Source: an uncultured Veillonellaceae bacterium | Lineage (GTDB): Bacteria; Bacillota; Negativicutes; Selenomonadales; Selenomonadaceae | NCBI GenBank assembly: GCA_900314825.1 | Contig: OMWS01000009.1 | Coordinates: 1-64,000, forward strand | Direction of reading: 5' to 3' | Length of the DNA: 64,000 nucleotides | Shown: positions 1 to 64,000 of the stretch, one piece after another | Numbering within the stretch: position 1 is the stretch's first letter | Layout of the letters: the number at the start of each line of letters is the position of its first letter | Position numbers and translations under genes: made by a program | The notes under the pieces: model-generated | What the model was told of the DNA's origin: nothing | Databases searched by the model: none | What the model saw: the letters and a program-made list of their open reading frames with translations, nothing else

Positions 1-36
1 AGTTGGCCGTCTTAGCGTAAGTATATTTTATTCGAG

Positions 37-138
37 AAAAAAGCGGTCTCAGCCCTTGGGACATAAGGGTTGAGGCCACTTTGGCTTTCAAAACTCGGGA
101 CGCCTCCTCCTACTGCGCACAAGAGGACGTTCCGCAGC
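37..138 (-). ncRNA. putative small RNA, about 100 nt, leftward
   Basis: A good sigma-70-type promoter reads leftward: TTGCCG (complement of 168-173), 17-bp spacer, TATAAT (complement of 145-150). The predicted transcript starts near 138 and contains a CTGCG/CGCAG hairpin. It ends in a 13-bp stem (45-57 paired with 65-77, loop 58-64) followed on the minus strand by a run of T (complement of 37-42), which is a typical intrinsic terminator. No ORF with a ribosome-binding site was seen. I could not match it to SRP RNA, 6S RNA or tmRNA: the SRP GGAAG core and the tmRNA ends are absent. Identity unknown. Confidence 0.4.
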
Positions 139-141
139 AAA

Positions 142-189
142 AACATTATAACAAGGACTTGCAATAACGGCAAGACATGTTATAATGTT
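142..189. promoter_or_regulatory. symmetrical divergent promoter pair
   Basis: Two face-to-face promoters share this stretch. The rightward one is TTGCAA (159-164), a 16-bp spacer and TATAAT (181-186) with an extended TG at 178-179. The leftward one is TTGCCG, 17 bp and TATAAT on the complement of 145-173. The segment is a large inverted repeat: 12-bp arms AACATTATAACA (142-153) and TGTTATAATGTT (178-189), with an inner CTTGC/GCAAG pair around 158-173. Each -35 lies between the two -10 elements, so polymerase binding is probably mutually exclusive. Confidence 0.6.
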
Positions 190-192
190 CAT

Positions 193-257
193 AGGCTAAG
201 AAGTTGAGAGAAAGCCATTGCAGGCAAAGCCCCTAGGACTGCAACCTGGGGGCTTTT
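193..257 (+). ncRNA. putative small RNA, about 65 nt, rightward
   Basis: Predicted to start a few bases after the TATAAT at 181-186 and to end at an intrinsic terminator: a 12-bp stem of 226-237 with 245-256, then T-rich sequence. A competing pairing is visible: TTGCAG (218-223) can pair with CTGCAA (239-244), which lies inside the terminator loop. A terminator/antiterminator switch is therefore conceivable. No convincing reading frame. Family not recognised. Confidence 0.4.
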
Positions 258-267
258 CTATGTACAA

Positions 268-312
268 AAATTCCCTTGAAATCCTGCTACGCATGAGATT
301 TCAAGGGAATTT
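268..312 (-). terminator. intrinsic terminator of the PepSY gene
   Basis: Perfect 16-bp inverted repeat (268-283 with 297-312), followed on the minus strand by TTTTT. It lies 15 bp past the stop codon of the PepSY-domain gene. Confidence 0.8.
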
Positions 313-327
313 CCTGTATTTATGGGT

Positions 328-1170
328 TTACGCCACGTCGCACATCATGACATCGCCATTCGTGGCATCGACGAGGACGCGATATTTCACGCCATTCTGT
401 TCGCACGCGATCTTGTAGGCAGGATGGAAGCCGAAGTGCGGGCGCGGACGCTGGTCCTGCGCTTGCGCCGCGTCGCTCTTCTGCTCGGCGGCCTGCGGCT
501 GCGCTTGCGCATCGCCGTCCGCCTGCGCCATCGACGCGCCCTGCGGCGGCTGCTGGCCTTGCATCATCGGCGGCTGGCCCTGCGGCGCGCCTTGCATCAT
601 GCCCGGCTGGCCGCCCATCATGCCGCCCTGCGGCGCCATGCGGTGGTCGTAGCCATCATGTTCATAGCCGTCGTGGTTCTGGTCATCGTAACGGTGATCG
701 CCATCGTTGTGATCATAACCATCATGATCGTAGCCATCGTGATCATAGCCGTCATGCTTCTCGTAGCCGTGGCCGCGATCGTCGTGGCCGGCATGGAGCG
801 CGGTGAAGGCGTTCTTATCGCCGCCCTTGCGTTCTTTCTTCTCCCGCTTGTCCTCTTTGTCTTTCTTATCTTTTTGCATCGCGAGGTTTTCGAGGTTCAC
901 GTTCTTGAACGTCAGCGCGCTCTCGTCGAAGCCGACGGCTTCGGCTGCTTTCGCTTTCGCTTCATCCTCGCTGATCAGCGTGACGTTCTCGCGGGCCGCC
1001 TGCGCCGCGACAAGCTGGCTGCGTGCCGCCGCTTTCGCCGCGTGCTCGCTCTTTTCCTGCTGGATATCAATGGCCACGCCAACGCCGCCGATCAGCGCCA
1101 GCGCCACGACAGCCGCGAGCCCTTTCTTCCAATATTTCTTGCCTGCGTTGTTCACTTTTTCCATATCCAT
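328..1170 (-). CDS. secreted/anchored PepSY-domain protein with His- and Met-rich insert
   Basis: A 280-aa protein. The start ATG at 1170 follows a good AGGAGGT. Residues about 14-35 form a signal anchor (GLAAVVALALIGGVGVAI), so the rest is extracytoplasmic. A PepSY-like half follows (ISEDEAKAKAAEAVGF, about residues 66-100). Next comes a long low-complexity insert with repeated HDGYDHDGYDHD units, then a Met/Gln/Pro/Gly-rich stretch. The second PepSY half is at the C-terminus (YRVLVDATNGDVMMCDV). PepSY domains are often small extracellular modules associated with peptidases or signalling. The insert looks able to bind soft or borderline metals; that is inference. The gene is divergent from a two-component system whose sensor has a similar His/Met loop, which suggests a shared stimulus. 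The metal is unknown. Confidence 0.8.
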   Translation of the reverse strand: MDMEKVNNAGKKYWKKGLAAVVALALIGGVGVAIDIQQEKSEHAAKAAARSQLVAAQAARENVTLISEDEAKAKAAEAVGFDESALTFKNVNLENLAMQKDKKDKEDKREKKERKGGDKNAFTALHAGHDDRGHGYEKHDGYDHDGYDHDGYDHNDGDHRYDDQNHDGYEHDGYDHRMAPQGGMMGGQPGMMQGAPQGQPPMMQGQQPPQGASMAQADGDAQAQPQAAEQKSDAAQAQDQRPRPHFGFHPAYKIACEQNGVKYRVLVDATNGDVMMCDVA

Positions 1171-1242
1171 GATCGTGACCTCCTAAAGTCGTTTGTCTGC
1201 TTTTTTCGTGCTCCCTTTTGGAACTATGCTTATCATAGCAGG

Positions 1243-1306
1243 CAGTTTGAAACTGGTGCGCAACGGTTTCGAAACAATTTCGAAACAAACCATTTCGTTT
1301 GCGAAA
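1243..1306. promoter_or_regulatory. repeated TTTCGAAAC-type operator sites
   Basis: The divergent region holds a perfect palindrome CAGTTTGAAACTG (1243-1255), GTTTCGAAAC (1266-1275), ATTTCGAAAC (1277-1286) and a looser TTTCG...CGAAA (1293-1306). The GTTT(n)GAAAC cores start 21 and 11 bp apart, so they sit on one DNA face. OmpR-type regulators bind such phased repeats, making the adjacent response regulator the first candidate. Confidence 0.5.
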
Positions 1307-1326
1307 ACTTTGCATGACACGCCAAA

Positions 1327-1383
1327 CGCCCCCTTTTGTTTCCTACATTCTATGATAGAATGAAAAGAAACCGAAAGGGGGCG
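1327..1383. repeat. long imperfect inverted repeat just upstream of the sensor kinase start
   Basis: The outer arms are CGCCCCCTTT-type (from 1327) and GAAAGGGGGCG (to 1383). Inside is a perfect palindrome ATTCTA(TGA)TAGAAT (1347-1361). The right outer arm contains the kinase ribosome-binding site (AAAGGGGG, 1374-1381), so the hairpin, if transcribed, would hide it. Confidence 0.5.
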
Positions 1384-1389
1384 TCCTCC

Positions 1390-3018
1390 ATGTTCCACGT
1401 CCGCGATATCTCGCTCGAAAGGCGCATCCTCACGACGAATTTCCTCATGGTCTTCATCCCGGCGCTGCTGCTGTTTGTCGCAGGCTTCGCGCTCTTGGGC
1501 GCGCTGCGTCTCGCGGGGACGGCGCGGCAGAATGATTTCGCGGCGCTCTTCCCGACGCAGGGTCCGGCGCTCTCGATCCAGTACGCGATCGACGAGCTCC
1601 GGTACGAGGCCGACCATCACAAGACGCCGCGCCTGAAGTCCTTCGAAGACCCCGTCGCCATCCTGGAAAAAGAGGGCATCGCTGTCTCGATTGCGTCAAA
1701 AGACGGTACGATCTACGTCACGCCCGGCACGAGCGCCGAGGCGCTCCAAAATCGGGCGCTGCCGAAAGACACGCTCTTGCACCACGGGCCGATGATGATG
1801 GGCAGTGCGCCGATGAATGCGCCCGCAGAACATCATGACGGCGCGATGCATCACCACGACGCGGCGCCCCCGATGATGCCGGAGAGCGAGCGGCCGCACG
1901 ACGACGATGCCGAGCAGCTGCTCTGGACGCGGGATGGCGTGTATTTCGCCTACACGTCGCCCGTGACGGGCACGACGATCCGTGCGGCGGGCGCGCTGCC
2001 ATTTCTCGCGCAAGAACGCCTCACGGAAGGGCCAGCCAAGCACCTCATCGAGGCGCTCTTGCTCGTTATCGTCGGCTCGGCCATCCTCTTCATCGTCTTC
2101 CTCGGCCTCTACCTCTCACGCCTCTTGACGGAACAAATCCTCGGCCCGCTCGACGCGCTGCGCGCTGCCTCGGCCCGCATCAAAGGCGGCGACCTCGACA
2201 CGCCGATGGACGCATCCGCCATGCGCGGCGACGAGATGGGCGCGGCGTGCCGCGACTTCGACGCCATGCGCGCCGAGCTCCGGGACGCCCGCGACGAGCG
2301 CGCCCGCTACGATGCGCAGCGCAAGGAGCTCATCGCCGGCATCTCGCACGACCTCGCGACACCGCTGACGCTCCTCAAGGGCTACGCCGACGGCCTGCTC
2401 GCGGGCCTGGCGACGACGGAGGGAAAACGCGCGCAGTATGCGCAGCGCATCGCGGGCGCCGCCACCTCGATGGAACGCCTCGTGAACAATCTGCGCATGT
2501 TCTCCCGCCTCGAGCTCGGCCGTATGCCGCTCCACCCCGAGCCCGTCGCGCTCGTGCCGTACTTCGAGGATTGCGTCTCCGAGCAAAAGGATCTGCTCGC
2601 CGACCGTGGCCTTCGGCTGACGCTCGACACGCAGCACGCCGACGCGACGGCTGCGGCAAACATCGACCGCGATGCTTTTGCCCGTGTCATCGACAATCTT
2701 TTCGGCAACGCCATCAAATACAAGGAGACGGACACCATCGCGATGGATCTCATCGTCCGAACGGACGCCGAAAACGCCCGCCTCACGTTCGCCGACCACG
2801 GTCCGGGCGTGCCGGAGAGTGCACTGCCGCATCTCTTCGAGCTTTTTTACCGCACGGATGCCGCCCGCACGGACACGAAAAAAGGCAGCGGCCTCGGCCT
2901 CGCGATCTGCCGCGAGATCGTCACAGGGCTCGGCGGAGAAATTTCTGCCAGCACAACCGATGGCGGCGGGCTGACGATTACGATTGAACTCCCCATTTTG
3001 AACGGAGGCCTCTCATGA
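1390..3018 (+). CDS. sensor histidine kinase with His/Met-rich sensor loop
   Basis: A 542-aa protein from ATG 1390, chosen because AAAGGGGG sits 8 bp upstream; an earlier in-frame ATG at 1336 has no such site. Order: a transmembrane segment (about residues 14-40); an extracytoplasmic region of about 175 residues containing a His/Met cluster (about 130-175, with HHGPMMMG and MHHHDAAPPMMP); a second transmembrane segment (about 215-243); HAMP; a dimerisation domain with phospho-acceptor His320 in GISHDLATPLTLLKG; and a HATPase with N box (DNLFGNAIKYKE), G1 (DHGPGVPE) and G2 (GSGLGLAI). It autophosphorylates and passes phosphate to the response regulator whose ATG overlaps its stop. The His/Met loop suggests a metal or periplasmic stress ligand (inference). 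Confidence 0.93.
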   Translation: MFHVRDISLERRILTTNFLMVFIPALLLFVAGFALLGALRLAGTARQNDFAALFPTQGPALSIQYAIDELRYEADHHKTPRLKSFEDPVAILEKEGIAVSIASKDGTIYVTPGTSAEALQNRALPKDTLLHHGPMMMGSAPMNAPAEHHDGAMHHHDAAPPMMPESERPHDDDAEQLLWTRDGVYFAYTSPVTGTTIRAAGALPFLAQERLTEGPAKHLIEALLLVIVGSAILFIVFLGLYLSRLLTEQILGPLDALRAASARIKGGDLDTPMDASAMRGDEMGAACRDFDAMRAELRDARDERARYDAQRKELIAGISHDLATPLTLLKGYADGLLAGLATTEGKRAQYAQRIAGAATSMERLVNNLRMFSRLELGRMPLHPEPVALVPYFEDCVSEQKDLLADRGLRLTLDTQHADATAAANIDRDAFARVIDNLFGNAIKYKETDTIAMDLIVRTDAENARLTFADHGPGVPESALPHLFELFYRTDAARTDTKKGSGLGLAICREIVTGLGGEISASTTDGGGLTITIELPILNGGLS

Positions 3019-3827
3019 AACAGATTCTGATCATCGAAGACAATCTCGAAATCGCCGAGCTCGAGCGCGATTTTCTCGAGGCGGCGGATTTTGCCGTGAC
3101 AATCGCGGCGGACGGCGAGCAGGGGCTTCGGGAGCTGCGCAAAGAACATGCAGCGTTCTCGCTCGTCCTGCTCGACATCATGCTGCCGGGCCGCGACGGC
3201 TTTGCCATCTGCCGCGACATCCGGGGACAGAGCGAGATCCCCGTGCTCATCGTCTCCGCAAAAGGCGAGGACATCGACAAGATCCGCGGCCTCGGCCTCG
3301 GCGCGGACGACTACATCACGAAGCCGTTTTCCCCGAGCGAGCTCGTCGCGCGCGTACAGTCACACATCAAGCGCTACGAACGCGTGCGGCGCTCCGGCGC
3401 TGCGGAAGCCGCCGCCAGCCCGAACGAAGCGGACAGTATCCACGGGATGACCGTTTCCATAAGTGGCAACCCGAAGAACACGAATGCGCCCAGCGGCGCC
3501 CATGACGATATCCCCGCGCCGCACACGCATGACATCGTGCACGGGGCGCTGCGCATCGACACGCTCGGCCACCGCGTCTTCCTCGCACAAAAAGAGCTCG
3601 CACTCCCGAACAAAGAGTACGAGCTCCTGACGTTCCTCGCCGAGCATCCCGGCATCGTATTTTCGAAAGAACAGCTGTTCGAACGCGTCTGGGGCCTTGA
3701 CGCCGTCGGCGACACCGCGACCGTCATGGTCCACGTCAACCGCATCCGCAGCCGCATCGAAGCCGATCCCGCGCATCCCATCTACATCGAGACCGTCTGG
3801 GGCGCGGGCTACCGCTTCCGCGGGTGA
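3015..3827 (+). CDS. OmpR/PhoB-family response regulator
   Basis: A 270-aa protein whose ATG overlaps the kinase stop by 4 bp (translational coupling). The N-terminal receiver (residues 1-118) has acidic residues near the start (IIEDN), the phospho-acceptor Asp54 in LLDIMLPGRDG, and the conserved Lys in TKPFSPSEL. The C-terminal winged helix (from about 172) ends in the family signature VWGAGYRFRG. The linker between the domains is unusually long, about 50 residues and rich in Ala, Ser, Asn and His, compared with 10-20 in most relatives. It probably controls the divergent PepSY gene and its own operon through the repeated sites at 1243-1306 (inference). Confidence 0.93.
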   Translation: MKQILIIEDNLEIAELERDFLEAADFAVTIAADGEQGLRELRKEHAAFSLVLLDIMLPGRDGFAICRDIRGQSEIPVLIVSAKGEDIDKIRGLGLGADDYITKPFSPSELVARVQSHIKRYERVRRSGAAEAAASPNEADSIHGMTVSISGNPKNTNAPSGAHDDIPAPHTHDIVHGALRIDTLGHRVFLAQKELALPNKEYELLTFLAEHPGIVFSKEQLFERVWGLDAVGDTATVMVHVNRIRSRIEADPAHPIYIETVWGAGYRFRG

Positions 3828-3834
3828 TTTTTGC

Positions 3835-4896
3835 TCAAATCTGGATGGAATGGAAGCCGCTCGCTTTGTGCAAGCGGTTCATGATGGCGAGGCCGAGGCC
3901 GCGTTCCGTCGTGCCTTCGCCGAGCAGCGCATCAGCGTTTGTATCGTCGAACGCAATCAAAGCTTCATAGATATGGGCGGCGATAGCAGACAAATCGCCT
4001 TGCGCGCCGTAGGGCTTGCGCAACTCGCTCGGGATAACGTCTGCAAGCGCGGCGCAAACTTCGTCGCTCGCAAGGATGCCGACCGTATGCCCTTCTTTTT
4101 GCAGCTGGCGCACTTGCCGACGGAACGCCGCCGCCATCTTCGTTGGCTCGCCTTCGAGAAGCGTCAACGGCGCACGTGGCGCGTAGTGCTTGTATTTCAT
4201 GCCCGGCGCTTTCGGCGTGACATTTGCGCCGACGAGCGCGGGATCGAGGCGCGCGCCGCCGAGCACTTCCGTCAGCATCTCGCGCGTGATCGCGCCGGGG
4301 CGCAAAATAACTGCAACAGGCCCTGTGCAATCGACGATCGTTGACTCCACACCAAAGCGGCACGGGCCGCCATCGAGGATCAGGGGGATGCGGCCATCCA
4401 TATCACGCAGCACGGAGGCCGCCGTCGTCGGGCTCGGCCGTCCCGAGATGTTCGCGGATGGCGCAGCGACCGGCACGCCTGCCGCGCGGATCATCGCCCG
4501 CGCCGCCGCGCTCTCCGGCATGCGCACGCCGACCGTCGCAAGCCCGCCCGTGATACGGTCGGGCACGACGGCCTTTCGTTTCAATATCAACGTCATCGGG
4601 CCGGGCAAAAACGCCGCCAGGAGCTTCTCCGCCATCGGCGGAATGTCCTCTGCGATCTCTTCGACCATCGCCCGATCCGCGACATGCAGGATCAGCGGAT
4701 TGTCCGACGGCCGCCCCTTCGCCTCATAAATCTTCGCGCACGCCGCACCATCAAGCCCATTCGCCCCGAGGCCGTACACCGTCTCCGTCGGGAATGCCAC
4801 GAGCTGGCCCGCGCGCAGCAGCCGCCCCGCTTCCGCGAGCGCGGCTTTTGCGGCGTCGCCCTTTAGATTTTCAATATTCAAAACTTCCGTTTTCAT
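3835..4896 (-). CDS. sua5: L-threonylcarbamoyladenylate synthase (Sua5/YwlC type)
   Basis: A 353-aa protein. It makes threonylcarbamoyl-AMP from threonine, bicarbonate and ATP, the first step of the t6A37 modification of ANN-decoding tRNAs. The YrdC-like domain (about 1-205) shows FPTETVYGLGANG and KGRPSDNPLILHV. The C-terminal Sua5 domain (about 215-353) makes this the long form rather than TsaC. It is the last gene of the rpmE-yqhQ-prfA-prmC-sua5 series and converges on the response regulator with only 7 bp between the stops. Ribosome-binding site weak (GAAGAAAG). Confidence 0.93.
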   Translation of the reverse strand: MKTEVLNIENLKGDAAKAALAEAGRLLRAGQLVAFPTETVYGLGANGLDGAACAKIYEAKGRPSDNPLILHVADRAMVEEIAEDIPPMAEKLLAAFLPGPMTLILKRKAVVPDRITGGLATVGVRMPESAAARAMIRAAGVPVAAPSANISGRPSPTTAASVLRDMDGRIPLILDGGPCRFGVESTIVDCTGPVAVILRPGAITREMLTEVLGGARLDPALVGANVTPKAPGMKYKHYAPRAPLTLLEGEPTKMAAAFRRQVRQLQKEGHTVGILASDEVCAALADVIPSELRKPYGAQGDLSAIAAHIYEALIAFDDTNADALLGEGTTERGLGLAIMNRLHKASGFHSIQI

Positions 4897-4945
4897 TCAG
4901 CAACGTTCTTTCTTCATTCACGAAACGCTTGAACGGATGCCGAAC

Positions 4946-5230
4946 GTAACTTTTTACAGCAGCCTTCCCCTCTGGGGAAGGGGGACCGCGTTAGCGGTGG
5001 AAAGGGTACAAGGGTGCGATTTGCAACAATACCATACGTGTAACATAGCAGTACGATGTCTGAGAACGCGCCACTATGTTACTACGAATTATTCGTTCGG
5101 CTATCGCACCCTTGTACCCGCTCCGCCTCGCTAACGCTCGGCACCTCTACCTAAAGGATAAAGCGACCTCTAAACGCTAAAGCGCTAAGAGTCTGCTTTT
5201 CCCAGAGGGAGAGGCTGCTGTAATTGTTAC
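4946..5230. repeat. modular hairpin repeat, copy R1
   Basis: Fills the gap between prmC and sua5. Terminal inverted repeats CAGCAGCC (4957) and GGCTGCTG (5220), flanked by GTAAC (4946) and GTTAC (5226). Left module: CCGCGTTAGCGG hairpin. Right module: a GCCGAGCG-type hairpin carrying a nested mini-element. The inner core GGGTACAAGGGTGCGAT pairs with its complement on the right. The centre is a stem with arms GTAACATAG and CTATGTTAC. No coding potential seen. Confidence 0.85.
5157..5200. repeat. nested mini-hairpin element E, in copy R1
   Basis: About 42 bp interrupting the right module of R1. It reads, on the minus strand, AAGCAGAC, a hairpin around CGCTTTAGCG, then GTCGCTT. The same unit recurs at 50158-50201 and twice near 59600-59710. 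Confidence 0.7.
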
Positions 5231-5250
5231 TTCAGCATCCTATCGATATT

Positions 5251-6240
5251 TTATGCTTTCCAAGCAACAACGACTCTTTCAATCCCGCCGTAATCCTTGA
5301 TAATCTCCGTCCGTGCAAACGCGCCGTTCTCCTCTGCCATCTTCGCGACCGCTTTTTCCTGGTGAATCCCGACCTCGACGGCGAGGAAGCCGTCCTCTTT
5401 CAAAAGAGTGGGACTGTCCGCGATGAGGCGGCGATAGAAGGCGAGGCCGTCCGGACCGCCGGCGAGCGCCGTGCGCGGCTCTTTGCAGCGGACCTCGGGC
5501 GCAAGTGTTTCGATGTCTGCGTCTGGAATATAGGGTGGATTGGAGAGAATCGCGTCGTAGCTTCCAATGTTTCCAGCCAGCGGATGTAACAAGTCGCCCG
5601 TGTAGAATGTGATGCGTTCCGTCAATTCGAGAGAGGCTGCATTTTCTTCGGCCACCTTGCGCGCTGCTTCGGAAATGTCCACGGTATCTGCCGTTGCCTC
5701 CGGCACGTACTTGAGCACGGACAAGCAGATCGCACCCGTGCCTGTGCCGATATCGGCGAAACGCACTGGATGCGATTCACTCGCCTCTGCCGATGCTACT
5801 TTGTCGTCTGCTTCTTCAGTTGCGGGCTTACTTTCCGCACCACTCAACCACTTCAACCGCTCAATCGCCGCCTGCACGAGGATTTCCGTGTCGGGCCGCG
5901 GCACGAGCGTGTCTTCCGTGACCTTGAACGGCAGCCCCATGAATTCCCGCGTGCCGATGATGTACGCGACGGGCACGCGGCTCACGCGCTGCTTGATGGC
6001 TTCGCGGTATGCTGCAAGTTCCTCGAGCTGCAAGGGTTCTTCAAAGTGGACGTAGAGGTAGATGCGTTCCTTCTTCAGCACGTGGCCGAGCAAGACTTCC
6101 GCGTCGATGCGCGGCGACTCGATGCCTTTCTCCGTGAAAAAGCGCGTCGTCCACTGCAAGATGCTGCCGATCGTCCAGACGCGCTGCGGCTCTACGGCAG
6201 CCCGTGGCCGCTCTGCTTGCGGCTGTTTCGTTTCGTTCAT
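5251..6240 (-). CDS. prmC: peptide chain release factor N5-glutamine methyltransferase
   Basis: A 329-aa protein that methylates the Gln of the GGQ motif in release factors, using S-adenosylmethionine. Visible: an N-terminal helical domain that binds the release factor, a SAM-binding motif (FADIGTGTGAICLSVL) and the diagnostic NPPY motif (ILSNPPYIPDADIE). An acidic Ala/Glu/Ser-rich insert (about residues 135-160) between the two domains is longer than usual. It starts 9 bp after the stop of prfA, which encodes its substrate. Ribosome-binding site AAAGGA at 6 bp. Confidence 0.96.
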   Translation of the reverse strand: MNETKQPQAERPRAAVEPQRVWTIGSILQWTTRFFTEKGIESPRIDAEVLLGHVLKKERIYLYVHFEEPLQLEELAAYREAIKQRVSRVPVAYIIGTREFMGLPFKVTEDTLVPRPDTEILVQAAIERLKWLSGAESKPATEEADDKVASAEASESHPVRFADIGTGTGAICLSVLKYVPEATADTVDISEAARKVAEENAASLELTERITFYTGDLLHPLAGNIGSYDAILSNPPYIPDADIETLAPEVRCKEPRTALAGGPDGLAFYRRLIADSPTLLKEDGFLAVEVGIHQEKAVAKMAEENGAFARTEIIKDYGGIERVVVAWKA

Positions 6241-6249
6241 ATCGTTCCT

Positions 6250-7320
6250 TTAGTCTTCCATCTGTTTGAGCCGTTCCGCTTGGTCGGCCGTGATGAGCGC
6301 CGCCAAGATTTCATCGAGATCGCCGCCGAGCACGGCGTCAATGCGATGCACTGTGAGGCCGATACGGTGATCCGTCACGCGGCCTTGTGGGAAATTGTAC
6401 GTGCGGATGCGCTCGCTGCGGTCGCCCGAACCGACTTGGCTTCGGCGTTCCGACGCGATCGCGCCCTGCTGCTCCTGCTCGGCCCGCGCTTTCAGGCGCG
6501 CGCGCAGGACTTTCATGGCCTTTTCCTTGTTCTTGAGCTGTGACTTTTCATCCTGGCACTGCACGACAAGCCCCGTCGGCAGATGCGTGATGCGGATGGC
6601 CGTCTCCGTGCGGTTCACGTATTGGCCGCCCGCGCCCGACGCGCAATACGTGTCGATGCGCAGATCTTTCGGATCGATGGCGACATCGACCTCCTCGGCC
6701 TCCGGCAGCACGGCGACCGTCGCAGCTGACGTATGGATGCGGCCGCCCGACTCCGTCACGGGCACGCGCTGCACGCGGTGCGTGCCGCTCTCGTATTTCA
6801 GCCGGCTGTACGCGCCAAAGCCCGCGACGAGGAACGTGACCTCCTTGAAGCCGCCGAGCTCCGTCGCATTACTGTCCATCATCTCGACGCGCCAGCCTTG
6901 CCGCTCCGCATAGCGGCTGTACATGCGGAACAGGTCGCCCGCGAAGAGCGCCGCCTCCTCGCCTCCGACGCCGCCGCGGATCTCCATGATGACATTCCGC
7001 TCGTCATTCGGGTCTTTTGGGAGCAGCAAAAGAGGGAGCTCGCGGTCGAGCTCCTCTTTTTGTGCCGTCAATTCGGATAATTCTTCTTCAATCAAATGGC
7101 GCAGCTCGTCATCCGGCTGCTCGCTGAACAAATCCTTGTCCTCGGCAATGCGGCGGACGACATCCTTGTAATCGCGAAACTTTGCAACAATCGGCAACAG
7201 TTGCGCGTGCTCCTTGTTATAGCGTTGCCACGTTTCGATATCCGACAAGACATCGGGATCGGCGATGAGGGATTCGAGTTCTTTATACTTATCTTCGACG
7301 GCTTGTAACTGGTCGAGCAA
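6250..7320 (-). CDS. prfA: peptide chain release factor 1
   Basis: A 356-aa protein, full family length. It recognises UAA and UAG and triggers peptidyl-tRNA hydrolysis on the ribosome. The catalytic GGQ is in [17 protein letters not shown], and the codon-recognition PxT-type loop region is present. The start is a TTG codon at 7320: the homologous N-terminus ([15 protein letters not shown]) begins directly after it and AAAGGAAG lies upstream, whereas no ATG fits. prmC follows by 9 bp. Copy R2 of the repeat family lies between this gene and yqhQ upstream. Confidence 0.97.
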
Positions 7321-7362
7321 AAAGTTTCTTCCTTTACTAAAATATGATGATTGATTGCGACC

Positions 7363-7580
7363 GTAACAAATCCAGCAGCCTTCCCCTCAGGGGAAGGGGG
7401 ACCGCGTTAGCGGTGGAAAGGGTACTTTGGTGTGATTTGTCACAAACAGCATACCTGTAACATAGCAGTACGACTTCTGACAACGTGCTGCTGTGTTGAG
7501 ATGATGTATTTGTTTGGCTATCGCACCCTTGTACCCGCTCCGCCTCGCATACGCTCGGCACCTCCCCCAGAGGGGGAGGC
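7363..7580. repeat. modular hairpin repeat, copy R2
   Basis: Between yqhQ and prfA. The left end has GTAAC (7363) and CAGCAGCC (7373), then the CCGCGTTAGCGG module and core GGGTACTTTGGTGTGAT. Central arms are AACATAGCAGTACG and CGTGCTGCTGTGTT. The right core GCACCCTTGTACCC is followed by the GCCTCGCATACGCTCGGC module and CCTCCCCCAGAGGGGGAGG. The right end lacks GGCTGCTG and runs straight into the yqhQ stop. Confidence 0.85.
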
Positions 7581-7582
7581 TT

Positions 7583-8521
7583 TTATTGAGAGACGCTTGG
7601 CAATAGTTCAGAAGTTCCTTCGGTCTTCGTCACGTCCTTGTACTCCCCCGTCCCCGGCACGATTTCTTCCGCCGGCAGCACGGCCTTCAGCGACTCGATC
7701 GCCACTTCGACCATGTCATCCTCCGGCGGGCGCGTCGTGAGGTATTGGAGCCAGAGGCCAGGCTGGATGAGCTTCAGCGCGACGGGATTCGTCGTGCGGC
7801 CGGCGAAACGGATGAGCTCGTAGCTGATGCCAGCGACAACCGGCAGCAGCAGCACGCGGCTCGCGATGCGCTCGATGAGGCTCGGCCAGCCGAGGAACGC
7901 AAAGACGAAGATCGACACGAGCATGACGATGAGCAGGAAATTCGTGCCGCAACGCGGATGCAGGCGGCTGAACTGCTGCACATTCTCGACCGTCAGCGGC
8001 AGCCCCGCCTCGTAGCAATGGATCGTCTTGTGCTCCGCGCCATGGTACTGGAACACGCGGCGGATGTCCTTCATGCGCGAGATGCCCCAGATGTAACCGA
8101 GGAAAATGATGAGGCGCAGCGCGCCCTCCATGAGGTTCAAAAACACGGGATCATCCGTCACGAAATGGAAGAACTTCGCGCCGCCCGTCGGGATCGCGAT
8201 GAAGAGGATTGCCGCGAGCACGAACGCGAAGACGATCGTCCCGGCCATCTCCTTGTCCGTGAGCTGCTCGTCCTCCTCGCCCGCCATTTTCGCCGAATAC
8301 GACAACGAGCGAATGCCGAGCACGAGCGACTCCACGAGCGACACCGTGCCGCGCAAAAACGGCTTCTTGAGGATCGGATACCGGTCCGCGATGGAATGCA
8401 CCGGACCGCAATCCACTTCGATGCGCCCCTCGGGACTGCGCACCGCCGTCGCGACCTTCCCTGGCCCGCGCATCATGACGCCCTCGATGACAGCCTGCCC
8501 GCCGACACTCAACTTGCCCAT
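7583..8521 (-). CDS. yqhQ: DUF1385 (YqhQ-like) membrane protein
   Basis: A 312-aa protein. I chose ATG 8521 (MGKLSVGGQAVIEGVMMRGP), which has GGGAGGA 8 bp upstream and the conserved family N-terminus. The longer frame back to 8716 runs through repeat copy R3 and has no ribosome-binding site. Several hydrophobic segments are visible (about residues 85-110, 120-150, 195-235), plus a conserved YHGAEHKTIHCYE stretch with two His. The family is widespread in Firmicutes next to prfA/prmC; its biochemical role is not established. Confidence 0.9.
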   Translation of the reverse strand: MGKLSVGGQAVIEGVMMRGPGKVATAVRSPEGRIEVDCGPVHSIADRYPILKKPFLRGTVSLVESLVLGIRSLSYSAKMAGEEDEQLTDKEMAGTIVFAFVLAAILFIAIPTGGAKFFHFVTDDPVFLNLMEGALRLIIFLGYIWGISRMKDIRRVFQYHGAEHKTIHCYEAGLPLTVENVQQFSRLHPRCGTNFLLIVMLVSIFVFAFLGWPSLIERIASRVLLLPVVAGISYELIRFAGRTTNPVALKLIQPGLWLQYLTTRPPEDDMVEVAIESLKAVLPAEEIVPGTGEYKDVTKTEGTSELLPSVSQ

Positions 8522-8612
8522 AGCGTTTCCTCCCTGCAAAAATCTCTGTGACACACACTTTACCACAACTGCGTGAAAAATCATAGGAGAAAGTTTGTCT
8601 CCATCCTCGATG

Positions 8613-8659
8613 ACCCTCTCAGTCGCGCTTCGCGCGCCAGCTCCCCCAGAGGGGGAGCC
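8613..8659. repeat. modular hairpin repeat, half copy R3
   Basis: A lone half-module between rpmE and yqhQ: ACCCTCTCAGTCGCGCTTCG, a GCGCGCC hairpin, then CTCCCCCAGAGGGGGAG. It matches the right halves of R8 and R10. Confidence 0.75.
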
Positions 8660-8674
8660 GTAATTTACATGCAC

Positions 8675-8707
8675 AAAAAAGGAGTTGTTGCGATTTGCAA
8701 CAACTCC
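8675..8707 (-). terminator. terminator of rpmE
   Basis: 11-bp stem GGAGTTGTTGC (8681-8691) with GCAACAACTCC (8697-8707), followed by TTTTTT on the minus strand, just after the rpmE stop. Confidence 0.85.
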
Positions 8708-8721
8708 CCTGAACACTTCGA

Positions 8722-8925
8722 TTAGTGTTTGCCGTAGCGCTTGTTGAACTTCTCGATGCGGCCGCCGGCAGCGACATCACGCTGACGACCCGTGAAGAAC
8801 GGATGGCACTTCGAGCAGACGTCGACGCGGATCTCCGGCTTCGTGGAACCCGTCGTGAACGTGTTGCCGCAGCCGCAGACGACCTTCGCCTCCGGATAAT
8901 ACTTCGGATGAATGCCCTGTTTCAT
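8722..8925 (-). CDS. rpmE: 50S ribosomal protein L31, zinc-binding form
   Basis: A 67-aa protein from ATG 8925 ([20 protein letters not shown]). A 9-codon upstream extension is open but lies between the AGGTGG site and the start, so it is rejected. The zinc-binding Cys residues of the C+ form are present (CGCG and CSKCHPF). Bacteria often swap this form for a C- paralogue under zinc starvation. It has its own promoter (9074-9102), a structured leader and a terminator, so it is probably monocistronic. Confidence 0.97.
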
Positions 8926-8990
8926 GTCTTTTTTCCACCTCGCTTGCCCCAAAAACTGGGAATAGGATACAAGCAGACTCTGCGCCCGCT

Positions 8991-9047
8991 TGGTTCTGAC
9001 CTAGCTTCCCGTTTCGGGGAAGTGCCAGTCACATGTAACTGGAACCA
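8991..9047 (-). promoter_or_regulatory. structured rpmE leader, candidate L31 autoregulatory element
   Basis: The 5' leader of about 140 nt can fold as a three-way junction on the minus strand. An outer stem pairs TGGTTC with GAACCA. Hairpin one has arms CCAGT and ACTGG; hairpin two has arms CTTCCC and GGGAAG. Ribosomal-protein leaders that bind L31 are known in Firmicutes. I infer that role from position and fold only. Confidence 0.45.
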
Positions 9048-9073
9048 GACGCCTTGCGTCCAGTACGGCAAAT

Positions 9074-9102
9074 AGTATACCACAAGGAGGCAGGCTGTGC
9101 AA
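9074..9102 (-). promoter_or_regulatory. rpmE promoter
   Basis: On the minus strand TTGCAC (complement of 9097-9102), 17 bp, TATACT (complement of 9074-9079). Confidence 0.75.
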
Positions 9103-9116
9103 GAAAAATTTACACC

Positions 9117-9194
9117 TTCCTCGCGAACAAGGACAAGTTCGTGTACCTCTCGAACGGCGAGTACGTCATGACGGCAGAAGCGACAAGCCGGTAG
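9117..9194 (+). pseudogene. C-terminal scrap of a phage tail tape-measure-like protein
   Basis: An open frame of 25 codons with no start, reading FLANKDKFVYLSNGEYVMTAEATSR and then stop. The SNGEYVMTAEATSR ending resembles the near-terminal part of phage tail tape-measure proteins (GEYVM(S/N)A.AT). A second scrap in the same style follows the Rpn gene at 9869-9985. Recognition is by eye. Confidence 0.4.
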
Positions 9195-9217
9195 GTTATG
9201 TAAAGTTTTACATAACC
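9194..9217. repeat. perfect 24-bp palindrome before the Rpn fragment
   Basis: Arms GGTTATGTAAA and TTTACATAACC around GT. It begins within the stop codon of the phage scrap and ends 6 bp before the ATG of the next gene. It could be an operator, a terminator or an insertion junction. Confidence 0.6.
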
Positions 9218-9223
9218 ATAAGG

Positions 9224-9844
9224 ATGTTGCCGTATGCTGATCATGTCTATTCCAAGATCATCAAGATCATGGAAGCCCAAAAGGCGATGTATCAGGAAAC
9301 GCTCGTCAAAATCCCGACGCCGAAGTTCTATATGCTTTACAACGGCAAGCCGCAGAAGAAATTCCGTGATGTACTCAAACTGTCGGATGCCTTTAACGAG
9401 GAAGACGGAGACCTCGAAATCCGTGTCCATGTCATCGACATTTCCTACAACGAAAAGAACGAAATCCTGCAATCCTGCGAGCCGCTTTACGGCTACAGCT
9501 ACCTCGTCCATCTCATCCAAGCGTACAAGAAGGAAAGCGACGATGACGATACCGCCATTGCAAAGGCCATCGACGATTGCAAGAAAGCAGGCATCCTGAC
9601 AAATTTCCTCGCGAAGAACGGCAAGGAGGTCATCGATATGTTCAAACTTCAATGGAATATCAAAGACGCAAAAAAATATTGGACGGAAGAAGCGCACGAA
9701 AACGGCAAGGTCGAGGGCGAGATCAAGGGGAAAGCGGACTCTGCACGTTCGCTGATGAAGACGATGAATTGCACGAAGGAAAAGGCAATGGAACTCCTGC
9801 AAATCCCGACGGAACTTCAACCGAAAATCATGGCGATGCTCTAA
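9224..9844 (+). CDS. Rpn-family (PD-(D/E)XK) nuclease/transposase, N-terminally truncated
   Basis: A 206-aa protein. It matches the middle and C-terminus of Rpn-type recombination-promoting nucleases: a Y..H.Y.KI helix, IPTPKFYMLYNGK, KLSDAF, LEIRVHVIDISY, then a Lys/Glu-rich tail. The N-terminal catalytic part (about 90-100 residues in full-length members such as the one at 34519-35469) is missing, so nuclease activity is unlikely. Phage tail scraps lie on both sides, suggesting that an insertion or deletion created the junction. AAGG directly precedes the ATG; translation is uncertain. Confidence 0.65.
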   Translation: MLPYADHVYSKIIKIMEAQKAMYQETLVKIPTPKFYMLYNGKPQKKFRDVLKLSDAFNEEDGDLEIRVHVIDISYNEKNEILQSCEPLYGYSYLVHLIQAYKKESDDDDTAIAKAIDDCKKAGILTNFLAKNGKEVIDMFKLQWNIKDAKKYWTEEAHENGKVEGEIKGKADSARSLMKTMNCTKEKAMELLQIPTELQPKIMAML

Positions 9845-9868
9845 GCGAAAAATTTCCAAATGGAATGA

Positions 9869-9985
9869 GGCTTCTATAGCGCCAACGCGCACGCAAGCAG
9901 CGACGACGTGATGAAAGCCCTCGCAGAGAATCCGCGTGCGGTGCAGACGATACTGGGGATGCAGAGGCATTTCGGGTTTCGGTGA
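9869..9985 (+). pseudogene. second phage tail tape-measure-like C-terminal scrap
   Basis: An open frame without a start that reads GFYSANAHASSDDVMKALAE, then NPRAVQTILGMQRHFGFR and stop. The ending resembles tape-measure C-termini (A.NP.AV..IL...R.FGF). With 9117-9194 it implies a decayed prophage tail gene. Confidence 0.4.
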
Positions 9986-10110
9986 GGAACGAAAATGCCC
10001 ATGGGAATGTGAAAAAAATCTGGAATTAGGCAGGACTTTTAGGATGTGATATAGAATATATTGGCAGAATCATAAGAAGTGTCTCGTATATTCAAGGGAG
10101 GCGGTTTGTT

Positions 10111-10791
10111 ATGTCAGGGTTTCTAAGCCTTGTTTGGTTCGTAACGCTCATCGCGTTCGTCGTATATTGGCGCAAGAAAAAAGCGGCCAAGCGCGATTTC
10201 GGGCCAGACAGCGAGGAGTACAGGAAGGTCAGCACCATCAAGCGTGCTATCGGCGTTGTATGCGTTTTGGCCTTCATCGGCGCAGGAGCAACAGCCCCGA
10301 AGCAGGAAGATACTACGGCTTCTAAACCTGCGGTAAGCACCACTTCGAGCACATCTTCTTCATCGAGCAGTTCTTCCAGCGCAAGCGAGAAGAAAGCCGC
10401 TTCTGAAGAAAAAGCCAAAAAGCCAGAACCACCGAAGAAACAGCTCACGTTGCAGCAGCAGGCGCTGAAAGATACTTCCGTATCGATTGAATACCGCAAT
10501 GCATTGAAGTCTGGCATCAACTATGCGACCGTGATGCATATGTCGAAACAGGGCGTTTACGACCAGTTGGTTTCGGAATACGGCGATCACTTCCAGCCGG
10601 AGGCTGCACAATGGGCTGTCGAGCACATGAGTGACATCGATTGGAACAAGAACGCCGTGGAATCCGCGAAGACCTACCAAAAGGAAATGGCGATGAGCCG
10701 CGCACAGATTCAGCAGCAGCTCGCATCTCCGTATGGCGATAAGTTCACGGAAGAAGAAGCACAATACGCCGTCGATCATTTGCCACAGTAA
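10111..10791 (+). CDS. Ltp-family (host cell surface-exposed) membrane protein
   Basis: A 226-aa protein with GGGAGG upstream of the ATG. Two N-terminal membrane helices (about residues 4-20 and 44-62) are followed by a Ser/Thr-rich spacer (about 68-92) and a charged Lys/Glu/Pro stretch. Two tandem Ltp-type repeats (about 115-165 and 166-226) each show the pattern M(H/A)MS..(G/A)(V/I)...L.S.YGD.F..E.AQ(W/Y)AV.H. In streptococcal phage TP-J34 the related lipoprotein Ltp blocks DNA injection of other phages and interacts with the tape-measure protein. A superinfection-exclusion role here is inferred. The next gene starts 17 bp on. Confidence 0.75.
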   Translation: MSGFLSLVWFVTLIAFVVYWRKKKAAKRDFGPDSEEYRKVSTIKRAIGVVCVLAFIGAGATAPKQEDTTASKPAVSTTSSTSSSSSSSSSASEKKAASEEKAKKPEPPKKQLTLQQQALKDTSVSIEYRNALKSGINYATVMHMSKQGVYDQLVSEYGDHFQPEAAQWAVEHMSDIDWNKNAVESAKTYQKEMAMSRAQIQQQLASPYGDKFTEEEAQYAVDHLPQ

Positions 10792-10807
10792 AAGGATGTG
10801 AATCGCA

Positions 10808-11221
10808 ATGGGGTTCTTTGATTCCGTAAAGAGCAACAGCAAGTCGGCCGAGGAAATGCGTCCAAGCCCAGTTCGGGAATTTCTCGGACAAGAGCTTTTC
10901 GCCATCGACTGCCGTGGCTCGAATCTCTATGTGCATGAAAATGCTGTCGTTATCGACAAGACAGGTGGCGGCCTCTGGAATGTTGGCGACAACAACTTCA
11001 AGGTCATTCCGTTCAAATCGATTGTCGCGGTTCAAGCGAAACTGAAATCAACTCTGTTGAGCGGTTACATCGAATTTGAAACGGCGAACAGTCCTCTTAG
11101 CGTCGGAAGCGACAAGGCAGAACGCAATAGCGAAAACAGCGTCATTCTTAGCGGAACGGACGAACGCTACGCGCAGGCGAAAGAGGCACTTCAGTATATC
11201 TTCGACCACATCTGCAAATAA
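10808..11221 (+). CDS. small PH-like domain protein (DUF4429-like)
   Basis: A 137-aa soluble protein with AAAGGATGTG before the ATG. The sequence (GQELFAIDCRGSNLYVHENAV, then VIPFKSIVAVQAKLKSTLLS and SGYIEFETANS) resembles bacterial PH-like/DUF4429 domains, which often read as a beta-barrel plus a C-terminal helix (EALQYIFDHI). Function unknown. It is probably co-transcribed with the Ltp-like gene; two terminators follow. Confidence 0.55.
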   Translation: MGFFDSVKSNSKSAEEMRPSPVREFLGQELFAIDCRGSNLYVHENAVVIDKTGGGLWNVGDNNFKVIPFKSIVAVQAKLKSTLLSGYIEFETANSPLSVGSDKAERNSENSVILSGTDERYAQAKEALQYIFDHICK

Positions 11222-11234
11222 GCAAGACACACGA

Positions 11235-11270
11235 CTCCCCCGAAGCAATGAACTTCGGGGGAGATTTTTT
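11235..11270 (+). terminator. intrinsic terminator after the PH-like gene
   Basis: 11-bp stem CTCCCCCGAAG (11235-11245) with CTTCGGGGGAG (11253-11263), then A and TTTTTT. Confidence 0.9.
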
Positions 11271-11276
11271 GCGGAG

Positions 11277-11307
11277 GCTCTAGGAAATGTCCTAGGGCTT
11301 CTTTTTT
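11277..11307 (+). terminator. second, tandem intrinsic terminator
   Basis: 9-bp stem GCTCTAGGA (11277-11285) with TCCTAGGGC (11290-11298), loop AATG, then TTCTTTTTT. No gene lies between it and the first terminator. Confidence 0.7.
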
Positions 11308-11375
11308 ATGAAAAATTTTCGTCCGAGGGTTGCGAAGTACCCTCGGATTTACATTATCCATAGAGAGGTGAGGCG

Positions 11376-11874
11376 ATGGAGGTTTTTCCTTTTTCTCCTG
11401 CCGGCGACGTGAAGATCACTTACGACTGGGGCAGCAAGGAGACGGCAATGCCCATCGTGGCATCGAAGACACGTTCTTGTTCCGCTACGACAAGCATACG
11501 GAAGTCGTGCGCTTCGGCGCGGCCATCGTGCCGAAATGCTATCGCGAGAACGGGCGCATCGTCACGTTCACCTGCGCCATCACGCTCGATGTCGCGCAGG
11601 CTGCGGACGACTACGGCACGATGGGCGCGGACGATACGCTCCCCGTGCCGCTCGGCGAGACCGAAGGAACTTGCGCGTCATCTTCCCCGACAAGCTCGAA
11701 CTTACCGATCATCTCGAAGCGGGCAATGTCAACGGGCAGAGCGAATCCACGCTCTATACGCGCCCGTGGTGGACGCGGGTCTTCAACTCCGACTCTCGCG
11801 GCTGCGAGGCCAAAGTGTCGCGCACGAAAAAGCACCCACGGAATGCTCCGCAGGTGCTCGTGGATTCGATGTGA
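11376..11874 (+). pseudogene. broken gene of unknown family, two frameshifts
   Basis: Three overlapping reading frames continue one protein. They are MEVFPFSPAGDVKITYDWGS (from 11376), then DTFLFRYDKHTEVVRFGAAI and following residues (from about 11455), then NLRVIFPDKLELTDHLEAGN (from about 11667). GAGAGGTGAGG precedes the ATG. The last frame runs through the terminator of the opposite gene, so the true 3' end is lost. Composition and neighbourhood suggest a decayed phage or secreted-protein gene. I do not recognise the family. Confidence 0.55.
11827..11859 (-). terminator. terminator of the broken Rpn gene
   Basis: On the minus strand GAGCACCTGCGGA pairs with TCCGTGGGTGCT, followed by TTTTT. 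An almost identical hairpin recurs at 12649-12681. Confidence 0.75.
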
Positions 11875-11878
11875 TGCC

Positions 11879-12593
11879 TTATTGCGCGGGCTGGAGATTG
11901 CGCGACTTCAAGAAAGCCAGCACATGGTCGATCGTCCAGCCGGTCGCGGCTGCCATGATGTCCGTACCCCTGCCGTCTTTCAACAGACGCAGGATCGTGT
12001 TTTGCTGCTCTGCTTGCTTCACGTCGTTCTGAACCTCGTCACGCACTTCATCGCGTACCTCATCCCGCATCTCTTCGCGTAACTCTTCTCGCAAATCTTC
12101 TTTCAGCCCTTGACTCAAATTACACATATCGCTCAACTCCTCTCTCGTTTCATTCCAGAGTTCAATTCCAAAATTTTTTCTTCAGACGCGCTTCTCGTTC
12201 CTCATCGCTCAATCGTGACATAAACACGAGATACAGGAATTTGAGGAGCGTGTCTGTTTTTTCATCGTCGTGCCCGATATGAACCAGCGTGATGTCGAAC
12301 AGATCGTAGTGTTCCTTGCTCTCATGGAAATCGCCGACCTCGCAGATTTCTTGCGGACGGTAGTGCGTGATGGAGCTCGTCTGGCCTTTCGGCAGGTAGA
12401 AGCACAGCCAGACCGTATAGACCTTGCAGATGTCATCGTAGTTCTCGCCGACGAAATCGCGTTCTTTCTGTGAGGAAAGCAAGCGGCTCATGTAGAAGAA
12501 GGCCCGTTGCGTCAAATTGTATGTCGGATTGCTCCGCTGCGCCTCAACGTTGATGATGATCTTGACGCGCTTGCCGCTCGTCGGCACTTTCAT
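11879..12593 (-). pseudogene. Rpn-family nuclease gene, N-truncated and frameshifted
   Basis: Two frames make one Rpn-type protein. The first (12593-12162) reads IIINVEAQ, RAFFYMSRLLSSQKERDF, YTVWLCFYLPKGQ and TLLKFLYLVFMSRL. The second (12136-11879) reads MSDMCNLSQG, a repeated (R/E)EE(L/M)R tail and a C-terminal helix. The frame break falls at a run of six A followed by four T near 12170-12180. Losing one base there gives the expected join FGIELWNETREELSDMCNLS. The N-terminal third, with part of the catalytic site, is absent. Degenerate, although slippage at the A run could still give some fused product. Confidence 0.7.
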
Positions 12594-12648
12594 ATCCTAC
12601 CTCTATTGTATCGGCGGCGCGGTGTTTTTTCAAGTAGTTTCGACGTGC

Positions 12649-12681
12649 AAAAAGCACCCACGGAATCCTCCGCAGGTGCTC
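12649..12681 (-). terminator. duplicate terminator hairpin
   Basis: Same GAGCACCTGCGGA/TCCGTGGGTGCTTTTT hairpin as at 11827-11859, differing mainly in the loop. It has no intact gene directly upstream on the minus strand; a short open stretch (about 12682-12770) may be the remnant of one. Confidence 0.6.
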
Positions 12682-12768
12682 ATGATACTCGTCCCTGTCA
12701 ACGTCATGCGCTGTTTTCGCGCTGATGAATCGCTGATATTTTGTATTGGTTGCTACTCCGAAAACAAA

Positions 12769-12808
12769 AGAAGCGCTCTCGAGTTCCCACACTCGAAAGC
12801 GCTTCTTG
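12769..12808 (-). terminator. terminator of the small Ala/Gln-rich gene
   Basis: 16-bp near-perfect stem AAGAAGCGCTCTCGAG / CTCGAAAGCGCTTCTT, with a T-rich tail on the minus strand, 7 bp beyond the stop of the gene that starts at 13228. Confidence 0.75.
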
Positions 12809-12814
12809 CATCCC

Positions 12815-13228
12815 TTATGCTTGCACATCATAAAGCAATCCCTCATATTTCCATAGGCCCCCGGCTTGCGCGTAGGCGCGGGCGATCGTATCCCCACGGT
12901 CGTCTGCGCCAGCCTGCGCCACCTGGATCCGCTGCGACGAAATGATCTGGCTGCCACGCAGTTCTTCGACGAGGAGCGTGCCGCCGCCGATGTCCCGGGT
13001 CACGGTCGTGAGCGACGTGTCGCTCGCGCTCGTATCCTGACCGGTGTCGGTCGCCGCTTGCTGTGCTGCGAGTTTCGCTTGCGTCTGCTGCGCGTCTTGC
13101 TGCGCTGCCTTCGTGCCGGCCCTGACGGCGGCGGACGATGGCGCGACGCCGTAGAGGACGCTCGTGTACGGCTGCACGGCGCGGATGGCGGAAATGGATT
13201 GGAGGCCGCTAAAGTTGTCGAGGCTCAT
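12815..13228 (-). CDS. hypothetical protein, Ala/Gln-rich
   Basis: A 137-aa protein from ATG 13228 (MSLDNFSGLQSISAIRAVQP), chosen because AGGAGGTGATTATC directly precedes it; the frame extends further upstream without a site. An N-terminal segment is followed by a low-complexity Ala/Gln/Thr stretch (about 40-75: KAAQQDAQQTQAKLAAQQAA). A folded-looking C-terminus has GGGTLLVEELRGSQIISSQ and GGLWKYEGLLYD. No signal peptide or membrane helix. The family is not recognised. It stands alone with its own terminator and leaves 203 bp to hsdS. Confidence 0.7.
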   Translation of the reverse strand: MSLDNFSGLQSISAIRAVQPYTSVLYGVAPSSAAVRAGTKAAQQDAQQTQAKLAAQQAATDTGQDTSASDTSLTTVTRDIGGGTLLVEELRGSQIISSQRIQVAQAGADDRGDTIARAYAQAGGLWKYEGLLYDVQA

Positions 13229-13365
13229 GATAATCACCTCCTTTCGGCTTCCCATCTTGATAATAACAAATGTTTCTATCAAGCAGGTAAAAATGATAGC
13301 ACAAATACGTTCGCGCACGCAAGGAAATTTGTCCCTTTCCCGTGGTCGCGGCTCACAGAGAATCA

Positions 13366-13374
13366 TGATATAAT
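13366..13374 (+). promoter_or_regulatory. extended -10 promoter for hsdS
   Basis: TGATATAAT (TG at 13366-13367, TATAAT at 13369-13374); no clear -35. It lies 57 bp before the hsdS start. Confidence 0.5.
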
Positions 13375-13431
13375 GAAAGAAATGTTTTGATACGCGCTGA
13401 TTTTTTAGAACACACGGAAAGGACGCCCTTC

Positions 13432-14922
13432 ATGATGCTCGCAAACGCACTCCGCAAATCGATCCTAAAGGCCGCAATCGCAGGCGAGCTGACGGAGCAA
13501 AAAGGAAGCGACGGCGACGCGCGCGACCTGCTCGCCTCGATCCGAAAAGAAAAAGCGCGCCTCGTGCGCGCGGGGAAGCTCAAAAAAGAAAAGCCGCTGC
13601 CAGAGATCGCGGAAGACGACGTGCCGTTTGAGATTCCGAAGAATTGGTGCTGGGCTCATTTGAACGATGTCTCGTTGCTCATCGGTGACATCGATCATAA
13701 GATGCCGCTCGTTGCAGAGTCCGGCTTTCCCTATGTGTCACCGACAAATTTCTTCGGCGTTAATGGCATCGACTTCGAATCTGCAAAAAAAATCTCTGCG
13801 GAAGATTACGAGCGCCTGTCCAAAAAAATTCATCCTGAACCAGATGACATTATATTTCCTCGCTACGGCACCATCGGAGTTATTCGATACGTCGAAGATT
13901 CGCGTCCATTCTTGGCATCGTATTCGTGCGCGACAATAAAACCCTGCAAAAAGCACATGAATCCGCGTTATGCCTATTATGAGTTGCTCTCCCATCTCAC
14001 GAAGCAAGAAATTGTTCGATATACAAACAAAACGACGCAGCCTAATGTTGGCCTGAACTCCATAAAATCATTTCTCTTTCCTCTCCCACCATTGGCTGAA
14101 CAAAATCGCATCGTGCAAAAGGTCAAGGAACTCTTCATTGAAATTCAGGAAATGGAAGCCGACGAGCAAGCGCTCGACGCCCTCGAGTCTTCCTTCCCTT
14201 CTCAAATGAAATCCTCGCTCCTCCTCGCGGCCATGCGCGGCGAGCTCACGCAGCGCGAGGCGGGCGACGGCGACGCGCGCGACTTGCTCAAAAACATCGA
14301 GCGCGAGAAAAAACGGCTCGTCAATGAGAAGAAGATCAAGAAGGAAAAGCCGTTGCCGCCCGTCGAAGAAGATGACGCGCCGTTCGAGATTCCGGCGAAT
14401 TGGTGCTGGGTGCGGCTCGGCGATATTGTCACCTTCCAAAATGGCGATCGCGGAAAGAATTATCCGAAGCGTACCGAATATACACTGAACGGAATCCCGT
14501 GGGTCAACGCCGGTCATATTACATCTGACGGTTTCCTGTCCGAAGAATCCATGAACTTCATCTCCAATGAAAAATACCAAGAACTTCGCAACGGAAAATT
14601 CCAGAGCGGCGATCTCGTATATTGCTTGCGTGGTACGCTCGGCAAAGTCGGTCGCGTCGAACCATACTGCGAGGGAGCCGTTGCATCTTCTTTGATGATT
14701 ATCCGACCGACACTCCCAGATGGTTGCTTTCGCGAGTATATCTTCCAATATCTGAAATCTGCGGTTGCACGCCAACAGCTTCTCCAATTCGATAACGGAA
14801 GCGCACAACCGAACCTCGCTGCAAAAGACGTGGCGAAATACCTTCTCCCCCTCCCTCCCCTTCCCGAGCAGCGCCGCATCGTCCGACGGCTGGAAGAACT
14901 GCTGCCGCTGTGCGAGATGTAG
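13432..14922 (+). CDS. hsdS: type I restriction-modification specificity subunit
   Basis: A 496-aa protein from ATG 13432 (MMLANALRKSILKAAIAGEL), with GGAAAGGA upstream. Two target-recognition domains (about residues 65-225 and 320-475) each recognise half of a bipartite DNA site, separated by conserved helical spacers. Each half begins with the same block (L(A/R)(K/G).EL..........GDARDLL), followed by KKEKPLP....DDVPFEIP.NWCW. The internal repeat is clear in the DNA too (about 13450-13640 against 14210-14410). Family hallmarks are LPPLAEQNRIV and LPPLPEQRRIV. The order S-R-M is unusual, since R-M-S or M-S-R is commoner. A repeat copy separates it from hsdR. Confidence 0.95.
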   Translation: MMLANALRKSILKAAIAGELTEQKGSDGDARDLLASIRKEKARLVRAGKLKKEKPLPEIAEDDVPFEIPKNWCWAHLNDVSLLIGDIDHKMPLVAESGFPYVSPTNFFGVNGIDFESAKKISAEDYERLSKKIHPEPDDIIFPRYGTIGVIRYVEDSRPFLASYSCATIKPCKKHMNPRYAYYELLSHLTKQEIVRYTNKTTQPNVGLNSIKSFLFPLPPLAEQNRIVQKVKELFIEIQEMEADEQALDALESSFPSQMKSSLLLAAMRGELTQREAGDGDARDLLKNIEREKKRLVNEKKIKKEKPLPPVEEDDAPFEIPANWCWVRLGDIVTFQNGDRGKNYPKRTEYTLNGIPWVNAGHITSDGFLSEESMNFISNEKYQELRNGKFQSGDLVYCLRGTLGKVGRVEPYCEGAVASSLMIIRPTLPDGCFREYIFQYLKSAVARQQLLQFDNGSAQPNLAAKDVAKYLLPLPPLPEQRRIVRRLEELLPLCEM

Positions 14923-14965
14923 CGAGGACGCTCTCGCGTCCATCCGCTGCCGACCGTCCCGACCA

Positions 14966-15184
14966 CAGCAGCCTTCCCCTCAGGGAAGGGGGACCGCGTC
15001 AGCGGTGGAAAGGGTACTTTGATGCGGTTTGTGACAAATTCGAGGCTTGTAACATAGCGGCATGACCTCGATAAGAGTGCCGCTATGCTGATACATTGTA
15101 TTTGCTCGGCTATCGCACCCTAGTACCCGCTCCACCGCTTCGCGGTCCCCCTCTCCCGGAGGGAGAGGCTGCTAGAATTGTTAC
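14966..15184. repeat. modular hairpin repeat, copy R4
   Basis: Between hsdS and hsdR; the rest of this 339-bp gap is unremarkable. CAGCAGCC (14966) to GGCTGCT (15173), with outer GTTAC (15180). Both modules are of the CCGCGTCAGCGG kind. The core GGGTAC occurs on both sides. Central arms are CATAGCGGCA and TGCCGCTATG. It adds two long hairpins to any hsdS-hsdR transcript. Confidence 0.85.
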
Positions 15185-15261
15185 GGTCAGCAATAGATTC
15201 GAACATTTTCGCAACCCAAACAAATTCACATAACGTCTCACCAAGAAGGTGGTGCATCGTC

Positions 15262-17628
15262 ATGTACTCAAACAACCCTCCGAAAACCGAAGAGGACATC
15301 AAGCACCTCTACATCACGCCCGCCCTCGAGCGCGGCTGGCCGGCCGCGCACATCCGCATGGAGGCGAAGATCACGGACGGCCGCTTCAATTTGCGCGGCA
15401 ACCTCGTCGCGCGCGAGCAGCCGAAGCGCGCCGATTACCTCCTCTGCCCCGGCGGGCGCGCGCCGATCGCCGTCGTCGAAGCGAAAGACGAATCCCACGG
15501 CGTTTCCTTCGGCCTCCAGCAAGCAAAAACCTACGCCACGATGATGGACCTCCGCTTTGCCTACAGCTCGAACGGCCACGGCTTTACGGAATACGACTTC
15601 TTCACCGGCGTCGAGCGGAACCTCGCCATGGACGAATTCCCGAGCGAAGCCGAGCTCGTCGCACGCTTCCAAGGCGAGGGAAACTTTTCGCCCGCAGAAC
15701 TCGCCGTGCGCGAGACGCCCGCCTATACCTCCGCCGACACGAACACGCCGCGCTACTACCAGCAAGTCGCCATCGACCGCACGCTGGCCGCTGTCGCGCG
15801 CGGACAGCGGCGCTTGCTCCTCGTCATGGCCACCGGCACGGGCAAGACCTTCACCGCCTTTCAGATCGTCTGGCGGCTGCGGCAGGCCGGGCTTGCAAAA
15901 AAAATCCTGTACCTCGCTGACCGCAACATCCTCGTCGACCAGTCCATCGCGCAGGACTTCGCCCCGCTCGCGAACGTCATCCACAAGGTCAATTTCGCCA
16001 AAGACGACCGGACGAAACTCACGAGCTACGACGTCTTTTTCTCGCTCTACCAACAGATGGTCGGCGACGCGGGCGAGGAACATTTCCGCGACCTCTTCGA
16101 TCCCGCCTTTTTCGATCTCGTCATCGTCGACGAATGCCATCGCGGCTCCGCGAAGGAAGATAGCCGCTGGCGGCGCGTGCTCGATTATTTCGCCTCCGCC
16201 GTCCACCTCGGCATGACTGCCACGCCGAAAGAGACAAAAGAGGTCTCGAACATCGACTACTTCGGTGCGCCCGTCTACACCTACAGCCTGAAACAAGGCA
16301 TCGAGGACGGTTTTCTCGCGCCGTTCCGCGTCGTGAACGTGCACCTCAATATCAGCGACGGCTGGCGGCCGACGAAAGGACAGCGCGACTTCTTCGGCGA
16401 CGTCATCCCCGACCGCATCTACGACAACACGGACTACGACTATACCATCGTGATCGAGGACCGCATCCGCGCCGTCGCGCACGAGATCACGGAGTTCCTC
16501 AAGAGGTCGGGCGACCGCCTGCAAAAAACCATCGTCTTCTGCGCCGACGAGGACGCCGCCGAGCGCATGCGGCAGGCGCTCGTGAAGGAAAACGCCGACA
16601 TCATGGCGGAGCACCCCGACTACATCGTGCGCATCACAGGCAGCGACGCCTACGGCAAGAGTAAGCTCGACTACTTCATCTCCGTCGCGCAGCCGTATCC
16701 GACGATTGCGACGACCTCCGACCTGCTCTCGACTGGCGTCGATGCGAAGACGACGAAAGTGATCGCGCTCGACAAGCACATCGTCTCCATGACGCAGTTC
16801 AAACAGATCGTCGGGCGCGGCACGCGCGTGCGCGAGGACGTGGGCAAGACACATTTCACCATCCTTGACTTCCGCGGCGTCACGCGTCTCTTCGCCGATC
16901 CCGACTGGGACGGCCCGCCGCTCCAGGACCCAGACTTCACCCCGAGTGGTGATCCTGTCATCGATGGAGCGAACCCGTTGCCGCCCGATGACGGCACCGA
17001 TGGCGGGAGCGACAACGGCGGCACGTCCGGCGGCGACGCCGTCCATGAGCCCGCGCCGAAGCCCTACGTCGATGCAAACGGCTGCCGCGTGCGCATCACG
17101 CATGAGTCCGTCGCCATCTACGACACGGACGGAAAGCTCTTGCGCCAGGAAAACATCATCGACTACACGCGCGAAAACGTGCGCGGCGACTATGGCGACC
17201 TCGCGGCCTTCATCCGCACATGGACAGCGAGCGCGAAAAAGCGCGTCATCGCCGACGCGCTCAAGAAACACGGCATCGACCTCGACGCGCTGAAGAGCGA
17301 CATGAAGATGGCGGATGTCGACGACTTTGATTTCCTCTGCCACGTCGCCTACGATCAAAAGCCGCTCACGCGCCGCGAACGCGCCGAGGGCGTGAAGAAG
17401 CGGGATTTCCTCCACCGCTACAGCGGCGACGCACGCGCCGTGCTCGACCTCTTGCTCGACCGCTACCAGAATTACGGCATTGAAGAAATCGAATCCACGA
17501 CGGTGTTCAAGCTCAAAGATTTTGAACGATTTGGCGCACTTCCCAAAATCGTAAAATCGTTTGGCGGGAAGCAAGCCTTCCGTGACGCATTGAACTCGCT
17601 CGAAGACGAACTCTACAAGATTGGATAA
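15262..17628 (+). CDS. hsdR: type I restriction-modification endonuclease/translocase subunit
   Basis: A 788-aa protein from ATG 15262 (MYSNNPPKTEEDIKHLY), after AAGAAGGTGG. It has an N-terminal PD-(D/E)XK nuclease (Asp in KRADYLL, then VVEAKDE, about residues 55-78). The SF2 helicase core has Walker A (ATGTGKTFTA, about 190-199), Walker B DECH (about 290), TATP and the late motifs ST(G/D)VDAKTTK and QIVGRGTRVRED. A Gly/Asp-rich hinge (about 570-590) precedes the C-terminal domain that docks on HsdM. It cleaves unmodified DNA after ATP-driven translocation. hsdM begins 6 bp after its stop. Confidence 0.96.
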   Translation: MYSNNPPKTEEDIKHLYITPALERGWPAAHIRMEAKITDGRFNLRGNLVAREQPKRADYLLCPGGRAPIAVVEAKDESHGVSFGLQQAKTYATMMDLRFAYSSNGHGFTEYDFFTGVERNLAMDEFPSEAELVARFQGEGNFSPAELAVRETPAYTSADTNTPRYYQQVAIDRTLAAVARGQRRLLLVMATGTGKTFTAFQIVWRLRQAGLAKKILYLADRNILVDQSIAQDFAPLANVIHKVNFAKDDRTKLTSYDVFFSLYQQMVGDAGEEHFRDLFDPAFFDLVIVDECHRGSAKEDSRWRRVLDYFASAVHLGMTATPKETKEVSNIDYFGAPVYTYSLKQGIEDGFLAPFRVVNVHLNISDGWRPTKGQRDFFGDVIPDRIYDNTDYDYTIVIEDRIRAVAHEITEFLKRSGDRLQKTIVFCADEDAAERMRQALVKENADIMAEHPDYIVRITGSDAYGKSKLDYFISVAQPYPTIATTSDLLSTGVDAKTTKVIALDKHIVSMTQFKQIVGRGTRVREDVGKTHFTILDFRGVTRLFADPDWDGPPLQDPDFTPSGDPVIDGANPLPPDDGTDGGSDNGGTSGGDAVHEPAPKPYVDANGCRVRITHESVAIYDTDGKLLRQENIIDYTRENVRGDYGDLAAFIRTWTASAKKRVIADALKKHGIDLDALKSDMKMADVDDFDFLCHVAYDQKPLTRRERAEGVKKRDFLHRYSGDARAVLDLLLDRYQNYGIEEIESTTVFKLKDFERFGALPKIVKSFGGKQAFRDALNSLEDELYKIG

Positions 17629-17634
17629 CACGCT

Positions 17635-19119
17635 ATGACAAATCTTTCCAGCCTCATCAAAAGCCTCCGCGACATCATGCGAAATGATGCCGGCATCAAC
17701 GGCGACGCGCAGCGCATCGAGCAAATCATCTGGATCCTCTTCCTCAAAGTTTACGCCGCGAAGGAAGAGACGTGGGACCTCGAAGAAGAGGACTATCAAT
17801 CCATCCTGCCGGTAAACTGCCGCTGGGACGCGTGGGCGCACGACGATGGCAAAGGCGGCGCGATGACGGGCGACGAGCTCCTCGCGTTCGTGAACGGCAC
17901 GCTGTTCCCGACGCTGCGGACGCTCCCCGTGACGAAGGAGACGCCCGTCCGCCAGGCCATCGTGCCGACGATGTTCGCCGAGGCGAACCAGTACATGAAA
18001 GACGGCGTGCTGCTGCGGCAAGTCGTGAACGTCATCGACAGCATCGACCTCGAAGACTACGACGAAATCCACGCGCTCGGCGACATCTACGAAAACATCC
18101 TGCGCGAGCTGCAAAGCGCCGGCAGTGCCGGCGAGTTCTACACGCCGCGCGCCGTCACCGACTTCATGGCCGACCACATCGAGCCGAAGGCCTCCGAAAA
18201 GGTCGCCGACTTTGCCTGCGGCACGGGCGGCTTCCTCGTGAGCTGGCTCAAAAAGCTCCAGACGCAGGAGCAGACCGCCGCGACCATCGAGGCCATCGGG
18301 CAGTCGACCTTTGGCATTGAAAAGAAACAATTCCCGTACATGCTCGCCATCACGAACATGCTGCTGCACGGCATCGACGCGCCGCAGATCGTCCACGGCA
18401 ACGCGCTGACGAACAACGTGCTCGACTACACCGAGGCGGATGCCTTTGACAAGATCCTCATGAATCCGCCGTACGGCGGCCATGAAAAGCCGGACGTGCA
18501 AGGACATTTTCCCGAGGACTTGCGCGACTCGGAGACGGCCGACCTCTTCCTCGTGCTCATCCTTTATCGTTTGAAGCAAAACGGCCGCGCCGCCGTCGTC
18601 CTGCCGGACGGATTTCTTTTTGGCAACGACAACACGAAAGTCAACATCAAGAAGAAGCTACTCGATGAATGCAACCTCCACACCGTCATCCGCCTGCCCG
18701 CGAGCGTCTTCGCGCCGTACACGAGCATCACGACGAACCTGCTGTTCTTCGACAAGACGGAGTCGACAAAAGAGACGTGGTTCTACCGCCTCGACATGCC
18801 GGAGGGCTACAAGCATTTCAGCAAGACGAAGCCGATGCAGCGCGCGCACTTCGCGCCGTGCGACGCGTGGTGGCAGAATCGCACCGTCATCCCCGATGCG
18901 GATGTGGAAGGCGCATTCCAAGCGAACGTCTACACGCGCCAGCAAATCGAGGACGGCGGCTGGAATCTCGACCTCTGCGGCTATCCGACGGTCGAAGAGG
19001 AAATCCTTTCGCCCGCCGAGACGATCCGAGCCTTCCACGAACGCCGCGACGCGCTGAACGCAAAGATCGACACGCGCCTGGCGAAAATCGAAGCTTTGCT
19101 CGGAGGCGCGGAAAAATAG
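17635..19119 (+). CDS. hsdM: type I restriction-modification DNA methyltransferase subunit
   Basis: A 494-aa N6-adenine methyltransferase. It has an N-terminal helical HsdM domain (about 1-140), a SAM-binding motif (ADFACGTGGFLVSWL, about 190-204) and the catalytic motif IV NPPYGG (about 277-282). It methylates the HsdS target and is required for both host protection and the restriction complex. It is coupled to hsdR (6-bp gap). 80 bp then separate it from clpX. That gap has only a weak imperfect hairpin (AGTTGCA/TGCAACT), so readthrough into clpX is plausible. Confidence 0.97.
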   Translation: MTNLSSLIKSLRDIMRNDAGINGDAQRIEQIIWILFLKVYAAKEETWDLEEEDYQSILPVNCRWDAWAHDDGKGGAMTGDELLAFVNGTLFPTLRTLPVTKETPVRQAIVPTMFAEANQYMKDGVLLRQVVNVIDSIDLEDYDEIHALGDIYENILRELQSAGSAGEFYTPRAVTDFMADHIEPKASEKVADFACGTGGFLVSWLKKLQTQEQTAATIEAIGQSTFGIEKKQFPYMLAITNMLLHGIDAPQIVHGNALTNNVLDYTEADAFDKILMNPPYGGHEKPDVQGHFPEDLRDSETADLFLVLILYRLKQNGRAAVVLPDGFLFGNDNTKVNIKKKLLDECNLHTVIRLPASVFAPYTSITTNLLFFDKTESTKETWFYRLDMPEGYKHFSKTKPMQRAHFAPCDAWWQNRTVIPDADVEGAFQANVYTRQQIEDGGWNLDLCGYPTVEEEILSPAETIRAFHERRDALNAKIDTRLAKIEALLGGAEK

Positions 19120-19199
19120 TTGCACTTTTCTCCCAGATATGTAATGATAGGGAATGCAACTTTTGATATTTTGCCGCATCCGGAAAGGACGATTCCATA

Positions 19200-20477
19200 A
19201 TGGCACAACCCATCCAGCACCAGTGCAGCTTCTGCAAGCGCGTCATCACGGTGCATGACCAGTACGACATGCCGATCTACGACCCGAACACGGGCTTCGC
19301 GCTCTGCAAGAACTGCATCCGCGAGATCAACCGCTTCCTCGACGAGCACGACGCGGCCGCCGAGCACGCGGAGCGGCACGTCTTCGCCGACCAGCTCGAC
19401 GAGCTCCTCAAAAAGAACAAGCCGCACATCATCAAGCAGTACCTCGATGAGTACATCATCAACCAGGATCACGCGAAGAAAATCCTCTCCGTCGCGGTCT
19501 ACAACCACTACAAGCGCATGAAGTACGGCTACGAGCACGAGGACGGCTCCGAGATCGAGAAGTCGAACGTCATCATGCTCGGCCCGTCGGGCTGCGGCAA
19601 GACGGCGCTGCTATCTCACCTTTCCAAACTTCTCGACATCCCGTTCGCCGTGACGGATGCGTCGAGCCTCACGGAGGCCGGCTTCGTCGGCGCCGACGTC
19701 GAGGTCGCCGTGCGCAACCTGTACTACGCAGCGGACAAGGACGTCGAAAAGGCCGAGCACGGCATCATCTACCTCGACGAATTCGACAAGATCGCCCGAA
19801 AGAGCGGCGCGAACAACTCCATCACGGCCGACCCCGGCCACGAGGGCGTGCAGCAGGCGCTCCTCAAGATGCTCGAGGGCAGCGTCGTCGAATTCACGCA
19901 GCGCGGCCAGCGCAAGCACCCGGAGGCACCGACGATCAAAGTCGATACGAAAAATATCCTTTTCATCGTCGGCGGCGCCTTCGTCGGCATCGACAAGGTC
20001 ATCGCCAAGCGCATCTCGAAGTCGAGCACGATCGGCTTCGGCGCCGAAGTGCAAGGCAAGGACGAGCAGCCGAAGTTCGACGAGCTCATCCATCAGGTGC
20101 GCCCCGAGGACCTCATGGAGTACGGCATCATCCCCGAGATCATCGGCCGCCTGCCCGTCATCTGCACGCTCGAGACGCTCGACGAAGACGCGCTCCTGCG
20201 CATCCTCACGGAGCCGAAGAACGCGCCCGTCAAGCAGTATGAAAAGCTGCTCGCGATGGACGGCGTCACGCTCGCCTTCGAAGAAGACGCGCTGCGCGCC
20301 GTTGCGCAGAAAGCCATCGAGCGCAAGACCGGCGCCCGCAGCCTCAAAGGCATCATCGAGGACGTCATGCTCGACATCATGTACGACATCCCGCAGTCCG
20401 AAGACAAGCGCAAGGTCATCATCACAAAAGAATGCATCGAAGGCGGCGCAAAACCGCGCGTGGAAACCATCGCATAA
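19200..20477 (+). CDS. clpX: ClpX-type AAA+ unfoldase, divergent
   Basis: A 425-aa protein. The N-terminal zinc-binding domain has Cys9, Cys12, Cys36 and Cys39, with a longer spacing between the pairs than in E. coli ClpX. The AAA+ module has Walker A GPSGCGKT (about 128-135; usual ClpX GPTGSGKT), pore loop GFVG (usual GYVG), Walker B IIYLDEFDKIA, the RKH loop (GQRKHP), the ClpP-docking IGF loop (TIGFGAEV) and sensor 2 GARSLKG. It unfolds substrates and feeds them to ClpP. clpP is not adjacent and the motifs deviate, so this may be a second ClpX. It lies directly behind hsdM. E. coli ClpXP degrades HsdR during restriction alleviation, so a functional link is possible. Own terminator follows. 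Confidence 0.88.
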   Translation: MAQPIQHQCSFCKRVITVHDQYDMPIYDPNTGFALCKNCIREINRFLDEHDAAAEHAERHVFADQLDELLKKNKPHIIKQYLDEYIINQDHAKKILSVAVYNHYKRMKYGYEHEDGSEIEKSNVIMLGPSGCGKTALLSHLSKLLDIPFAVTDASSLTEAGFVGADVEVAVRNLYYAADKDVEKAEHGIIYLDEFDKIARKSGANNSITADPGHEGVQQALLKMLEGSVVEFTQRGQRKHPEAPTIKVDTKNILFIVGGAFVGIDKVIAKRISKSSTIGFGAEVQGKDEQPKFDELIHQVRPEDLMEYGIIPEIIGRLPVICTLETLDEDALLRILTEPKNAPVKQYEKLLAMDGVTLAFEEDALRAVAQKAIERKTGARSLKGIIEDVMLDIMYDIPQSEDKRKVIITKECIEGGAKPRVETIA

Positions 20478-20481
20478 CACG

Positions 20482-20526
20482 AACAGCTGTGTATCTGGAA
20501 AGTTTTCCTATACACAGCTGTTTTTG
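20482..20526 (+). terminator. terminator of clpX
   Basis: 13-bp stem AACAGCTGTGTAT (20482-20494) with ATACACAGCTGTT (20510-20522), then TTTT. Confidence 0.9.
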
Positions 20527-20539
20527 TTTATGATGCATA

Positions 20540-20575
20540 AATTTAATTGACAATGTAAACGAAACGTATTAAATT
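20540..20575 (+). promoter_or_regulatory. promoter and operator of the toxin-antitoxin pair
   Basis: TTGACA (20547-20552), 17 bp, TAAATT (20570-20575). An inverted repeat AATTTAAT (20540-20547) / ATTAAATT (20568-20575) brackets the promoter. It is a plausible autoregulation site for the RelB/DinJ-type antitoxin. Confidence 0.65.
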
Positions 20576-20596
20576 GAAAGAAAGGAGATGATTGCC

Positions 20597-20872
20597 ATGT
20601 CTACAATTCCCACGCAAATCCGCATTGATGCCGACGTGAAAGAACAAGTGTCCGAGCTTTTCCACGAACTCGGCATGGATATGTCCGGCGCGGTCAATAT
20701 TTTCCTGCGCCAGTGCCTCCTGCACGACGGCCTGCCGTTCCCCGTCGAGCGCCCACGCTTCCGTGAAGAAACGCTCGCCGCCATGCGCGAGGCGAAAGCG
20801 ATCTCGCGCGACCCGAACGTCCCCTCTTATGACACATATGAAGGCTGGAAGGCCGCGCTGGAGGAAGATTGA
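20597..20872 (+). CDS. RelB/DinJ-family antitoxin
   Basis: A 91-aa protein. ATG 20597 is chosen because AAAGGAG (20581-20587) is correctly spaced from it; the ATG at 20588 is too close. The N-terminal ribbon-helix-helix (STIPTQIRIDADVKEQVSEL, then GMDMSGAVNIFLRQCL) matches DinJ/RelB antitoxins. The C-terminal half (YDTYEGWKAALEED) should wrap the toxin. Its stop overlaps the toxin start (TGATG), giving translational coupling. Confidence 0.9.
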   Translation: MSTIPTQIRIDADVKEQVSELFHELGMDMSGAVNIFLRQCLLHDGLPFPVERPRFREETLAAMREAKAISRDPNVPSYDTYEGWKAALEED

Positions 20873-21150
20873 TGTACCGAATCAAGCTCGCGCGCAGTTT
20901 CAAAAAGAGCTATCGCCGTTGTCAGCGTCGCGGATACGATATGACGTTGCTCGATGATGTCATCGAAATGCTGCGCAAAGGCGAGACGTTGCCAGAAAAA
21001 TATCACGACCATATGCCCAAAGGCAGCTTTGACGGTTTTCATGAATGTCACATCCGTCCTGACTGGCTACTCATCTATCTCGTTGAAGACGATATCGTGA
21101 CGATGACGATGATCGACACGGGCAGCCACGCAGAATTATTTCAGATGTAA
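20872..21150 (+). CDS. YafQ/RelE-family mRNA interferase toxin
   Basis: A 92-aa protein starting at ATG 20872, inside the antitoxin stop. RelE-superfamily fold signatures: a basic N-terminus (YRIKLARSFKKSYRRCQRRG), LRKGETLPEKYHDHMPKGSFDGFHECHIRPDWLLIY in the usual YafQ order, and the C-terminal catalytic DTGSHAELF with its His. Members cleave mRNA on the ribosome. Held inactive by the product of the preceding gene. Confidence 0.9.
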   Translation: MYRIKLARSFKKSYRRCQRRGYDMTLLDDVIEMLRKGETLPEKYHDHMPKGSFDGFHECHIRPDWLLIYLVEDDIVTMTMIDTGSHAELFQM

Positions 21151-21192
21151 ACTCAGCCATATATCGAAGGGACAAAATGATGCAAGCACATG

Positions 21193-21224
21193 AACGCCTC
21201 CTGCGAAAATCCGCAGGAGGCGTT
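21193..21224. terminator. bidirectional terminator
   Basis: 13-bp perfect stem AACGCCTCCTGCG / CGCAGGAGGCGTT between the toxin gene and the convergent small gene. Confidence 0.75.
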
Positions 21225-21238
21225 TCGTCGTGTTATCT

Positions 21239-21511
21239 TCATTTCATCTCGACGCTGTCCATGAAATATTTGCCGTAGAGCATCGAGCGCAGGGCACGAT
21301 CCTCGTCATGTTCGTCTTCGAGCGGGTTCGTGCCCTTGCCGAGCGCGGCGCAGGCAGCCTCGTAGCGGCGGACGTCCGCGTGCGCGGTCTGCATGAGCTC
21401 TGCCGCCCAGGCCGCGAGGCGCCCCATGAGCGTCTGGCGCGGCATCACGTCCGTGAATTCCATCGTGTTCATCGCGTTCATCGGGAGTGCTGCTTGCATC
21501 GTCGTTTTCAT
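21239..21511 (-). CDS. small hypothetical protein
   Basis: A 90-aa protein from ATG 21511 (MKTTMQAALPMNAMNTMEFT), with AGGAGG at good spacing; a longer frame to 21556 has none. Met-rich N-terminus, then an amphipathic helical region (LMGRLAAWAAELMQTAHADVRRYEAACAAL read across about 42-72) and an acidic tail. No membrane helix. The family is not recognised. Single gene, convergent with the toxin-antitoxin pair and divergent from the LysR gene. Confidence 0.65.
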   Translation of the reverse strand: MKTTMQAALPMNAMNTMEFTDVMPRQTLMGRLAAWAAELMQTAHADVRRYEAACAALGKGTNPLEDEHDEDRALRSMLYGKYFMDSVEMK

Positions 21512-21706
21512 TTTCGGTTCCTCCTGTATCGTTTGCATCCTGCGCCTCATCACCATCCGATGCAGGCGCTTCGTTTTTTCTTTCTGACTGTATGATAGCG
21601 CATCACGGTGCGAAAGAAAAATACTGCTTCACAATGTATTCATTGTCACAGACTATCTATTTTCAGATACATCGTTTATACTGGGAGCAAAAAGGAGGCC
21701 ACGCAC

Positions 21707-22648
21707 ATGACGATCCAACAGATGATGTACTATGAAGCGGTCGCACGCCATCAGAGCATCACGCGCGCGGCGGCGGAGCTCCACATCGCGCAGCCGACGC
21801 TGAGCCTCGCGATGCAGGCGCTCGAAAGCGAGACGGGACTGAATCTTTTCCGCCACGTCGGACGCAACATCGAATTGACCGTGGACGGGCAAGCACTCTT
21901 TGCCGAGGTCACGCAGATGCTGAAGCACGTCGCGCGCTTCGACAGCCGTGTCGCCGAACTCGCGCGGCGGCACCAAGACTTGCGCTTCGCCGTGCCGATG
22001 TTCGTCGGCACAATCCTGCTGCCACTCGTGCTCGGCAAATTCCGCGCCACTCATCCCGAGATCCGGCTCGAAATCGTCGAGACGACCGGCGTCGACGCCC
22101 TCGACCTCGTTGAGCGTGAAGAAGCCGACGTCGCCGTCGTGCACGATGGCGAACACCGGCACGGCCTCACCGTGCGCCGCCTGCCCGACTGGCCATTCTG
22201 CCTCTGCGTGCGGCGCGATCATCCGCTCGCCGCGCGCACGCACGTGCCGTTCGCCGAGGCCATAGCCGAGCCGCTCGTACTGCTCGACCGCGGCTCCCTC
22301 ATCACGCGCCGCCTCGCGGAGCTCTGCGCACACGACCACCTCACGCCGCACATCCTCCACTACACGCCGCACCTTTCGACCATCTGGAACGTCGTGACGC
22401 ACGGCATCGCGTGCGGCCTCCTCGCGGGCGGTGCAATCCTCCCCGACAGCGCCCTCGTTGCCATCCCCATCGACGGCCTCGTGCAGCACCCGGCCATCTT
22501 CACGAAGACGGGCCGCCAGGTCACGCAAGACCAGCGCACGCTCATCGCGTTTTTGAAACGCGAGTTCCCCGCCGCACCGGTTGCGAAAACGATGGAATCA
22601 TCTTACAATAGAAGCAGAACTACGCTGAAGGGAGGCGCACCATCATGA
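21707..22648 (+). CDS. LysR-family transcriptional regulator
   Basis: A 313-aa protein from ATG 21707 after AAAAGGAGG. The N-terminal winged helix-turn-helix (YYEAVARHQSITRAAAELHIAQPTLSLAMQALE, read as the usual LysR block, residues 7-39) is followed by the effector-binding domain. Its stop overlaps the nhaA start by 4 bp, so the two are translationally coupled. This is unlike most LysR genes, which are divergent from their targets. It probably controls the coupled antiporter in the manner of NhaR (inference). Confidence 0.92.
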   Translation: MTIQQMMYYEAVARHQSITRAAAELHIAQPTLSLAMQALESETGLNLFRHVGRNIELTVDGQALFAEVTQMLKHVARFDSRVAELARRHQDLRFAVPMFVGTILLPLVLGKFRATHPEIRLEIVETTGVDALDLVEREEADVAVVHDGEHRHGLTVRRLPDWPFCLCVRRDHPLAARTHVPFAEAIAEPLVLLDRGSLITRRLAELCAHDHLTPHILHYTPHLSTIWNVVTHGIACGLLAGGAILPDSALVAIPIDGLVQHPAIFTKTGRQVTQDQRTLIAFLKREFPAAPVAKTMESSYNRSRTTLKGGAPS

Positions 22649-23865
22649 AGCACAAACTCCGCAAACTCATGACGCCGTTCGAGTCGTTCCTCACGTGGGA
22701 GGCCGGGAGCGGCGTGATCCTGCTCGCGAGCGCCATCGTCGCGCTCGTGCTCGCAAACTCGCCGTTCGGCGCGTCGTACGAGCATGTCCTCCACACGCCG
22801 CTCGGCATCGGCACGGGGGGCTACCGGCTCGAGATGAGCCTCGCGCATTGGGTCAATGACGGGCTCATGACCGTGTTCTTTTTCGTCATCGGCCTTGAGA
22901 TCAAGCGCGAGTTCCTCTACGGGGAACTGCGCACGAAGTCCGCGATGCTGCTGCCAGTCTGCGCGGCGCTCGGCGGCATGATCATGCCGGCGCTTCTCTA
23001 CTCGCTCATGAACCTCGGTGCCCCGACCGCCGGCGGCTGGGGCATCCCGATGGCGACGGACATCGCCTTTGCGCTCGGCATCATGACGCTCGCCGCCGGC
23101 CACGCACCCGTCGGCCTCGTCGTCTTCCTCACGGCGCTCGCCATCGTCGATGATCTCGGCGCCATCGTCGTCATCGCGCTCTTTTACAGCAGTGACGTGT
23201 CGCTCGTCGCGCTCGGCGCCGGCCTCGCGTGCATCGCAGGCGCGTTTGTCTTGAACAAATTCCGCGTGCAATTTCTGCCCGCCTATCTCGCGTGCGGCCT
23301 CGGCGCCTGGCTCGCCTTCCTCGCCTCGGGCATCCACCCGACAATCGCGGGCGTGCTGCTCGGCACGGCGATTCCCGCGACAGCCGCGCTCGATGATGAC
23401 GTGCTCCACGACGCCGCACATCCGATGCACGGCCATCACGGATCGCTCCTTCACAAGCTCGAGACAGCGCTCGAACCCTGGTCGGCGTACGTCATCATGC
23501 CGATCTTCGCACTCGCGAACGCCGGCGTGAACGTCGCGGGCGCGAACCTCGATGTCTCATCGCCGCTCTTCCTCGGCATCGCCGCCGGCCTCATCGTCGG
23601 CAAGCCGCTTGGCATCTACGGCAGCGTGCGCCTGCTCACGAAATTCACCGGTGCCCCGCTCCCGGGAAATGCCAAGCCCATGGAAGCGCTCTCCGCCGGC
23701 GCGCTCGGCGGCATCGGCTTCACGATGAGCATCTTCATCGCGACGCTCGCGTTCCCCGACGAAGCGACGCTCGCTGCGGCCAAGCTCAGCATCTTGATTT
23801 CATCCGTCCTCGCAGGCGTGCTCGGAGCGGTGATGTTCCAGTTGACAAAGAAAGGAAGGGATTAA
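22645..23865 (+). CDS. nhaA: Na+/H+ antiporter NhaA
   Basis: A 406-aa inner-membrane protein with about 12 predicted helices. It shows the NhaA signatures WVNDGLMTVFFFVIGLEIKREF, ATDIAFALG (first catalytic Asp) and TALAIVDDLGAIVVIALFY (the Asp pair of helix V). It exports Na+ in exchange for 2 H+, mainly at alkaline pH. The His-rich loop (HDAAHPMHGHHGSLLHKLE, about 250-270) is a variable periplasmic or cytoplasmic segment. It starts within the LysR stop codon. Confidence 0.96.
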   Translation: MKHKLRKLMTPFESFLTWEAGSGVILLASAIVALVLANSPFGASYEHVLHTPLGIGTGGYRLEMSLAHWVNDGLMTVFFFVIGLEIKREFLYGELRTKSAMLLPVCAALGGMIMPALLYSLMNLGAPTAGGWGIPMATDIAFALGIMTLAAGHAPVGLVVFLTALAIVDDLGAIVVIALFYSSDVSLVALGAGLACIAGAFVLNKFRVQFLPAYLACGLGAWLAFLASGIHPTIAGVLLGTAIPATAALDDDVLHDAAHPMHGHHGSLLHKLETALEPWSAYVIMPIFALANAGVNVAGANLDVSSPLFLGIAAGLIVGKPLGIYGSVRLLTKFTGAPLPGNAKPMEALSAGALGGIGFTMSIFIATLAFPDEATLAAAKLSILISSVLAGVLGAVMFQLTKKGRD

Positions 23866-23867
23866 CT

Positions 23868-24221
23868 ATGGCAACGCCGGAAATTGGGGATGCCATCGAA
23901 GCATCAAATGAATTCATCATGGATGAAATCGCTTATCGACAGTATCTTCAGAGAGAATCTGCGATTTGGGATTACAATACAGATATCTTGACGAGCCGGC
24001 AGATTGCTCATGAGGAAGGCCTTGAAGAAGGCCGCAAAGAGGGGCGTGAAAAAGGCCGCGAAGAAGGCCGCGAAGAGGGCCGTGAGGAAGGCCGTGAAGA
24101 GCGGACAGCGGAAATGGTGCGCGACATGTTGAATGACGGCATGGATTTTGGAAAGATCGCGAAATTCAGCAAGTGGCCGTTGGAAAAAGTTCAGGCGTTT
24201 GCCGCAGAAGAACGAAAATAA
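23868..24221 (+). CDS. C-terminal remnant of an Rpn-family nuclease
   Basis: A 117-aa protein two bases after nhaA, preceded by AAAGGAAGGG. It carries only the family tail: AYRQYLQRESAIWDYNTDIL, a tandem (EEGRE)n repeat coded by 12-bp DNA repeats (about 24010-24100), and the C-terminal helix pair (MLNDGMDFGKIAKFSKWPLE). The catalytic domain is missing. Read by eye as decayed, though the frame is intact and it could be translated with nhaA. Confidence 0.6.
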   Translation: MATPEIGDAIEASNEFIMDEIAYRQYLQRESAIWDYNTDILTSRQIAHEEGLEEGRKEGREKGREEGREEGREEGREERTAEMVRDMLNDGMDFGKIAKFSKWPLEKVQAFAAEERK

Positions 24222-24235
24222 GGAGGCAGCTCTTC

Positions 24236-24820
24236 ATGTCCGAACCAAAGATCCGCCTCGCCCTCCCGCAGGACGCGCGGCAGCTCATGGAAATCTATGC
24301 GCCATATGTCGAAAAAACGGCGATCTCGTTTGAGACGGCCCCTCCGACGGCGACGGCGATGCTGCGGCGGCGCGATGAAATCGTGCAGCGCTATCCCTAC
24401 CTTGTCGTGGAACAAGAAAAAGAACTCCTCGGCTTCGCCTATGCACATCCCTTCGTCGGCCGCGCCGCCTATGACTGGTCGGCGGAAACGACGATCTATC
24501 TGCGCATGGATGCGCGCGGCAAGGGGCTTGGCGGCATGCTTTATCACAAGCTCGAGGACATCCTCAAAGCGCAGGGCATCTTGAACCTCAACGCCTGCAT
24601 CGCCGTGCCGAAAGGTGCGGACGACGAGTACCTCACGCATGCCAGCGTGGACTTCCACGCGCACCTCGGCTACAAGCCGGTCGGCACGTTCCATGACAGC
24701 GGCTACAAGTTCGGCCGCTGGTACGACATGGTCTGGATGGAGAAAATCCTCGGCGAGCACACGACGCCCGTCGCGCCCATTCGTCCCTTCCCCACGATCC
24801 GCAAGGACTTTTGCCTCTGA
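24236..24820 (+). CDS. GNAT acetyltransferase, phosphinothricin N-acetyltransferase-like
   Basis: A 194-aa protein from ATG 24236 (GGAGGC upstream). It has an N-terminal IRLALPQDARQLMEIYAPYV, ETAPPTA, and the acetyl-CoA loop as RGKGLGGMLY (usual R.KG.G..L). The C-terminal LGYKPVGTFHDSGYKFGRWYDMVWMEK is typical of the Bar/Pat/MnaT group, which acetylates phosphinothricin, methionine sulfoximine or related amino groups. The exact substrate cannot be read from sequence. Confidence 0.88.
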   Translation: MSEPKIRLALPQDARQLMEIYAPYVEKTAISFETAPPTATAMLRRRDEIVQRYPYLVVEQEKELLGFAYAHPFVGRAAYDWSAETTIYLRMDARGKGLGGMLYHKLEDILKAQGILNLNACIAVPKGADDEYLTHASVDFHAHLGYKPVGTFHDSGYKFGRWYDMVWMEKILGEHTTPVAPIRPFPTIRKDFCL

Positions 24821-24827
24821 AAATGAC

Positions 24828-24856
24828 TTGCAATCTCACCATCACCGTGCTAGAAT
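24828..24856 (+). promoter_or_regulatory. promoter of the chemoreceptor gene
   Basis: TTGCAA (24828-24833), 17-bp spacer, TAGAAT (24851-24856). The leader is about 130 nt. Confidence 0.7.
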
Positions 24857-24927
24857 ATCAGACAGAAAAGCACAAGGGAAGCGTTTTCTTTCAAATGAAA
24901 CACAGATTTTGAAACAGATTCGGACCT

Positions 24928-24951
24928 GCGGCGTTCCCTCGGGAGCGCCGC
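24928..24951 (+). terminator. hairpin with T-rich tail in the chemoreceptor leader
   Basis: Stem GCGGCG-CCC / GGG-GCGCCGC, then TTTCTTT, 43 bp before the ATG and inside the predicted leader. It could be an attenuator. I looked for a cyclic-di-GMP riboswitch and did not see one. Confidence 0.5.
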
Positions 24952-24993
24952 TTTCTTTGTGCAGCCGTTTGCATCCAGAAAGGAGTCTCATCG

Positions 24994-27015
24994 ATGCAGT
25001 TCCAAAACATCCGGACGAAGTTCCTCGTCGTCCTCCTGCCGCTCTTCATCATCAGTTTCGTCGCCATGGCGGGCTTCAGCTACTACCGCGCGGGCGCGGC
25101 GCTCGATCACGACGCCGACACGATTGCGCGCACGGTCGGCCTGCAGACAGCGAAGACGATCCAGTCGGAAATCCACAGCGCCATGCTGCCCCTGCGCTCC
25201 GGCAGCCATGACAATGTCTTCCTCTCGGGCGACGAGCAGGCCATCGTCGCCGCGCTCGCCCAGCTGAAGAGCGATGACAAGGCATACACGAAAGTGCTGT
25301 TCGCAAAGCTTGACGGCGACTGCGTCGACTACCAGGGCAAGCACCTGCAGCGCGGCGACCGTGCCTACTTCAAAGACGCGGTCGCCTCCGGCCAGCCTGT
25401 CGTCGCGAAACCTTTCATGGGCGAGACGACGAAGAAAATGACGACGATCCTCGTCCAGCCGGTCAAAGGCGCGGACGGCAAGGTCGCCGGCCTCCTGCTC
25501 GCGACCCTGCCGCTCGACGAAATCGCCGCCGAATCCGACCAAGTGAAATTTTTCGACACCGGCTACACGTACATCACGGACACGGACGGCATGGTCATCG
25601 GCTACAACAAAGTGCCGGACCTCGTCGGCGTCATGAACATCTCCCAGCCGACGATCCCGCAGTTCAACGACGAGCCGATCGACCCCGCACTCAACAAGCT
25701 CTTCGGCGACTCCATGGCCAGCAATGCGCAGACCTCCGGCACGTGGAAGATGCCGGACGGCACGGCGTTCTTCTCCGTCGCAACGCCGTTCGACGTCGAA
25801 GGCGCGCAGTGGTGCGTCATTTCCGCCGCGCCCACGAGCGAAGTCGCCGCGCCGGCGCACCAGCTGCTCGTGACGATGGCCGTCATCGCGCTCATCGTCC
25901 TCGTGCTCGCCGTCGCCATCATCACCGTCTTCTCGCAGCGCATGTGCGCGCCGCTCGGAGTCCTACTCGCCGAGTGCCGCCGCATCAATGGAGGCGACCT
26001 GCGCGACAAGGAACTCGGCATCACGTCCGCGGACGAAATCGGCCAGCTCGCCAAAGGCTTTGATGAGATGCGCCAGCAGCTGCACAATCTCCTCTCGAAT
26101 GTCCAAGACCAGGCGCAGCAAGTCGCGGCGGCGAGCGAAGAGCTCACGGCGAGCTCCGAGCAGAGCGCGCAGGCCTCGAACCAAGTCGCCGAGTCCATCA
26201 CGAACATCGCCGGCGGCGTCGAAGACCAGGCGACGGCCTCGCAGCACATCCAAGAAAGCGCCGCGGGCGTCACAAAGCAGTCGAAAGACGTCGGTGCGCA
26301 GACCGCGCGCATCGTCGCGTCCGCCCAAGGCGTCAAGGACCAGGTCACGGCCGGCCGCGGCTCCATCAACCTGGCCGTCGAGCAGATGAACAATATCACG
26401 AAAAGCACGGAAAGCATCCAGTCGTCCATCGGCAAGCTCAGCGAAAGCGGCAAAAAGATCTCGCAGATGGTCGATGTCATCTCCGACATCACGGAGCAGA
26501 CAAATCTCCTCGCGCTCAACGCCGCCATCGAGGCCGCACGTGCGGGCGAAGCCGGCCGCGGTTTCGCCGTCGTCGCCGACGAAGTGCGCAAGCTTGCCGA
26601 GTCGTCGAACCAGGCCTCGCAGCAGATCGCGCAGATGGTCGCGAGCAACCACACGGACATGGAAGCGACCGTCACGGCCTGCAACGAAGGCGCCGAGTCC
26701 ATCCGCGCCGGCATCCAGACCGTCCACGATGCCGACGAAGTCTTCGAGAAGATGGTCACGACCATCGACGAACTCGTGACTGGGATTGGCGCTGTCGCTG
26801 ACGCCATCCGCCAGATGGAAACGCAGAACGAAGCCATGCTATTGTCCAGCCAGGACATCAGCGCCACGGGCCGCAAGAACTCCGACGAAGCGCAGTCCGT
26901 CTCCGCCGCCACGGAAGAGCAGACAGCTTCCATGCACGAAATCGCGACCGCGAGCGGCAGCCTCGCAAAACTCGCAGCGAACCTGCAAGCGGAGATTGAA
27001 AAGTTCCGGCTGTAA
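24994..27015 (+). CDS. methyl-accepting chemotaxis protein, dCache type
   Basis: A 673-aa protein, AGAAAGGAG before the ATG. A transmembrane helix (about 8-30) precedes a double-Cache ligand-binding domain of about 250 residues ([21 protein letters not shown] is a typical Cache segment). A second helix (about 287-310), HAMP (about 312-365) and the cytoplasmic coiled coil follow, with the signalling tip [20 protein letters not shown], then [19 protein letters not shown]. It passes ligand occupancy to CheA/CheW and flagellar motors. The ligand is unknown; dCache receptors often bind amino acids. Confidence 0.95.
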
Positions 27016-27037
27016 AAGCACGATATACAGAACAAGA

Positions 27038-27085
27038 CGGCAAACGAGGAGCTACCCGCTGGGGAAGCTCCTCGTTTGCCGTTTT
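27038..27085 (+). terminator. terminator of the chemoreceptor gene
   Basis: 16-bp perfect stem (27038-27053 with 27066-27081), then TTTT. Convergent with the diguanylate cyclase gene, so it may serve both. Confidence 0.85.
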
Positions 27086-27099
27086 GGATTTCATTGGAT

Positions 27100-29340
27100 T
27101 CAAGCTTTTCTTTCGGTTGCCAGTTCGACGCGGTGCACGCTCTCTTCGCCGTAGATATGATATCCGTTGCGACCGTGCTCTTTGACATCGTAGAGCGCAT
27201 GATCCGCTTGGCGGAAGAGTTTTTCGTAATCCATTTCTGCGCTTTCGGCGACGGCGATGCCGATGCTGACAGAGAGGACGGGACGCTCGGGATGCGCCGC
27301 GACCTTCGGATCTGTCGCGCGCTCACGTTCGTCAATGCGGTGCGCCATGGCGTTGATGAGGCTGGCGAGCTCGGGAAGCATATGCTGCTCGGCATTCGGC
27401 AGGAACAGCACGAATTCGTCGCCGCCAAAGCGCCCAATGAGATCGCAGCTCCTCACAAGCTTGCGCAGGCCACCAGCGAATGCCTTGAGGATTTCATCGC
27501 CGAATGCATGGCCACAGAGATCGTTCGCGTCTTTGAAATGATCGAGGTCGCAGATGAAGAATGCATGGCAGTGTCCAGGTGCCGGCGCTTCCGCGAGGAA
27601 TTTCGTGACGATGCGCTGTGCGGCCGCCTTGTTGCACGTGCCGGTCAGCGCGTCGGTGTCGGCCTGGTGCTTGTACGTGTCGATGGCTGATTGATAATGG
27701 AAGTTTTCGCGTGCGACAGCTTCCTGTTCCTTGCGACGACGACGGCGGCGTTCTTCGCGCCAGAGGACGAGGAGCGTGATGAGGATCGTCGCGCCGATGA
27801 GCGTCTGCAGCGGATAAAAGGCAAAGAGATACGCAAACGAAAAGCGCTGCGGCTGCGCGAGTTCATAGCGCAGGGCGAGTTGTTCCTTTTCCTGCGGGTC
27901 GAGGCGCAGGATCGCCTTGTTCAGCACGGACTGGAGCATGCGGCCGCGCTGGCTCGCGATGGCAAGGCTCGTGTTCATCGTGTAGCGCGCGGTGTCCGTG
28001 ACAGGCGCGAGCTTCGGATAAAGCAGCAGGTTGCGCGAGGCTTCGAGGGAATGCACCGCGGCGAACGCGAGGTCGGCACGGCCGCTTGCGACGGCGGCGA
28101 GCGCATGCTGTTCGTTCTTGCACGGCAAGAGCGTCCAGCCGGGGAACAGTTCCTGCGCGGCCGCCTCAAACGTGTCATCTTTCGTCGGCAAGGCGATCAC
28201 GCCGCCCTTCGGCATGGCCTGTCCCTCGCGCCCGATGAGCACGAACGGCTCGCTCTCGATGGGATTCGTATAATAAAACGCGTGCGTATCAGAGCTGCGC
28301 GAGTAGAGGTCCGGCAGGAGGTCCGCCGTGCCCTGCTCGAGCAGGACGAGGGCTTCCTCGCGGCTGTCCACGTGCTGGAACGCGAGCGTCAGTCCCGTGT
28401 CGCGGGCGAGGATGCCCAGCAAATCCTCATGCAGCGCATCATCGGGATCGTCATCCGAGAGGACGACCGTCAGCGTGCCGAGGTTTTCGATGAACGCGCG
28501 TTCCTCCGGCGTGAAGTGAAGCGTGAGGTGGCGCGTCTTGCGCAGGAAACGCTCCGTGATATGCGGCGCGTACAGCGGATTTTCCTGCGTGAGCGCAAAG
28601 GATGCGTTGTCGATGCCGTGGATGAGATCGAGGCGGTCGGCGCGTCCGAGGATGGAGACGGGCACAGAGTCGAACGCGAGTACGAACGCTTCGTCATCCC
28701 CTGCCCCCGCCGCCGTGTCGAGCAGGAGGTCGATGCTGCCGTCCGCGAGCGCCGCGTGCGCCGCCGTGGCCTCTGCAAATGGCACCGCCGTCAGCGCGAG
28801 ACCGTTGCGCGCGCAGAACGCGGCGAACGGCGCCGTGAGATCCGGCCGCCCGTCCGGCACGCCGACGCGCGCAGCGCCAAGCGTGCGCAAATCATGCTCT
28901 GCGTAGCGCGTCTCGCCCTTGCGACCATAGAGTGCAAGGATATCGCGAAGAGCCAGCGGCCGCGTCACGGCAAAGGCAGAATCCGCCGCGAGACTCGGCG
29001 GCGCGGGGAGCAGGAGATCGATGTCGCCGCTTGCCAGGCGTGCAGCCGCATCCTCCATCGTGACTGGCACGGGTTCGTAGTCCCAGTCCGTATATTTCGA
29101 GAGCTCCGTGAGGCCGAGCGCTTGGCTGTGTGCGAGGCTGTCCGAAAGCGCGCCGATGCCACTCGGACGCAGGATGCCGATGCGCAGGGCGGGACGCTCC
29201 GCCTCGGCTGCCGAAGCGATCGGGCCATGGAAATACGCGGCAAGCAAGAGAATCGACGACGCGAGCGCCACGCAGAAAATAACGATGCGCATGATGGTGG
29301 GATTCTCATACCAGGAAGGGCGTTTCGGCGGATGATGCAT
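27100..29340 (-). CDS. diguanylate cyclase with two periplasmic solute-binding-like domains
   Basis: A 746-aa protein from ATG 29340, with AGAGGTG 8 bp upstream; a GTG three codons earlier is possible. Signal anchor at about 15-35. Two periplasmic-binding-protein-like modules follow (about 50-280: LRIGILRPSG...; about 285-500: TLTVVLSDDDPDDALHEDLL...), then a second membrane helix (about 508-530), a short coiled linker and a GGDEF domain. The active motif GGDEF is at 639-643 and is preceded by an intact RxxD inhibitory site (RSCD) five residues upstream. It makes cyclic di-GMP, probably in response to a bound solute. A Fur-like box overlaps its start site. Confidence 0.92.
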   Translation of the reverse strand: MHHPPKRPSWYENPTIMRIVIFCVALASSILLLAAYFHGPIASAAEAERPALRIGILRPSGIGALSDSLAHSQALGLTELSKYTDWDYEPVPVTMEDAAARLASGDIDLLLPAPPSLAADSAFAVTRPLALRDILALYGRKGETRYAEHDLRTLGAARVGVPDGRPDLTAPFAAFCARNGLALTAVPFAEATAAHAALADGSIDLLLDTAAGAGDDEAFVLAFDSVPVSILGRADRLDLIHGIDNASFALTQENPLYAPHITERFLRKTRHLTLHFTPEERAFIENLGTLTVVLSDDDPDDALHEDLLGILARDTGLTLAFQHVDSREEALVLLEQGTADLLPDLYSRSSDTHAFYYTNPIESEPFVLIGREGQAMPKGGVIALPTKDDTFEAAAQELFPGWTLLPCKNEQHALAAVASGRADLAFAAVHSLEASRNLLLYPKLAPVTDTARYTMNTSLAIASQRGRMLQSVLNKAILRLDPQEKEQLALRYELAQPQRFSFAYLFAFYPLQTLIGATILITLLVLWREERRRRRRKEQEAVARENFHYQSAIDTYKHQADTDALTGTCNKAAAQRIVTKFLAEAPAPGHCHAFFICDLDHFKDANDLCGHAFGDEILKAFAGGLRKLVRSCDLIGRFGGDEFVLFLPNAEQHMLPELASLINAMAHRIDERERATDPKVAAHPERPVLSVSIGIAVAESAEMDYEKLFRQADHALYDVKEHGRNGYHIYGEESVHRVELATERKA

Positions 29341-29367
29341 GATGAACACCTCTGGAGTTTTATCAAT

Positions 29368-29416
29368 TGAAACTTATTCTCATTCTTATTATAAAGTCTG
29401 ACCTCCTTCTTGTCCA
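29368..29416 (-). promoter_or_regulatory. promoter of the diguanylate cyclase with overlapping Fur-like box
   Basis: On the minus strand TGGACA (complement of 29411-29416), 17 bp, TATAAT (complement of 29388-29393). Just downstream, at the expected start point, TGAGAAT-A-AGTTTCA (complement of 29368-29382) matches the 7-1-7 Fur consensus TGATAAT-n-ATTATCA at 11 of 14 positions. Confidence 0.6.
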
Positions 29417-29426
29417 GAGAAAAATA

Positions 29427-29459
29427 GGACGGTAGTACGATGTTTTTGTACTACCGTCC
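29427..29459 (-). terminator. terminator of the MFS gene
   Basis: 12-bp perfect stem GGACGGTAGTAC / GTACTACCGTCC, followed on the minus strand by TATTTTTC. Confidence 0.8.
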
Positions 29460-29480
29460 AAATATGATGTGCCCGATGCT

Positions 29481-30701
29481 TCACGCCGCCCGCCCATATT
29501 TCTGCCACACGGCGAAGCCGAGCACGATCATGATCGCGCCCGCGACATAGAACACGGCGTGCATGCCGATGAACGTCGCGACGGCGCCGCCGAGGATCGG
29601 GCCGGCCATCGATCCGACTTGCTGGGACGAGAAGAGGTAGCCGAAGATGCGGCCTTTGATCGCTGCCGTCGATTGCTCGGCGAGCACGGCGTTGATGGAC
29701 GGCTGGATGCCCGAGAGGAACAGGCCGCACGTGAATTGCATGACGGCGAACGGCACGAGCGTGTCGGGAGCGCCCTGCACGATGAGGCCGAGGCCTGCGC
29801 AGAGCATCGTCAGCGTCATGACGCGGAAATAGCCACGAGCCGCACCGAGCTTGCCCCAGAGCGGCGCGGCGATCGCGCCCGCGATGCCGCCAAGGGAAAA
29901 GACGAGGCCGGCGACGAAAACAATGTTCGGAAGATCGCCCGCGAGCGCCTTGATGTACGTCGTGAGGATCGGCTGGAGGATCATCATGATCATGGCCGTG
30001 AGCGTGCCCGTCAAGAGCATATTCCTGAGGATCGGCGTCGTCCAGATGCCGGTTGTTTCTTCTGCGCCTTGCGCTTTCTGCCGCCGGCGCTCTGCCATCG
30101 CTTGGACGGACGCCGGCGGCTCTTTGATGAGGAACGTGAACATCAGGAAATTCGCGAACAGCGCGCCGGCCGCAACGAAGAACGACATCCGCATGCCGAC
30201 GGCCGTCGCGAGCACGCCGCCGAAGAGCGGCCCTACGACGCCGCCCGCCGTCATGACGCCCTGCATGAGGCCGAGGCACATGCCGAGCTTTTTCGGCGGC
30301 GCGTAGAGCGTCATGATCGCGAGATCCATTGGCCAGAGCCCGGACGCGAAGCCCTGGAACATCCGCATGCCGACGAGCTCCATGGGCGTCTCGACAATGC
30401 CGCCGAGGAAATAGCTGATGGAGAGGAGGAAGCTCGCACGCATCGCCATGAGCCGCTTGCCGCGCGTGTCCGCCATGCGCCCCCAGATGGGTGCCGTAAA
30501 AGCCGAGACGAGAAACGACGCGGAGAACACGGCGCCAGACCAGAGGTTCACGACCTCCGGCGCCGCACCGAGCTCGCTTCCGAGATACAGCGGCAGAAAC
30601 GGGATGATCATCGTGTAGCTCGCAGACATGAAGAGGATGTTGCAGACGAGGATCGCCAGCACGACGCGCCAATCCTTGTTGCCCTGTACCATTTCCGACA
30701 T
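29481..30701 (-). CDS. MFS transporter, drug-efflux type
   Basis: A 406-aa protein with 12 predicted helices. The loop 2-3 signature is APIWGRMADTRGKRLMAMRA and the matching second-half loop is APLWGKLGAARGYF. In helix 5, GVMTAGGVVGPLFGG resembles motif C of antiporters. It probably exports a small molecule in exchange for H+; substrate unknown. GGAAGGAAG before the ATG. No regulator adjacent. Confidence 0.9.
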   Translation of the reverse strand: MSEMVQGNKDWRVVLAILVCNILFMSASYTMIIPFLPLYLGSELGAAPEVVNLWSGAVFSASFLVSAFTAPIWGRMADTRGKRLMAMRASFLLSISYFLGGIVETPMELVGMRMFQGFASGLWPMDLAIMTLYAPPKKLGMCLGLMQGVMTAGGVVGPLFGGVLATAVGMRMSFFVAAGALFANFLMFTFLIKEPPASVQAMAERRRQKAQGAEETTGIWTTPILRNMLLTGTLTAMIMMILQPILTTYIKALAGDLPNIVFVAGLVFSLGGIAGAIAAPLWGKLGAARGYFRVMTLTMLCAGLGLIVQGAPDTLVPFAVMQFTCGLFLSGIQPSINAVLAEQSTAAIKGRIFGYLFSSQQVGSMAGPILGGAVATFIGMHAVFYVAGAIMIVLGFAVWQKYGRAA

Positions 30702-30731
30702 GAATGAACTTCCTTCCTGCCACCAAATTCC

Positions 30732-30846
30732 GCCTCCCCCTCTGGGGGAGGTGCCGAGCGAATGCGAGGCGGAGAGGGTCAGACGGCTGTAACTGCGATC
30801 GAACCCTCTCCGACCCCTTCGGGGCCACCTCCCCCAAAGGGGAGGC
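30732..30846. repeat. modular hairpin repeat, copy R5 (short subtype)
   Basis: Between the PTS operon and the MFS gene. GCCTCCCC at 30732 and GGGGAGGC at 30846. Left module GCCGAGCGAATGCGAGGC, right module CCGACCCCTTCGGGGCC; both lead into GGAGAGGGT-type cores. This subtype lacks the CAGCAGCC ends. Confidence 0.8.
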
Positions 30847-30906
30847 GTAGAACGATTTTATGATACACGGTTTCCCTGCGGCTTGCAATCCCTTTGCCGC
30901 GGACAA

Positions 30907-30945
30907 AAAAACGTCCTCGCAGAAATTGGGCCTTCTGCGAGGACG
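30907..30945 (-). terminator. terminator of the PTS operon
   Basis: 12-bp stem CGTCCTCGCAGA / TCTGCGAGGACG with a run of seven T on the minus strand (30904-30910). Confidence 0.85.
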
Positions 30946-30991
30946 CGGAGGGAAAATGATAATTTTCCGGGAAATGCTATGATGTTATCCG

Positions 30992-31810
30992 TCAAGCGAA
31001 CAGGCCGATCGCGTAGCCGACGATGCCGATGGCGAAGAGGCCGAGGATGATGACGAGCGGGTTGACGCCTTTCTTCAGGAGCGCCATGCACGCAAACGTC
31101 ATGAGGAGAGGCACGACGCCCGGCATGAGGCTGTCGAGGATCGTCTGCACCGTCGTCGTGACCTGCTCGCCGGCGCTGTTCGTGTATGAAGAGAGCACGA
31201 GCGGCATGTTGACCGTCGTCCATTTCGCGACGAGGGCGCCCATGACGAGAAGACCGAGGACGGAAGAACCTTCCGTGAGGTAGCGCATCTTGTTGCCGCC
31301 CATCTCATCGACGAGCTCCGTGCCTTTGTCATAGCCGTACATGACGCCGTACCAGTTCGTGGCGAGGCGGATGGCATTGAAGACGACGAAGAAAAGCAGC
31401 GGGCCCATGATGCTGCCCGTGATGGCGATGCCAGCGCCGAGCGCCGCGAGCACCGGACGGAGCGTGCCCCAGAAAATCGGGTCGCCGACGCCGGCGAGAG
31501 GGCCCATGAGGCCGACTTTGACGCCGGAGATCGTCGCTTCGCTGATGTCCGCGCCGTTCGCCTTTTTCTCTTCCATGGCGGCCGTGATGCCCATGATCGG
31601 CGTCGCGAGGAACGGCTGCGTGTTGAAGAATTCGAGGTGGCGCTTCATCGCCTGTGCGTATTCTTCACCCGAGTAGAGCTTGCGGAGCGCCGGCATCAGC
31701 GCGACGCAGAAGCCGATGGCCTGCATACGCTCGAAGTTGAACGACCCGAGGAGGAAGTTCGAACGAATGAAAATATTGACGAGGTCTTTCTTGCTGAGTT
31801 TCTTTTCCAT
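30992..31810 (-). CDS. PTS mannose-family IID component
   Basis: A 272-aa membrane protein of the EIID (ManZ) family: SKKDLVNIFIRSNFLLGSFN at the start, AMEEKKANG, VKVGLMGPLAGVGDPIFWGT, and C-terminal helices ending VGYAIGLFA. With IIC it forms the sugar channel. Genes in transcription order are IIB, IIC, IID. No IIA domain is present in the window, so IIA must be supplied elsewhere. Sugar not predictable: mannose, fructose, sorbose and amino sugars are all used by this family. Confidence 0.94.
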   Translation of the reverse strand: MEKKLSKKDLVNIFIRSNFLLGSFNFERMQAIGFCVALMPALRKLYSGEEYAQAMKRHLEFFNTQPFLATPIMGITAAMEEKKANGADISEATISGVKVGLMGPLAGVGDPIFWGTLRPVLAALGAGIAITGSIMGPLLFFVVFNAIRLATNWYGVMYGYDKGTELVDEMGGNKMRYLTEGSSVLGLLVMGALVAKWTTVNMPLVLSSYTNSAGEQVTTTVQTILDSLMPGVVPLLMTFACMALLKKGVNPLVIILGLFAIGIVGYAIGLFA

Positions 31811-31830
31811 GATTTTCGATTCCCCCTTGA

Positions 31831-32646
31831 TTACATCAGATCCGAATCGTCGATGTCATCGAGCGCGTCACCCGTGTGGCCGCCAGCGCCCGAAGCCGCT
31901 GCTTCCTGCGCGGCGAGGTCACGCTGCAGGCCCTTGATGTGGAAGTAGGCGCAGATGAGGCCGATGGCGCCGAAGCCGATGAGGTTGACGTTCGTGAAGA
32001 CGGCGATGAGGAAACCGAGGAAGAAGAACGGCATGAGCGCTTTCGCGTTCATCATGTTGATGACCATCGCATAACCGACGACGACGATGAAGCCGCCGGA
32101 GACCTGAAGGCCGCGCGTGATGACTTCCGGGATGGATGCGAGCATGGCGTTGACCGTGTCCGTGCCGGCGATGGCAGCGACAAGCGCGGCCGGGACGGCG
32201 ACGCGGATGCCCTGCAGCAGCAGGCCGCCGACGTGGCACATCTCGACGCCGAAGCCATTGCCCTGGAGCGCGAGCTTATCGGCGAGATGCTGGAAGAAGA
32301 CCGTGATCGTGCGGACGAAGATCGTGAGCACCTGGCCGGCCGCTGCGAGCGGGACGGCAATGGCGATGCCGGCGCCGATGCTCTGATGGCCGACGATGAC
32401 GAGGATGGCCGAGATGACGGACGCGAGCGCCGCGTCAGGAGCCATGGCCGCGCCGACATTCATCCAGCCGAGCGCGAGCATCTCGAGCGTGCCGCCGAGG
32501 ATGATGCCCGTCGTCATGTCGCCGAGGACGAGGCCGACGAGCGTGCAGGCGACGAGCGGACGATGGAACTGGCACTCATCGAGCACCGACCCCATGCCCG
32601 CGATAGCTGCGACGAGCACGAGGAGAACGAATTGAATCGATGTCAT
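31831..32646 (-). CDS. PTS mannose/sorbose-family IIC component
   Basis: A 271-aa membrane protein of the EIIC (ManY) family: MTSIQFVLLVLVAAIAGMGS, DECQFHRPLVACTLVGLVLGD (conserved substrate-site region) and LGGTLEMLALGWMNVGAAMAPD. 20 bp upstream of the IID gene, both with GGGGGA ribosome-binding sites. The C-terminal tail is Ala/Gly- and Asp-rich. Confidence 0.95.
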   Translation of the reverse strand: MTSIQFVLLVLVAAIAGMGSVLDECQFHRPLVACTLVGLVLGDMTTGIILGGTLEMLALGWMNVGAAMAPDAALASVISAILVIVGHQSIGAGIAIAVPLAAAGQVLTIFVRTITVFFQHLADKLALQGNGFGVEMCHVGGLLLQGIRVAVPAALVAAIAGTDTVNAMLASIPEVITRGLQVSGGFIVVVGYAMVINMMNAKALMPFFFLGFLIAVFTNVNLIGFGAIGLICAYFHIKGLQRDLAAQEAAASGAGGHTGDALDDIDDSDLM

Positions 32647-32750
32647 TTTCTTTTATCCCCCTATGTAGTTTTCCTATGTGACTTCCCCTGATACGTATGA
32701 AAAATTCCGTCCGCGCACGAGGCGCGGCGCGTCTAGAAACGCGAAAGGTA

Positions 32751-33242
32751 TTAGAGCAGACCTTTTTCCTGCAGGACTTTCATGGCGTCCATCTTCTGCT
32801 CCGTCGCGAGCTTGCGGATCTCGACCTCGATGCCCATGTCATGGAGCTCTTTGATCGCCGCGACGTCTTCTTTATTGACGGCGACGGCCTGCGAGATCAG
32901 CGTGTCGCCGTCTTTGTACGTCATGCCGCCGAGGTTGACGGACGTGAACGGGATGCCGCCCTTCACCGCGCGGACGACGTCGCCCGGGTTCGTGAAGAGG
33001 AACAGCGTCTTGAACGGCGCATATTTCGGATTCTTGTACGCTTCGCAAGCCTTCTCGACCGGGATGACATACGCCTTGAGGCCCGGCGGCGTGACCTGGA
33101 GCAGCAGCTTCTTGCGGAGCGTGTCCTTCGCGACATCGTCGTTGCAGCACATGATGCGGTTGCAGCCCGTGATCTTCGACCAGACCGTGGCGACCTGGCC
33201 ATGAATCAGACGATCATCGATGCGGCAGAATGCGATTTCCAT
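32751..33242 (-). CDS. PTS mannose/sorbose-family IIB component
   Basis: A 163-aa cytoplasmic protein. The phospho-acceptor His is in RIDDRLIHGQVATVW (about residue 15). It takes phosphate from IIA and passes it to the sugar in the IIC-IID channel. First gene of the operon. A 104-bp gap to IIC is longer than expected and carries nothing obvious. AAAGGAG precedes the ATG. Confidence 0.95.
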   Translation of the reverse strand: MEIAFCRIDDRLIHGQVATVWSKITGCNRIMCCNDDVAKDTLRKKLLLQVTPPGLKAYVIPVEKACEAYKNPKYAPFKTLFLFTNPGDVVRAVKGGIPFTSVNLGGMTYKDGDTLISQAVAVNKEDVAAIKELHDMGIEVEIRKLATEQKMDAMKVLQEKGLL

Positions 33243-33311
33243 GATTTTTTCTCCTTTCGGTTCGCTTGTGTGTGAAATGGAAATGTTCGCGTCTGAATGA
33301 TTACGATTGAT

Positions 33312-33391
33312 ATCATACTACCAAAGTCAATCAAAGTCAGCGGAAGGATGTCACAAATTTTGAACGAAAAATATGACAGATGTCATATTTT
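33312..33391 (-). promoter_or_regulatory. PTS operon promoter with upstream palindrome
   Basis: On the minus strand CTGACT (complement of 33335-33340), 17 bp, TATGAT (complement of 33312-33317). About 70 bp upstream of the start point lies a perfect inverted repeat, arms AAAATATGACA (33368-33378) and TGTCATATTTT (33381-33391). The position fits an activator site for the divergent LysR regulator. Confidence 0.6.
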
Positions 33392-33510
33392 GATATGCGC
33401 GACAATTCCGAAGCATTTTGCGCACACAGTTCGCTTCTATTTTTCCCGTTTTATAATGGTATTCTCGCGTTGTTTCCACTATAATAAGTACAATAGCTCT
33501 CAAGTCAACG

Positions 33511-33546
33511 AAGACTGTCGCGCCATTCGGCGTGGCAGTCTTTTTT
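33511..33546 (+). terminator. intrinsic terminator in the leader of the LysR gene
   Basis: Stem GACTG-CGCC / GGCG-CAGTC (33513-33540) then TTTTTT, 38 bp before the LysR ATG. TATAAT at 33480-33485 and 33452-33457 could start a short leader RNA. No gene lies upstream on this strand, so it is either an attenuator or the end of a small RNA. Confidence 0.6.
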
Positions 33547-33583
33547 GTTGCGTGTTGCAATCAAATTTTGAGGTGAGGCCTGC

Positions 33584-34528
33584 ATGGAACTGACGAAGTA
33601 TGAAATTTTTGCGGATGCGGCGAAGACAGGGAATTTCACGAAGACGGCGGACCGCATGGGCTACACGCAGCCGGCCGTCAGCCGGACGCTGCGCCTTTTG
33701 GAACAAGAGCTCGGCTTCCCGCTCTTCGTGCGGCAGAAGAACGGCGTCGAGCTCACGTCGTCGGGACGGACGATCCTGCCGCACGTGCTCGAGCTCCTCG
33801 CACAGCAGCGGCAGCTCGAGCAGCAGGTCTCGGAAATCCAAGGCCTGCACGTCGGCCATCTGACGATCGCCTGCTTCGCGAGCGTGTCACGCGTGCTGCT
33901 GCCGCATTTCCTCGCGGGCTTCCAAAAAAGTTTTCCTGGCATCCAGGTCGAGCTCATGGAGGGCGGCACGGATGACATCGTGCGCTGGGTGATCGGAAGC
34001 GTCGCGGACTTCGGCATTTTGAGTCACTGGCAGATTGGAAACCTCGCGTGGCTGTCGCTCTGGCGCGACCCGCTCGTCGCCGTCGTGCCGCGCGAAGAGC
34101 CGTTCCTCTCGATGGAGACATTTCCCGTCGAAAAAATGACGGCGCAGCCCTTCATCCTCTCCGCCGACGGCACAGACTACGACATCCATCACATGCTGAG
34201 CACGACGAAAATCCGTCCGACGATCCGCTTCACTTCAAAGGACGACCACGCCATCGTCTCGATGGTCGCGAACCACCTCGGCATGAGCATCCTGCCGCGC
34301 CTCGTCGTCCTCGACCTCGCGCACCTCGTCCACATGCTGCCGCTCGCGCCGGAGTTCCACCGCACGCTCGGCATCGCCTACAAAGAAAAATCCGCCCTCA
34401 CCCCGGCCGCAAGGAAATTCATCGACCAGATCGTGAAGACGGATGTGTCGAAAATACAAGAGCTCGACGGACTCGAAGAAAACGGCGAGCCCGAAGAAAT
34501 GGTGGAAACCGAACCTTCTCACAGATGA
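33584..34528 (+). CDS. LysR-family regulator, probable regulator of the PTS operon
   Basis: A 314-aa protein. Winged helix at the N-terminus (KYEIFADAAKTGNFTKTADR, then MGYTQPAVSRTLRLLEQELG), effector domain (about 90-295), and an acidic tail (LDGLEENGEPEEMVETE). GAGGTGAGG upstream of the ATG. Divergent from the PTS genes. Its stop overlaps the stop region of the convergent Rpn gene by 10 bp. Confidence 0.92.
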   Translation: MELTKYEIFADAAKTGNFTKTADRMGYTQPAVSRTLRLLEQELGFPLFVRQKNGVELTSSGRTILPHVLELLAQQRQLEQQVSEIQGLHVGHLTIACFASVSRVLLPHFLAGFQKSFPGIQVELMEGGTDDIVRWVIGSVADFGILSHWQIGNLAWLSLWRDPLVAVVPREEPFLSMETFPVEKMTAQPFILSADGTDYDIHHMLSTTKIRPTIRFTSKDDHAIVSMVANHLGMSILPRLVVLDLAHLVHMLPLAPEFHRTLGIAYKEKSALTPAARKFIDQIVKTDVSKIQELDGLEENGEPEEMVETEPSHR

Positions 34529-35469
34529 AACTCTCGATAGAGTTGCTGCAGCTTCTCCGCGTCTCCCGCAACCTCGAAAAGTTCGTTTTCCCGTCCAGCT
34601 TTTTTCAAGATACGAATCAAATCCGTCATCCGTTCTTGTTCTTTCTTCTGCCCATTTTCAAAACCGCGCTTTTCGCCGCGCTTCTCTCCGCGCTTCTCTC
34701 CGCGCTTCTCTCCGCGTTCTTCCGCGCTCTCCAATCCTGATTGATAATCCATAATCGCCATTTGCCGATTCAAGTACTTCAAGCGTTCCTCCGGCGTCTG
34801 GAAGAACGCCAGCGTCGCATCATATGCGCTTCCGATCGCTGCTTCGCTCATCGCCAACTCCTCCTTTTCCGCCACGTTCAATTTGTCCGAAAAATACGCC
34901 ATCCACCGTTCCATCTTCGTCATTTCTTTGACCGGTTTGTTGATGAATTTGGGGATTTCAAGAAAGTGGATTTCAAAATCTCTCGTCAATCGATCCCCCG
35001 TCTTCGGATTGTAGGCACCATACATTGCATGCGGTTCTTCCTGAGGCAAAAGTTTGAATGCCAGAATATTGATTGTGATGACAGGACGCAGGCACTGGTA
35101 ATTCTGCCCTTTTGCAAGCCGTGAGAGATACAGCCCCGACCAATAATAAAGCGTCCGCCGCTGCATATTGTTGTAATTGACGACCTGAACTTCGACGTCG
35201 ATGAGCTCTCCCGTATCGAGTTCGCACGCCACATCCAACCGCGAGAGCTTTTCCTCTTCGCTCTGTGGGATCAACTCCGTCGATATGAAACGGAGGTCTA
35301 CAACCTTGTGTCCGAGAGATGGTTCGAGCACGGAGTTCAAAAAATCAACCGTAATGTCTTTCCGCTCAATCTTTCCGAAAATGAATTTGAAAAGCACATC
35401 ATTCATCGGATACGCCTGATGGACGTCCAGCTCCTCTAAAATCTTCTTCGTCAATTCTTTCTCGCCCAT
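34519..35469 (-). CDS. Rpn-family recombination-promoting nuclease, full length
   Basis: A 316-aa protein from ATG 35469 (MGEKELTKKILEEL), with GGGAGGT upstream; a GTG at 35487 is the alternative. The PD-(D/E)XK core is visible (NDVLFKFIFGK, then LDVACELDTGELIDVEVQ giving D...ExQ). The family body follows (RRTLYYWSGLYLSRLAKGQNY, ITINILAF). A tandem RGEK repeat coded by 12-bp DNA repeats (about 34675-34725) leads into the C-terminal helix. Members are mobile-element-like DNases that promote RecA-independent recombination. Three truncated relatives occur in the window. Confidence 0.85.
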   Translation of the reverse strand: MGEKELTKKILEELDVHQAYPMNDVLFKFIFGKIERKDITVDFLNSVLEPSLGHKVVDLRFISTELIPQSEEEKLSRLDVACELDTGELIDVEVQVVNYNNMQRRTLYYWSGLYLSRLAKGQNYQCLRPVITINILAFKLLPQEEPHAMYGAYNPKTGDRLTRDFEIHFLEIPKFINKPVKEMTKMERWMAYFSDKLNVAEKEELAMSEAAIGSAYDATLAFFQTPEERLKYLNRQMAIMDYQSGLESAEERGEKRGEKRGEKRGEKRGFENGQKKEQERMTDLIRILKKAGRENELFEVAGDAEKLQQLYREFHL

Positions 35470-35561
35470 GCTGTGCTGACCTCCCACCGCTGTTAATTCA
35501 TGGTTCTATTATACCATCAGCAAATCTGTGGAACAATCGGAACTTTTCGTGTGTACGTAAA

Positions 35562-35594
35562 CGCCCTCGCAGGAATCTTATGTCCTGCGAGGGC
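35562..35594. terminator. terminator downstream of the EamA gene
   Basis: 12-bp stem GCCCTCGCAGGA / TCCTGCGAGGGC between the Rpn gene start and the EamA stop; A/T-rich on both sides. Confidence 0.7.
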
Positions 35595-35615
35595 ATTATT
35601 TTGATGCAAATGATT

Positions 35616-36491
35616 TCATGACGCTTTGCTGCCGACCCCAATGCCAACGAGAACGAGCACGATGCCCGCGAGCGTCATCGGCTGCATCGTTTCTCCATAC
35701 GCCGCAATGCCGAGGATCGCGGCGGTGACGGGCTCGATGGAGGCGAGGATCGAGGCGCGCGAGCCGGAGAGTGTCCGGAGGCCGAGCGTGTAAAGGAGGA
35801 ACGGCAGGACCGTCGAGAGCGCGCCGAGGCCGAGCATGTACGGGAAGGCAGACGACTGCGCGGCGACGATGATGCGCGATGTGCCGTTCAGCACGCTCGC
35901 GGCGATGGCGGCGACGAGGAATGTGTAAAACGTGATGGCAGGCGCGCTGTAACCGCGCGCCATCGCGAACTTGCCGAAGATCGTGTAGAGCCCATAGCCG
36001 AGGCCGGAGCCGAGGCCGAACAGGATGCCGGCGAAGGATAACGGCGTGTCACTACCGACGACCCCCGTCACAAGCACGCAGCCGAAAAACGTCAACACGA
36101 GCGACAGGAGTTTCCTGCGCGTGAATGCCTCACCGAAGCACGCGCGCGCCAGCACCATGACGAACGCCGGCGCCGTGTACATGAGCACGGCGGCGCTCGC
36201 GAGCGACATCATCTGCACGGCAGAAAAGTAGCAGTAGTTGAAGAAGACGATGCTCGCGATCCCCGTGCCGAGGAAGCACCAGACGTCGCGCAGGCGGAGG
36301 TGCAAGCTCTTGCGGTCGAAGATTGCGAGAAGCACGAACAGCAGCCCCGCTGCGACAATCGCACGCGCCGCAACGATGTCCATGGACGTGAGCTGCGCAT
36401 CGCCGAGCGCGCGGACGAAGAGGCCGATGATGCCCCAGAGGATGCCGGCTGCAGCAACGCAGAAAGCACCAGGCGTGGGAATGTGCTTCAT
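35616..36491 (-). CDS. EamA-family (DMT) transporter
   Basis: A 291-aa protein with ten predicted helices in two EamA repeats: GILWGIIGLFVRALG..., and GLGSGLGYGLYTIFGKFAM... with the second ending SGSRASILASIEPVTAAILG. Probably exports amino acids or other metabolites. AAAGGAG precedes the ATG. Repeat copy R6 separates it from the proline reductase genes on the same strand. Confidence 0.92.
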   Translation of the reverse strand: MKHIPTPGAFCVAAAGILWGIIGLFVRALGDAQLTSMDIVAARAIVAAGLLFVLLAIFDRKSLHLRLRDVWCFLGTGIASIVFFNYCYFSAVQMMSLASAAVLMYTAPAFVMVLARACFGEAFTRRKLLSLVLTFFGCVLVTGVVGSDTPLSFAGILFGLGSGLGYGLYTIFGKFAMARGYSAPAITFYTFLVAAIAASVLNGTSRIIVAAQSSAFPYMLGLGALSTVLPFLLYTLGLRTLSGSRASILASIEPVTAAILGIAAYGETMQPMTLAGIVLVLVGIGVGSKAS

Positions 36492-36569
36492 CGGCAGGAC
36501 TCCTTTCGTGCGCGCACGGGCGAATTGTTGACTGTCACATTTGCCAATATCTTTCCGTCTGTTGTGAAT

Positions 36570-36828
36570 GTAACAATTACAGCAGCCTTCCCCTCAGGGG
36601 AAGGGGGACCGCGTTAGCGGTGGAAAGGGTCCCCTGTACGTTAGATGAATTCATACGAATGAACTTTTCGCGGGTGCGCGTACGAACTCGATGCTTGGGG
36701 AATGTGCGCGCACCGGCGACATCAAACAATCTACAAATTCATAGACCGTGCAAGCGACCCTCTCCTGCCGCTACGCTTCGCTCCGCGGCTGTCCTCTCCC
36801 TGGGGGAGAGGCTGCTGTCTGTCGTTAC
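36570..36828. repeat. modular hairpin repeat, copy R6
   Basis: Fills the gap between the EamA gene and prdB. GTAAC (36570), CAGCAGCC (36580), CCGCGTTAGCGG module; right end GGCTGCTG (36810-36817) and GTTAC (36824-36828). The inner core has diverged (GGGTCCCC) and the central arms are different, with GGTGCGCG and CGCGCACC. Confidence 0.8.
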
Positions 36829-36837
36829 TTCCCCTTC

Positions 36838-37560
36838 TCACACGTTATGGCGATACTCGTACGGCAAGACTTTGATCTGGTTGTAGCTCGGGCAGTCGCG
36901 GACCCATTCGAGGGATTCTTTGACGATGGCCGTCTGCATCGGGATGTTGTTTGGCTCGCCGGCGTTCGAGCCGATGGGGACGTGCGGAGCCGTGATGCGC
37001 GGCGCGCCTTGCTGGCGGGCGATGGGCGGAAGTGCGGCGATGACGCAGCAGCTCATGCCTTCGGCCTCGCAGCAGCGCGTGACGATCGTCGCCGAGCGGT
37101 GGCACGTGCCGCAGCCGCCCGTGCAGAGCACGATGTCGACGCCCTGCGCTTTGAGCTTCTTCGCGATCGTGGGACCCGTTTCGCCCCGGAATTTTTCGAC
37201 GTTGCCGCCGCCGCCCATGAACGTATAGGTTTCTTTCGACAACGAACCGATAAATCCTTCTTTTACCAGTTCATGCAGGCGGTCGATCGGGAACATGGCG
37301 TTGACATCCTTGTTGATGTCGGAGTTGTCAAAGCCGCCATGCGTGACCATGAGCTCGCTCGATGGCGTGTCGAACTCGATGACGCGGTACGAGAAATCGC
37401 CGGACGTATTGAACGGCACCTGACTTTTCTTGTGGATACCACCGGCCGTGATAAACGCAACTTTGCATTCAGAGAGTGGTTTCTTGAGCTCCGTGAACAC
37501 GGGCGGCGGCGTGAGCGGGACAAAGATTTCGGATTGGAGTCCTTCGACGGTAGTCAACAT
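36838..37560 (-). CDS. prdB: D-proline reductase subunit PrdB, cysteine form
   Basis: A 240-aa protein from ATG 37560, 8 bp after AGGAGG; the ATG at 37566 is too close. Family features: MLTTVEGLQSEIFVPLTPPP, THGGFDNSDINKDVNAMFPI, FMGGGGNVEKF and the catalytic loop TGGCGTCHRSATI. In clostridial PrdB the first Cys of this loop is selenocysteine (UGA). Here the codon is TGC, so this is a Cys homologue that needs no selenium. With PrdA it reduces D-proline to 5-aminovalerate. Last gene of the operon. Confidence 0.92.
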   Translation of the reverse strand: MLTTVEGLQSEIFVPLTPPPVFTELKKPLSECKVAFITAGGIHKKSQVPFNTSGDFSYRVIEFDTPSSELMVTHGGFDNSDINKDVNAMFPIDRLHELVKEGFIGSLSKETYTFMGGGGNVEKFRGETGPTIAKKLKAQGVDIVLCTGGCGTCHRSATIVTRCCEAEGMSCCVIAALPPIARQQGAPRITAPHVPIGSNAGEPNNIPMQTAIVKESLEWVRDCPSYNQIKVLPYEYRHNV

Positions 37561-37592
37561 AATCATTTCCTCCTTTGAGGGTTCGAACCTAA

Positions 37593-37638
37593 GCCTCCCC
37601 CCTTGGGGGAGGTGGCTCCGAAGGGGTCGGAGAGGGTC
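37593..37638. repeat. modular hairpin repeat, half copy R7
   Basis: GCCTCCCCCCTTGGGGGAGG, a GCTCCGAAGGGGTCGG module, then AGAGGGTCAC. A single half-element between prdB and the small accessory gene. Confidence 0.7.
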
Positions 37639-37674
37639 ACTTTTTTTGAGCTCTGTATACCTTTTGAAAAGGCT

Positions 37675-38088
37675 TCACGCGACAAGATGCATGCAACTGA
37701 AGTAAAACTCGGCCGTCTCGCCGACGGCGAGTGCGACGTCGGTGAAGACCCAGCGGCGCGGGACGGCAATTGTGCCGTAGCCGCCGGCGATCTCGACCTT
37801 GACAGCCGTGTCATTGACTTCCGTCAGCGTGCCGTGGAGGAGCGCGGGAAAAATCTCCTGCGACGGATCCATGGCGGCCGCATCGTCGTCAAAACCGGGC
37901 GGGACGATCCTCAGATAGCTGAAGAAAAATTTTGTCTCCTGCCCCGCCGCAATCGCGCCGGATTCAATGACGAGGCGGCGCGGCACGGAAAGCACGCCAA
38001 GGCGGCCATGGAGATGGACTTTGACGAGATCATCCGCGACCTCCTTGACCGTGCCGCCCATCAAAACTGGGTTGATGAGATATTCCAT
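37675..38088 (-). CDS. small protein of the proline reductase cluster
   Basis: A 137-aa protein made of two similar beta-rich halves: VKEVADDLVKVHLHGRLGVL, SVPRRLVIESGAIAAGQETKFFFSYLRIV, and again LTEVNDTAVKVEIAGGYGTI, AVPRRWVFTDVALAVGETAEFYFSCMHLV. It resembles the small CBO2463/CBO2479-type proteins encoded in clostridial prd loci. Role unknown; perhaps an assembly or scaffold protein. It lies between prdA and prdB with repeat copies on both sides. AGGGAGG precedes the ATG. Confidence 0.75.
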   Translation of the reverse strand: MEYLINPVLMGGTVKEVADDLVKVHLHGRLGVLSVPRRLVIESGAIAAGQETKFFFSYLRIVPPGFDDDAAAMDPSQEIFPALLHGTLTEVNDTAVKVEIAGGYGTIAVPRRWVFTDVALAVGETAEFYFSCMHLVA

Positions 38089-38135
38089 CAGCGTGCCTCC
38101 CTTTCATATGGGGCTGTTGCCGAACGTTTCAACCC

Positions 38136-38347
38136 CAGCAGCCTTTCCCTCTGGGAAAGGGGGACCGCGTCAGCGGTGGAAAGGGTACTTGGGTGCGATT
38201 TGAAACACTTACCAAAAACATTACATAGCACAACGTTCTTTCAATACTTTCTGCTTCGAAAGTACTTGGAAGTTGTCTGGCTATCGCACCCTAGTACCCT
38301 CTCAGTCACGCTTCGCGTGCCAGCTCTCCCAAAGGGAGAGCCTGCTG
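38136..38347. repeat. modular hairpin repeat, copy R8
   Basis: Inside the prd operon, between prdA and the small gene; it occupies most of this 316-bp gap. CAGCAGCC (38136), CCGCGTCAGCGG module, core GGGTACTTGGGTGCGAT; right core ATCGCACCCTAGTACCC, CACGCTTCGCGTGCC module, CCTGCTG end (38347). Central arms contain ACAACGTTC and GAAGTTGT. Confidence 0.85.
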
Positions 38348-38404
38348 TATAAGTGACTCTCGGCAATCTATGAAACCATTCAAGTAATGCAACTTCCATG
38401 TGTT

Positions 38405-40219
38405 TTAATGCAGCGTCCCGCTCTCCACGAGTTTCGTCTCAGCGAGGCCGAGCAGGCGGTTGTTTGCGTTGATGACGTCATTGTTCCATTTTTTCGGCGC
38501 GGGCTTGATAGCGACGCCGGCCATCTTGTTTTTCAACATAGCGATGGCGCGCGTGGCGACTTCCTTCGTGACGCAGGAGCAGCCGCAGACGTTGTTCTCG
38601 AAGCCGCCCGCGTCCATGTTTTCCTCGACCATCGCGTCCGCGTATTTGTTGCCGACGACGAGCTGGCCTTGGTACGCGCAGAACGAGACGCCGACGACCG
38701 GGATGCCGCGCTTGCCGGCCTGGCCGATGTGCTGGATGAAGTCGATGTGGTTGTTGCCGAAACCTTCCGTCGTGATAATACAGCCGTCGATGTCCAGCGA
38801 TTCGAGGAGCGATCCAAGGCGCTCGCTGACCCACATTTTTTCGTCATTGACCTGCGGCGAACCGACGAAAATGACACCGATGAGGTCGAGCTCCGTGTCC
38901 GCGGCAAGGCCTTCGACGAGCGGCTCGCGGATGTAGTGGCGCGTCATTTCCTTCGTCGCCGGGCCGATGCACGTCAGCGCGTGGATCGAACCGTCGCGGA
39001 CTTGGTTCGGCGTCAGCATGATCGGCACGTTGCCGCAATCGACGTTTTTCTGGCCGCCTTTGACGCCGCACGGCTCGACGGGGCAGATGACGTTGTCGTG
39101 CATCGCGCCTTGGCCCATGATTTCCTTGACGAGCACGACGCGCGGATTGCCTTCGCGGCGCAGGTCTTCGCAATGTTCCTCGCGCACGACCTCGCCTTCA
39201 TATTTCTTGAGCTCGTCGCGCACGGCTTGGATGATGTAGTCTTCGCATTTGTGCGCGGCAAACGGACCGGGGCGCGTCATGCCGGTGTTCTTCGCGATGA
39301 CGGCATGGCAGCGGATGATGATGTCGCCGGGGTCGGCGCAGCCGGGATGGCCAAAATACATTTTCTCGTCAAGATAGCCTTCGGACGAGCCGAATTCATG
39401 CACCTGCACGCCATCCTCGTCGACGCCCGTCAGCAAAAAGACGACGCCGTCCGCGACTTTCGTGACGCCCTCGCCGAGCGCGCCTTCCACTTTTGTCGCG
39501 ATCGGGCAGACGTCCATGATCGTGTCGGTATAGATGTGGCGCTCGCTCGGGTGGATGACGTCGAGCTTCAGGCTCTTGCAGAGCGGGTCTTCCTTCACGG
39601 CTTTTTCCACAATCGCGCCGTCAATCGTGATGACGCCGTCCGCGATTTTCGTCTCCGTGCCGATGACGGCATCCGTGATCTTGATGTGCTTTTTGAGCAG
39701 CGTGCGGATGACTTTCTTCTCGCCTGCCGGTTTCGCAGCAGGCGCGACAGGTGCGGCAGGTGGAACTGTAAAGGCAGGAGCACTTGCGCCAATGGGAATA
39801 TCGATAGACAGGCCGGCAAGTTTTTCGGCAGCTCCGATCTGGATGTGCATGGTTCCTCCATTCAGCATCGTGGTGATGGGCGCGCTTGCAGCTGGTGCGG
39901 CAGCGGGCGCAGGGGCTTCTGCGGCCGTTGGCGTAACCGATGCGGCGGCCGGCGCGGCGGCTTTCGCATTCACATGATCGAGCACGTCTTTCGTGATTGG
40001 CGTCAGCGCTTCGACATCCTGCGTGAGCGTCGCGCCAAGGACTTCGGCGACGGTCAGGCCGTCCGCGCTGAGCTTTAAGAGGCCGGCCTCCTCCATGTCG
40101 TCGAAAATGCCGGGGTCTTCGAGGTCGGCGGCGCTGATCGTCAGGCCTTTTTGCCGACGGCAGCAGAAAACCGCAGGGTCGGCGAGATGTGCTTCCGCCT
40201 GTTCTTTTGTCATGGACAT
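38405..40219 (-). CDS. prdA: D-proline reductase proprotein PrdA
   Basis: A 604-aa protein. In characterised clostridial PrdA the proprotein is cut at an internal Cys, giving a large subunit and a C-terminal subunit whose N-terminus is a pyruvoyl group that binds the substrate amine. The matching site is probably ALTCIGPATKEMTRHY, with Cys near residue 417; it would release a C-terminal fragment of about 188 residues. An Ala/Pro-rich linker (about 87-165) resembles a flexible hinge. A Cys cluster (NNVCGCSCVTKE) lies in the C-terminal part. 13 bp downstream of prdC. AGGAGG precedes the ATG. Confidence 0.95.
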   Translation of the reverse strand: MSMTKEQAEAHLADPAVFCCRRQKGLTISAADLEDPGIFDDMEEAGLLKLSADGLTVAEVLGATLTQDVEALTPITKDVLDHVNAKAAAPAAASVTPTAAEAPAPAAAPAASAPITTMLNGGTMHIQIGAAEKLAGLSIDIPIGASAPAFTVPPAAPVAPAAKPAGEKKVIRTLLKKHIKITDAVIGTETKIADGVITIDGAIVEKAVKEDPLCKSLKLDVIHPSERHIYTDTIMDVCPIATKVEGALGEGVTKVADGVVFLLTGVDEDGVQVHEFGSSEGYLDEKMYFGHPGCADPGDIIIRCHAVIAKNTGMTRPGPFAAHKCEDYIIQAVRDELKKYEGEVVREEHCEDLRREGNPRVVLVKEIMGQGAMHDNVICPVEPCGVKGGQKNVDCGNVPIMLTPNQVRDGSIHALTCIGPATKEMTRHYIREPLVEGLAADTELDLIGVIFVGSPQVNDEKMWVSERLGSLLESLDIDGCIITTEGFGNNHIDFIQHIGQAGKRGIPVVGVSFCAYQGQLVVGNKYADAMVEENMDAGGFENNVCGCSCVTKEVATRAIAMLKNKMAGVAIKPAPKKWNNDVINANNRLLGLAETKLVESGTLH

Positions 40220-40232
40220 GAGGGATTCCTCC

Positions 40233-41570
40233 TTAAGTTGCGTGGATTTTTCTGATCAGCTTCTGATTCACGGCACGCAGCGCTTGGTCGGTCACGTGGT
40301 ACACCGGCAGCCCGAGCGCGGGGGCGCAGGTCATGACGGTGTTCGTGCAATCCGTGCAGTTGCCGATGAGGACGGCCTCGGCGCCGGCTTTCTTGAGCGC
40401 GAGGATCTTCGCGACCTGGCCGGGGCAGATGCCAGGGTTCAGGCATTTGCGCGCTGCTTTCACGGGGAGCGCCTGCTTGCAATATTCGATACCGACGACA
40501 TTGCTGCCGAGGGACGCCGCAAATTCCTTCATGCGTGCTTCGCTCGCGCTGCACGCGCAGACGAGCAGGCCGAGCTTTGCGGGCGCTTTCGGGAAGCATT
40601 CCGTCACGAGGATGCCGCCCGTCGTCTTGACGATCGGCGCACGCGGCGTCGTACGATGGCCAGTGAAGGGGCCGCCCATCAGGAGCTCGCCGTACGAATC
40701 CGCCGCCATCGTGCCGCCCGCGAGCGCGAGCATCGCGTCGACGCTGCGGCCGATGGGGACGTCATGGTACGTCAAAATTTCGCCCATGTGCTGCGCGAGC
40801 TTGCCCGCGACGGTCAGATCTTTGTCGATCAGCGGCTTGCCGAGGTCCACGGCCTCATGCATACGCGTCAATGTCTCGACATTCGAGACGATCGCGCCGG
40901 CCGCCGACGGCAAATCCGTGACGGCGAGCAATGTGCCGAGGCACTCGCGCACGATGGCGCGTTCCTCGCCGACGGGATAGATATTTTTCAGCTTGTGAAT
41001 TTTTATTTCCTTGCCCGTCATGCCCGGCAAGTTGCCGGCCAGCGCGCTTTCCAGCGCAGCAATCGCCTTGGTATGAATGCCCTTGATGGCGATGATGCCG
41101 TGCGTCGTGCCTGCGAGGTCCATGGCAATCGCGAGGCCACGCAACGCTTTTTTCGGATGGAGCTCGAGCGCCTCGATGTTGTGCGAGAGAATCGGCTCGC
41201 ATTCGGCGGCGTTCATGATGACTGTGCCTGTCGGGCCGAGCGGCTTCGCGTATTTCACAGCGACGGGGAAACCGGCGCCGCCAAGGCCGACGAGGCCGGC
41301 CGCACGGATCATGTCGAGGGGCGCGCCAGGCGCAAGCTTCACGTACGGCATGTCCGCCATCGTCTCCGGCACGCCGTCCGCCTCGATCGTGATGGCCTCC
41401 GCCGTGACCGCCGTCACCCGTCCCGTCACGCTCGCATACATCGGGCAGCCAAGCTTCCCGATCGGCTCTTCCGCAATCATCTGACCGCGTTTTACCTCGT
41501 CACCCACATCCACGACGGGGACGGAAGGTGCGCCGATGCTCTGATGAAGCGGATATGTAAATATCTCCAT
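40233..41570 (-). CDS. prdC: proline reductase-associated electron transfer protein PrdC
   Basis: A 445-aa RnfC-like protein. It has an N-terminal biotinyl/lipoyl-like barrel (about 1-70), an SLBB/NADH-flavin-type core with GLVGLGGAGFPVAVKY and NAAECEPILSHN, and a C-terminal Cys-rich part (CACSAS, KCLNPGICPGQ, GNCTDCTNTVM). It is thought to deliver electrons from NADH to PrdAB. The upstream gap of 299 bp to prdF is almost filled by repeat R9. Confidence 0.94.
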   Translation of the reverse strand: MEIFTYPLHQSIGAPSVPVVDVGDEVKRGQMIAEEPIGKLGCPMYASVTGRVTAVTAEAITIEADGVPETMADMPYVKLAPGAPLDMIRAAGLVGLGGAGFPVAVKYAKPLGPTGTVIMNAAECEPILSHNIEALELHPKKALRGLAIAMDLAGTTHGIIAIKGIHTKAIAALESALAGNLPGMTGKEIKIHKLKNIYPVGEERAIVRECLGTLLAVTDLPSAAGAIVSNVETLTRMHEAVDLGKPLIDKDLTVAGKLAQHMGEILTYHDVPIGRSVDAMLALAGGTMAADSYGELLMGGPFTGHRTTPRAPIVKTTGGILVTECFPKAPAKLGLLVCACSASEARMKEFAASLGSNVVGIEYCKQALPVKAARKCLNPGICPGQVAKILALKKAGAEAVLIGNCTDCTNTVMTCAPALGLPVYHVTDQALRAVNQKLIRKIHAT

Positions 41571-41628
41571 GTGTTCACCTTCTTGCTACAAGCAGACCGT
41601 TTCAATCGATTGTTGAAAGTAGCGCTTA

Positions 41629-41836
41629 CAGCAGCCTCTCCCTCTGGGAGAGGTGCCGAGCGTCAGCGAGGCGGAGCGGGTACTAGGGTGCGATAGCTGG
41701 ACAATACTGCAATATGATTTCGAAGCATCTCGTAGTATGGACTACTTCGATTCTACGAGAATCTTGCTTTGCCATCGCACCCTAGTACCCTTTCCACCGC
41801 TTCGCGGTCCCCCTTCCCCGGAGGGGAAGGCTGCTG
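41629..41836. repeat. modular hairpin repeat, copy R9
   Basis: Inside the prd operon, between prdF and prdC. CAGCAGCC (41629) to GGCTGCTG (41836). The modules are swapped relative to R1 and R2: left is GCCGAGCGTCAGCGAGGC, right CCACCGCTTCGCGG. Core GGGTACTAGGGTGCGAT pairs perfectly with ATCGCACCCTAGTACCC. Central arms CTCGTAG and CTACGAG. Confidence 0.88.
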
Positions 41837-41869
41837 TTCTCGCGACCGTTCGCATTTTCATCTCAAAGC

Positions 41870-43018
41870 CTACGACGCAACCTTCGGCAACGGCTGCACC
41901 ACCCGCTGATGCGCAGGGGCTTCTTCCGTCTTCCCAATCAAAAACCCGTACCGCAGCGCGTCGCGCTCGTCGATGATCCACTCGTTCATGCCCGTGATGT
42001 GGGCGCTGCCGGTGATCTGGGGGATGATGCCGACGAGGCCGCGCTTGCCTTCGTTCGACGTGCCCTCGATGAGCACGTCGCGCACAGGCTTGCCGATGAA
42101 GATGCTGCCGGTGATGCTTTCGTAGCGGAAGACTTGCCCGAGCGCGAGTTTGCCTTCCGCGTGGAGCGCGGCCATTTTTGCGCTCGTGCCCGTGCCGCAC
42201 GGCGAGCGGTCGACTTGGCCGTCGCCGAAAATCACGCAGTTGCGGAGGTCTGCGTCAGCGTCGCAGTCCCGGCTGTAGAACTCGACAAGATCGACGGTCG
42301 TGATCGGGAGCGTCGGATGCTGGATGCGTTCCTGCGTATTGGCGGCGCGCCGCAGCGCCATGCCGAGGCGCGTGATATTGTCAATATTTTCTGTCTTTAG
42401 TGCCAGTCCGAGCGCATCGGCGTCGACGAGCGCGAAGAACGAGCCGCCGAACGCGATGTCGCACGGGATATGCGTCGTCCCCGCCGCCGTGCAAGCGGCG
42501 AAGATGTCCGGGATGCGGAGCTCCACGTCCCTGCGGTAGAGGAACGCGGGAACGTTCCAGATGCTGGCGCGGACGGCGTGGCCGCCCTGCACCTCGACGC
42601 GCGTGCGGATGAGTCCGGACGGCGCGTCGAGCACGACATCCGTAAAAGGTTCCTTTGCTTCGACGATGCCGGTCTCGACGAGCATCGACGCCGTGCCGAT
42701 GCTGCCGTGGCCGCACATATTGAGGCAGCCGCCGCTGTCGAGGAAGATGACGCCGCAGTCGGCCTCCTGGTGTACGGGCTCCGTGAGCACGGCGCCGAAC
42801 ATATCGCGGTGGCCGCGCGGCTCGAGCATGAGCGCGCGCCGCAGGAAATCGTAGCGGTCGATAAGCACTTGCTTTTTCTCCATCATCGTCGCGCCTTGGA
42901 GCTTCGGAAAACCGTCGTAGACGATGCGCGTCGATTCCCCTTCCGTGTGCGAGTCAATGGTCTTCAGCACGTATTCATACGCCTTCAGGTGCGGCTGGAT
43001 GTGTGGAAATTGCAGCAT
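41870..43018 (-). CDS. prdF: proline racemase
   Basis: A 382-aa PLP-independent racemase. The two catalytic Cys motifs are GGCLNMCGHGSIG (about residue 100) and DRSPCGTGTSAKM (about 270). It interconverts L- and D-proline, supplying D-proline to the reductase. Hydroxyproline epimerases share the fold; the prd context decides the call. GGGAGG precedes the ATG at 43018. Its first 44 bp overlap the 3' end of the kinase-like gene in another frame. Confidence 0.92.
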   Translation of the reverse strand: MLQFPHIQPHLKAYEYVLKTIDSHTEGESTRIVYDGFPKLQGATMMEKKQVLIDRYDFLRRALMLEPRGHRDMFGAVLTEPVHQEADCGVIFLDSGGCLNMCGHGSIGTASMLVETGIVEAKEPFTDVVLDAPSGLIRTRVEVQGGHAVRASIWNVPAFLYRRDVELRIPDIFAACTAAGTTHIPCDIAFGGSFFALVDADALGLALKTENIDNITRLGMALRRAANTQERIQHPTLPITTVDLVEFYSRDCDADADLRNCVIFGDGQVDRSPCGTGTSAKMAALHAEGKLALGQVFRYESITGSIFIGKPVRDVLIEGTSNEGKRGLVGIIPQITGSAHITGMNEWIIDERDALRYGFLIGKTEEAPAHQRVVQPLPKVAS

Positions 43019-43673
43019 CGTCCTCCCCTCCCTTTGCCGTCAAGTGAAACCGCACACGGGCGATGGCAGCGAGCGCTTGCGCCGTCCCCTCGACTTCGAG
43101 GAGCGCGCTGTTGATGATGATGTGGTTGTGCTCCGGATCATTCGCCGGATAGCCGGCCCAATATTTGTGATAGGCCGCGCGCGCCTTGTCGACGCCGGCG
43201 ATCATCTTCTTCGCGATGCGCTTGTCCATTTTGAGCGGGCCGACGCAGTTCGCGAGGCGGTCGGCGTACGGCGCGTAGATATAGACATTCATCGCGTTCG
43301 GATGGTCTCTGAGCACGTAGTCTGCGCAGCGTCCGACGATGATGCAGGACTGCGTCGACGCGACTTGCTGGATGAACGCGGCCTGCGTCTCGAACAGCGT
43401 CTTCTGATGCGGCGCTGTCGTGCGACCGAGCGGGAACAGCATACGGAAAAAACCGGATGCCTTCTGCTCCTCGGCATCGCTGATGACGGAAATCGGTTGT
43501 TTCAATCGTTTTGCCGTCGCTTCGACGATGTCGCGGTCGTAAAACTCGACGCCTAAAAGCTGTGCGAGCCGCCGTGCGATCGGCCGGCCGAGGCTGCCGA
43601 AGTCGCGGTTGATCGTGATGACGAAATGCTCCGCATCCTGCGGGAGCTCGGGAAAATCGGGAACAGGTGCCAT
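42975..43673 (-). CDS. cytidylate kinase-like protein
   Basis: A 232-aa protein from ATG 43673 with AAAGGAGG upstream; the long N-terminal extension of the open frame is rejected. A P-loop kinase-like opening (FVITINRDFGSLGRPIARRL) matches cytidylate-kinase-like proteins, in which the loop is FGSGGR. It continues EFYDRDIVEATAKR and IIVGRCADYVL, with an Arg-rich lid region (PYADRLANCVGPLKMDKRIA). Such genes recur beside metabolic operons; the substrate is not known. Placed between the ABC transporter and prdF and overlapping prdF, so very probably in the same transcript. Confidence 0.8.
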   Translation of the reverse strand: MAPVPDFPELPQDAEHFVITINRDFGSLGRPIARRLAQLLGVEFYDRDIVEATAKRLKQPISVISDAEEQKASGFFRMLFPLGRTTAPHQKTLFETQAAFIQQVASTQSCIIVGRCADYVLRDHPNAMNVYIYAPYADRLANCVGPLKMDKRIAKKMIAGVDKARAAYHKYWAGYPANDPEHNHIIINSALLEVEGTAQALAAIARVRFHLTAKGGEDDAAISTHPAAPEGV

Positions 43674-43686
43674 ACTGCGCCTCCTT

Positions 43687-44433
43687 TCAGCCATCGAGGA
43701 ACCGCGAGAGAAACGCTTTCGTGCGCTCTTCTTTCGGGTGGGCGAAAAACTCTTTTGGTGGTCCTTCCTCGACGATGTAGCCGTCCGCCATGAAGACGAC
43801 ATGGTCGGCAACGTCGCGCGCGAAGGCCATCTCATGCGTGACGATGACCATCGTCATGCCGCCTTCGGCGAGCGACTTCATGACGGCGAGCACTTCGCCG
43901 ACGAGCTCGGGATCGAGCGCCGACGTCGGCTCGTCGAATAAGAGCGCCTCCGGCTCCATCGCGAGTGCGCGGGCAATCGCCACACGCTGCTGCTGGCCGC
44001 CTGAGAGCATGGCAGGCTTCGCGTCCGCCTTGCTTTCGAGTCCGACTTTTTTCAGGAGCTCCATGGCAAGCTGCTCGGCTTCCGCTTTTTTCTTGTGTCC
44101 CGTCAAGACCGGCGCAAGCGTGATGTTGCCGAGCACCGATTTCAAAGGAAAAAGGTTGAACCGCTGGAACACCATGCCGACTTTTTCACGGAACGCGCGG
44201 ATGTCCGCGCCCTCCGCGAGCATATCGTCGCCATGGTACTTGATGGCGCCGCCCGTCGGCTGCTCGAGCTGGTTGATGCATCGGAGCAGCGTGCTTTTCC
44301 CCGAGCCGGACGGCCCGATGATGCAGACGACCTCGCCCTCGTGCACCGCGAGATTGATGTCCTTGAGGACTTCGAAATCGCCAAATGATTTCACGAGATG
44401 CTCGACGGAGAGCACGACGTTTTTTGCTTCCAT
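43687..44433 (-). CDS. polar amino-acid ABC transporter ATPase
   Basis: A 248-aa protein from ATG 44433; a GTG at 44442 is the alternative. Walker [11 protein letters not shown]-loop [18 protein letters not shown], signature [15 protein letters not shown], Walker [15 protein letters not shown], switch VTHEM. It is of the GlnQ/HisP group and powers the permease encoded 10 bp upstream. Confidence 0.96.
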
Positions 44434-44443
44434 ACCGCGCACC

Positions 44444-45109
44444 TCATTTCTTCAGACGATTTTCCACGACATGCTGCAAGACCATGAGAGCCGAGAGCAG
44501 CACGAGGTAGAACACCGCGCACATCGTGTACGCCGGGATCGTGTTGTACGTCCGCGCCACATAGTTCTGCGTCTGGCGCGTGATCTCGTTCACCGAGATG
44601 ATCGAGAGCATCGCCGTGTCCTTGACGGAAATGATGAACTGGTTGAAGAGCGCCGGCAGCATCACCTTGAACGCGGGCGGGATGATGATGTGGAACAGCA
44701 CTTCCCGCTTCGTGAGGCCGAGCGCATAGCCCGCCTCGATCTGGCCGACGTCGACGCTTTCGAGCGCCCCTTTGACGATGGCCGAGATGAACGCGCCCGC
44801 ATTCACCGTGATGACGATGATGCCCGCGATCGTGCTGTCGAGGACGTACTGCTCGCCCTGCGCGAGTGAGATCATCGCCGGCACGACGAAGTAGACGTAC
44901 AGCGCCTGCACGACGATCGGCGTGCCGCGGATGATCCAGACATAGACGCCCGCGACCGCCTGCGCCGCGCGGTTCCCGCTCTGGAGCGCATAGCCGCTCG
45001 CCGCGCCGAGCACGAAGCCCAGCAGGATGCCGATGATGGCGATCTCCATCGTGATGTAGAATCCTTTGACGAGCATCGGCAGGACGGCAGAAAAGACTGC
45101 TGCATCCAT
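44444..45109 (-). CDS. polar amino-acid ABC transporter permease
   Basis: A 221-aa protein from ATG 45109 ([20 protein letters not shown]). About five helices; the EAA loop for ATPase contact is [35 protein letters not shown] in the family order. Probably a homodimer. Operon with the binding protein (27 bp upstream) and the ATPase. Confidence 0.95.
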
Positions 45110-45136
45110 AGGTTCACGCCCCTTCTGCAAAATTAC

Positions 45137-45967
45137 TTAGTCCACATACTCTTTCTTCAGCTGGTCGAGCGTGCCGTTTTCCTTCAGTTCCTTCAACGCC
45201 GCGTTGAACTGCTTGATGATGTCCGGATATTTCTTCACGATGTTCTTCGAGAACGCGATCGTGTACGGCGCCTGGCCCTTGAAGAATTCGTCGCCGACGA
45301 TCTTCACGTTGAGCTTGCCCGTCTTGATGCCGTAGGCCGTGCCCGGCTGGTCGTAGAGCGTCGCATCCGCCTGGCCGTCTTCGACCGCCTTGTACGCGAG
45401 CGCCTGCGAATCAAACGACTGGAGGCATTCCGCTGGCAGTTCCTTCGCTGCGTACTCATATGCCGCGCAGCCCGTCTGGACGGCGACCTTGTATTTGCCG
45501 GACTTCAAATCTTCGACGCTCTTGATCTTGTCATTGTCCTTCGCGACGATGACGACGATGCCGGCATCATAGTAGACGTCCGAAAAATCCATGTTCTTCT
45601 TGCGCTCGTCCGTCGCGCAGAGCGCCGCCGCGCCGATGTCGAGCTGGCCCTGGCTGAGCGACGTCCCCAAGGGGCCGTAATCCATGTCCTTGATCGTGCC
45701 GTCTTTGATCTCGAAACCGAGGATGCCCTGCAGCTTCTCGAGGAGCGCGAGGTCGTAGCCTGTCAGCGTCGTCCCGTCTTCCTTGAAATACGAGAACGGC
45801 GCGTATGTACCCGACGTACCGACCGTGAGCTCGACGCCCTTCAGCGCGCCGTGGAAATCCCCGGAGCCCGATCCCGAGCCCGAGCTCGCCTGCTGCGATC
45901 CGCCGCAGCCCGTGAGCAGGCCGATGCAAAAAATCAACATCGTACAGAGTGCAAACAGCTTCTTCAT
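45137..45967 (-). CDS. amino-acid ABC transporter substrate-binding lipoprotein
   Basis: A 276-aa protein from ATG 45967 (GGAAAGGAAGG upstream). Lipoprotein signal with lipobox LLTGCGG, Cys about residue 20, then a Ser/Gly linker and a family-3 solute-binding domain (TVGTSGTYAPFSYFKEDG, GYDLALLEKL, DIGAAALCATDERKKNMDFS). First gene of the run that continues into prdF, prdC, prdA and prdB, so proline or a related amino acid is the likely cargo (inference). Confidence 0.94.
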   Translation of the reverse strand: MKKLFALCTMLIFCIGLLTGCGGSQQASSGSGSGSGDFHGALKGVELTVGTSGTYAPFSYFKEDGTTLTGYDLALLEKLQGILGFEIKDGTIKDMDYGPLGTSLSQGQLDIGAAALCATDERKKNMDFSDVYYDAGIVVIVAKDNDKIKSVEDLKSGKYKVAVQTGCAAYEYAAKELPAECLQSFDSQALAYKAVEDGQADATLYDQPGTAYGIKTGKLNVKIVGDEFFKGQAPYTIAFSKNIVKKYPDIIKQFNAALKELKENGTLDQLKKEYVD

Positions 45968-46157
45968 GACGTTTCCTTCCTTTCCATTACGAATCCCTTG
46001 TACAACAACGTTTTCTATCCTCGCGATTGTTTCCTTCGCGAAGCATGGCTTTATCATACGCGCACAGCTGTCCATCGTAAAGAAACGGTTTGCTATTCCA
46101 GACATACAAAATCGTTATGGTAAAAAGTTTGCAAGAACACGTCCGTCATACGTCCCA

Positions 46158-46213
46158 AAAAACAAAGCGCCGCCCATGCGCCCTGCGAGGCAGGATGCAT
46201 GAGCAGCGCTTTC
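46158..46213 (-). terminator. terminator of the type II restriction-modification genes
   Basis: Long imperfect hairpin with outer arms AAAGCGC / GCGCTTT and inner CCTGC / GCAGG, followed by TTTGTTTTTT on the minus strand. Confidence 0.65.
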
Positions 46214-46242
46214 AAAAACTTCCAAAAAATGATGAACGTCTC

Positions 46243-47616
46243 TTATATGGCAACGCCCGACGACGCAGCGGGCGAACCTGCAAGCATTTCCACGGAACGG
46301 CTGAAACGTCCGCGATGCTGGACGCGTGAGCGCCGTTCGATTTCGTGCGCCGGCATCTGCGCGGCGATATCGCGCAAAGCCCTGGCGAGGCGCGGCTGGA
46401 CAGCGATACGGCGTTCCTCGCTCCTGCGGAGGATACCGGCACAGCCGACAGGCGAAATGTAGATGCTCTCCGGCGCGTCAGCGGCTATGATATCTTCCAT
46501 CGTGCGGAACACACAGCGCTCAGGGACTTCCGAACAATTCCACGAACGCCCACCGACCTCGAAAATGCCGTCCCCGAAATCGAAAAACGCTTCATCGCCC
46601 GAAACCTTCCGGGCATATGATTGCAGGACTTCTTCAAATCCTTCAAGTGCGGCAGAACATCCCGCGACATCAACGATGCGCTCGCCAATCCAACGGACAA
46701 CAGGGACAGCCCACGAATTTCCGATGGCTTGATAGCGGTTCGTCCGCGTCGCACGTTCAAGTGACGTGTAGCCATCAGGGAATCCCATCAGCCGCTCGCA
46801 TTCGAGCGGCGACAGGCGGCGCAACCGTCCGTCTTGTTTGACGAAAAGCGATCCATTGTAGGCGGCTGCGTTCCCGTTCCATTTCGTTCCGTACGCAGAA
46901 TACAAGCAATCCGCATACGCACGGAACACCTCAAACGCATGGCCATCCTTCTCGAACGTCAGCGGCGCAGAAGGAAACGTCGCCAGCTCGCCCTGATGCC
47001 GTTCGAACAAGACCGCTTCAGGGTGGAACTCCCTGTCGCCCGCGACGACATAGAGACGACGGCGCTGTTGCGGAAGGCCGAAATATTTCGCATCGAGGAC
47101 GCGCCACGCCACGTTGCGTCGTCTTCCCGCAATCATGCCGGCATTCGGCCAACGCTTCGTCTCAAGCACGCCATCGAGTCCCGCAAGCGACGAAACCAAG
47201 CAGCCGAACGCGTTCGTCTTGTCCTTCAGCACGCCTTCGACGTTCTCCCAGAACACGACGCACGGTGGCTGCCCCGCACGCGCCCGCGCACGGTCATTCG
47301 CCTCGATGATATCGACAAACTTGAGTGTCAGGTTGCCGCGTTCGTCATGAAGCCCGTTCTGCCATCCCGCAAGCGAAAACGCCTGGCACGGCGTCCCTCC
47401 GCAAATCATATCGGGCGCTACGACTTTTCCTGCCTCCAGCAAAGCGGGAATTTCATTCATATCGCCGAGGTTCGGAGTCTCAGGATAATGTTCCCTGAGC
47501 ACACGTGCGGGAAATGGTGCGATTTCTGAAAACCATTGAAACAACAAGCCGAGCGGCTGCCACGCGACCGATGCCGCCTCGATGCCGGAACAAATGCTTC
47601 CAACCGTTCGAATCAT
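46243..47616 (-). CDS. DNA (cytosine-5) methyltransferase
   Basis: A 457-aa protein from ATG 47616 (GGGAGGCGGG upstream). SAM-binding TVGSICSGIEAASVAW, catalytic PCQ motif GGTPCQAFSLAG, ENV motif FWENVEGVL, QRRRLYVV, then the target-recognition region and YQAIGNSWAVPVVRWIG. The C-terminal extension (IYISPVGCAGILRRSEER) is typical of phage-associated C5 methylases. It methylates the target of the nuclease encoded 31 bp upstream on the same strand. Not recognisably of a named specificity. Confidence 0.93.
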   Translation of the reverse strand: MIRTVGSICSGIEAASVAWQPLGLLFQWFSEIAPFPARVLREHYPETPNLGDMNEIPALLEAGKVVAPDMICGGTPCQAFSLAGWQNGLHDERGNLTLKFVDIIEANDRARARAGQPPCVVFWENVEGVLKDKTNAFGCLVSSLAGLDGVLETKRWPNAGMIAGRRRNVAWRVLDAKYFGLPQQRRRLYVVAGDREFHPEAVLFERHQGELATFPSAPLTFEKDGHAFEVFRAYADCLYSAYGTKWNGNAAAYNGSLFVKQDGRLRRLSPLECERLMGFPDGYTSLERATRTNRYQAIGNSWAVPVVRWIGERIVDVAGCSAALEGFEEVLQSYARKVSGDEAFFDFGDGIFEVGGRSWNCSEVPERCVFRTMEDIIAADAPESIYISPVGCAGILRRSEERRIAVQPRLARALRDIAAQMPAHEIERRSRVQHRGRFSRSVEMLAGSPAASSGVAI

Positions 47617-47647
47617 GATGCCCGCCTCCCTTCTTTCGTCTCTTGCT

Positions 47648-48616
47648 TCATTTCTTTGCGGCCTTTGCCTTTGCCAAAAACGCATTCAATTCTTGTTTCC
47701 ACTTCGCTAAATCATACCACGGACAGCCGACGCATCCCTGCTCGTCTGCCTTCGATGTCCCTTCCCATTTCCGTGCGCCCTTGTAATACCATTCAATGCC
47801 GAAGAAATCGCCGCGATTGCCGTGGATGACACACTCCTGGCAATAACGTTCTTTCTGCAAGTTCGTCTGATTCGTGAGCAACTGGAACTTTTTCCGGATG
47901 TCCTCTTCCGACATATCCGTCTTGTTCGCGGTTTCGCCATTCACCCACCGCGACGACGGGAACTTGTGGTCAATGATGAGGTCGGACGCTTTCTGCGGCG
48001 TATCGAAGCAAGCATCACGGAGCGGCAGCACCGTCTTGATCTTGTTCTGCAATTTCCGCGAAATCGGCGAGCGTTTCTCATTGTCTGCCGCATGGCGTGG
48101 CAATCGGATCAGGAGGTCGCAGTATTGCAAGCCGCCGCAGTTCGGGCATTCCTTCTTCCGTGTGGCGATGAAATATCCCATCTTCTTGAGCTGCTTGATG
48201 CGCGAGGCCGGCTGCGGATTGATTTCGGGGACAGGGCCGCACTTCCTGCATTTCCAGCGCGTGAGAGGTTCCGCACCATTCAGCGCCTCGAAGACCGACT
48301 GCGTTTCCGAAGCTTTCCGTCCCGCCCAGAACGTCCGTTGTTCCTCTTGCCACACATTGTTCCTGCCCGGGTCGAGCTCCGCATAGCACTCCAGCACCCA
48401 AGCCTCCACGTCTTCCTTCGTCTCGGGGATGTTGACGCCCTGATACTTCGAGATGATGGGCACGCAGCCGTTCCACGTGCGCATCCCATAGCGGAACTTT
48501 ACTGCGAGGTAACGGTCTTCCATCTTGTCAATCTTGAAGAAATCTTCCGTGGACACGTTTCCATTCAGTTTCTGATATTCGAATGGATGCCTCTTGCTTT
48601 TCGTTCGCTTTGCCAT
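47648..48616 (-). CDS. HNH-type type II restriction endonuclease (putative)
   Basis: A 322-aa protein from ATG 48616 (MAKRTKSKRHPFEYQKLNG). Two zinc-ribbon-like Cys pairs (WKCRKCG and ECPNCGG) lie in the middle. An HNH core follows: LIIDHKFPSSRW (His-Lys), LLTNQTNLQKERYCQEC with the Asn residues, and the C-terminal Cys pair GCVGCPWYD. Pairing with the C5 methylase makes it the likely restriction enzyme. Recognition site unknown. Start site weak (GGGGTG). Confidence 0.8.
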   Translation of the reverse strand: MAKRTKSKRHPFEYQKLNGNVSTEDFFKIDKMEDRYLAVKFRYGMRTWNGCVPIISKYQGVNIPETKEDVEAWVLECYAELDPGRNNVWQEEQRTFWAGRKASETQSVFEALNGAEPLTRWKCRKCGPVPEINPQPASRIKQLKKMGYFIATRKKECPNCGGLQYCDLLIRLPRHAADNEKRSPISRKLQNKIKTVLPLRDACFDTPQKASDLIIDHKFPSSRWVNGETANKTDMSEEDIRKKFQLLTNQTNLQKERYCQECVIHGNRGDFFGIEWYYKGARKWEGTSKADEQGCVGCPWYDLAKWKQELNAFLAKAKAAKK

Positions 48617-48736
48617 GCCGGACACCCCGCATTTTGATGAATGACAAACTACTGACACAAACTTTCTTTTATTTTATGCCAAAATCATAAAAAAGGAAAG
48701 ACTCCGCGTCAAAAAAGTATCTAAGCTTTCTTTGAT

Positions 48737-50023
48737 TCAACAGCGGCCGCCATACACGAGCCGCCCGCCGACGATGGTCGTGAAGATCGTCATGTCATCA
48801 TCGAAGATCGTGATGTCGGCGCGCTTGCCGACGGCGAGCGCGCCGCGCTCGGCGCCTAGATCGAGATCTTTCGCCGGCGTCTGCGTGACGGTCGTGATGA
48901 CGTCCGCCATCGACGCGCCCGTGTTCTCGCGGAAACGGGCGAGGCAGCGGTTCAGCGTCGCGACGCTCGCGGCGATCGTGCCGTCCGCGAGCAGGGCACG
49001 CTCGCCTGTGACCGTGACGGCGTGGCCGCCGAATTCGTACGTGCCGTCGCCGAGGCCGCAGGCGCGCATGGCGTCCGTGATGAGGATGAGCTGGCCTTTG
49101 CCCTTCAGCCGCCAGACGAGGCGCTGCACGGCAGGCGCGACGTGGACGTTGTCGCAGATGAGCTCGACGCGCGCCGCCGTATCGAGCGCCGCGCCGACGA
49201 CGCCGGGACGGCGGTGATGCAAGCCCGTCATCGCATTGAAGAGATGCGTGACATGGTGCACGCCATGCGACTGGATGGCGGCCGCCGCCGTCTCGTAATC
49301 CGCTGCCGTGTGACCGATCGACACGACGATGCCCGCCCGCTTGCAAGCTTCCACGAAACTCCAATCGCGTTCGTCCGCAGGACATCCCGCCAGCGGCGCA
49401 ACGCCCGCAGCCGCCACGGGTTCTAGCCCCGATGTCTGCTCCCCATCCGACGAACCAGCAACCTTGCGCGGCAGTTCCTCCGGCGCGATCGTCACGAGAC
49501 GTACGACATCCGTAAACGGCGCGAGCTTCGCGAAATCTGCCGGAAAAATGTTCGTCGCCTCTTGCGAGCCTTTTTCCGCTGGGCTGATGAACGGCCCTTC
49601 GAGATGCGCGCCGAGGATGTCGGCGCCGTCGCCCGTACCATTCGCCTGCATCGCCGTGCGTACGCGTGCGAGCGCAGCCGTGATGTCATCCCACGGGCAC
49701 GTCATCGTCGTCGGCAAAAAGGCGGTCACGCCCATGGCCGCCTGTTGCCGCCGCAGCGTCGTCAGCGCTTCCGGCGTATCGTCCATCGTGTCCGCGCCAC
49801 CGCCGCCATGGACGTGGACATTCAAAAATCCCGGCGCAACAAACCGTCCGCCCGCATCAAGCACATCCGTTGGTGTAACGCCAGAACACGCCGCCTCAAA
49901 CGACGCCGCGTCCTCGATTGCTTGGATGCCTGCTTCATCATACAAGAGCACGCATCCCGTCCATTCTTCAAACGCGCCGTTCTCATTGGGCAGGAGGAAT
50001 CTGCCATTCGTGATCGCTTTCAT
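48737..50023 (-). CDS. nagA: N-acetylglucosamine-6-phosphate deacetylase
   Basis: A 428-aa amidohydrolase. Metal and active-site motifs: GFLNVHVHGGGGADTMD, HLEGPFISPAEKGSQ (metal-binding Glu), IGHTAADYE, VTHLFNAMTGLHHRRPG and the catalytic Asp in LILITDAMRACGLGDG. It converts GlcNAc-6-P to GlcN-6-P and acetate, in amino-sugar use and wall recycling. A 45-residue stretch (about 185-225) between the second and third motifs is longer than usual. No nagB neighbour in the window. Confidence 0.95.
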   Translation of the reverse strand: MKAITNGRFLLPNENGAFEEWTGCVLLYDEAGIQAIEDAASFEAACSGVTPTDVLDAGGRFVAPGFLNVHVHGGGGADTMDDTPEALTTLRRQQAAMGVTAFLPTTMTCPWDDITAALARVRTAMQANGTGDGADILGAHLEGPFISPAEKGSQEATNIFPADFAKLAPFTDVVRLVTIAPEELPRKVAGSSDGEQTSGLEPVAAAGVAPLAGCPADERDWSFVEACKRAGIVVSIGHTAADYETAAAAIQSHGVHHVTHLFNAMTGLHHRRPGVVGAALDTAARVELICDNVHVAPAVQRLVWRLKGKGQLILITDAMRACGLGDGTYEFGGHAVTVTGERALLADGTIAASVATLNRCLARFRENTGASMADVITTVTQTPAKDLDLGAERGALAVGKRADITIFDDDMTIFTTIVGGRLVYGGRC

Positions 50024-50128
50024 GCCATCGTCTCCGCTTCTTCAAATTTTCTTTTCAGCATAGCACACCCCAAAAGAAAAAGCGAGGAACTGTTGCATTT
50101 ACTGACCAGTTCCATACGGTTGTCGACC

Positions 50129-50419
50129 GTAACTTTTACGGCAGGCTCTCCCTCTGGGAAAAGCAGACGCAAGGCGCTTTAGCGCCTATGCGGTCGCTTT
50201 ATCCTTTAGGGAGAGCTGCGCGCGTAGCGCGACTGAGAGGGTACAAGGGTGCGATCTGTCCCAAAAACGAAAACACTATCATAGCATTGCGTTTGAATCG
50301 CTCAAACAACTCAATGCTACGATAGTGCTTGGTATTTGTTCGGCTATCGCACCCTAGTACCCTTTCCACCGCTGACGCGGTCCCCCTTTCCCAAAGGGAA
50401 AGGCTGCTGTATTTGTTAC
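50129..50419. repeat. modular hairpin repeat, copy R10
   Basis: Fills most of the 473-bp gap between hcp and nagA; nothing else was seen in that gap. GTAAC (50129), a left end altered to CGGCAGGC, a GCGCGCGTAGCGCGAC module carrying nested element E, core GGGTACAAGGGTGCGAT; right core ATCGCACCCTAGTACCC, CCACCGCTGACGCGG module, GGCTGCTG (50402-50409), GTTAC (50415). Central arms CACTATCATAGCATTG and CAATGCTACGATAGTG pair almost perfectly. Confidence 0.88.
50158..50201. repeat. nested mini-hairpin element E, in copy R10
   Basis: AAGCAGAC, hairpin GGCGCTTTAGCGCC, GTCGCTTTATCC, inserted in the outer stem of the left module. Confidence 0.75.
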
Positions 50420-50496
50420 GCTCGGCAACAGATACATACGGAAACAGTCTAGTAACTGCAATAGTCTCTTCAATTTTCTGCTATGTATTTGTCGTT

Positions 50497-52137
50497 TTAC
50501 TTTTCGCCGAAGAACAGCTTCATGTCATCTTCGACCGTGCCGATGCCGGCGATGCCGAAGGTCTTCACGAGGACGCCGGCAACGTTCGGCGAGAGGAAGG
50601 CCGGGAGCGTCGGGCCGAGGTGGATGTTCTTCACGCCGAGCGAGAGGAGCGCCAGGAGGACGATGACGGCTTTCTGCTCGTACCATGCGATGTTGTAGAT
50701 GATCGGCAGGTCATTGACGTCATCGAGGCCGAAGACATCCTTGAGCTTCAGCGCGATAAGCGCGAGCGAATACGAGTCGTTGCACTGGCCCGCATCGAGC
50801 ACGCGCGGGATGCCGCCGATGTCGCCGAGCGGGAGCTTGTTGTACTTGTACTTCGCACAACCAGCCGTGAGGATGACCGTATCCTTCGGCAGCGCTTTTG
50901 CAAAGTCTGCATAATATTCGCGGCTCTTCATGCGGCCGTCGCAACCGGCCATGACGACGAACTTCTTGATGGCGCCGCTCTTCACGGCCTCCACGACCTT
51001 GTCCGCGAGCGCGAAGACCTGCTCATGCGCGAAGCCGCCGACGATCGTGCCCGTCTCGAGCTCTTTCGGTGCGGGGCATTTCTTCGCCAGTTCGATGATG
51101 GCGGAAAAGTCCTTCGTGCCATCGGCCTTTGCATCGATGTGCGGGCAGCCGGGATAGCCGACCGCGCCCGTCGTGAAGATGCGCGCCTTGTAGCTGTCTT
51201 TCGGCGGGACGAGGCAGTTCGTCGTGAGGAGCACGGGGCCGCCGAACGCTTCGAACTCTTCCTTCTGCTTCCACCACGCGTTGCCGTAGTTGCCCGCGAA
51301 GTTCGGATATTTCTTGAACGCCGGATAGTAATGCGCCGGCAGCATTTCGCCATGCGTGTAGACGTCGACGCCCGTGCCCTGCGTCTGCTCGAGGAGCATC
51401 TCGAGGTCGCGCAGATCGTGGCCGGAGATGAGGATCGCCGGATTCTTGCGCACGCCGATGTCGACCTTCGTGATTTCAGGATTGCCGTAGTGCTCCGTGT
51501 TCGCCTTGTCGAGGAGCGCCATCGTCTGGACGCCCCACTTGCCCGTCTCGAGCGCCAGCGCCGTCAGGTCGTCGCCCGTGAGCGTATCATCGAGCAGTTT
51601 CGCAAGCGCGGACTGGAGGAACGCATCGATCGTCGCGTCCTCCTCCTCGAGCGCATTCGCATGCTTGAGGTACGCCGCGAGACCCTTGAGGCCATACATG
51701 ATGAGCTCGCGCAGGCTGCGGACATCTTCGTTCTCCGTCGCGAGCACGCCGACCGTCGCTGCCTTCGCTGCAAACGAGGCTTCGTCGCCGTCCCACGTCG
51801 CAGCGGCAGGCAGGCCGTCCATGCTTTTGAGCTGTGCGAGGAGTTCCTTCTTCTTCGCGAGCGTCGCCTTCACGCGGGCCGTGAGCGCGTCCTTGTCAAA
51901 GTTCGCATTCGTGATCGTCGCGAAGAGGTTCACCGTCACGAGATGGTTCACATCTACGGCGACCGTGCCGCCCTCTGCGCGCAGCTGCGTCGTGACAGCC
52001 GCAAGGCCCTTCGTCACATAGATCAAAAGGTCCTGCATTGCCGCGACTTCCGGCTGCTTGCCGCACACGCCGACGACCGTGCAGCCCTTGCACCCCGCCG
52101 TTTCCTGGCACTGAAAGCAAAACATTTTCTTCTCCAT
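50497..52137 (-). CDS. hcp: hybrid cluster protein / hydroxylamine reductase
   Basis: A 546-aa cytoplasmic protein. The N-terminal cluster ligands are Cys7, Cys10, Cys16, Cys19 and Cys25 ([19 protein letters not shown]). Hybrid Fe-S-O cluster ligands are seen in [33 protein letters not shown] and AGQCND. It reduces hydroxylamine or NO-derived species and counters nitrosative stress in anaerobes. GGGAGGG 8 bp before the ATG. The upstream region has a TTGTGACA half-site that could belong to a Crp/Fnr-type regulator, but no full palindrome was seen. Confidence 0.97.
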
Positions 52138-52252
52138 TGAAAAAGCCCTCCCCTAAGCGTTCTGCGTTCGACTTTCGATACTTCTAGTATAGGCAAAGCG
52201 CTGGAACAATTCTGTTGCATTTGTCACAAAACCGAGTTTTCTCGGTATTTTT

Positions 52253-53470
52253 TCACATGTCGTGCGCGAGTTTCGCCCGGACGATGCGGCGGACGGATGC
52301 ATCGATCTGCGCCTCGCTGATCTCGCCCGCCTGCGCGGCTTCGAGGATGCCCATGTAGATGTCGTTTTCGTGCTCGTACTCGTGGCAGATCATGACGATG
52401 TCGGCGCCGGCCTGCACAGCGAGGACGCCGAGCTTGCGGTACGGTACATGGTTCGCGACCGCGCCCATCTCCATATCGTCTGTGATGATGATGCCGTTAT
52501 ACCCCATTTCATTACGTAACAAGTCCGTCATGATGTTCTTAGACAAACTCGCGCTGTGATCCGGGTCGAGCGCGGGGTAGATGAGATGCGAGACGAGGAT
52601 GAAATAATTTTCGGGGGCGCGGCTCGCGATCGTGTCGCGGAACGGCACGAGGTCTTCTGCTTCAAGCGTCGCCTTCGACGCGTCAACGGTCGAGACTTCC
52701 TTGTGCGAATCGACACGGCCTTTGCCGATGCCGGGGAAATGCTTCAGCGCATAGAAAATCCCTTCGCTCTCATAGCCGTTCGCCGCTTGGTCGACAAATG
52801 CGGAAACCATCGCGGCGTCCTTCGCATACGAGCGGCGGTCGGGCGAGCCGACATCCGCGACGGGCGCGAAGTTCACATTGATGCCGAGCGCCCGCAGCGC
52901 CCGCGCCGTCCGCTCGGCGCTCGCGCCAGCCTGCGCCGGATCGCCCGTCTGGCCGATCTCCTGCTGCGACGGCGGCGGCGTAAGGAAACTTTTGCCGCGC
53001 ACGACATCGCCGCCCTCTTCGTCGATGGCGATAAAGAGCGGCACTTTCTGATGCGCTTCCTCGCCCTGCGCATAGTCCTGCAAATGCGCGACGAGCGCCT
53101 TCGTCTGCTCCGCGCTCTCGAGGTTGCGGTCAAAAAGAATCACGCCGCCGATATGGAATTGGCGCAGCATGCTCCGGCTGTCATCCGTGATGTCCGTCCC
53201 GTGCACACCAATCATGACCATCTGCCCGATTTTTTCCGTCAGCGACATCTCGGAGACAATCGCGTCCGCTTTTTCATCGAGCGACTGCGATGCTTTTTTG
53301 TCCGCAGATGTTGTTGCCGCCGTCTCTGCGCCATCCGTGCCAATATTTTTATGCGCGTAGAGCGCGCCGCAAGCGATGGCGAGGAGGGCGACGAACACCG
53401 CCGCGAGGACGAGGTACATCCGCTGCCGCTTTTCGTTCGCTTTTCGTTTTTCGTATCTTGAGATTTTCAC
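52253..53470 (-). CDS. nagZ: membrane-anchored GH3 beta-N-acetylhexosaminidase
   Basis: A 405-aa protein. A signal anchor (about 18-40, YLVLAAVFVALLAIACGALY) points to an extracytoplasmic enzyme, unlike cytoplasmic NagZ of Gram-negatives. GH3 core: EKIGQMVMIGV, PLFIAIDEEGGDVVRG, the NagZ His/Asp dyad in KHFPGIGKGRVDSHKE, and the nucleophile Asp in GIIITDDMEMGAV. It removes terminal GlcNAc from peptidoglycan fragments; nagA in the same region handles the later sugar phosphate. 19 bp separate it from the stop of the upstream ATPase gene. Confidence 0.9.
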   Translation of the reverse strand: MKISRYEKRKANEKRQRMYLVLAAVFVALLAIACGALYAHKNIGTDGAETAATTSADKKASQSLDEKADAIVSEMSLTEKIGQMVMIGVHGTDITDDSRSMLRQFHIGGVILFDRNLESAEQTKALVAHLQDYAQGEEAHQKVPLFIAIDEEGGDVVRGKSFLTPPPSQQEIGQTGDPAQAGASAERTARALRALGINVNFAPVADVGSPDRRSYAKDAAMVSAFVDQAANGYESEGIFYALKHFPGIGKGRVDSHKEVSTVDASKATLEAEDLVPFRDTIASRAPENYFILVSHLIYPALDPDHSASLSKNIMTDLLRNEMGYNGIIITDDMEMGAVANHVPYRKLGVLAVQAGADIVMICHEYEHENDIYMGILEAAQAGEISEAQIDASVRRIVRAKLAHDM

Positions 53471-53489
53471 TCGGTCAAAACTCCTTTTT

Positions 53490-54725
53490 TCAAATCATTT
53501 CCACCGGCAGAGCAACGATGCGCTCGTTCAACCAAAGCGGCTCGCCGTACATACAAACAATCGCGCCGAGGCCGCGGCGATGGCCAGGGATGCGGTCGAT
53601 GACATCAAATGCGTTCGTCATGGCGAGCTTCGGGTTGGCCGAGAGCTTGATCTCAACGGGGTGCAACGTGTCACCGTCCGCGAGGATAAGGTCGATCTCG
53701 GCCTCGCGGCGCGGCGATTTGTCCTTGCCCCGGTAATACGAAACGTGCATGCGCCAGTCGATGCCAGCGTTCGCATACGACTTCAGGATTTCCGAAACGA
53801 CGAATGTTTCAAAGAGCTCGCCTGCCATCGCGCCGTTCATCGCCGTCTCCGCTGACGGGTATTTCGTCAAGAAGCACACGAGCCCCGTATCGCGAAAATA
53901 GATTTTCGGTGTCTTCGTCGCCCGCGTGAGCGCGGAGTTCGAAAACGGCGGCAGGAGCACGAGGATGCCCGACGCTTCGAGCACAGACGTCCATTCTTTC
54001 GCTGTCGCTGCTGTGATGTCTGACTGCTCCGCGACCTTGCTGTAATTCAAGAGCTGCCCCGTGCGCGCCGCCATCGCTGTGAGGAAACGCAGGAATTTCA
54101 TATGATCCTTGACATTCAAGAGCTCATTCACGTCGCGGCTGAGATATGTCTGGACGTACGAGGCATAAAACATCTGCCAGTCCACATCGGATTCATAGAG
54201 CGCTGGATAGCTCCCGCGATGGAGGATGCGCCAAAGGTCGTCATGGCGGTGGAACGTTTTCCGCCGCTCGGTGATATACGCTTCCGTCGGCAGGAACGGC
54301 TGCGTGAACGTCATGCCGTCGATCTCGCGCAGCGACAGCCCCGAGAGCTCGAGGATGGCGATGCGGCCGGCGAGCGATTCCGAAACGTGCTGCATGAGGT
54401 GGAACGATTGCGAGCCTGTGAGCGAGAACAGCCCCGTTTCCTCCGAAGCGTCACACGTCATTTTGATGTACGGGAAAAGTTCTTGGATGCGCTGCACCTC
54501 GTCGAGCGTGACGGGGACAGGATGGCTGCGGAAAAACAGTCCTGGCTCCGTCCGCGCCTGTGCGAGCAGCACAGGATCGTCAAACGTCACGTACGGACGA
54601 TCTGCATACACGTGGCGCAAGAGCGTCGATTTCCCTACCTGCCGCGCGCCCGTCACGAGCAAAGCCTTGAACGACCTGCCCGCCCGCTCGATGCAGGATT
54701 CCATGTGGCGTGCGATATATTTCAT
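53490..54725 (-). CDS. AAA ATPase with DUF4143 domain
   Basis: A 411-aa protein. The N-terminal P-loop ATPase has Walker A GARQVGKST (residues 26-34), Walker B VTLDEVQRI and sensor LTGSQSFHLM. The C-terminal DUF4143 domain carries ILHRGSYPALYE, a winged-helix-like part (YSKVAEQSDITAATAKEW) and a PD-(D/E)XK-like end (EAEIDLILADGDTLHPVEIK). These proteins are common in anaerobes and resemble mobile or defence-associated ATPases; function unproven. Its promoter carries a perfect 16-bp-arm operator. Confidence 0.9.
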   Translation of the reverse strand: MKYIARHMESCIERAGRSFKALLVTGARQVGKSTLLRHVYADRPYVTFDDPVLLAQARTEPGLFFRSHPVPVTLDEVQRIQELFPYIKMTCDASEETGLFSLTGSQSFHLMQHVSESLAGRIAILELSGLSLREIDGMTFTQPFLPTEAYITERRKTFHRHDDLWRILHRGSYPALYESDVDWQMFYASYVQTYLSRDVNELLNVKDHMKFLRFLTAMAARTGQLLNYSKVAEQSDITAATAKEWTSVLEASGILVLLPPFSNSALTRATKTPKIYFRDTGLVCFLTKYPSAETAMNGAMAGELFETFVVSEILKSYANAGIDWRMHVSYYRGKDKSPRREAEIDLILADGDTLHPVEIKLSANPKLAMTNAFDVIDRIPGHRRGLGAIVCMYGEPLWLNERIVALPVEMI

Positions 54726-54736
54726 ATGAAAGTAAC

Positions 54737-54786
54737 CTCCGACAAATTTATAGTTGTAGTATAAATTTGTCGGAGAGTGTTGTCAA
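54737..54786 (-). promoter_or_regulatory. promoter and palindromic operator of the DUF4143 ATPase gene
   Basis: On the minus strand TTGACA (complement of 54781-54786), 17 bp, TATACT (complement of 54758-54763). A perfect inverted repeat with 16-bp arms (54737-54752 and 54760-54775, 7-bp loop) covers the -10 element and the start point. Strong promoter and tight repression, or a stable leader hairpin. Confidence 0.8.
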
Positions 54787-54855
54787 ATGGAACTTCACTC
54801 CAGGAACTTTACCATCCCACTTGATTCGACACCGCCCGCAACATTCCTGCAAAAA

Positions 54856-54891
54856 ACACGCAAGCGCGGCAGAGTGCTGGCGCTTGCGTGT
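54856..54891 (-). terminator. terminator of the second chemoreceptor gene
   Basis: 12-bp stem ACACGCAAGCGC / GCGCTTGCGTGT with TTTTTT on the minus strand; it starts at the stop codon. Confidence 0.85.
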
Positions 54892-56651
54892 CAAGTGGTA
54901 TTTCGAACCAACAAATGTTTTACGCTTTTCTTCACCTTGAAGAACTTCAGCTCGTCATCGAGCTGCGCCGCGAGGGTCTTGAGCTCGTCGGCGGCCGTCT
55001 GAATCGTCTGGAAGCTCGCGGCGAGCTCGTTCATCGAGGCGCTCGTCTCTTCTGTCGAGGCCGCGTTTTCTTCCGAGATGGCCGAGAGGCTTTCGATCTC
55101 GCCCGTCAGGCGGTTCTTCGCGTCGTCCATCGTTGCCGAGAGGCCGGCGGTCTTGGCCGCGGCTTCAGCGACGGCGTCGGCGCTCGTCGTCATGCTTGCG
55201 AGGTTTTCGCGGACGCCGCCGATGCCTTCGTTCTGCGCCGTGAAGGCCGTGCGCAGGGACTCCATGTTCGTCTTCGATTCCTCGCTCGACTGCGCGAGCT
55301 TCGCGACGATCGCATTGATCTTTTCCACGGCTTCCTGCGACTGCGTCGAGAGCTTCTGGATCTCGCTCGCGACGACGGAGAAGCCGCGGCCCGCTTCGCC
55401 GGCGCGCGCCGCTTCGATGGACGCGTTGAGCGAGAGGAGGTTCGTCTGGTCGGCGATGGCCTTGATGGCGCTCGTCGATTCTTCGATGTTCTTGACGCCG
55501 TCGCTCGTCTCGTCGATGACGCTGCCGATGCTGTCGACGGAGGCCGTGACGGTGCTGTTCTGCGCGAGCAGGTCTTTCATGTTGCGGTCGGCCGTCGTGC
55601 AGGCGGCTTTCATGTCGTCGGCGAGGCCGCGCAAGCGCTCCACATTGTCATTGAGGTCGCCGATGCCCATGCCGATGTGGTTCGCGTTGTCCGCGCTCTT
55701 CTGCACACTTTCCGCCTGATCCTGCGCGCCGTGCGCGATTTCCTCGACGGCATGCGAGACTTGCTGCGTTGCACGGTTCGCTTTCGTCGCCGAATCATTC
55801 ATGTCGTCGCCGGCCTTGCGGACGCTCGCGCTGAGCTCTGCGATCTTGCGGATGGCCGCCGAGAGCTTGTCCGAGATGAGCTCCATCGAGCGGCTGAGCT
55901 CGCCGATTTCATCATTCCGTGCCGAGGCGGACGGATCGATGTCGACGGCGAAATTGCCGCCCGCCATCTGCTGGACGGCGCCATTGATGCGGTCCATGGC
56001 CGCGTGGAGCGGCTTGCTCGCTGCGAATCCCGCGAGGCCGATGAGCACGAGGACGACGACCAGCACGAGGCCTTCTTTGACCGCCATGCCGACGATGGCC
56101 GCCTGGATGTCAGAGGCCGGACGGCCGGTGAAAGCCATGCCGACGATCGTGCCATCATCATTTTTCAAAGGAAGATAATAGCCGTAGTACGGCTCGCCGC
56201 CGATCACGACGTCCGGATTGAAGTACGCTTTGCCGCCGAGTACGGTCTCAGCGACCGCATCGGAGACATCCTTGCCGATCTGGTCTTTGATCGTCGACGC
56301 GGCGCGCGTCTTGCCGTAGATCAGCGAATACTCGATGCCCGTCTCGGCTTTGAGTGCATCCATCTCCTGCGTCAGTTCCGCTTGGACGTTTTCGCCGCCT
56401 TTGTAAAGAGCGCCGTTCTCAAAAGCCCACGCGCCGTCGTATTCATTCGTCACCTGGCTCGCGAGCTGCGTCGTCGCGACGTGGAGTTCCTCTTCCGTCA
56501 TGTCATTGATCATGCTGCGCGCCGATGTCACGCCGATGACCGTGATGATGATGCACGCAGCGGCGATGACCGCCAGCACTGCGAGGATCATCCGCGTGAC
56601 GAGGCTGCTTTTCGCGCTCGCCATTGCTTGTGTTCCACCCATGGAAGGCAT
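54891..56651 (-). CDS. methyl-accepting chemotaxis protein, single-Cache type
   Basis: A 586-aa protein from ATG 56651 (MPSMGGTQ), after AAAGGAG. Transmembrane helix (about 17-42), a periplasmic Cache-like domain of about 145 residues ([37 protein letters not shown]), a second helix (about 190-212), HAMP and the signalling coiled coil with tip [20 protein letters not shown], then [18 protein letters not shown]. The long C-terminal coiled coil ends in a short basic tail. Ligand unknown. Confidence 0.94.
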
Positions 56652-56792
56652 AAAGCAAGACTCCTTTCTTTTTGCAGTATAAGTTCTATGCTTCATGCGC
56701 CGTCCCCCTGCGGTGCATTTTGAAAAGATTTCGACATACGAAAGAAGATTCCTGCTTTTCTAGGAAAAACGGTCGATAAATTTTAGGCATAG

Positions 56793-56825
56793 AAAAAACT
56801 GTGACGCGAAACGCCACAGTTTTTT
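56793..56825 (-). terminator. terminator of the phosphoethanolamine-transferase-like gene
   Basis: Stem AAAAAACTGTG / CACAGTTTTTT with an inner GCG/CGT pairing. T-rich on both strands. Confidence 0.85.
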
Positions 56826-56865
56826 GAGCAAGTAATGAGATTTTACAGCTATTTTTTCTGCGTCA

Positions 56866-58614
56866 TCACTCGTCTCCTTTGCGGTACACTTTTCCAGCAT
56901 AAATCCGATCTCGCGAAGCGTCGAATTTTTCATTGAAAATGCTACACTCTGGGCGATACTCTGTCGTCTCGACGTGCATCATATCCAGTAGGCTATGGAT
57001 CATGTCATCCGTCATGTAGGGACGATCGACAGCCGCGTGAACGGCTTCGGCGCGGTCGGGGTGAAGTTCACGGAATGTCTGCGACATCCAAACGATCATA
57101 GGGATTTCAATCATCCAATGCGTCCCCTTCGTTTCATCATGCCCTGCATATTCCCTGTCTTCCATGACTTCATCTGCATGATCCGATACATAAATCACAA
57201 TGGCATCCTTATCTTCGAACCTCCGAATGATTTCATCGACAATAAAATCATTGTAAAGTACGGCATTATCATACTCCGCGCGTATCTTTTTTGCATCTCC
57301 GCCTGCATTCCCTACCGTCTCGTCTGACGCATGGAATTTTTCAAACGCAGGCGGATAACGATCCGCATACCCGCCGTGCGTCCCCATCAGATGTAGTACG
57401 TAAAAATGATTTTCCGCAGTCTCATCAGAAGCAAGCGTCTCATCAAGGAGAGGCAGTAGTGCTTCGTCATATTTCTGACGGACGACACTGGAAGAATCTT
57501 TTCGCATCGTAAATTGCGACAGGTTGCACTTCGCGGCATACACACGTCCGGCATTCCCATAAATTCCAGACGATTCCTGATTCGAGAGCCATGCCGTATG
57601 CACGCCCGCAACATGAAGCACATCGAAAAGGTTGTGTTGTTCATACCACGCTCCGGGCATACCGTAGCGATAGAACGTAAAAAGTTTTTCCAGAACTGGC
57701 ATCGTATGTGAATGCGGTGATACCACATCCGTAAATACTTCCAGTTCCCCATTGCGTTCTCGCGCTTTCAGACGCGGCGTTGTATCCAACGGGTAGCTAT
57801 AGATGCCCATGTGGTGTCGGGACGTCGATTCTCCTTGGATAAAAATCACATAGGGCAAATCATCATCATTCCGCGTAAGGACAATATCATCATCCGTATG
57901 ACCTCGCAGGATTTTTTCATATGCCGAAAGATCGTTTGCAGCACGAATGGTCTCGTTCGCCGCGTATCCAATGGAAAAATACCGCGTCGGCCAAAACATG
58001 AGCTTTGTAGAAAGCGGCAATTCCGGATGGAGCGCAGTTAAAAACGCAGACAATGCCAAAGAACCGACGAAGCAGACGGCTAAGATGCGCGCTACCCAAA
58101 GGTTTCCTCTCATGCGGTGTAACACATACCAAACAGCAAAAACTGTAACACCACCTACAGCTCCTCCTGCTGCCACCTGCAGATTGCATACATACATCCG
58201 GAAGAATTCCATCGCCTCGCGCACATTTGTCGCAATGACGATCTCCATGATGGCTGCATCCGGCATCATTCCATACCGCGAAATAAAAAACGTCTCTGCG
58301 ACGCAAACGAGACCAGTACATAATACGAGAAGGGCGCGCACGCTCTGCCGCAAGAGGCGCGGTCGCAAAAAGCTCACGAACACGGCAATGAGCGACAAAC
58401 CAAAAAACAGCTTCACGAGGTAAGCAAAAGAATGAAGCACAAAATAGCTCCACGATCCAGCCACACTATAGATACTGCAATACGGAAGATGAAACAATAG
58501 CATGAGTCCCAGGAATTCCAGATTATCTTCTACAAACCACCTCCATCCACGTCTACACGTTTCCAGAATCCGAATGCCAGACGTTCGCGCGTCTCTTTTG
58601 TTTTCGTTCTCCAT
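56866..58614 (-). CDS. phosphoethanolamine transferase-like membrane enzyme (EptA/CptA type)
   Basis: A 582-aa protein. About five N-terminal membrane helices (residues 30-215) are followed by a sulfatase-fold periplasmic domain. Motifs: the catalytic GESTSRHHMGIYSYPLDTTP (metal/nucleophile loop of the CptA type), PVLEKLFTF, HLMGTHGGYADRYP and YVSDHADEV. Such enzymes transfer phosphoethanolamine from phosphatidylethanolamine to lipid A, core sugars or other glycans. The exact acceptor is unknown. Base composition is less GC-rich than its neighbours, hinting at transfer. Its promoter spacer is a run of eight G, so expression may be phase-variable. Confidence 0.88.
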   Translation of the reverse strand: MENENKRDARTSGIRILETCRRGWRWFVEDNLEFLGLMLLFHLPYCSIYSVAGSWSYFVLHSFAYLVKLFFGLSLIAVFVSFLRPRLLRQSVRALLVLCTGLVCVAETFFISRYGMMPDAAIMEIVIATNVREAMEFFRMYVCNLQVAAGGAVGGVTVFAVWYVLHRMRGNLWVARILAVCFVGSLALSAFLTALHPELPLSTKLMFWPTRYFSIGYAANETIRAANDLSAYEKILRGHTDDDIVLTRNDDDLPYVIFIQGESTSRHHMGIYSYPLDTTPRLKARERNGELEVFTDVVSPHSHTMPVLEKLFTFYRYGMPGAWYEQHNLFDVLHVAGVHTAWLSNQESSGIYGNAGRVYAAKCNLSQFTMRKDSSSVVRQKYDEALLPLLDETLASDETAENHFYVLHLMGTHGGYADRYPPAFEKFHASDETVGNAGGDAKKIRAEYDNAVLYNDFIVDEIIRRFEDKDAIVIYVSDHADEVMEDREYAGHDETKGTHWMIEIPMIVWMSQTFRELHPDRAEAVHAAVDRPYMTDDMIHSLLDMMHVETTEYRPECSIFNEKFDASRDRIYAGKVYRKGDE

Positions 58615-58641
58615 GAGGGCCTCCTTTTTGAGCTGTCCCTC

Positions 58642-58670
58642 ATATTAGCACAAGTGCCCCCCCCTGGCAA
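58642..58670 (-). promoter_or_regulatory. poly-G spacer promoter (candidate phase-variable promoter)
   Basis: On the minus strand TTGCCA (complement of 58665-58670), then GGGGGGGG (complement of 58657-58664), CACTTGTGC, and TAATAT (complement of 58642-58647) with an extended TG. The spacer is exactly 17 bp with eight G. The start point would be near 58635, about 20 bp before the ATG. Confidence 0.65.
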
Positions 58671-58696
58671 GACATTTAAGAACGAAACCCGAGCAT

Positions 58697-58726
58697 AAAA
58701 AAGAGGCAGCACCGTGAGGTGCTACC
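58697..58726 (-). terminator. terminator of upp
   Basis: 9-bp stem GGCAGCACC / GGTGCTACC (one mismatch), loop GTGA, followed by CTCTTTTTT on the minus strand. Confidence 0.8.
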
Positions 58727-58758
58727 TTCCTATGTCTATGAAGTTTTCCCGAAAAAGA

Positions 58759-59397
58759 TTACAGCGTGCCGAAGATGCGGTCGCCGGCGTCGCCGAGGCC
58801 CGGGACGATGTAGCCTTTGTCATTCAGGTGGTCGTCAATGGCCGCGACGTAGATGGGGACGTCGGGATGCTCTTTGTTCACGACTCGGATGCCTTCCGGC
58901 GCGGCGACGAGGCACATGAGCGTCATGGACTTCGCGCCTTTTTCCTTCAGCAGCTGGAGCGCTGCCGCCGAGCTGCCGCCCGTCGCGAGCATCGGGTCTG
59001 TGATGATGAGCGTGCGCTCCGCGACGTCGCTCGGCAGCTTGCAGTAGTACTCGACCGGCTTGAGCGTCTCCGGGTCGCGGTAGAGGCCGATGTGGCCGAC
59101 GCGGGCCGCGGGGATCATGCGGATGACGCCATTCGTCATGCCGAGGCCGGCGCGCAGGATCGGCACGACGCCGACCTTCTTGCCCGCGAGGACTTTGCCC
59201 GTGCACTTCGCGACGGGCGTCTCGATGGCTTTGTCCTTCAGCGGGAAGTCCCGCGTGATCTCATACGTCATGAGCATCGCGATCTCTTCGAGGAGCTCGC
59301 GGAAATCTTTCGTGCCCGTCTCCTTCTCGCGCATGAGCGTGAGCTTGTGCTGGATGAGCGGGTGGTCGATGAGATGGACTTTCAGTTCTTCTGACAT
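58759..59397 (-). CDS. upp: uracil phosphoribosyltransferase
   Basis: A 212-aa protein, full length. It converts uracil and PRPP to UMP (pyrimidine salvage). Signatures: [25 protein letters not shown] in the family order, [10 protein letters not shown], the PRPP loop [13 protein letters not shown], and the C-terminal [14 protein letters not shown]. Third gene of rpiB-glyA-upp, separated from glyA by composite repeat R11. GGAGA before the ATG. Confidence 0.97.
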
Positions 59398-59597
59398 TTG
59401 TTCGTTAATCTCCTTACTGCGCTACCCTCTCCACCGCTGACGCGGTCCCCCTCCCCCAAGGGTAATGTCATTAAGTTAGTGATAAGCGGAGCTCACAAAC
59501 TACGCCTCCCCCTTTGGGGGAGGTGGCCCCGCAGGGGTCGGAGAGGGTAGCGCAGTAACAGAGTTTGTTCATACGTTACCCTCCGCCGCAAGCGGCA

Positions 59598-59638
59598 TAA
59601 GCGACCGCATCGGCGCTAAAGCGCCGTGCGTCTGCTTA
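59598..59638. repeat. nested mini-hairpin element E, first in R11
   Basis: TAAGCGAC, hairpin around GGCGCTAAAGCGCC, GTCTGCTTA; 41 bp, minus orientation. Confidence 0.75.
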
Positions 59639-59669
59639 TCCGCCTCGCATTCGCTCGGTACCTCCCCCA

Positions 59670-59709
59670 TAAGCAGACTCTTAGCGCTTTAGCGCTTAGA
59701 GGTCGCTTA
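59670..59709. repeat. nested mini-hairpin element E, second in R11
   Basis: TAAGCAGAC, hairpin CTTAGCGCTTTAGCGCTTAG, GTCGCTTA; 40 bp, plus orientation, flanked by TA on both sides. Confidence 0.75.
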
Positions 59710-59804
59710 TACCGCTTGCGGTTGAGGGGGAGGCGTTATTTGGTAGCTACCATCGCTTAACTTAATACCATTGCCCCCAAGGGGGGAGGCGTAGGGGAAG
59801 CGAT

Positions 59805-61052
59805 TTATTCGTACAAAGGATATTTCTTGCAGAGTGCGGCGACGCGGTCTTTGGCCTGCGCCTTTGCCGCTTCGTCCTCGGGATGGTCGAGCACGAGGGC
59901 GATGATGTCGGCGACTTCTTTCATGTCCGCTTCCTTGAAGCCGCGCGTCGTCAGTGCCGGCGAGCCGAGGCGGATGCCGCTCGTGACGAACGGGGACAGC
60001 GGCTCGAACGGGATCGTGTTCTTGTTGACTGTGATGTTCACGGCGTCGAGGAGGTTCTGCGCCTCTTTGCCCGTGAGGTGCTTGCTCGTGAGGTCGACGA
60101 GCATGAGGTGGTTGTCCGTGCCGCCCGTGACGATGCGGAAGCCGTCGGCCGTGAGCTCGTCCGCGAGGACTTTCGCATTCTTCACGACCTGCTGCGCGTA
60201 TTCTTTGAAGCTCGGCTGGAGCGCCTCGCCGAGCGCGACGGCTTTCGCCGCGATGACGTGCATGAGCGGGCCGCCCTGGATGCCGGGGAAGATCGCCTTG
60301 TTGAACTGCTTGCCGAACTCCGCATCTTTGCAGAGGATCATGCCGCCGCGCGGGCCCCTGAGCGTCTTGTGCGTCGTCGTCGTGACGACATCGGCGTACG
60401 GCACCGGGCTCGGATGGAGGCCGGCGGCGACGAGGCCGGCGATGTGCGCGATGTCGACCATGAGATAGGCGCCGACGCCGTGCGCGATCTTCGCCATGCG
60501 CTCGAAGTCGATGACGCGCGCATAGGCGGACGCACCGGCGACGATGAGTTTCGGCTGGCACTCTTTCGCGATGCGCTCGAGCTCGTCATAGTCGATGCGC
60601 TCGTCTTCCTTGCGCACGCCATACGGCACGATCTTGAAATACTTGCCGCTCATGTTCACGGGCGAGCCGTGCGTGAGATGGCCGCCGTCCGTGAGGTTCA
60701 TGCCCATGACCGTGTCGCCCGGCTGGAGGAGCGCGAAGAACACCGCCATGTTCGCCTGCGCACCAGAATGCGGCTGGACGTTTGCATACGCCGCGCCAAA
60801 GAGTTTCTTCGCACGGTCGATGGCGAGCTGCTCGACGACGTCGACGTACTCGCAGCCGCCATAGTAGCGCTTGCCCGGGTAGCCTTCGGCGTACTTGTTC
60901 GTGAGCACGCTGCCCTGCGCCTCGAGCACCGCTTTTGACACGATATTCTCCGAGGCGATGAGCTCCAGCTTCGTGCGCTGGCGGTTCAGTTCCTCGTCAA
61001 TCGCCTCGAAAACCTTCGGGTCCGACTGCTTCAATTCATCCATCAAGCTCAT
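59805..61052 (-). CDS. glyA: serine hydroxymethyltransferase
   Basis: A 415-aa PLP enzyme. It interconverts serine and glycine and loads tetrahydrofolate with one-carbon units. Signatures: [40 protein letters not shown] in the family order, PLP Lys in [13 protein letters not shown], and the C-terminal [23 protein letters not shown] precedes the ATG. Repeats R12 and R11 lie on its two sides. Confidence 0.98.
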
Positions 61053-61105
61053 GGTTGTGTCCTCCTCTATAGCATTAACATCATAACCGGTTTTTGTACT
61101 TACGC

Positions 61106-61254
61106 CTCCCCCTTTGGGGGAGGTGCCGAGCGAATGCGAGGCGGAGAGGGTAGCGCATAAACTATATTCATAACCCCATCGAAAGGATAAAGAATCGACT
61201 TACGTCGCTACCCTCTCCGACCCCTTCGGGGCCACCTCCCCCAGAGGGGGAGGC
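61106..61254. repeat. modular hairpin repeat, copy R12 (short subtype)
   Basis: Between glyA and rpiB. GCCTCCCC (61106) to GGGGAGGC (61254). Left module GCCGAGCGAATGCGAGGC, right module CCGACCCCTTCGGGGCC; cores GGAGAGGGTAGCG and CGCTACCCTCTCC pair. Same subtype as R5. Confidence 0.83.
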
Positions 61255-61268
61255 ATATATTGCGTGGC

Positions 61269-61712
61269 TTATTTTTGTTCTAATGCCATAATTTTATTGA
61301 CGCGGCGCTCGTGGCGGCCGCCGTCGAAGCCCGTCTCGACCCAGGCGCGGACGATTTCGCCCGCCGGGCCGAAGCCTGTCACACGGCCGCCCATCGCGAG
61401 CACGTTCGCATCGTTGTGCTTGCGCGACATCTTCGCCGAGAAGACATCATTGCACAATGCGCAGCGGATGCCCTTGATCTTGTTGCAGGCAATCGAAATG
61501 CCGATGCCCGTGCCGCAGAGCGCGATGCCGCGGTCCGACTTGCCGCTCGTGACGTCGGCACAGATCTTCTCCGCGATGTCCGGGTAATCGACCGACGTCG
61601 TGCCGAACGTGCCGACGTCCGTGACCTCGATGTCGCCGTACTCAGCGAGCACCATCTTGACTTCATCTTTCAAAGCAACGGCGCCGTGGTCGCTGCCAAT
61701 CGTGATTTTCAT
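61269..61712 (-). CDS. rpiB: ribose-5-phosphate isomerase B
   Basis: A 147-aa protein from ATG 61712 (MKITIGSDHGAVALKDEV), GAGGAG upstream. It interconverts ribose-5-P and ribulose-5-P. Active-site residues: the Asp-His of GSDHG, the catalytic Cys-type loop GIALCGTGIGISIACNKIKG, and the His in SRKHNDANVLAMGGR. First gene of the rpiB-glyA-upp series common in Firmicutes. Confidence 0.96.
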   Translation of the reverse strand: MKITIGSDHGAVALKDEVKMVLAEYGDIEVTDVGTFGTTSVDYPDIAEKICADVTSGKSDRGIALCGTGIGISIACNKIKGIRCALCNDVFSAKMSRKHNDANVLAMGGRVTGFGPAGEIVRAWVETGFDGGRHERRVNKIMALEQK

Positions 61713-61831
61713 AAAGCACTCCTCGCTTTCCAATTCATACGATTTCTATTCTACCACAAGAAACAGAAAAAGAATACCGCCGTGCGTGCGGCGGTCACAT
61801 GTATTCATGAAAATTGCAGCGCAATACGGTC

Positions 61832-61957
61832 GAACGCACGGTTAACGCACGATTTAACACACGCGTGCGTTAAATCGATGATTTTCAACACACGCGAGCG
61901 TATTTTAACGCATGCGTGCGTTAAAATACGATAAATCTAATGCACGCGTGCGTTGAA
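61832..61957. promoter_or_regulatory. array of eight TTAACGCAC-like boxes
   Basis: Rightward boxes: GAACGCAC (61832), GTTAACGCAC (61841), TTTAACACAC (61853), TTCAACACAC (61884), TTTAACGCAT (61904). Leftward boxes: GTGCGTTAAA (61865), GTGCGTTAAA (61916), GTGCGTTGAA (61948). Three pairs form palindromes, the best with perfect 14-bp arms (61899-61912 and 61917-61930). The array ends 2 bp before the -35 of the glycosyltransferase promoter and lies in the divergent gap with rpiB. Confidence 0.7.
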
Positions 61958-61959
61958 CC

Positions 61960-61989
61960 TTGCCCTCTCACTAAGAACTGCGTTAGAAT
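61960..61989 (+). promoter_or_regulatory. promoter of the glycosyltransferase
   Basis: TTGCCC (61960-61965), 18-bp spacer, TAGAAT (61984-61989), 23 bp before the ATG. Confidence 0.6.
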
Positions 61990-62012
61990 AGATGCATGAG
62001 GTGATTGCTTTT

Positions 62013-63301
62013 ATGGAAATCTACGCGAACACAACGATCTACATAGCCGGCATCCCGCGCGCCGTCTCGGGCGGGCCGGAGCTCCTGCACCAGCTTTGCT
62101 CCGAGCTTTTGCGGCGCGGGCTCGATGCGCGGCTCTGGTATCCGACAGACGATCCGACGCCCGAGCCGACGGCGTACCGCAAATACCACGTTCCCTATAC
62201 CACCAAAATCCGTCTTCGCCCCGAAAACATCGTCATCTTTCCCGAAACGATGACGGAGCTCTATTCTCAAGTCGGCAGCATCCGCAAAATTCTCTGGTGG
62301 CTGAGCGTTGACAATTACCTCGGCCATCTGAAATATCTTCTCACCGAACAAATGCACCACTTCCTTGGCCATCCACTTCATGAGGTGCTCTATCTGTTCG
62401 CTCCAGATATGCAGATGGAACATTGGGTGCAGTCCGAGTATGCGCGCCGCTATGTGCGGATGAATGGCGTGCCAGACGCTCAAGTGCATTTCGTCGGCGA
62501 TTATCTGCAATCCGGCACGCATCTAGGACTTTCGGGGGGGGGGGACTTAGAACTTCCAGGCAAAACATCATCGCCTACAATCCGCGAAAAGGCATGGAGT
62601 TCACGAAAGAGCTCATGGCGGCGGCGCCCGACCTCGCGTGGACGCCCATTGAAGACATGACGGCGGCCGAAGTGCATGACCTCCTGAGCCGTGCCAAAGT
62701 CTACATCGACTTCGGCAACCACCCGGGACAAGACCGCATCCCGCGCGAAGCGGCGGCCGCCGGCTGCTGCGTCATCACAGGGCGGCGCGGCGCCGCGGCG
62801 AACGACATCGACATCCCGATCCCCGCATCGTACAAATTTCTCGACGATCCGCAAGCGATTCCCTCCATCCTCGCCTGCATCCGCGCCTGTCTTGTGGACT
62901 ACGAAGGGCATATAGATGATTTCGCCGGCTACCGTGCGATGATCGCCGAACAAAAAGCGAAATTCCGCCAGGACATCACCGCCGCGCTGCCTGTCCGCTA
63001 CGACGTGCCAAAGCGCCAGCACGTCATCCTGCGCGAGGGGCCGCACGTCCGCGAGATTCTGCCCGCGCTCGTCGCTCAACCATGCGTCGACCTCATCGGC
63101 ATCTGGCTCGACAGAACCACCCCCACCACCGTCCATTTCAACGGCCAAACGCGCCCCGGCATGACGCTCGAGGACATCACGTTCCTCGACCAGGAAGGCC
63201 GCCTCGATGCGGTCCTCCTCGAACCCAGCGCAGAAAAAGAGGCCGATGGCCTCAAAGCCGCAGGCCTCCAAAACGCCGCCATCCGCTGGCTTCGCTGGTA
63301 A
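62013..63301 (+). pseudogene. glycosyltransferase, frameshifted at a run of 11 G (candidate phase-variable gene, off state)
   Basis: Starts at ATG 62013 after GAGGTG. The first part reads MEIYANTTIYIAGIPRAVSG, PENIVIFPETMTELYSQVGS and ILWWLSVDNYLGHL, like a GT-B/GT4-type N-terminal half. At 62534-62544 eleven G put it in a frame that stops at 62660. The C-terminal half continues in another frame: IIAYNPRKGMEFTKELMAAA, IDFGNHPGQDRIPREAAAAG, CCVITGRRGAAAND, to 63301. Twelve or nine G would restore one frame of about 430 codons with no other defect, so it looks switchable rather than decayed. The acceptor sugar is unknown. Confidence 0.75.
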
Positions 63302-63316
63302 GAACCCCTTGAATCA

Positions 63317-63361
63317 AAACTACGCGCCTGCGCTTCCTTTCCAAGCGCAGACGCGTAGTTT
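63317..63361. terminator. bidirectional terminator
   Basis: Long stem AAACTACGCG...TGCGCTT / AAGCGCA...CGCGTAGTTT with an A/T-rich border on each side, between convergent genes. Confidence 0.8.
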
Positions 63362-63363
63362 AT

Positions 63364-64000
63364 TTACAGCGTCATCCGCAATTCCGGCACGTCGCCCGTA
63401 TCTTCCACCTGCCGATGGACATCTTCGACGGTCGGATGTTTCGTGTCGATGGCTTCGGCTTCTTCCACGTCCGTGCGTTCCGGTGGAGCGCTCTCTCTTG
63501 CAGCTTCTCTTGCGGTTTCTTTTTCCGCTTTCGCCTTCTCGGCAGCTGCTTGTTCCGCTTTCGCCTTCTCGGCAGCTGCTTGTTCCGCTTTTGCCTTCTC
63601 GGCCGCTGCCTCTTTCGAGGTCTTCCACGGCGTGTCGAGTTTTTCCTGCGCGGCGCGGTCTTCGTCGGTCACGACATGGAGGCCGCGGGTGTAGGTGAGC
63701 GTGACGGTGCGCGGGTCGCAGCCGTCCGTGTCGCTGTAGGTGAGGGCGACGGTCAGTGTGTCGTCCGCGAGCGACGTAACGACATAGCTGCGGTGGATCG
63801 TGCGCGCGTGCGTGTCGTGATTCTTGTAGCGGTCGGCCTCGTCGTAGCGGAACAGCCACGGCGCGATCTGGTCTTCGAGATCCGTCTTCGCCGCCGGGCG
63901 GTTTTCGTAGCTGCGGACGGTGATGGTCTCATTGGCCGGTGTGAACTGCCATGCGCCGCCTGCGTCCTGCGCACCTGTGACCGTCGCCGTCCAGTCGTCC
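63364..64000 (-). CDS. hypothetical protein with (AAAEKAKAEQ) repeats, partial
   Basis: The frame is open to the window edge, so the 5' end is missing; about 211 residues are visible. The upstream part reads DWTATVTGAQDAGGAWQFTP, ANETITVRSYENRPAAKTDL and TVTLTYTRGLHVVTDEDRAA, and looks like a secreted or lipoprotein beta domain. A highly charged Ala/Glu/Lys coiled coil follows, with three tandem 10-residue units (EKAKAEQAAA) coded by 30-bp DNA repeats (about 63520-63610). The end is VEDVHRQVEDTGDVPELRMTL. The family is not recognised. Confidence 0.6.
   Translation of the reverse strand, partial: DDWTATVTGAQDAGGAWQFTPANETITVRSYENRPAAKTDLEDQIAPWLFRYDEADRYKNHDTHARTIHRSYVVTSLADDTLTVALTYSDTDGCDPRTVTLTYTRGLHVVTDEDRAAQEKLDTPWKTSKEAAAEKAKAEQAAAEKAKAEQAAAEKAKAEKETAREAARESAPPERTDVEEAEAIDTKHPTVEDVHRQVEDTGDVPELRMTL

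Follow-up and report, generated by a model that had tools for sequence, protein, structure and literature searches.

An 11-G tract divides a predicted GT-B glycosyltransferase gene into two frames in a rumen Selenomonas and is a probable phase-variation locus in the off state

The window analyzed here is a 64,000-nucleotide stretch of contig C68, part of the 3.36-Mb, 137-contig draft genome of a rumen Selenomonas. A gene in this window is divided by a run of 11 G that is the longest G run in the genome. The upstream frame starts at an ATG at 61992 or 62013, crosses the tract and terminates at 62658-62660, and the downstream frame leaves the tract and stays open up to a stop whose last base is 63301. 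The two halves share one frame only when the length of the run is a multiple of 3, and adding or removing one G changes the reading frame of a gene that has no other defect and whose homologs are single ORFs. A preliminary description of this DNA had reported an 11-G run joining two glycosyltransferase halves that differ only in frame, with one G more or two G fewer restoring a common frame. The exact G count and both open frames were confirmed in the sequence, and the arithmetic is correct. The features of the locus are as follows.

61853-61957, no strand assigned: array of four 22-nt palindromic repeats of the TTTAACrCAyGCGTGCGTTAAA type, directly upstream of the GT-B gene
61960-61989, plus strand: weak promoter-like match TTGCCC-18-TAGAAT ahead of the GT-B gene, scoring 9/12; two such sites in the scan against a chance mean of 1.1
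62013-62531, plus strand: N-terminal half of the GT-B gene, an open frame with ATG 62013 and alternative ATG 61992, homologous to the intact L067 and L068 proteins
62534-62544, plus strand: 11-G tract, the proposed switch
62545-62660, plus strand: out-of-frame tail of the off state with the premature stop; ORF 61992-62660, 222 aa
62546-63301, plus strand: C-terminal half of the GT-B gene, an open frame in the other phase that includes the stop, homologous to intact relatives

The GT-B gene stands alone. Upstream on the opposite strand are rpiB, identified by a match to Pfam LacAB_rpiB, and a gene that we take from its sequence to be glyA, and downstream is an unrelated minus-strand ORF. A MITE-like element with inverted ends (cctcccccttt.. 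/ ..cccccagagggggagg) lies between glyA and rpiB at 61100-61258, and two further long G runs of this genome (L019 and L027) lie in elements resembling it. At 63364-63999 on the minus strand, an ORF with tandem AAAEKAKAEQ-type repeats runs off the end of the window. The palindromic array has no other occurrence in the genome at up to 3 mismatches and is not present at the orthologous loci; it is a possible operator array.

Composition does not account for the length of the tract. G/C runs of at least 9 number 13 in the genome: nine have length 9, three have length 10 and one has length 11. An order-2 Markov model of 422 kb of the genome predicts 29 runs of 6 and 4.75 runs of 7, close to the 24 and 5 that are seen, and 1.0 run of 8, where runs of 8, 9, 10 and 11 are seen 4, 7, 2 and 1 times; this sample is enriched for run-bearing contigs, and the fair comparison is 13 runs of 9 or more per 3.36 Mb against about 2 by extrapolation. 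A simulation of 1.7 Mb under the same order of model gave zero runs of 9 or more. The 11-G tract is longer than composition predicts, and the genome spectrum lies above the order-2 Markov expectation from 8 upwards.

Neither half of the gene, nor an intact homolog, is matched by any Pfam or NCBIfam family. The glycosyltransferase label of the preliminary description thus finds no support in these family collections, and its support comes from the fold of the intact homolog. An AlphaFold model of this protein (L067, encoded in genome G002; 20-row alignment) has a pLDDT of 84 and a pTM of 0.85. The best PDB match in Foldseek is 8xsg, a glucosyltransferase of Actinobacillus minor (E = 1.5e-10, TM = 0.69 on the target), which is also first in a profile search of PDB sequences (E = 7e-4). 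Further GT-B glycosyltransferases among the Foldseek matches include MshA, BshA, WsaF and WaaG. The predicted fold is shared with these enzymes, whereas identity is about 14% and no Pfam or NCBIfam family matches. By modeled fold, the gene product is a GT-B glycosyltransferase with no named family assigned, and its activity is predicted. The tract position corresponds to residues 179-183 of the L067 model, in a disordered linker between two Rossmann domains. This is one of two L067 segments with pLDDT <50, and the tract falls at the lowest-confidence linker. Extra glycines in this interdomain linker should be harmless.

The named relatives are the rumen Selenomonas MAGs RUG12578, RUG102, RUG371 and SUG490 and Selenomonas bovis DSM 23594. 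The nearest ortholog (in G001), 74% identical, carries 8 G at this site and, like the present copy, is out of frame. The flank ggactttc precedes the G run in both, and there is no second lesion in either copy. In G003, 6 G (atgggggg) occupy the same linker and are out of frame there, and all three G-run copies (11, 8 and 6 G) are off in the same direction. Genome G002 has two copies: the one on C160 (L067) is intact and has no G run, and the one on C90 has lost about 116 nt spanning the linker. The G006 copy has a 1-nt deletion in the N-terminal half. Homologs in rumen Selenomonadaceae, Lachnospiraceae and other phyla are without a G run and are mostly open through the linker, the few exceptions being at contig ends or of low similarity. 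No second strain of the species was found among the genome contigs searched.

The long G tract is probably ancestral and common to this species and that of G001, as judged from the shared site and flank. Loss of the GT-B gene is also common in the genus, because the G003, G006 and G002:C90 copies are broken. In the present species and that of G001, the gene is disabled at a long G run that both share and is otherwise undamaged. The preliminary description had suggested 9 or 12 G as lengths to look for in relatives and had given further inactivating changes in all of them as a refutation of its reading. The comparison at this locus is of 11 G with 8 G in the 74% identical ortholog, and such changes are not found in all relatives: the G002:C160 copy is intact and the G001 copy is free of a second lesion.

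Both halves of the gene are under constraint. The comparison with G001 gives an omega (dN/dS) of 0.17 for the N-terminal half and 0.21 for the C-terminal half, values that are rough owing to saturation (dS about 1.0-1.5). In a simulation of neutral decay at 0.5 substitutions per site, the C-terminal half stayed stop-free in only 0.4% of runs and acquired a mean of ~6 stops. Purifying selection acts on both halves, and therefore the gene did not die long ago. A stop-free C-terminal half is improbable under neutrality since the split from G001, and therefore the half was translated for most of that time. Separate translation of the C-terminal half from an internal start was considered and rejected; the start is not conserved (ATG in this genome, CTC in G001). 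The substitution pattern indicates that the gene is kept by selection although it is off in the sampled genome; both this copy and that of G001 are now off.

Long G tracts recur across the genus, whose seven genomes together hold 78 G/C runs that reach a length of at least 9. An automatic codon-usage score for intragenic tracts was too noisy, and long flanking ORFs were used in its place. Of 24 intragenic tracts of at least 9 G from the genus and family, which were chosen by eye for long ORFs on both sides, that is by ORF length and not by phase, 8 are in frame and 8 + 8 fall in the two out-of-frame classes. This split is as random phases predict. Tract-bearing genes encode GT2 glycosyltransferases, FkbM, TylF and other methyltransferases, radical SAM proteins, adhesin-like proteins, TonB receptors and a type III mod-like DNA methylase; in-frame tracts in a protein kinase and a PhzF-like gene may be incidental and not plausible switches. 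L106 (G002:C60 near 28637) is the type III mod-like methylase (Pfam N6_N4_Mtase), with an intragenic G9 that is out of frame, and is a candidate phasevarion in a rumen Selenomonas.

Tract length differs between nearly identical sister loci. L100 (G002) and L125 (G003), from sister species, are 99.1% identical over 2372 bp, and the single gap is the tract, with 10 G (off) in the former and 11 G (on) in the latter. Other near-identical pairs have tracts of 10 and 9 (L122/L154), 9 and 11 (L120/L156) and 9 and 10 (L128/L146). Near-identity across species may reflect recent transfer or MAG binning, and the length difference stands either way.

The flanks of the tracts have a bias of their own. In family tracts of at least 9 G, TTCG9 is far above the reversed control (17 vs 0 in G061), and TC precedes 23 of 72 long tracts in the genus compared with 7-14% of G3-G5 runs. 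The 3' flank is genome-specific: TGA/TTGA in G132, TAT/ATAAT in G103 and CAGTTTT in G061, with 14-36 tracts per genome listed or counted in these three. A common insertion element at the tracts was rejected, the flanks having only the TC/TTC bias and no extended shared sequence beyond a promoter class and a palindromic repeat class.

The promoter class consists of a promoter-like block that recurs in many copies, ATGTCTTGC-Gn-(a)ca..TGTG.TA, with the G tract as its spacer. Blocks with G9 to G11 are found at L101, L120, L128, L141, L146, L151 and L156 and also in genomes of genus g38 such as G110, and their tract lengths differ between copies that are 97-98% identical. A site of the same class as the ATGTCTTGC-Gn blocks is present in the window.

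58642-58670, minus strand: promoter-like TTGCCA-G8-CACTTGTGC-TAATAT with a 17-nt spacer holding G8, upstream of an EptA-like gene

The site resembles a consensus promoter and, read from 58670 to 58642, ends 28 nt before the ATG (58614) of the EptA-like phosphoethanolamine transferase gene (ORF 58614-56866). A change in tract length would alter the promoter spacing at this G8 site.

The 11-G run is very probably a slipped-strand contingency (phase-variation) locus caught in the off state, because the tract, the frame break, the fold, the constraint, the random phases and the length differences of sister tracts all point that way. Slipped-strand mispairing during replication would add or remove single G's in the run. 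Run lengths divisible by three would place both Rossmann domains in frame and yield an enzyme of ~430 residues with a short poly-Gly linker, and other lengths, 11 included, would truncate the protein about 37 codons past the tract. On this reading the GT-B gene is off in the cell or consensus that was sampled. A surface glycan is the presumed acceptor of the sugar that the enzyme transfers, and switching would diversify the cell surface as a protection against phage, protozoa or host factors. Slippage of the 11-G run in living cells, the glycan that is modified and the benefit under selection are all three inferred.

The main rival is a pseudogene, in which the genus is losing the gene, this copy happened to break at the G run and the off state is permanent. 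Three disabled in-genus copies, in G006 (1-nt deletion), G002:C90 (deletion) and G003 (6-G run), are as expected for a dispensable gene. A pseudogene is nonetheless unlikely, although a recent loss could still fit: this copy and that of G001 have no second lesion, dN/dS is about 0.2 in both halves, the stop-free C-terminal half is improbable after long neutrality, and the long G run is common to both species. The contingency locus in its off state, which the preliminary description had preferred to a dead gene, is the best reading in light of the 8-G ortholog with its shared flank, the constrained halves, the lack of a second lesion, the random-phase tracts and the near-identical on/off pair.

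An error of run length, the alternative raised in the preliminary description, would mean that most cells carry an in-frame run, that the gene is simply on and that the assembly or consensus has miscounted by one base. Homopolymers are error-prone, the genome is a 137-contig draft and MAG assemblies may carry such errors, but the same situation occurs independently in G001 with only 8 G and many other tracts are in random phases, which makes an error quite improbable; an error would still leave a long, unstable in-frame tract. Programmed recoding, by ribosomal -1 frameshifting or transcriptional slippage on the run, would give full-length enzyme from the 11-G gene. It would fit the constraint on both halves and the shared direction of the three off copies, yet the 24 tracts have no fixed direction, near-identical genes differ in tract length and phase, and the intact homolog L067 has no G run, so that recoding is very improbable.

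The wider set of tracts likely constitutes a multi-locus poly-G phasome in rumen Selenomonadaceae, which are non-pathogenic Negativicutes, comprising coding switches in genes of the glycan, adhesin-like, TonB-receptor and type III mod-like kinds together with poly-G promoter spacers. If so, a large SSR contingency system exists outside pathogens, and a phase-variable DNA methyltransferase could drive a phasevarion in a commensal. It would also follow that single draft genomes mis-annotate switchable genes as pseudogenes. Taken with its sister tracts, the locus suggests that ordinary rumen bacteria gamble on their surface sugars with the same device, a question directly testable in cultured Selenomonas. 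A literature search, with most subscription journals outside its coverage, returned no phase-variation report for Negativicutes, Selenomonas or Selenomonadaceae and incidental papers at most. The switch device is well known; the lineage is unexpected, with no earlier report found.

The LOS glycosyltransferase genes lgtA, lgtC and lgtD of Neisseria have intragenic poly-G tracts and are phase-variable. Both there and here, poly-G lies inside a glycosyltransferase frame that is restored at every third length, whereas the organism is a different one, the protein sequence is unrelated and we infer switching here from sequence. A change of promoter spacing by tract length is likewise a known mechanism in Neisseria. 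In porA and opc, a G tract lies between the -35-like and -10-like boxes, as it does at 58642-58670 and at L101, L128, L141, L146 and L156, where the putative promoters are recognized by sequence resemblance. The Neisseria phasome has been described (PMC5953494). Campylobacter jejuni NCTC11168 has 29 poly-G/poly-C loci with tracts of 7 or more (PMC4965091). Both genomes have many G tracts in surface-modification genes in the G8-G11 range; the C. jejuni genome is AT-rich and its G tracts stand out more, whereas GC is 58% here and counts need a composition correction. Helicobacter canadensis has homopolymeric tracts in 29 coding regions, with both promoter and coding tracts, and length variation at the read level for all 29 (PMC2823697). 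Variation was seen in reads there, whereas the tracts here are known from assemblies. Promoter and coding tracts occur within one genome in both organisms, with some tracts lying deep in the gene.
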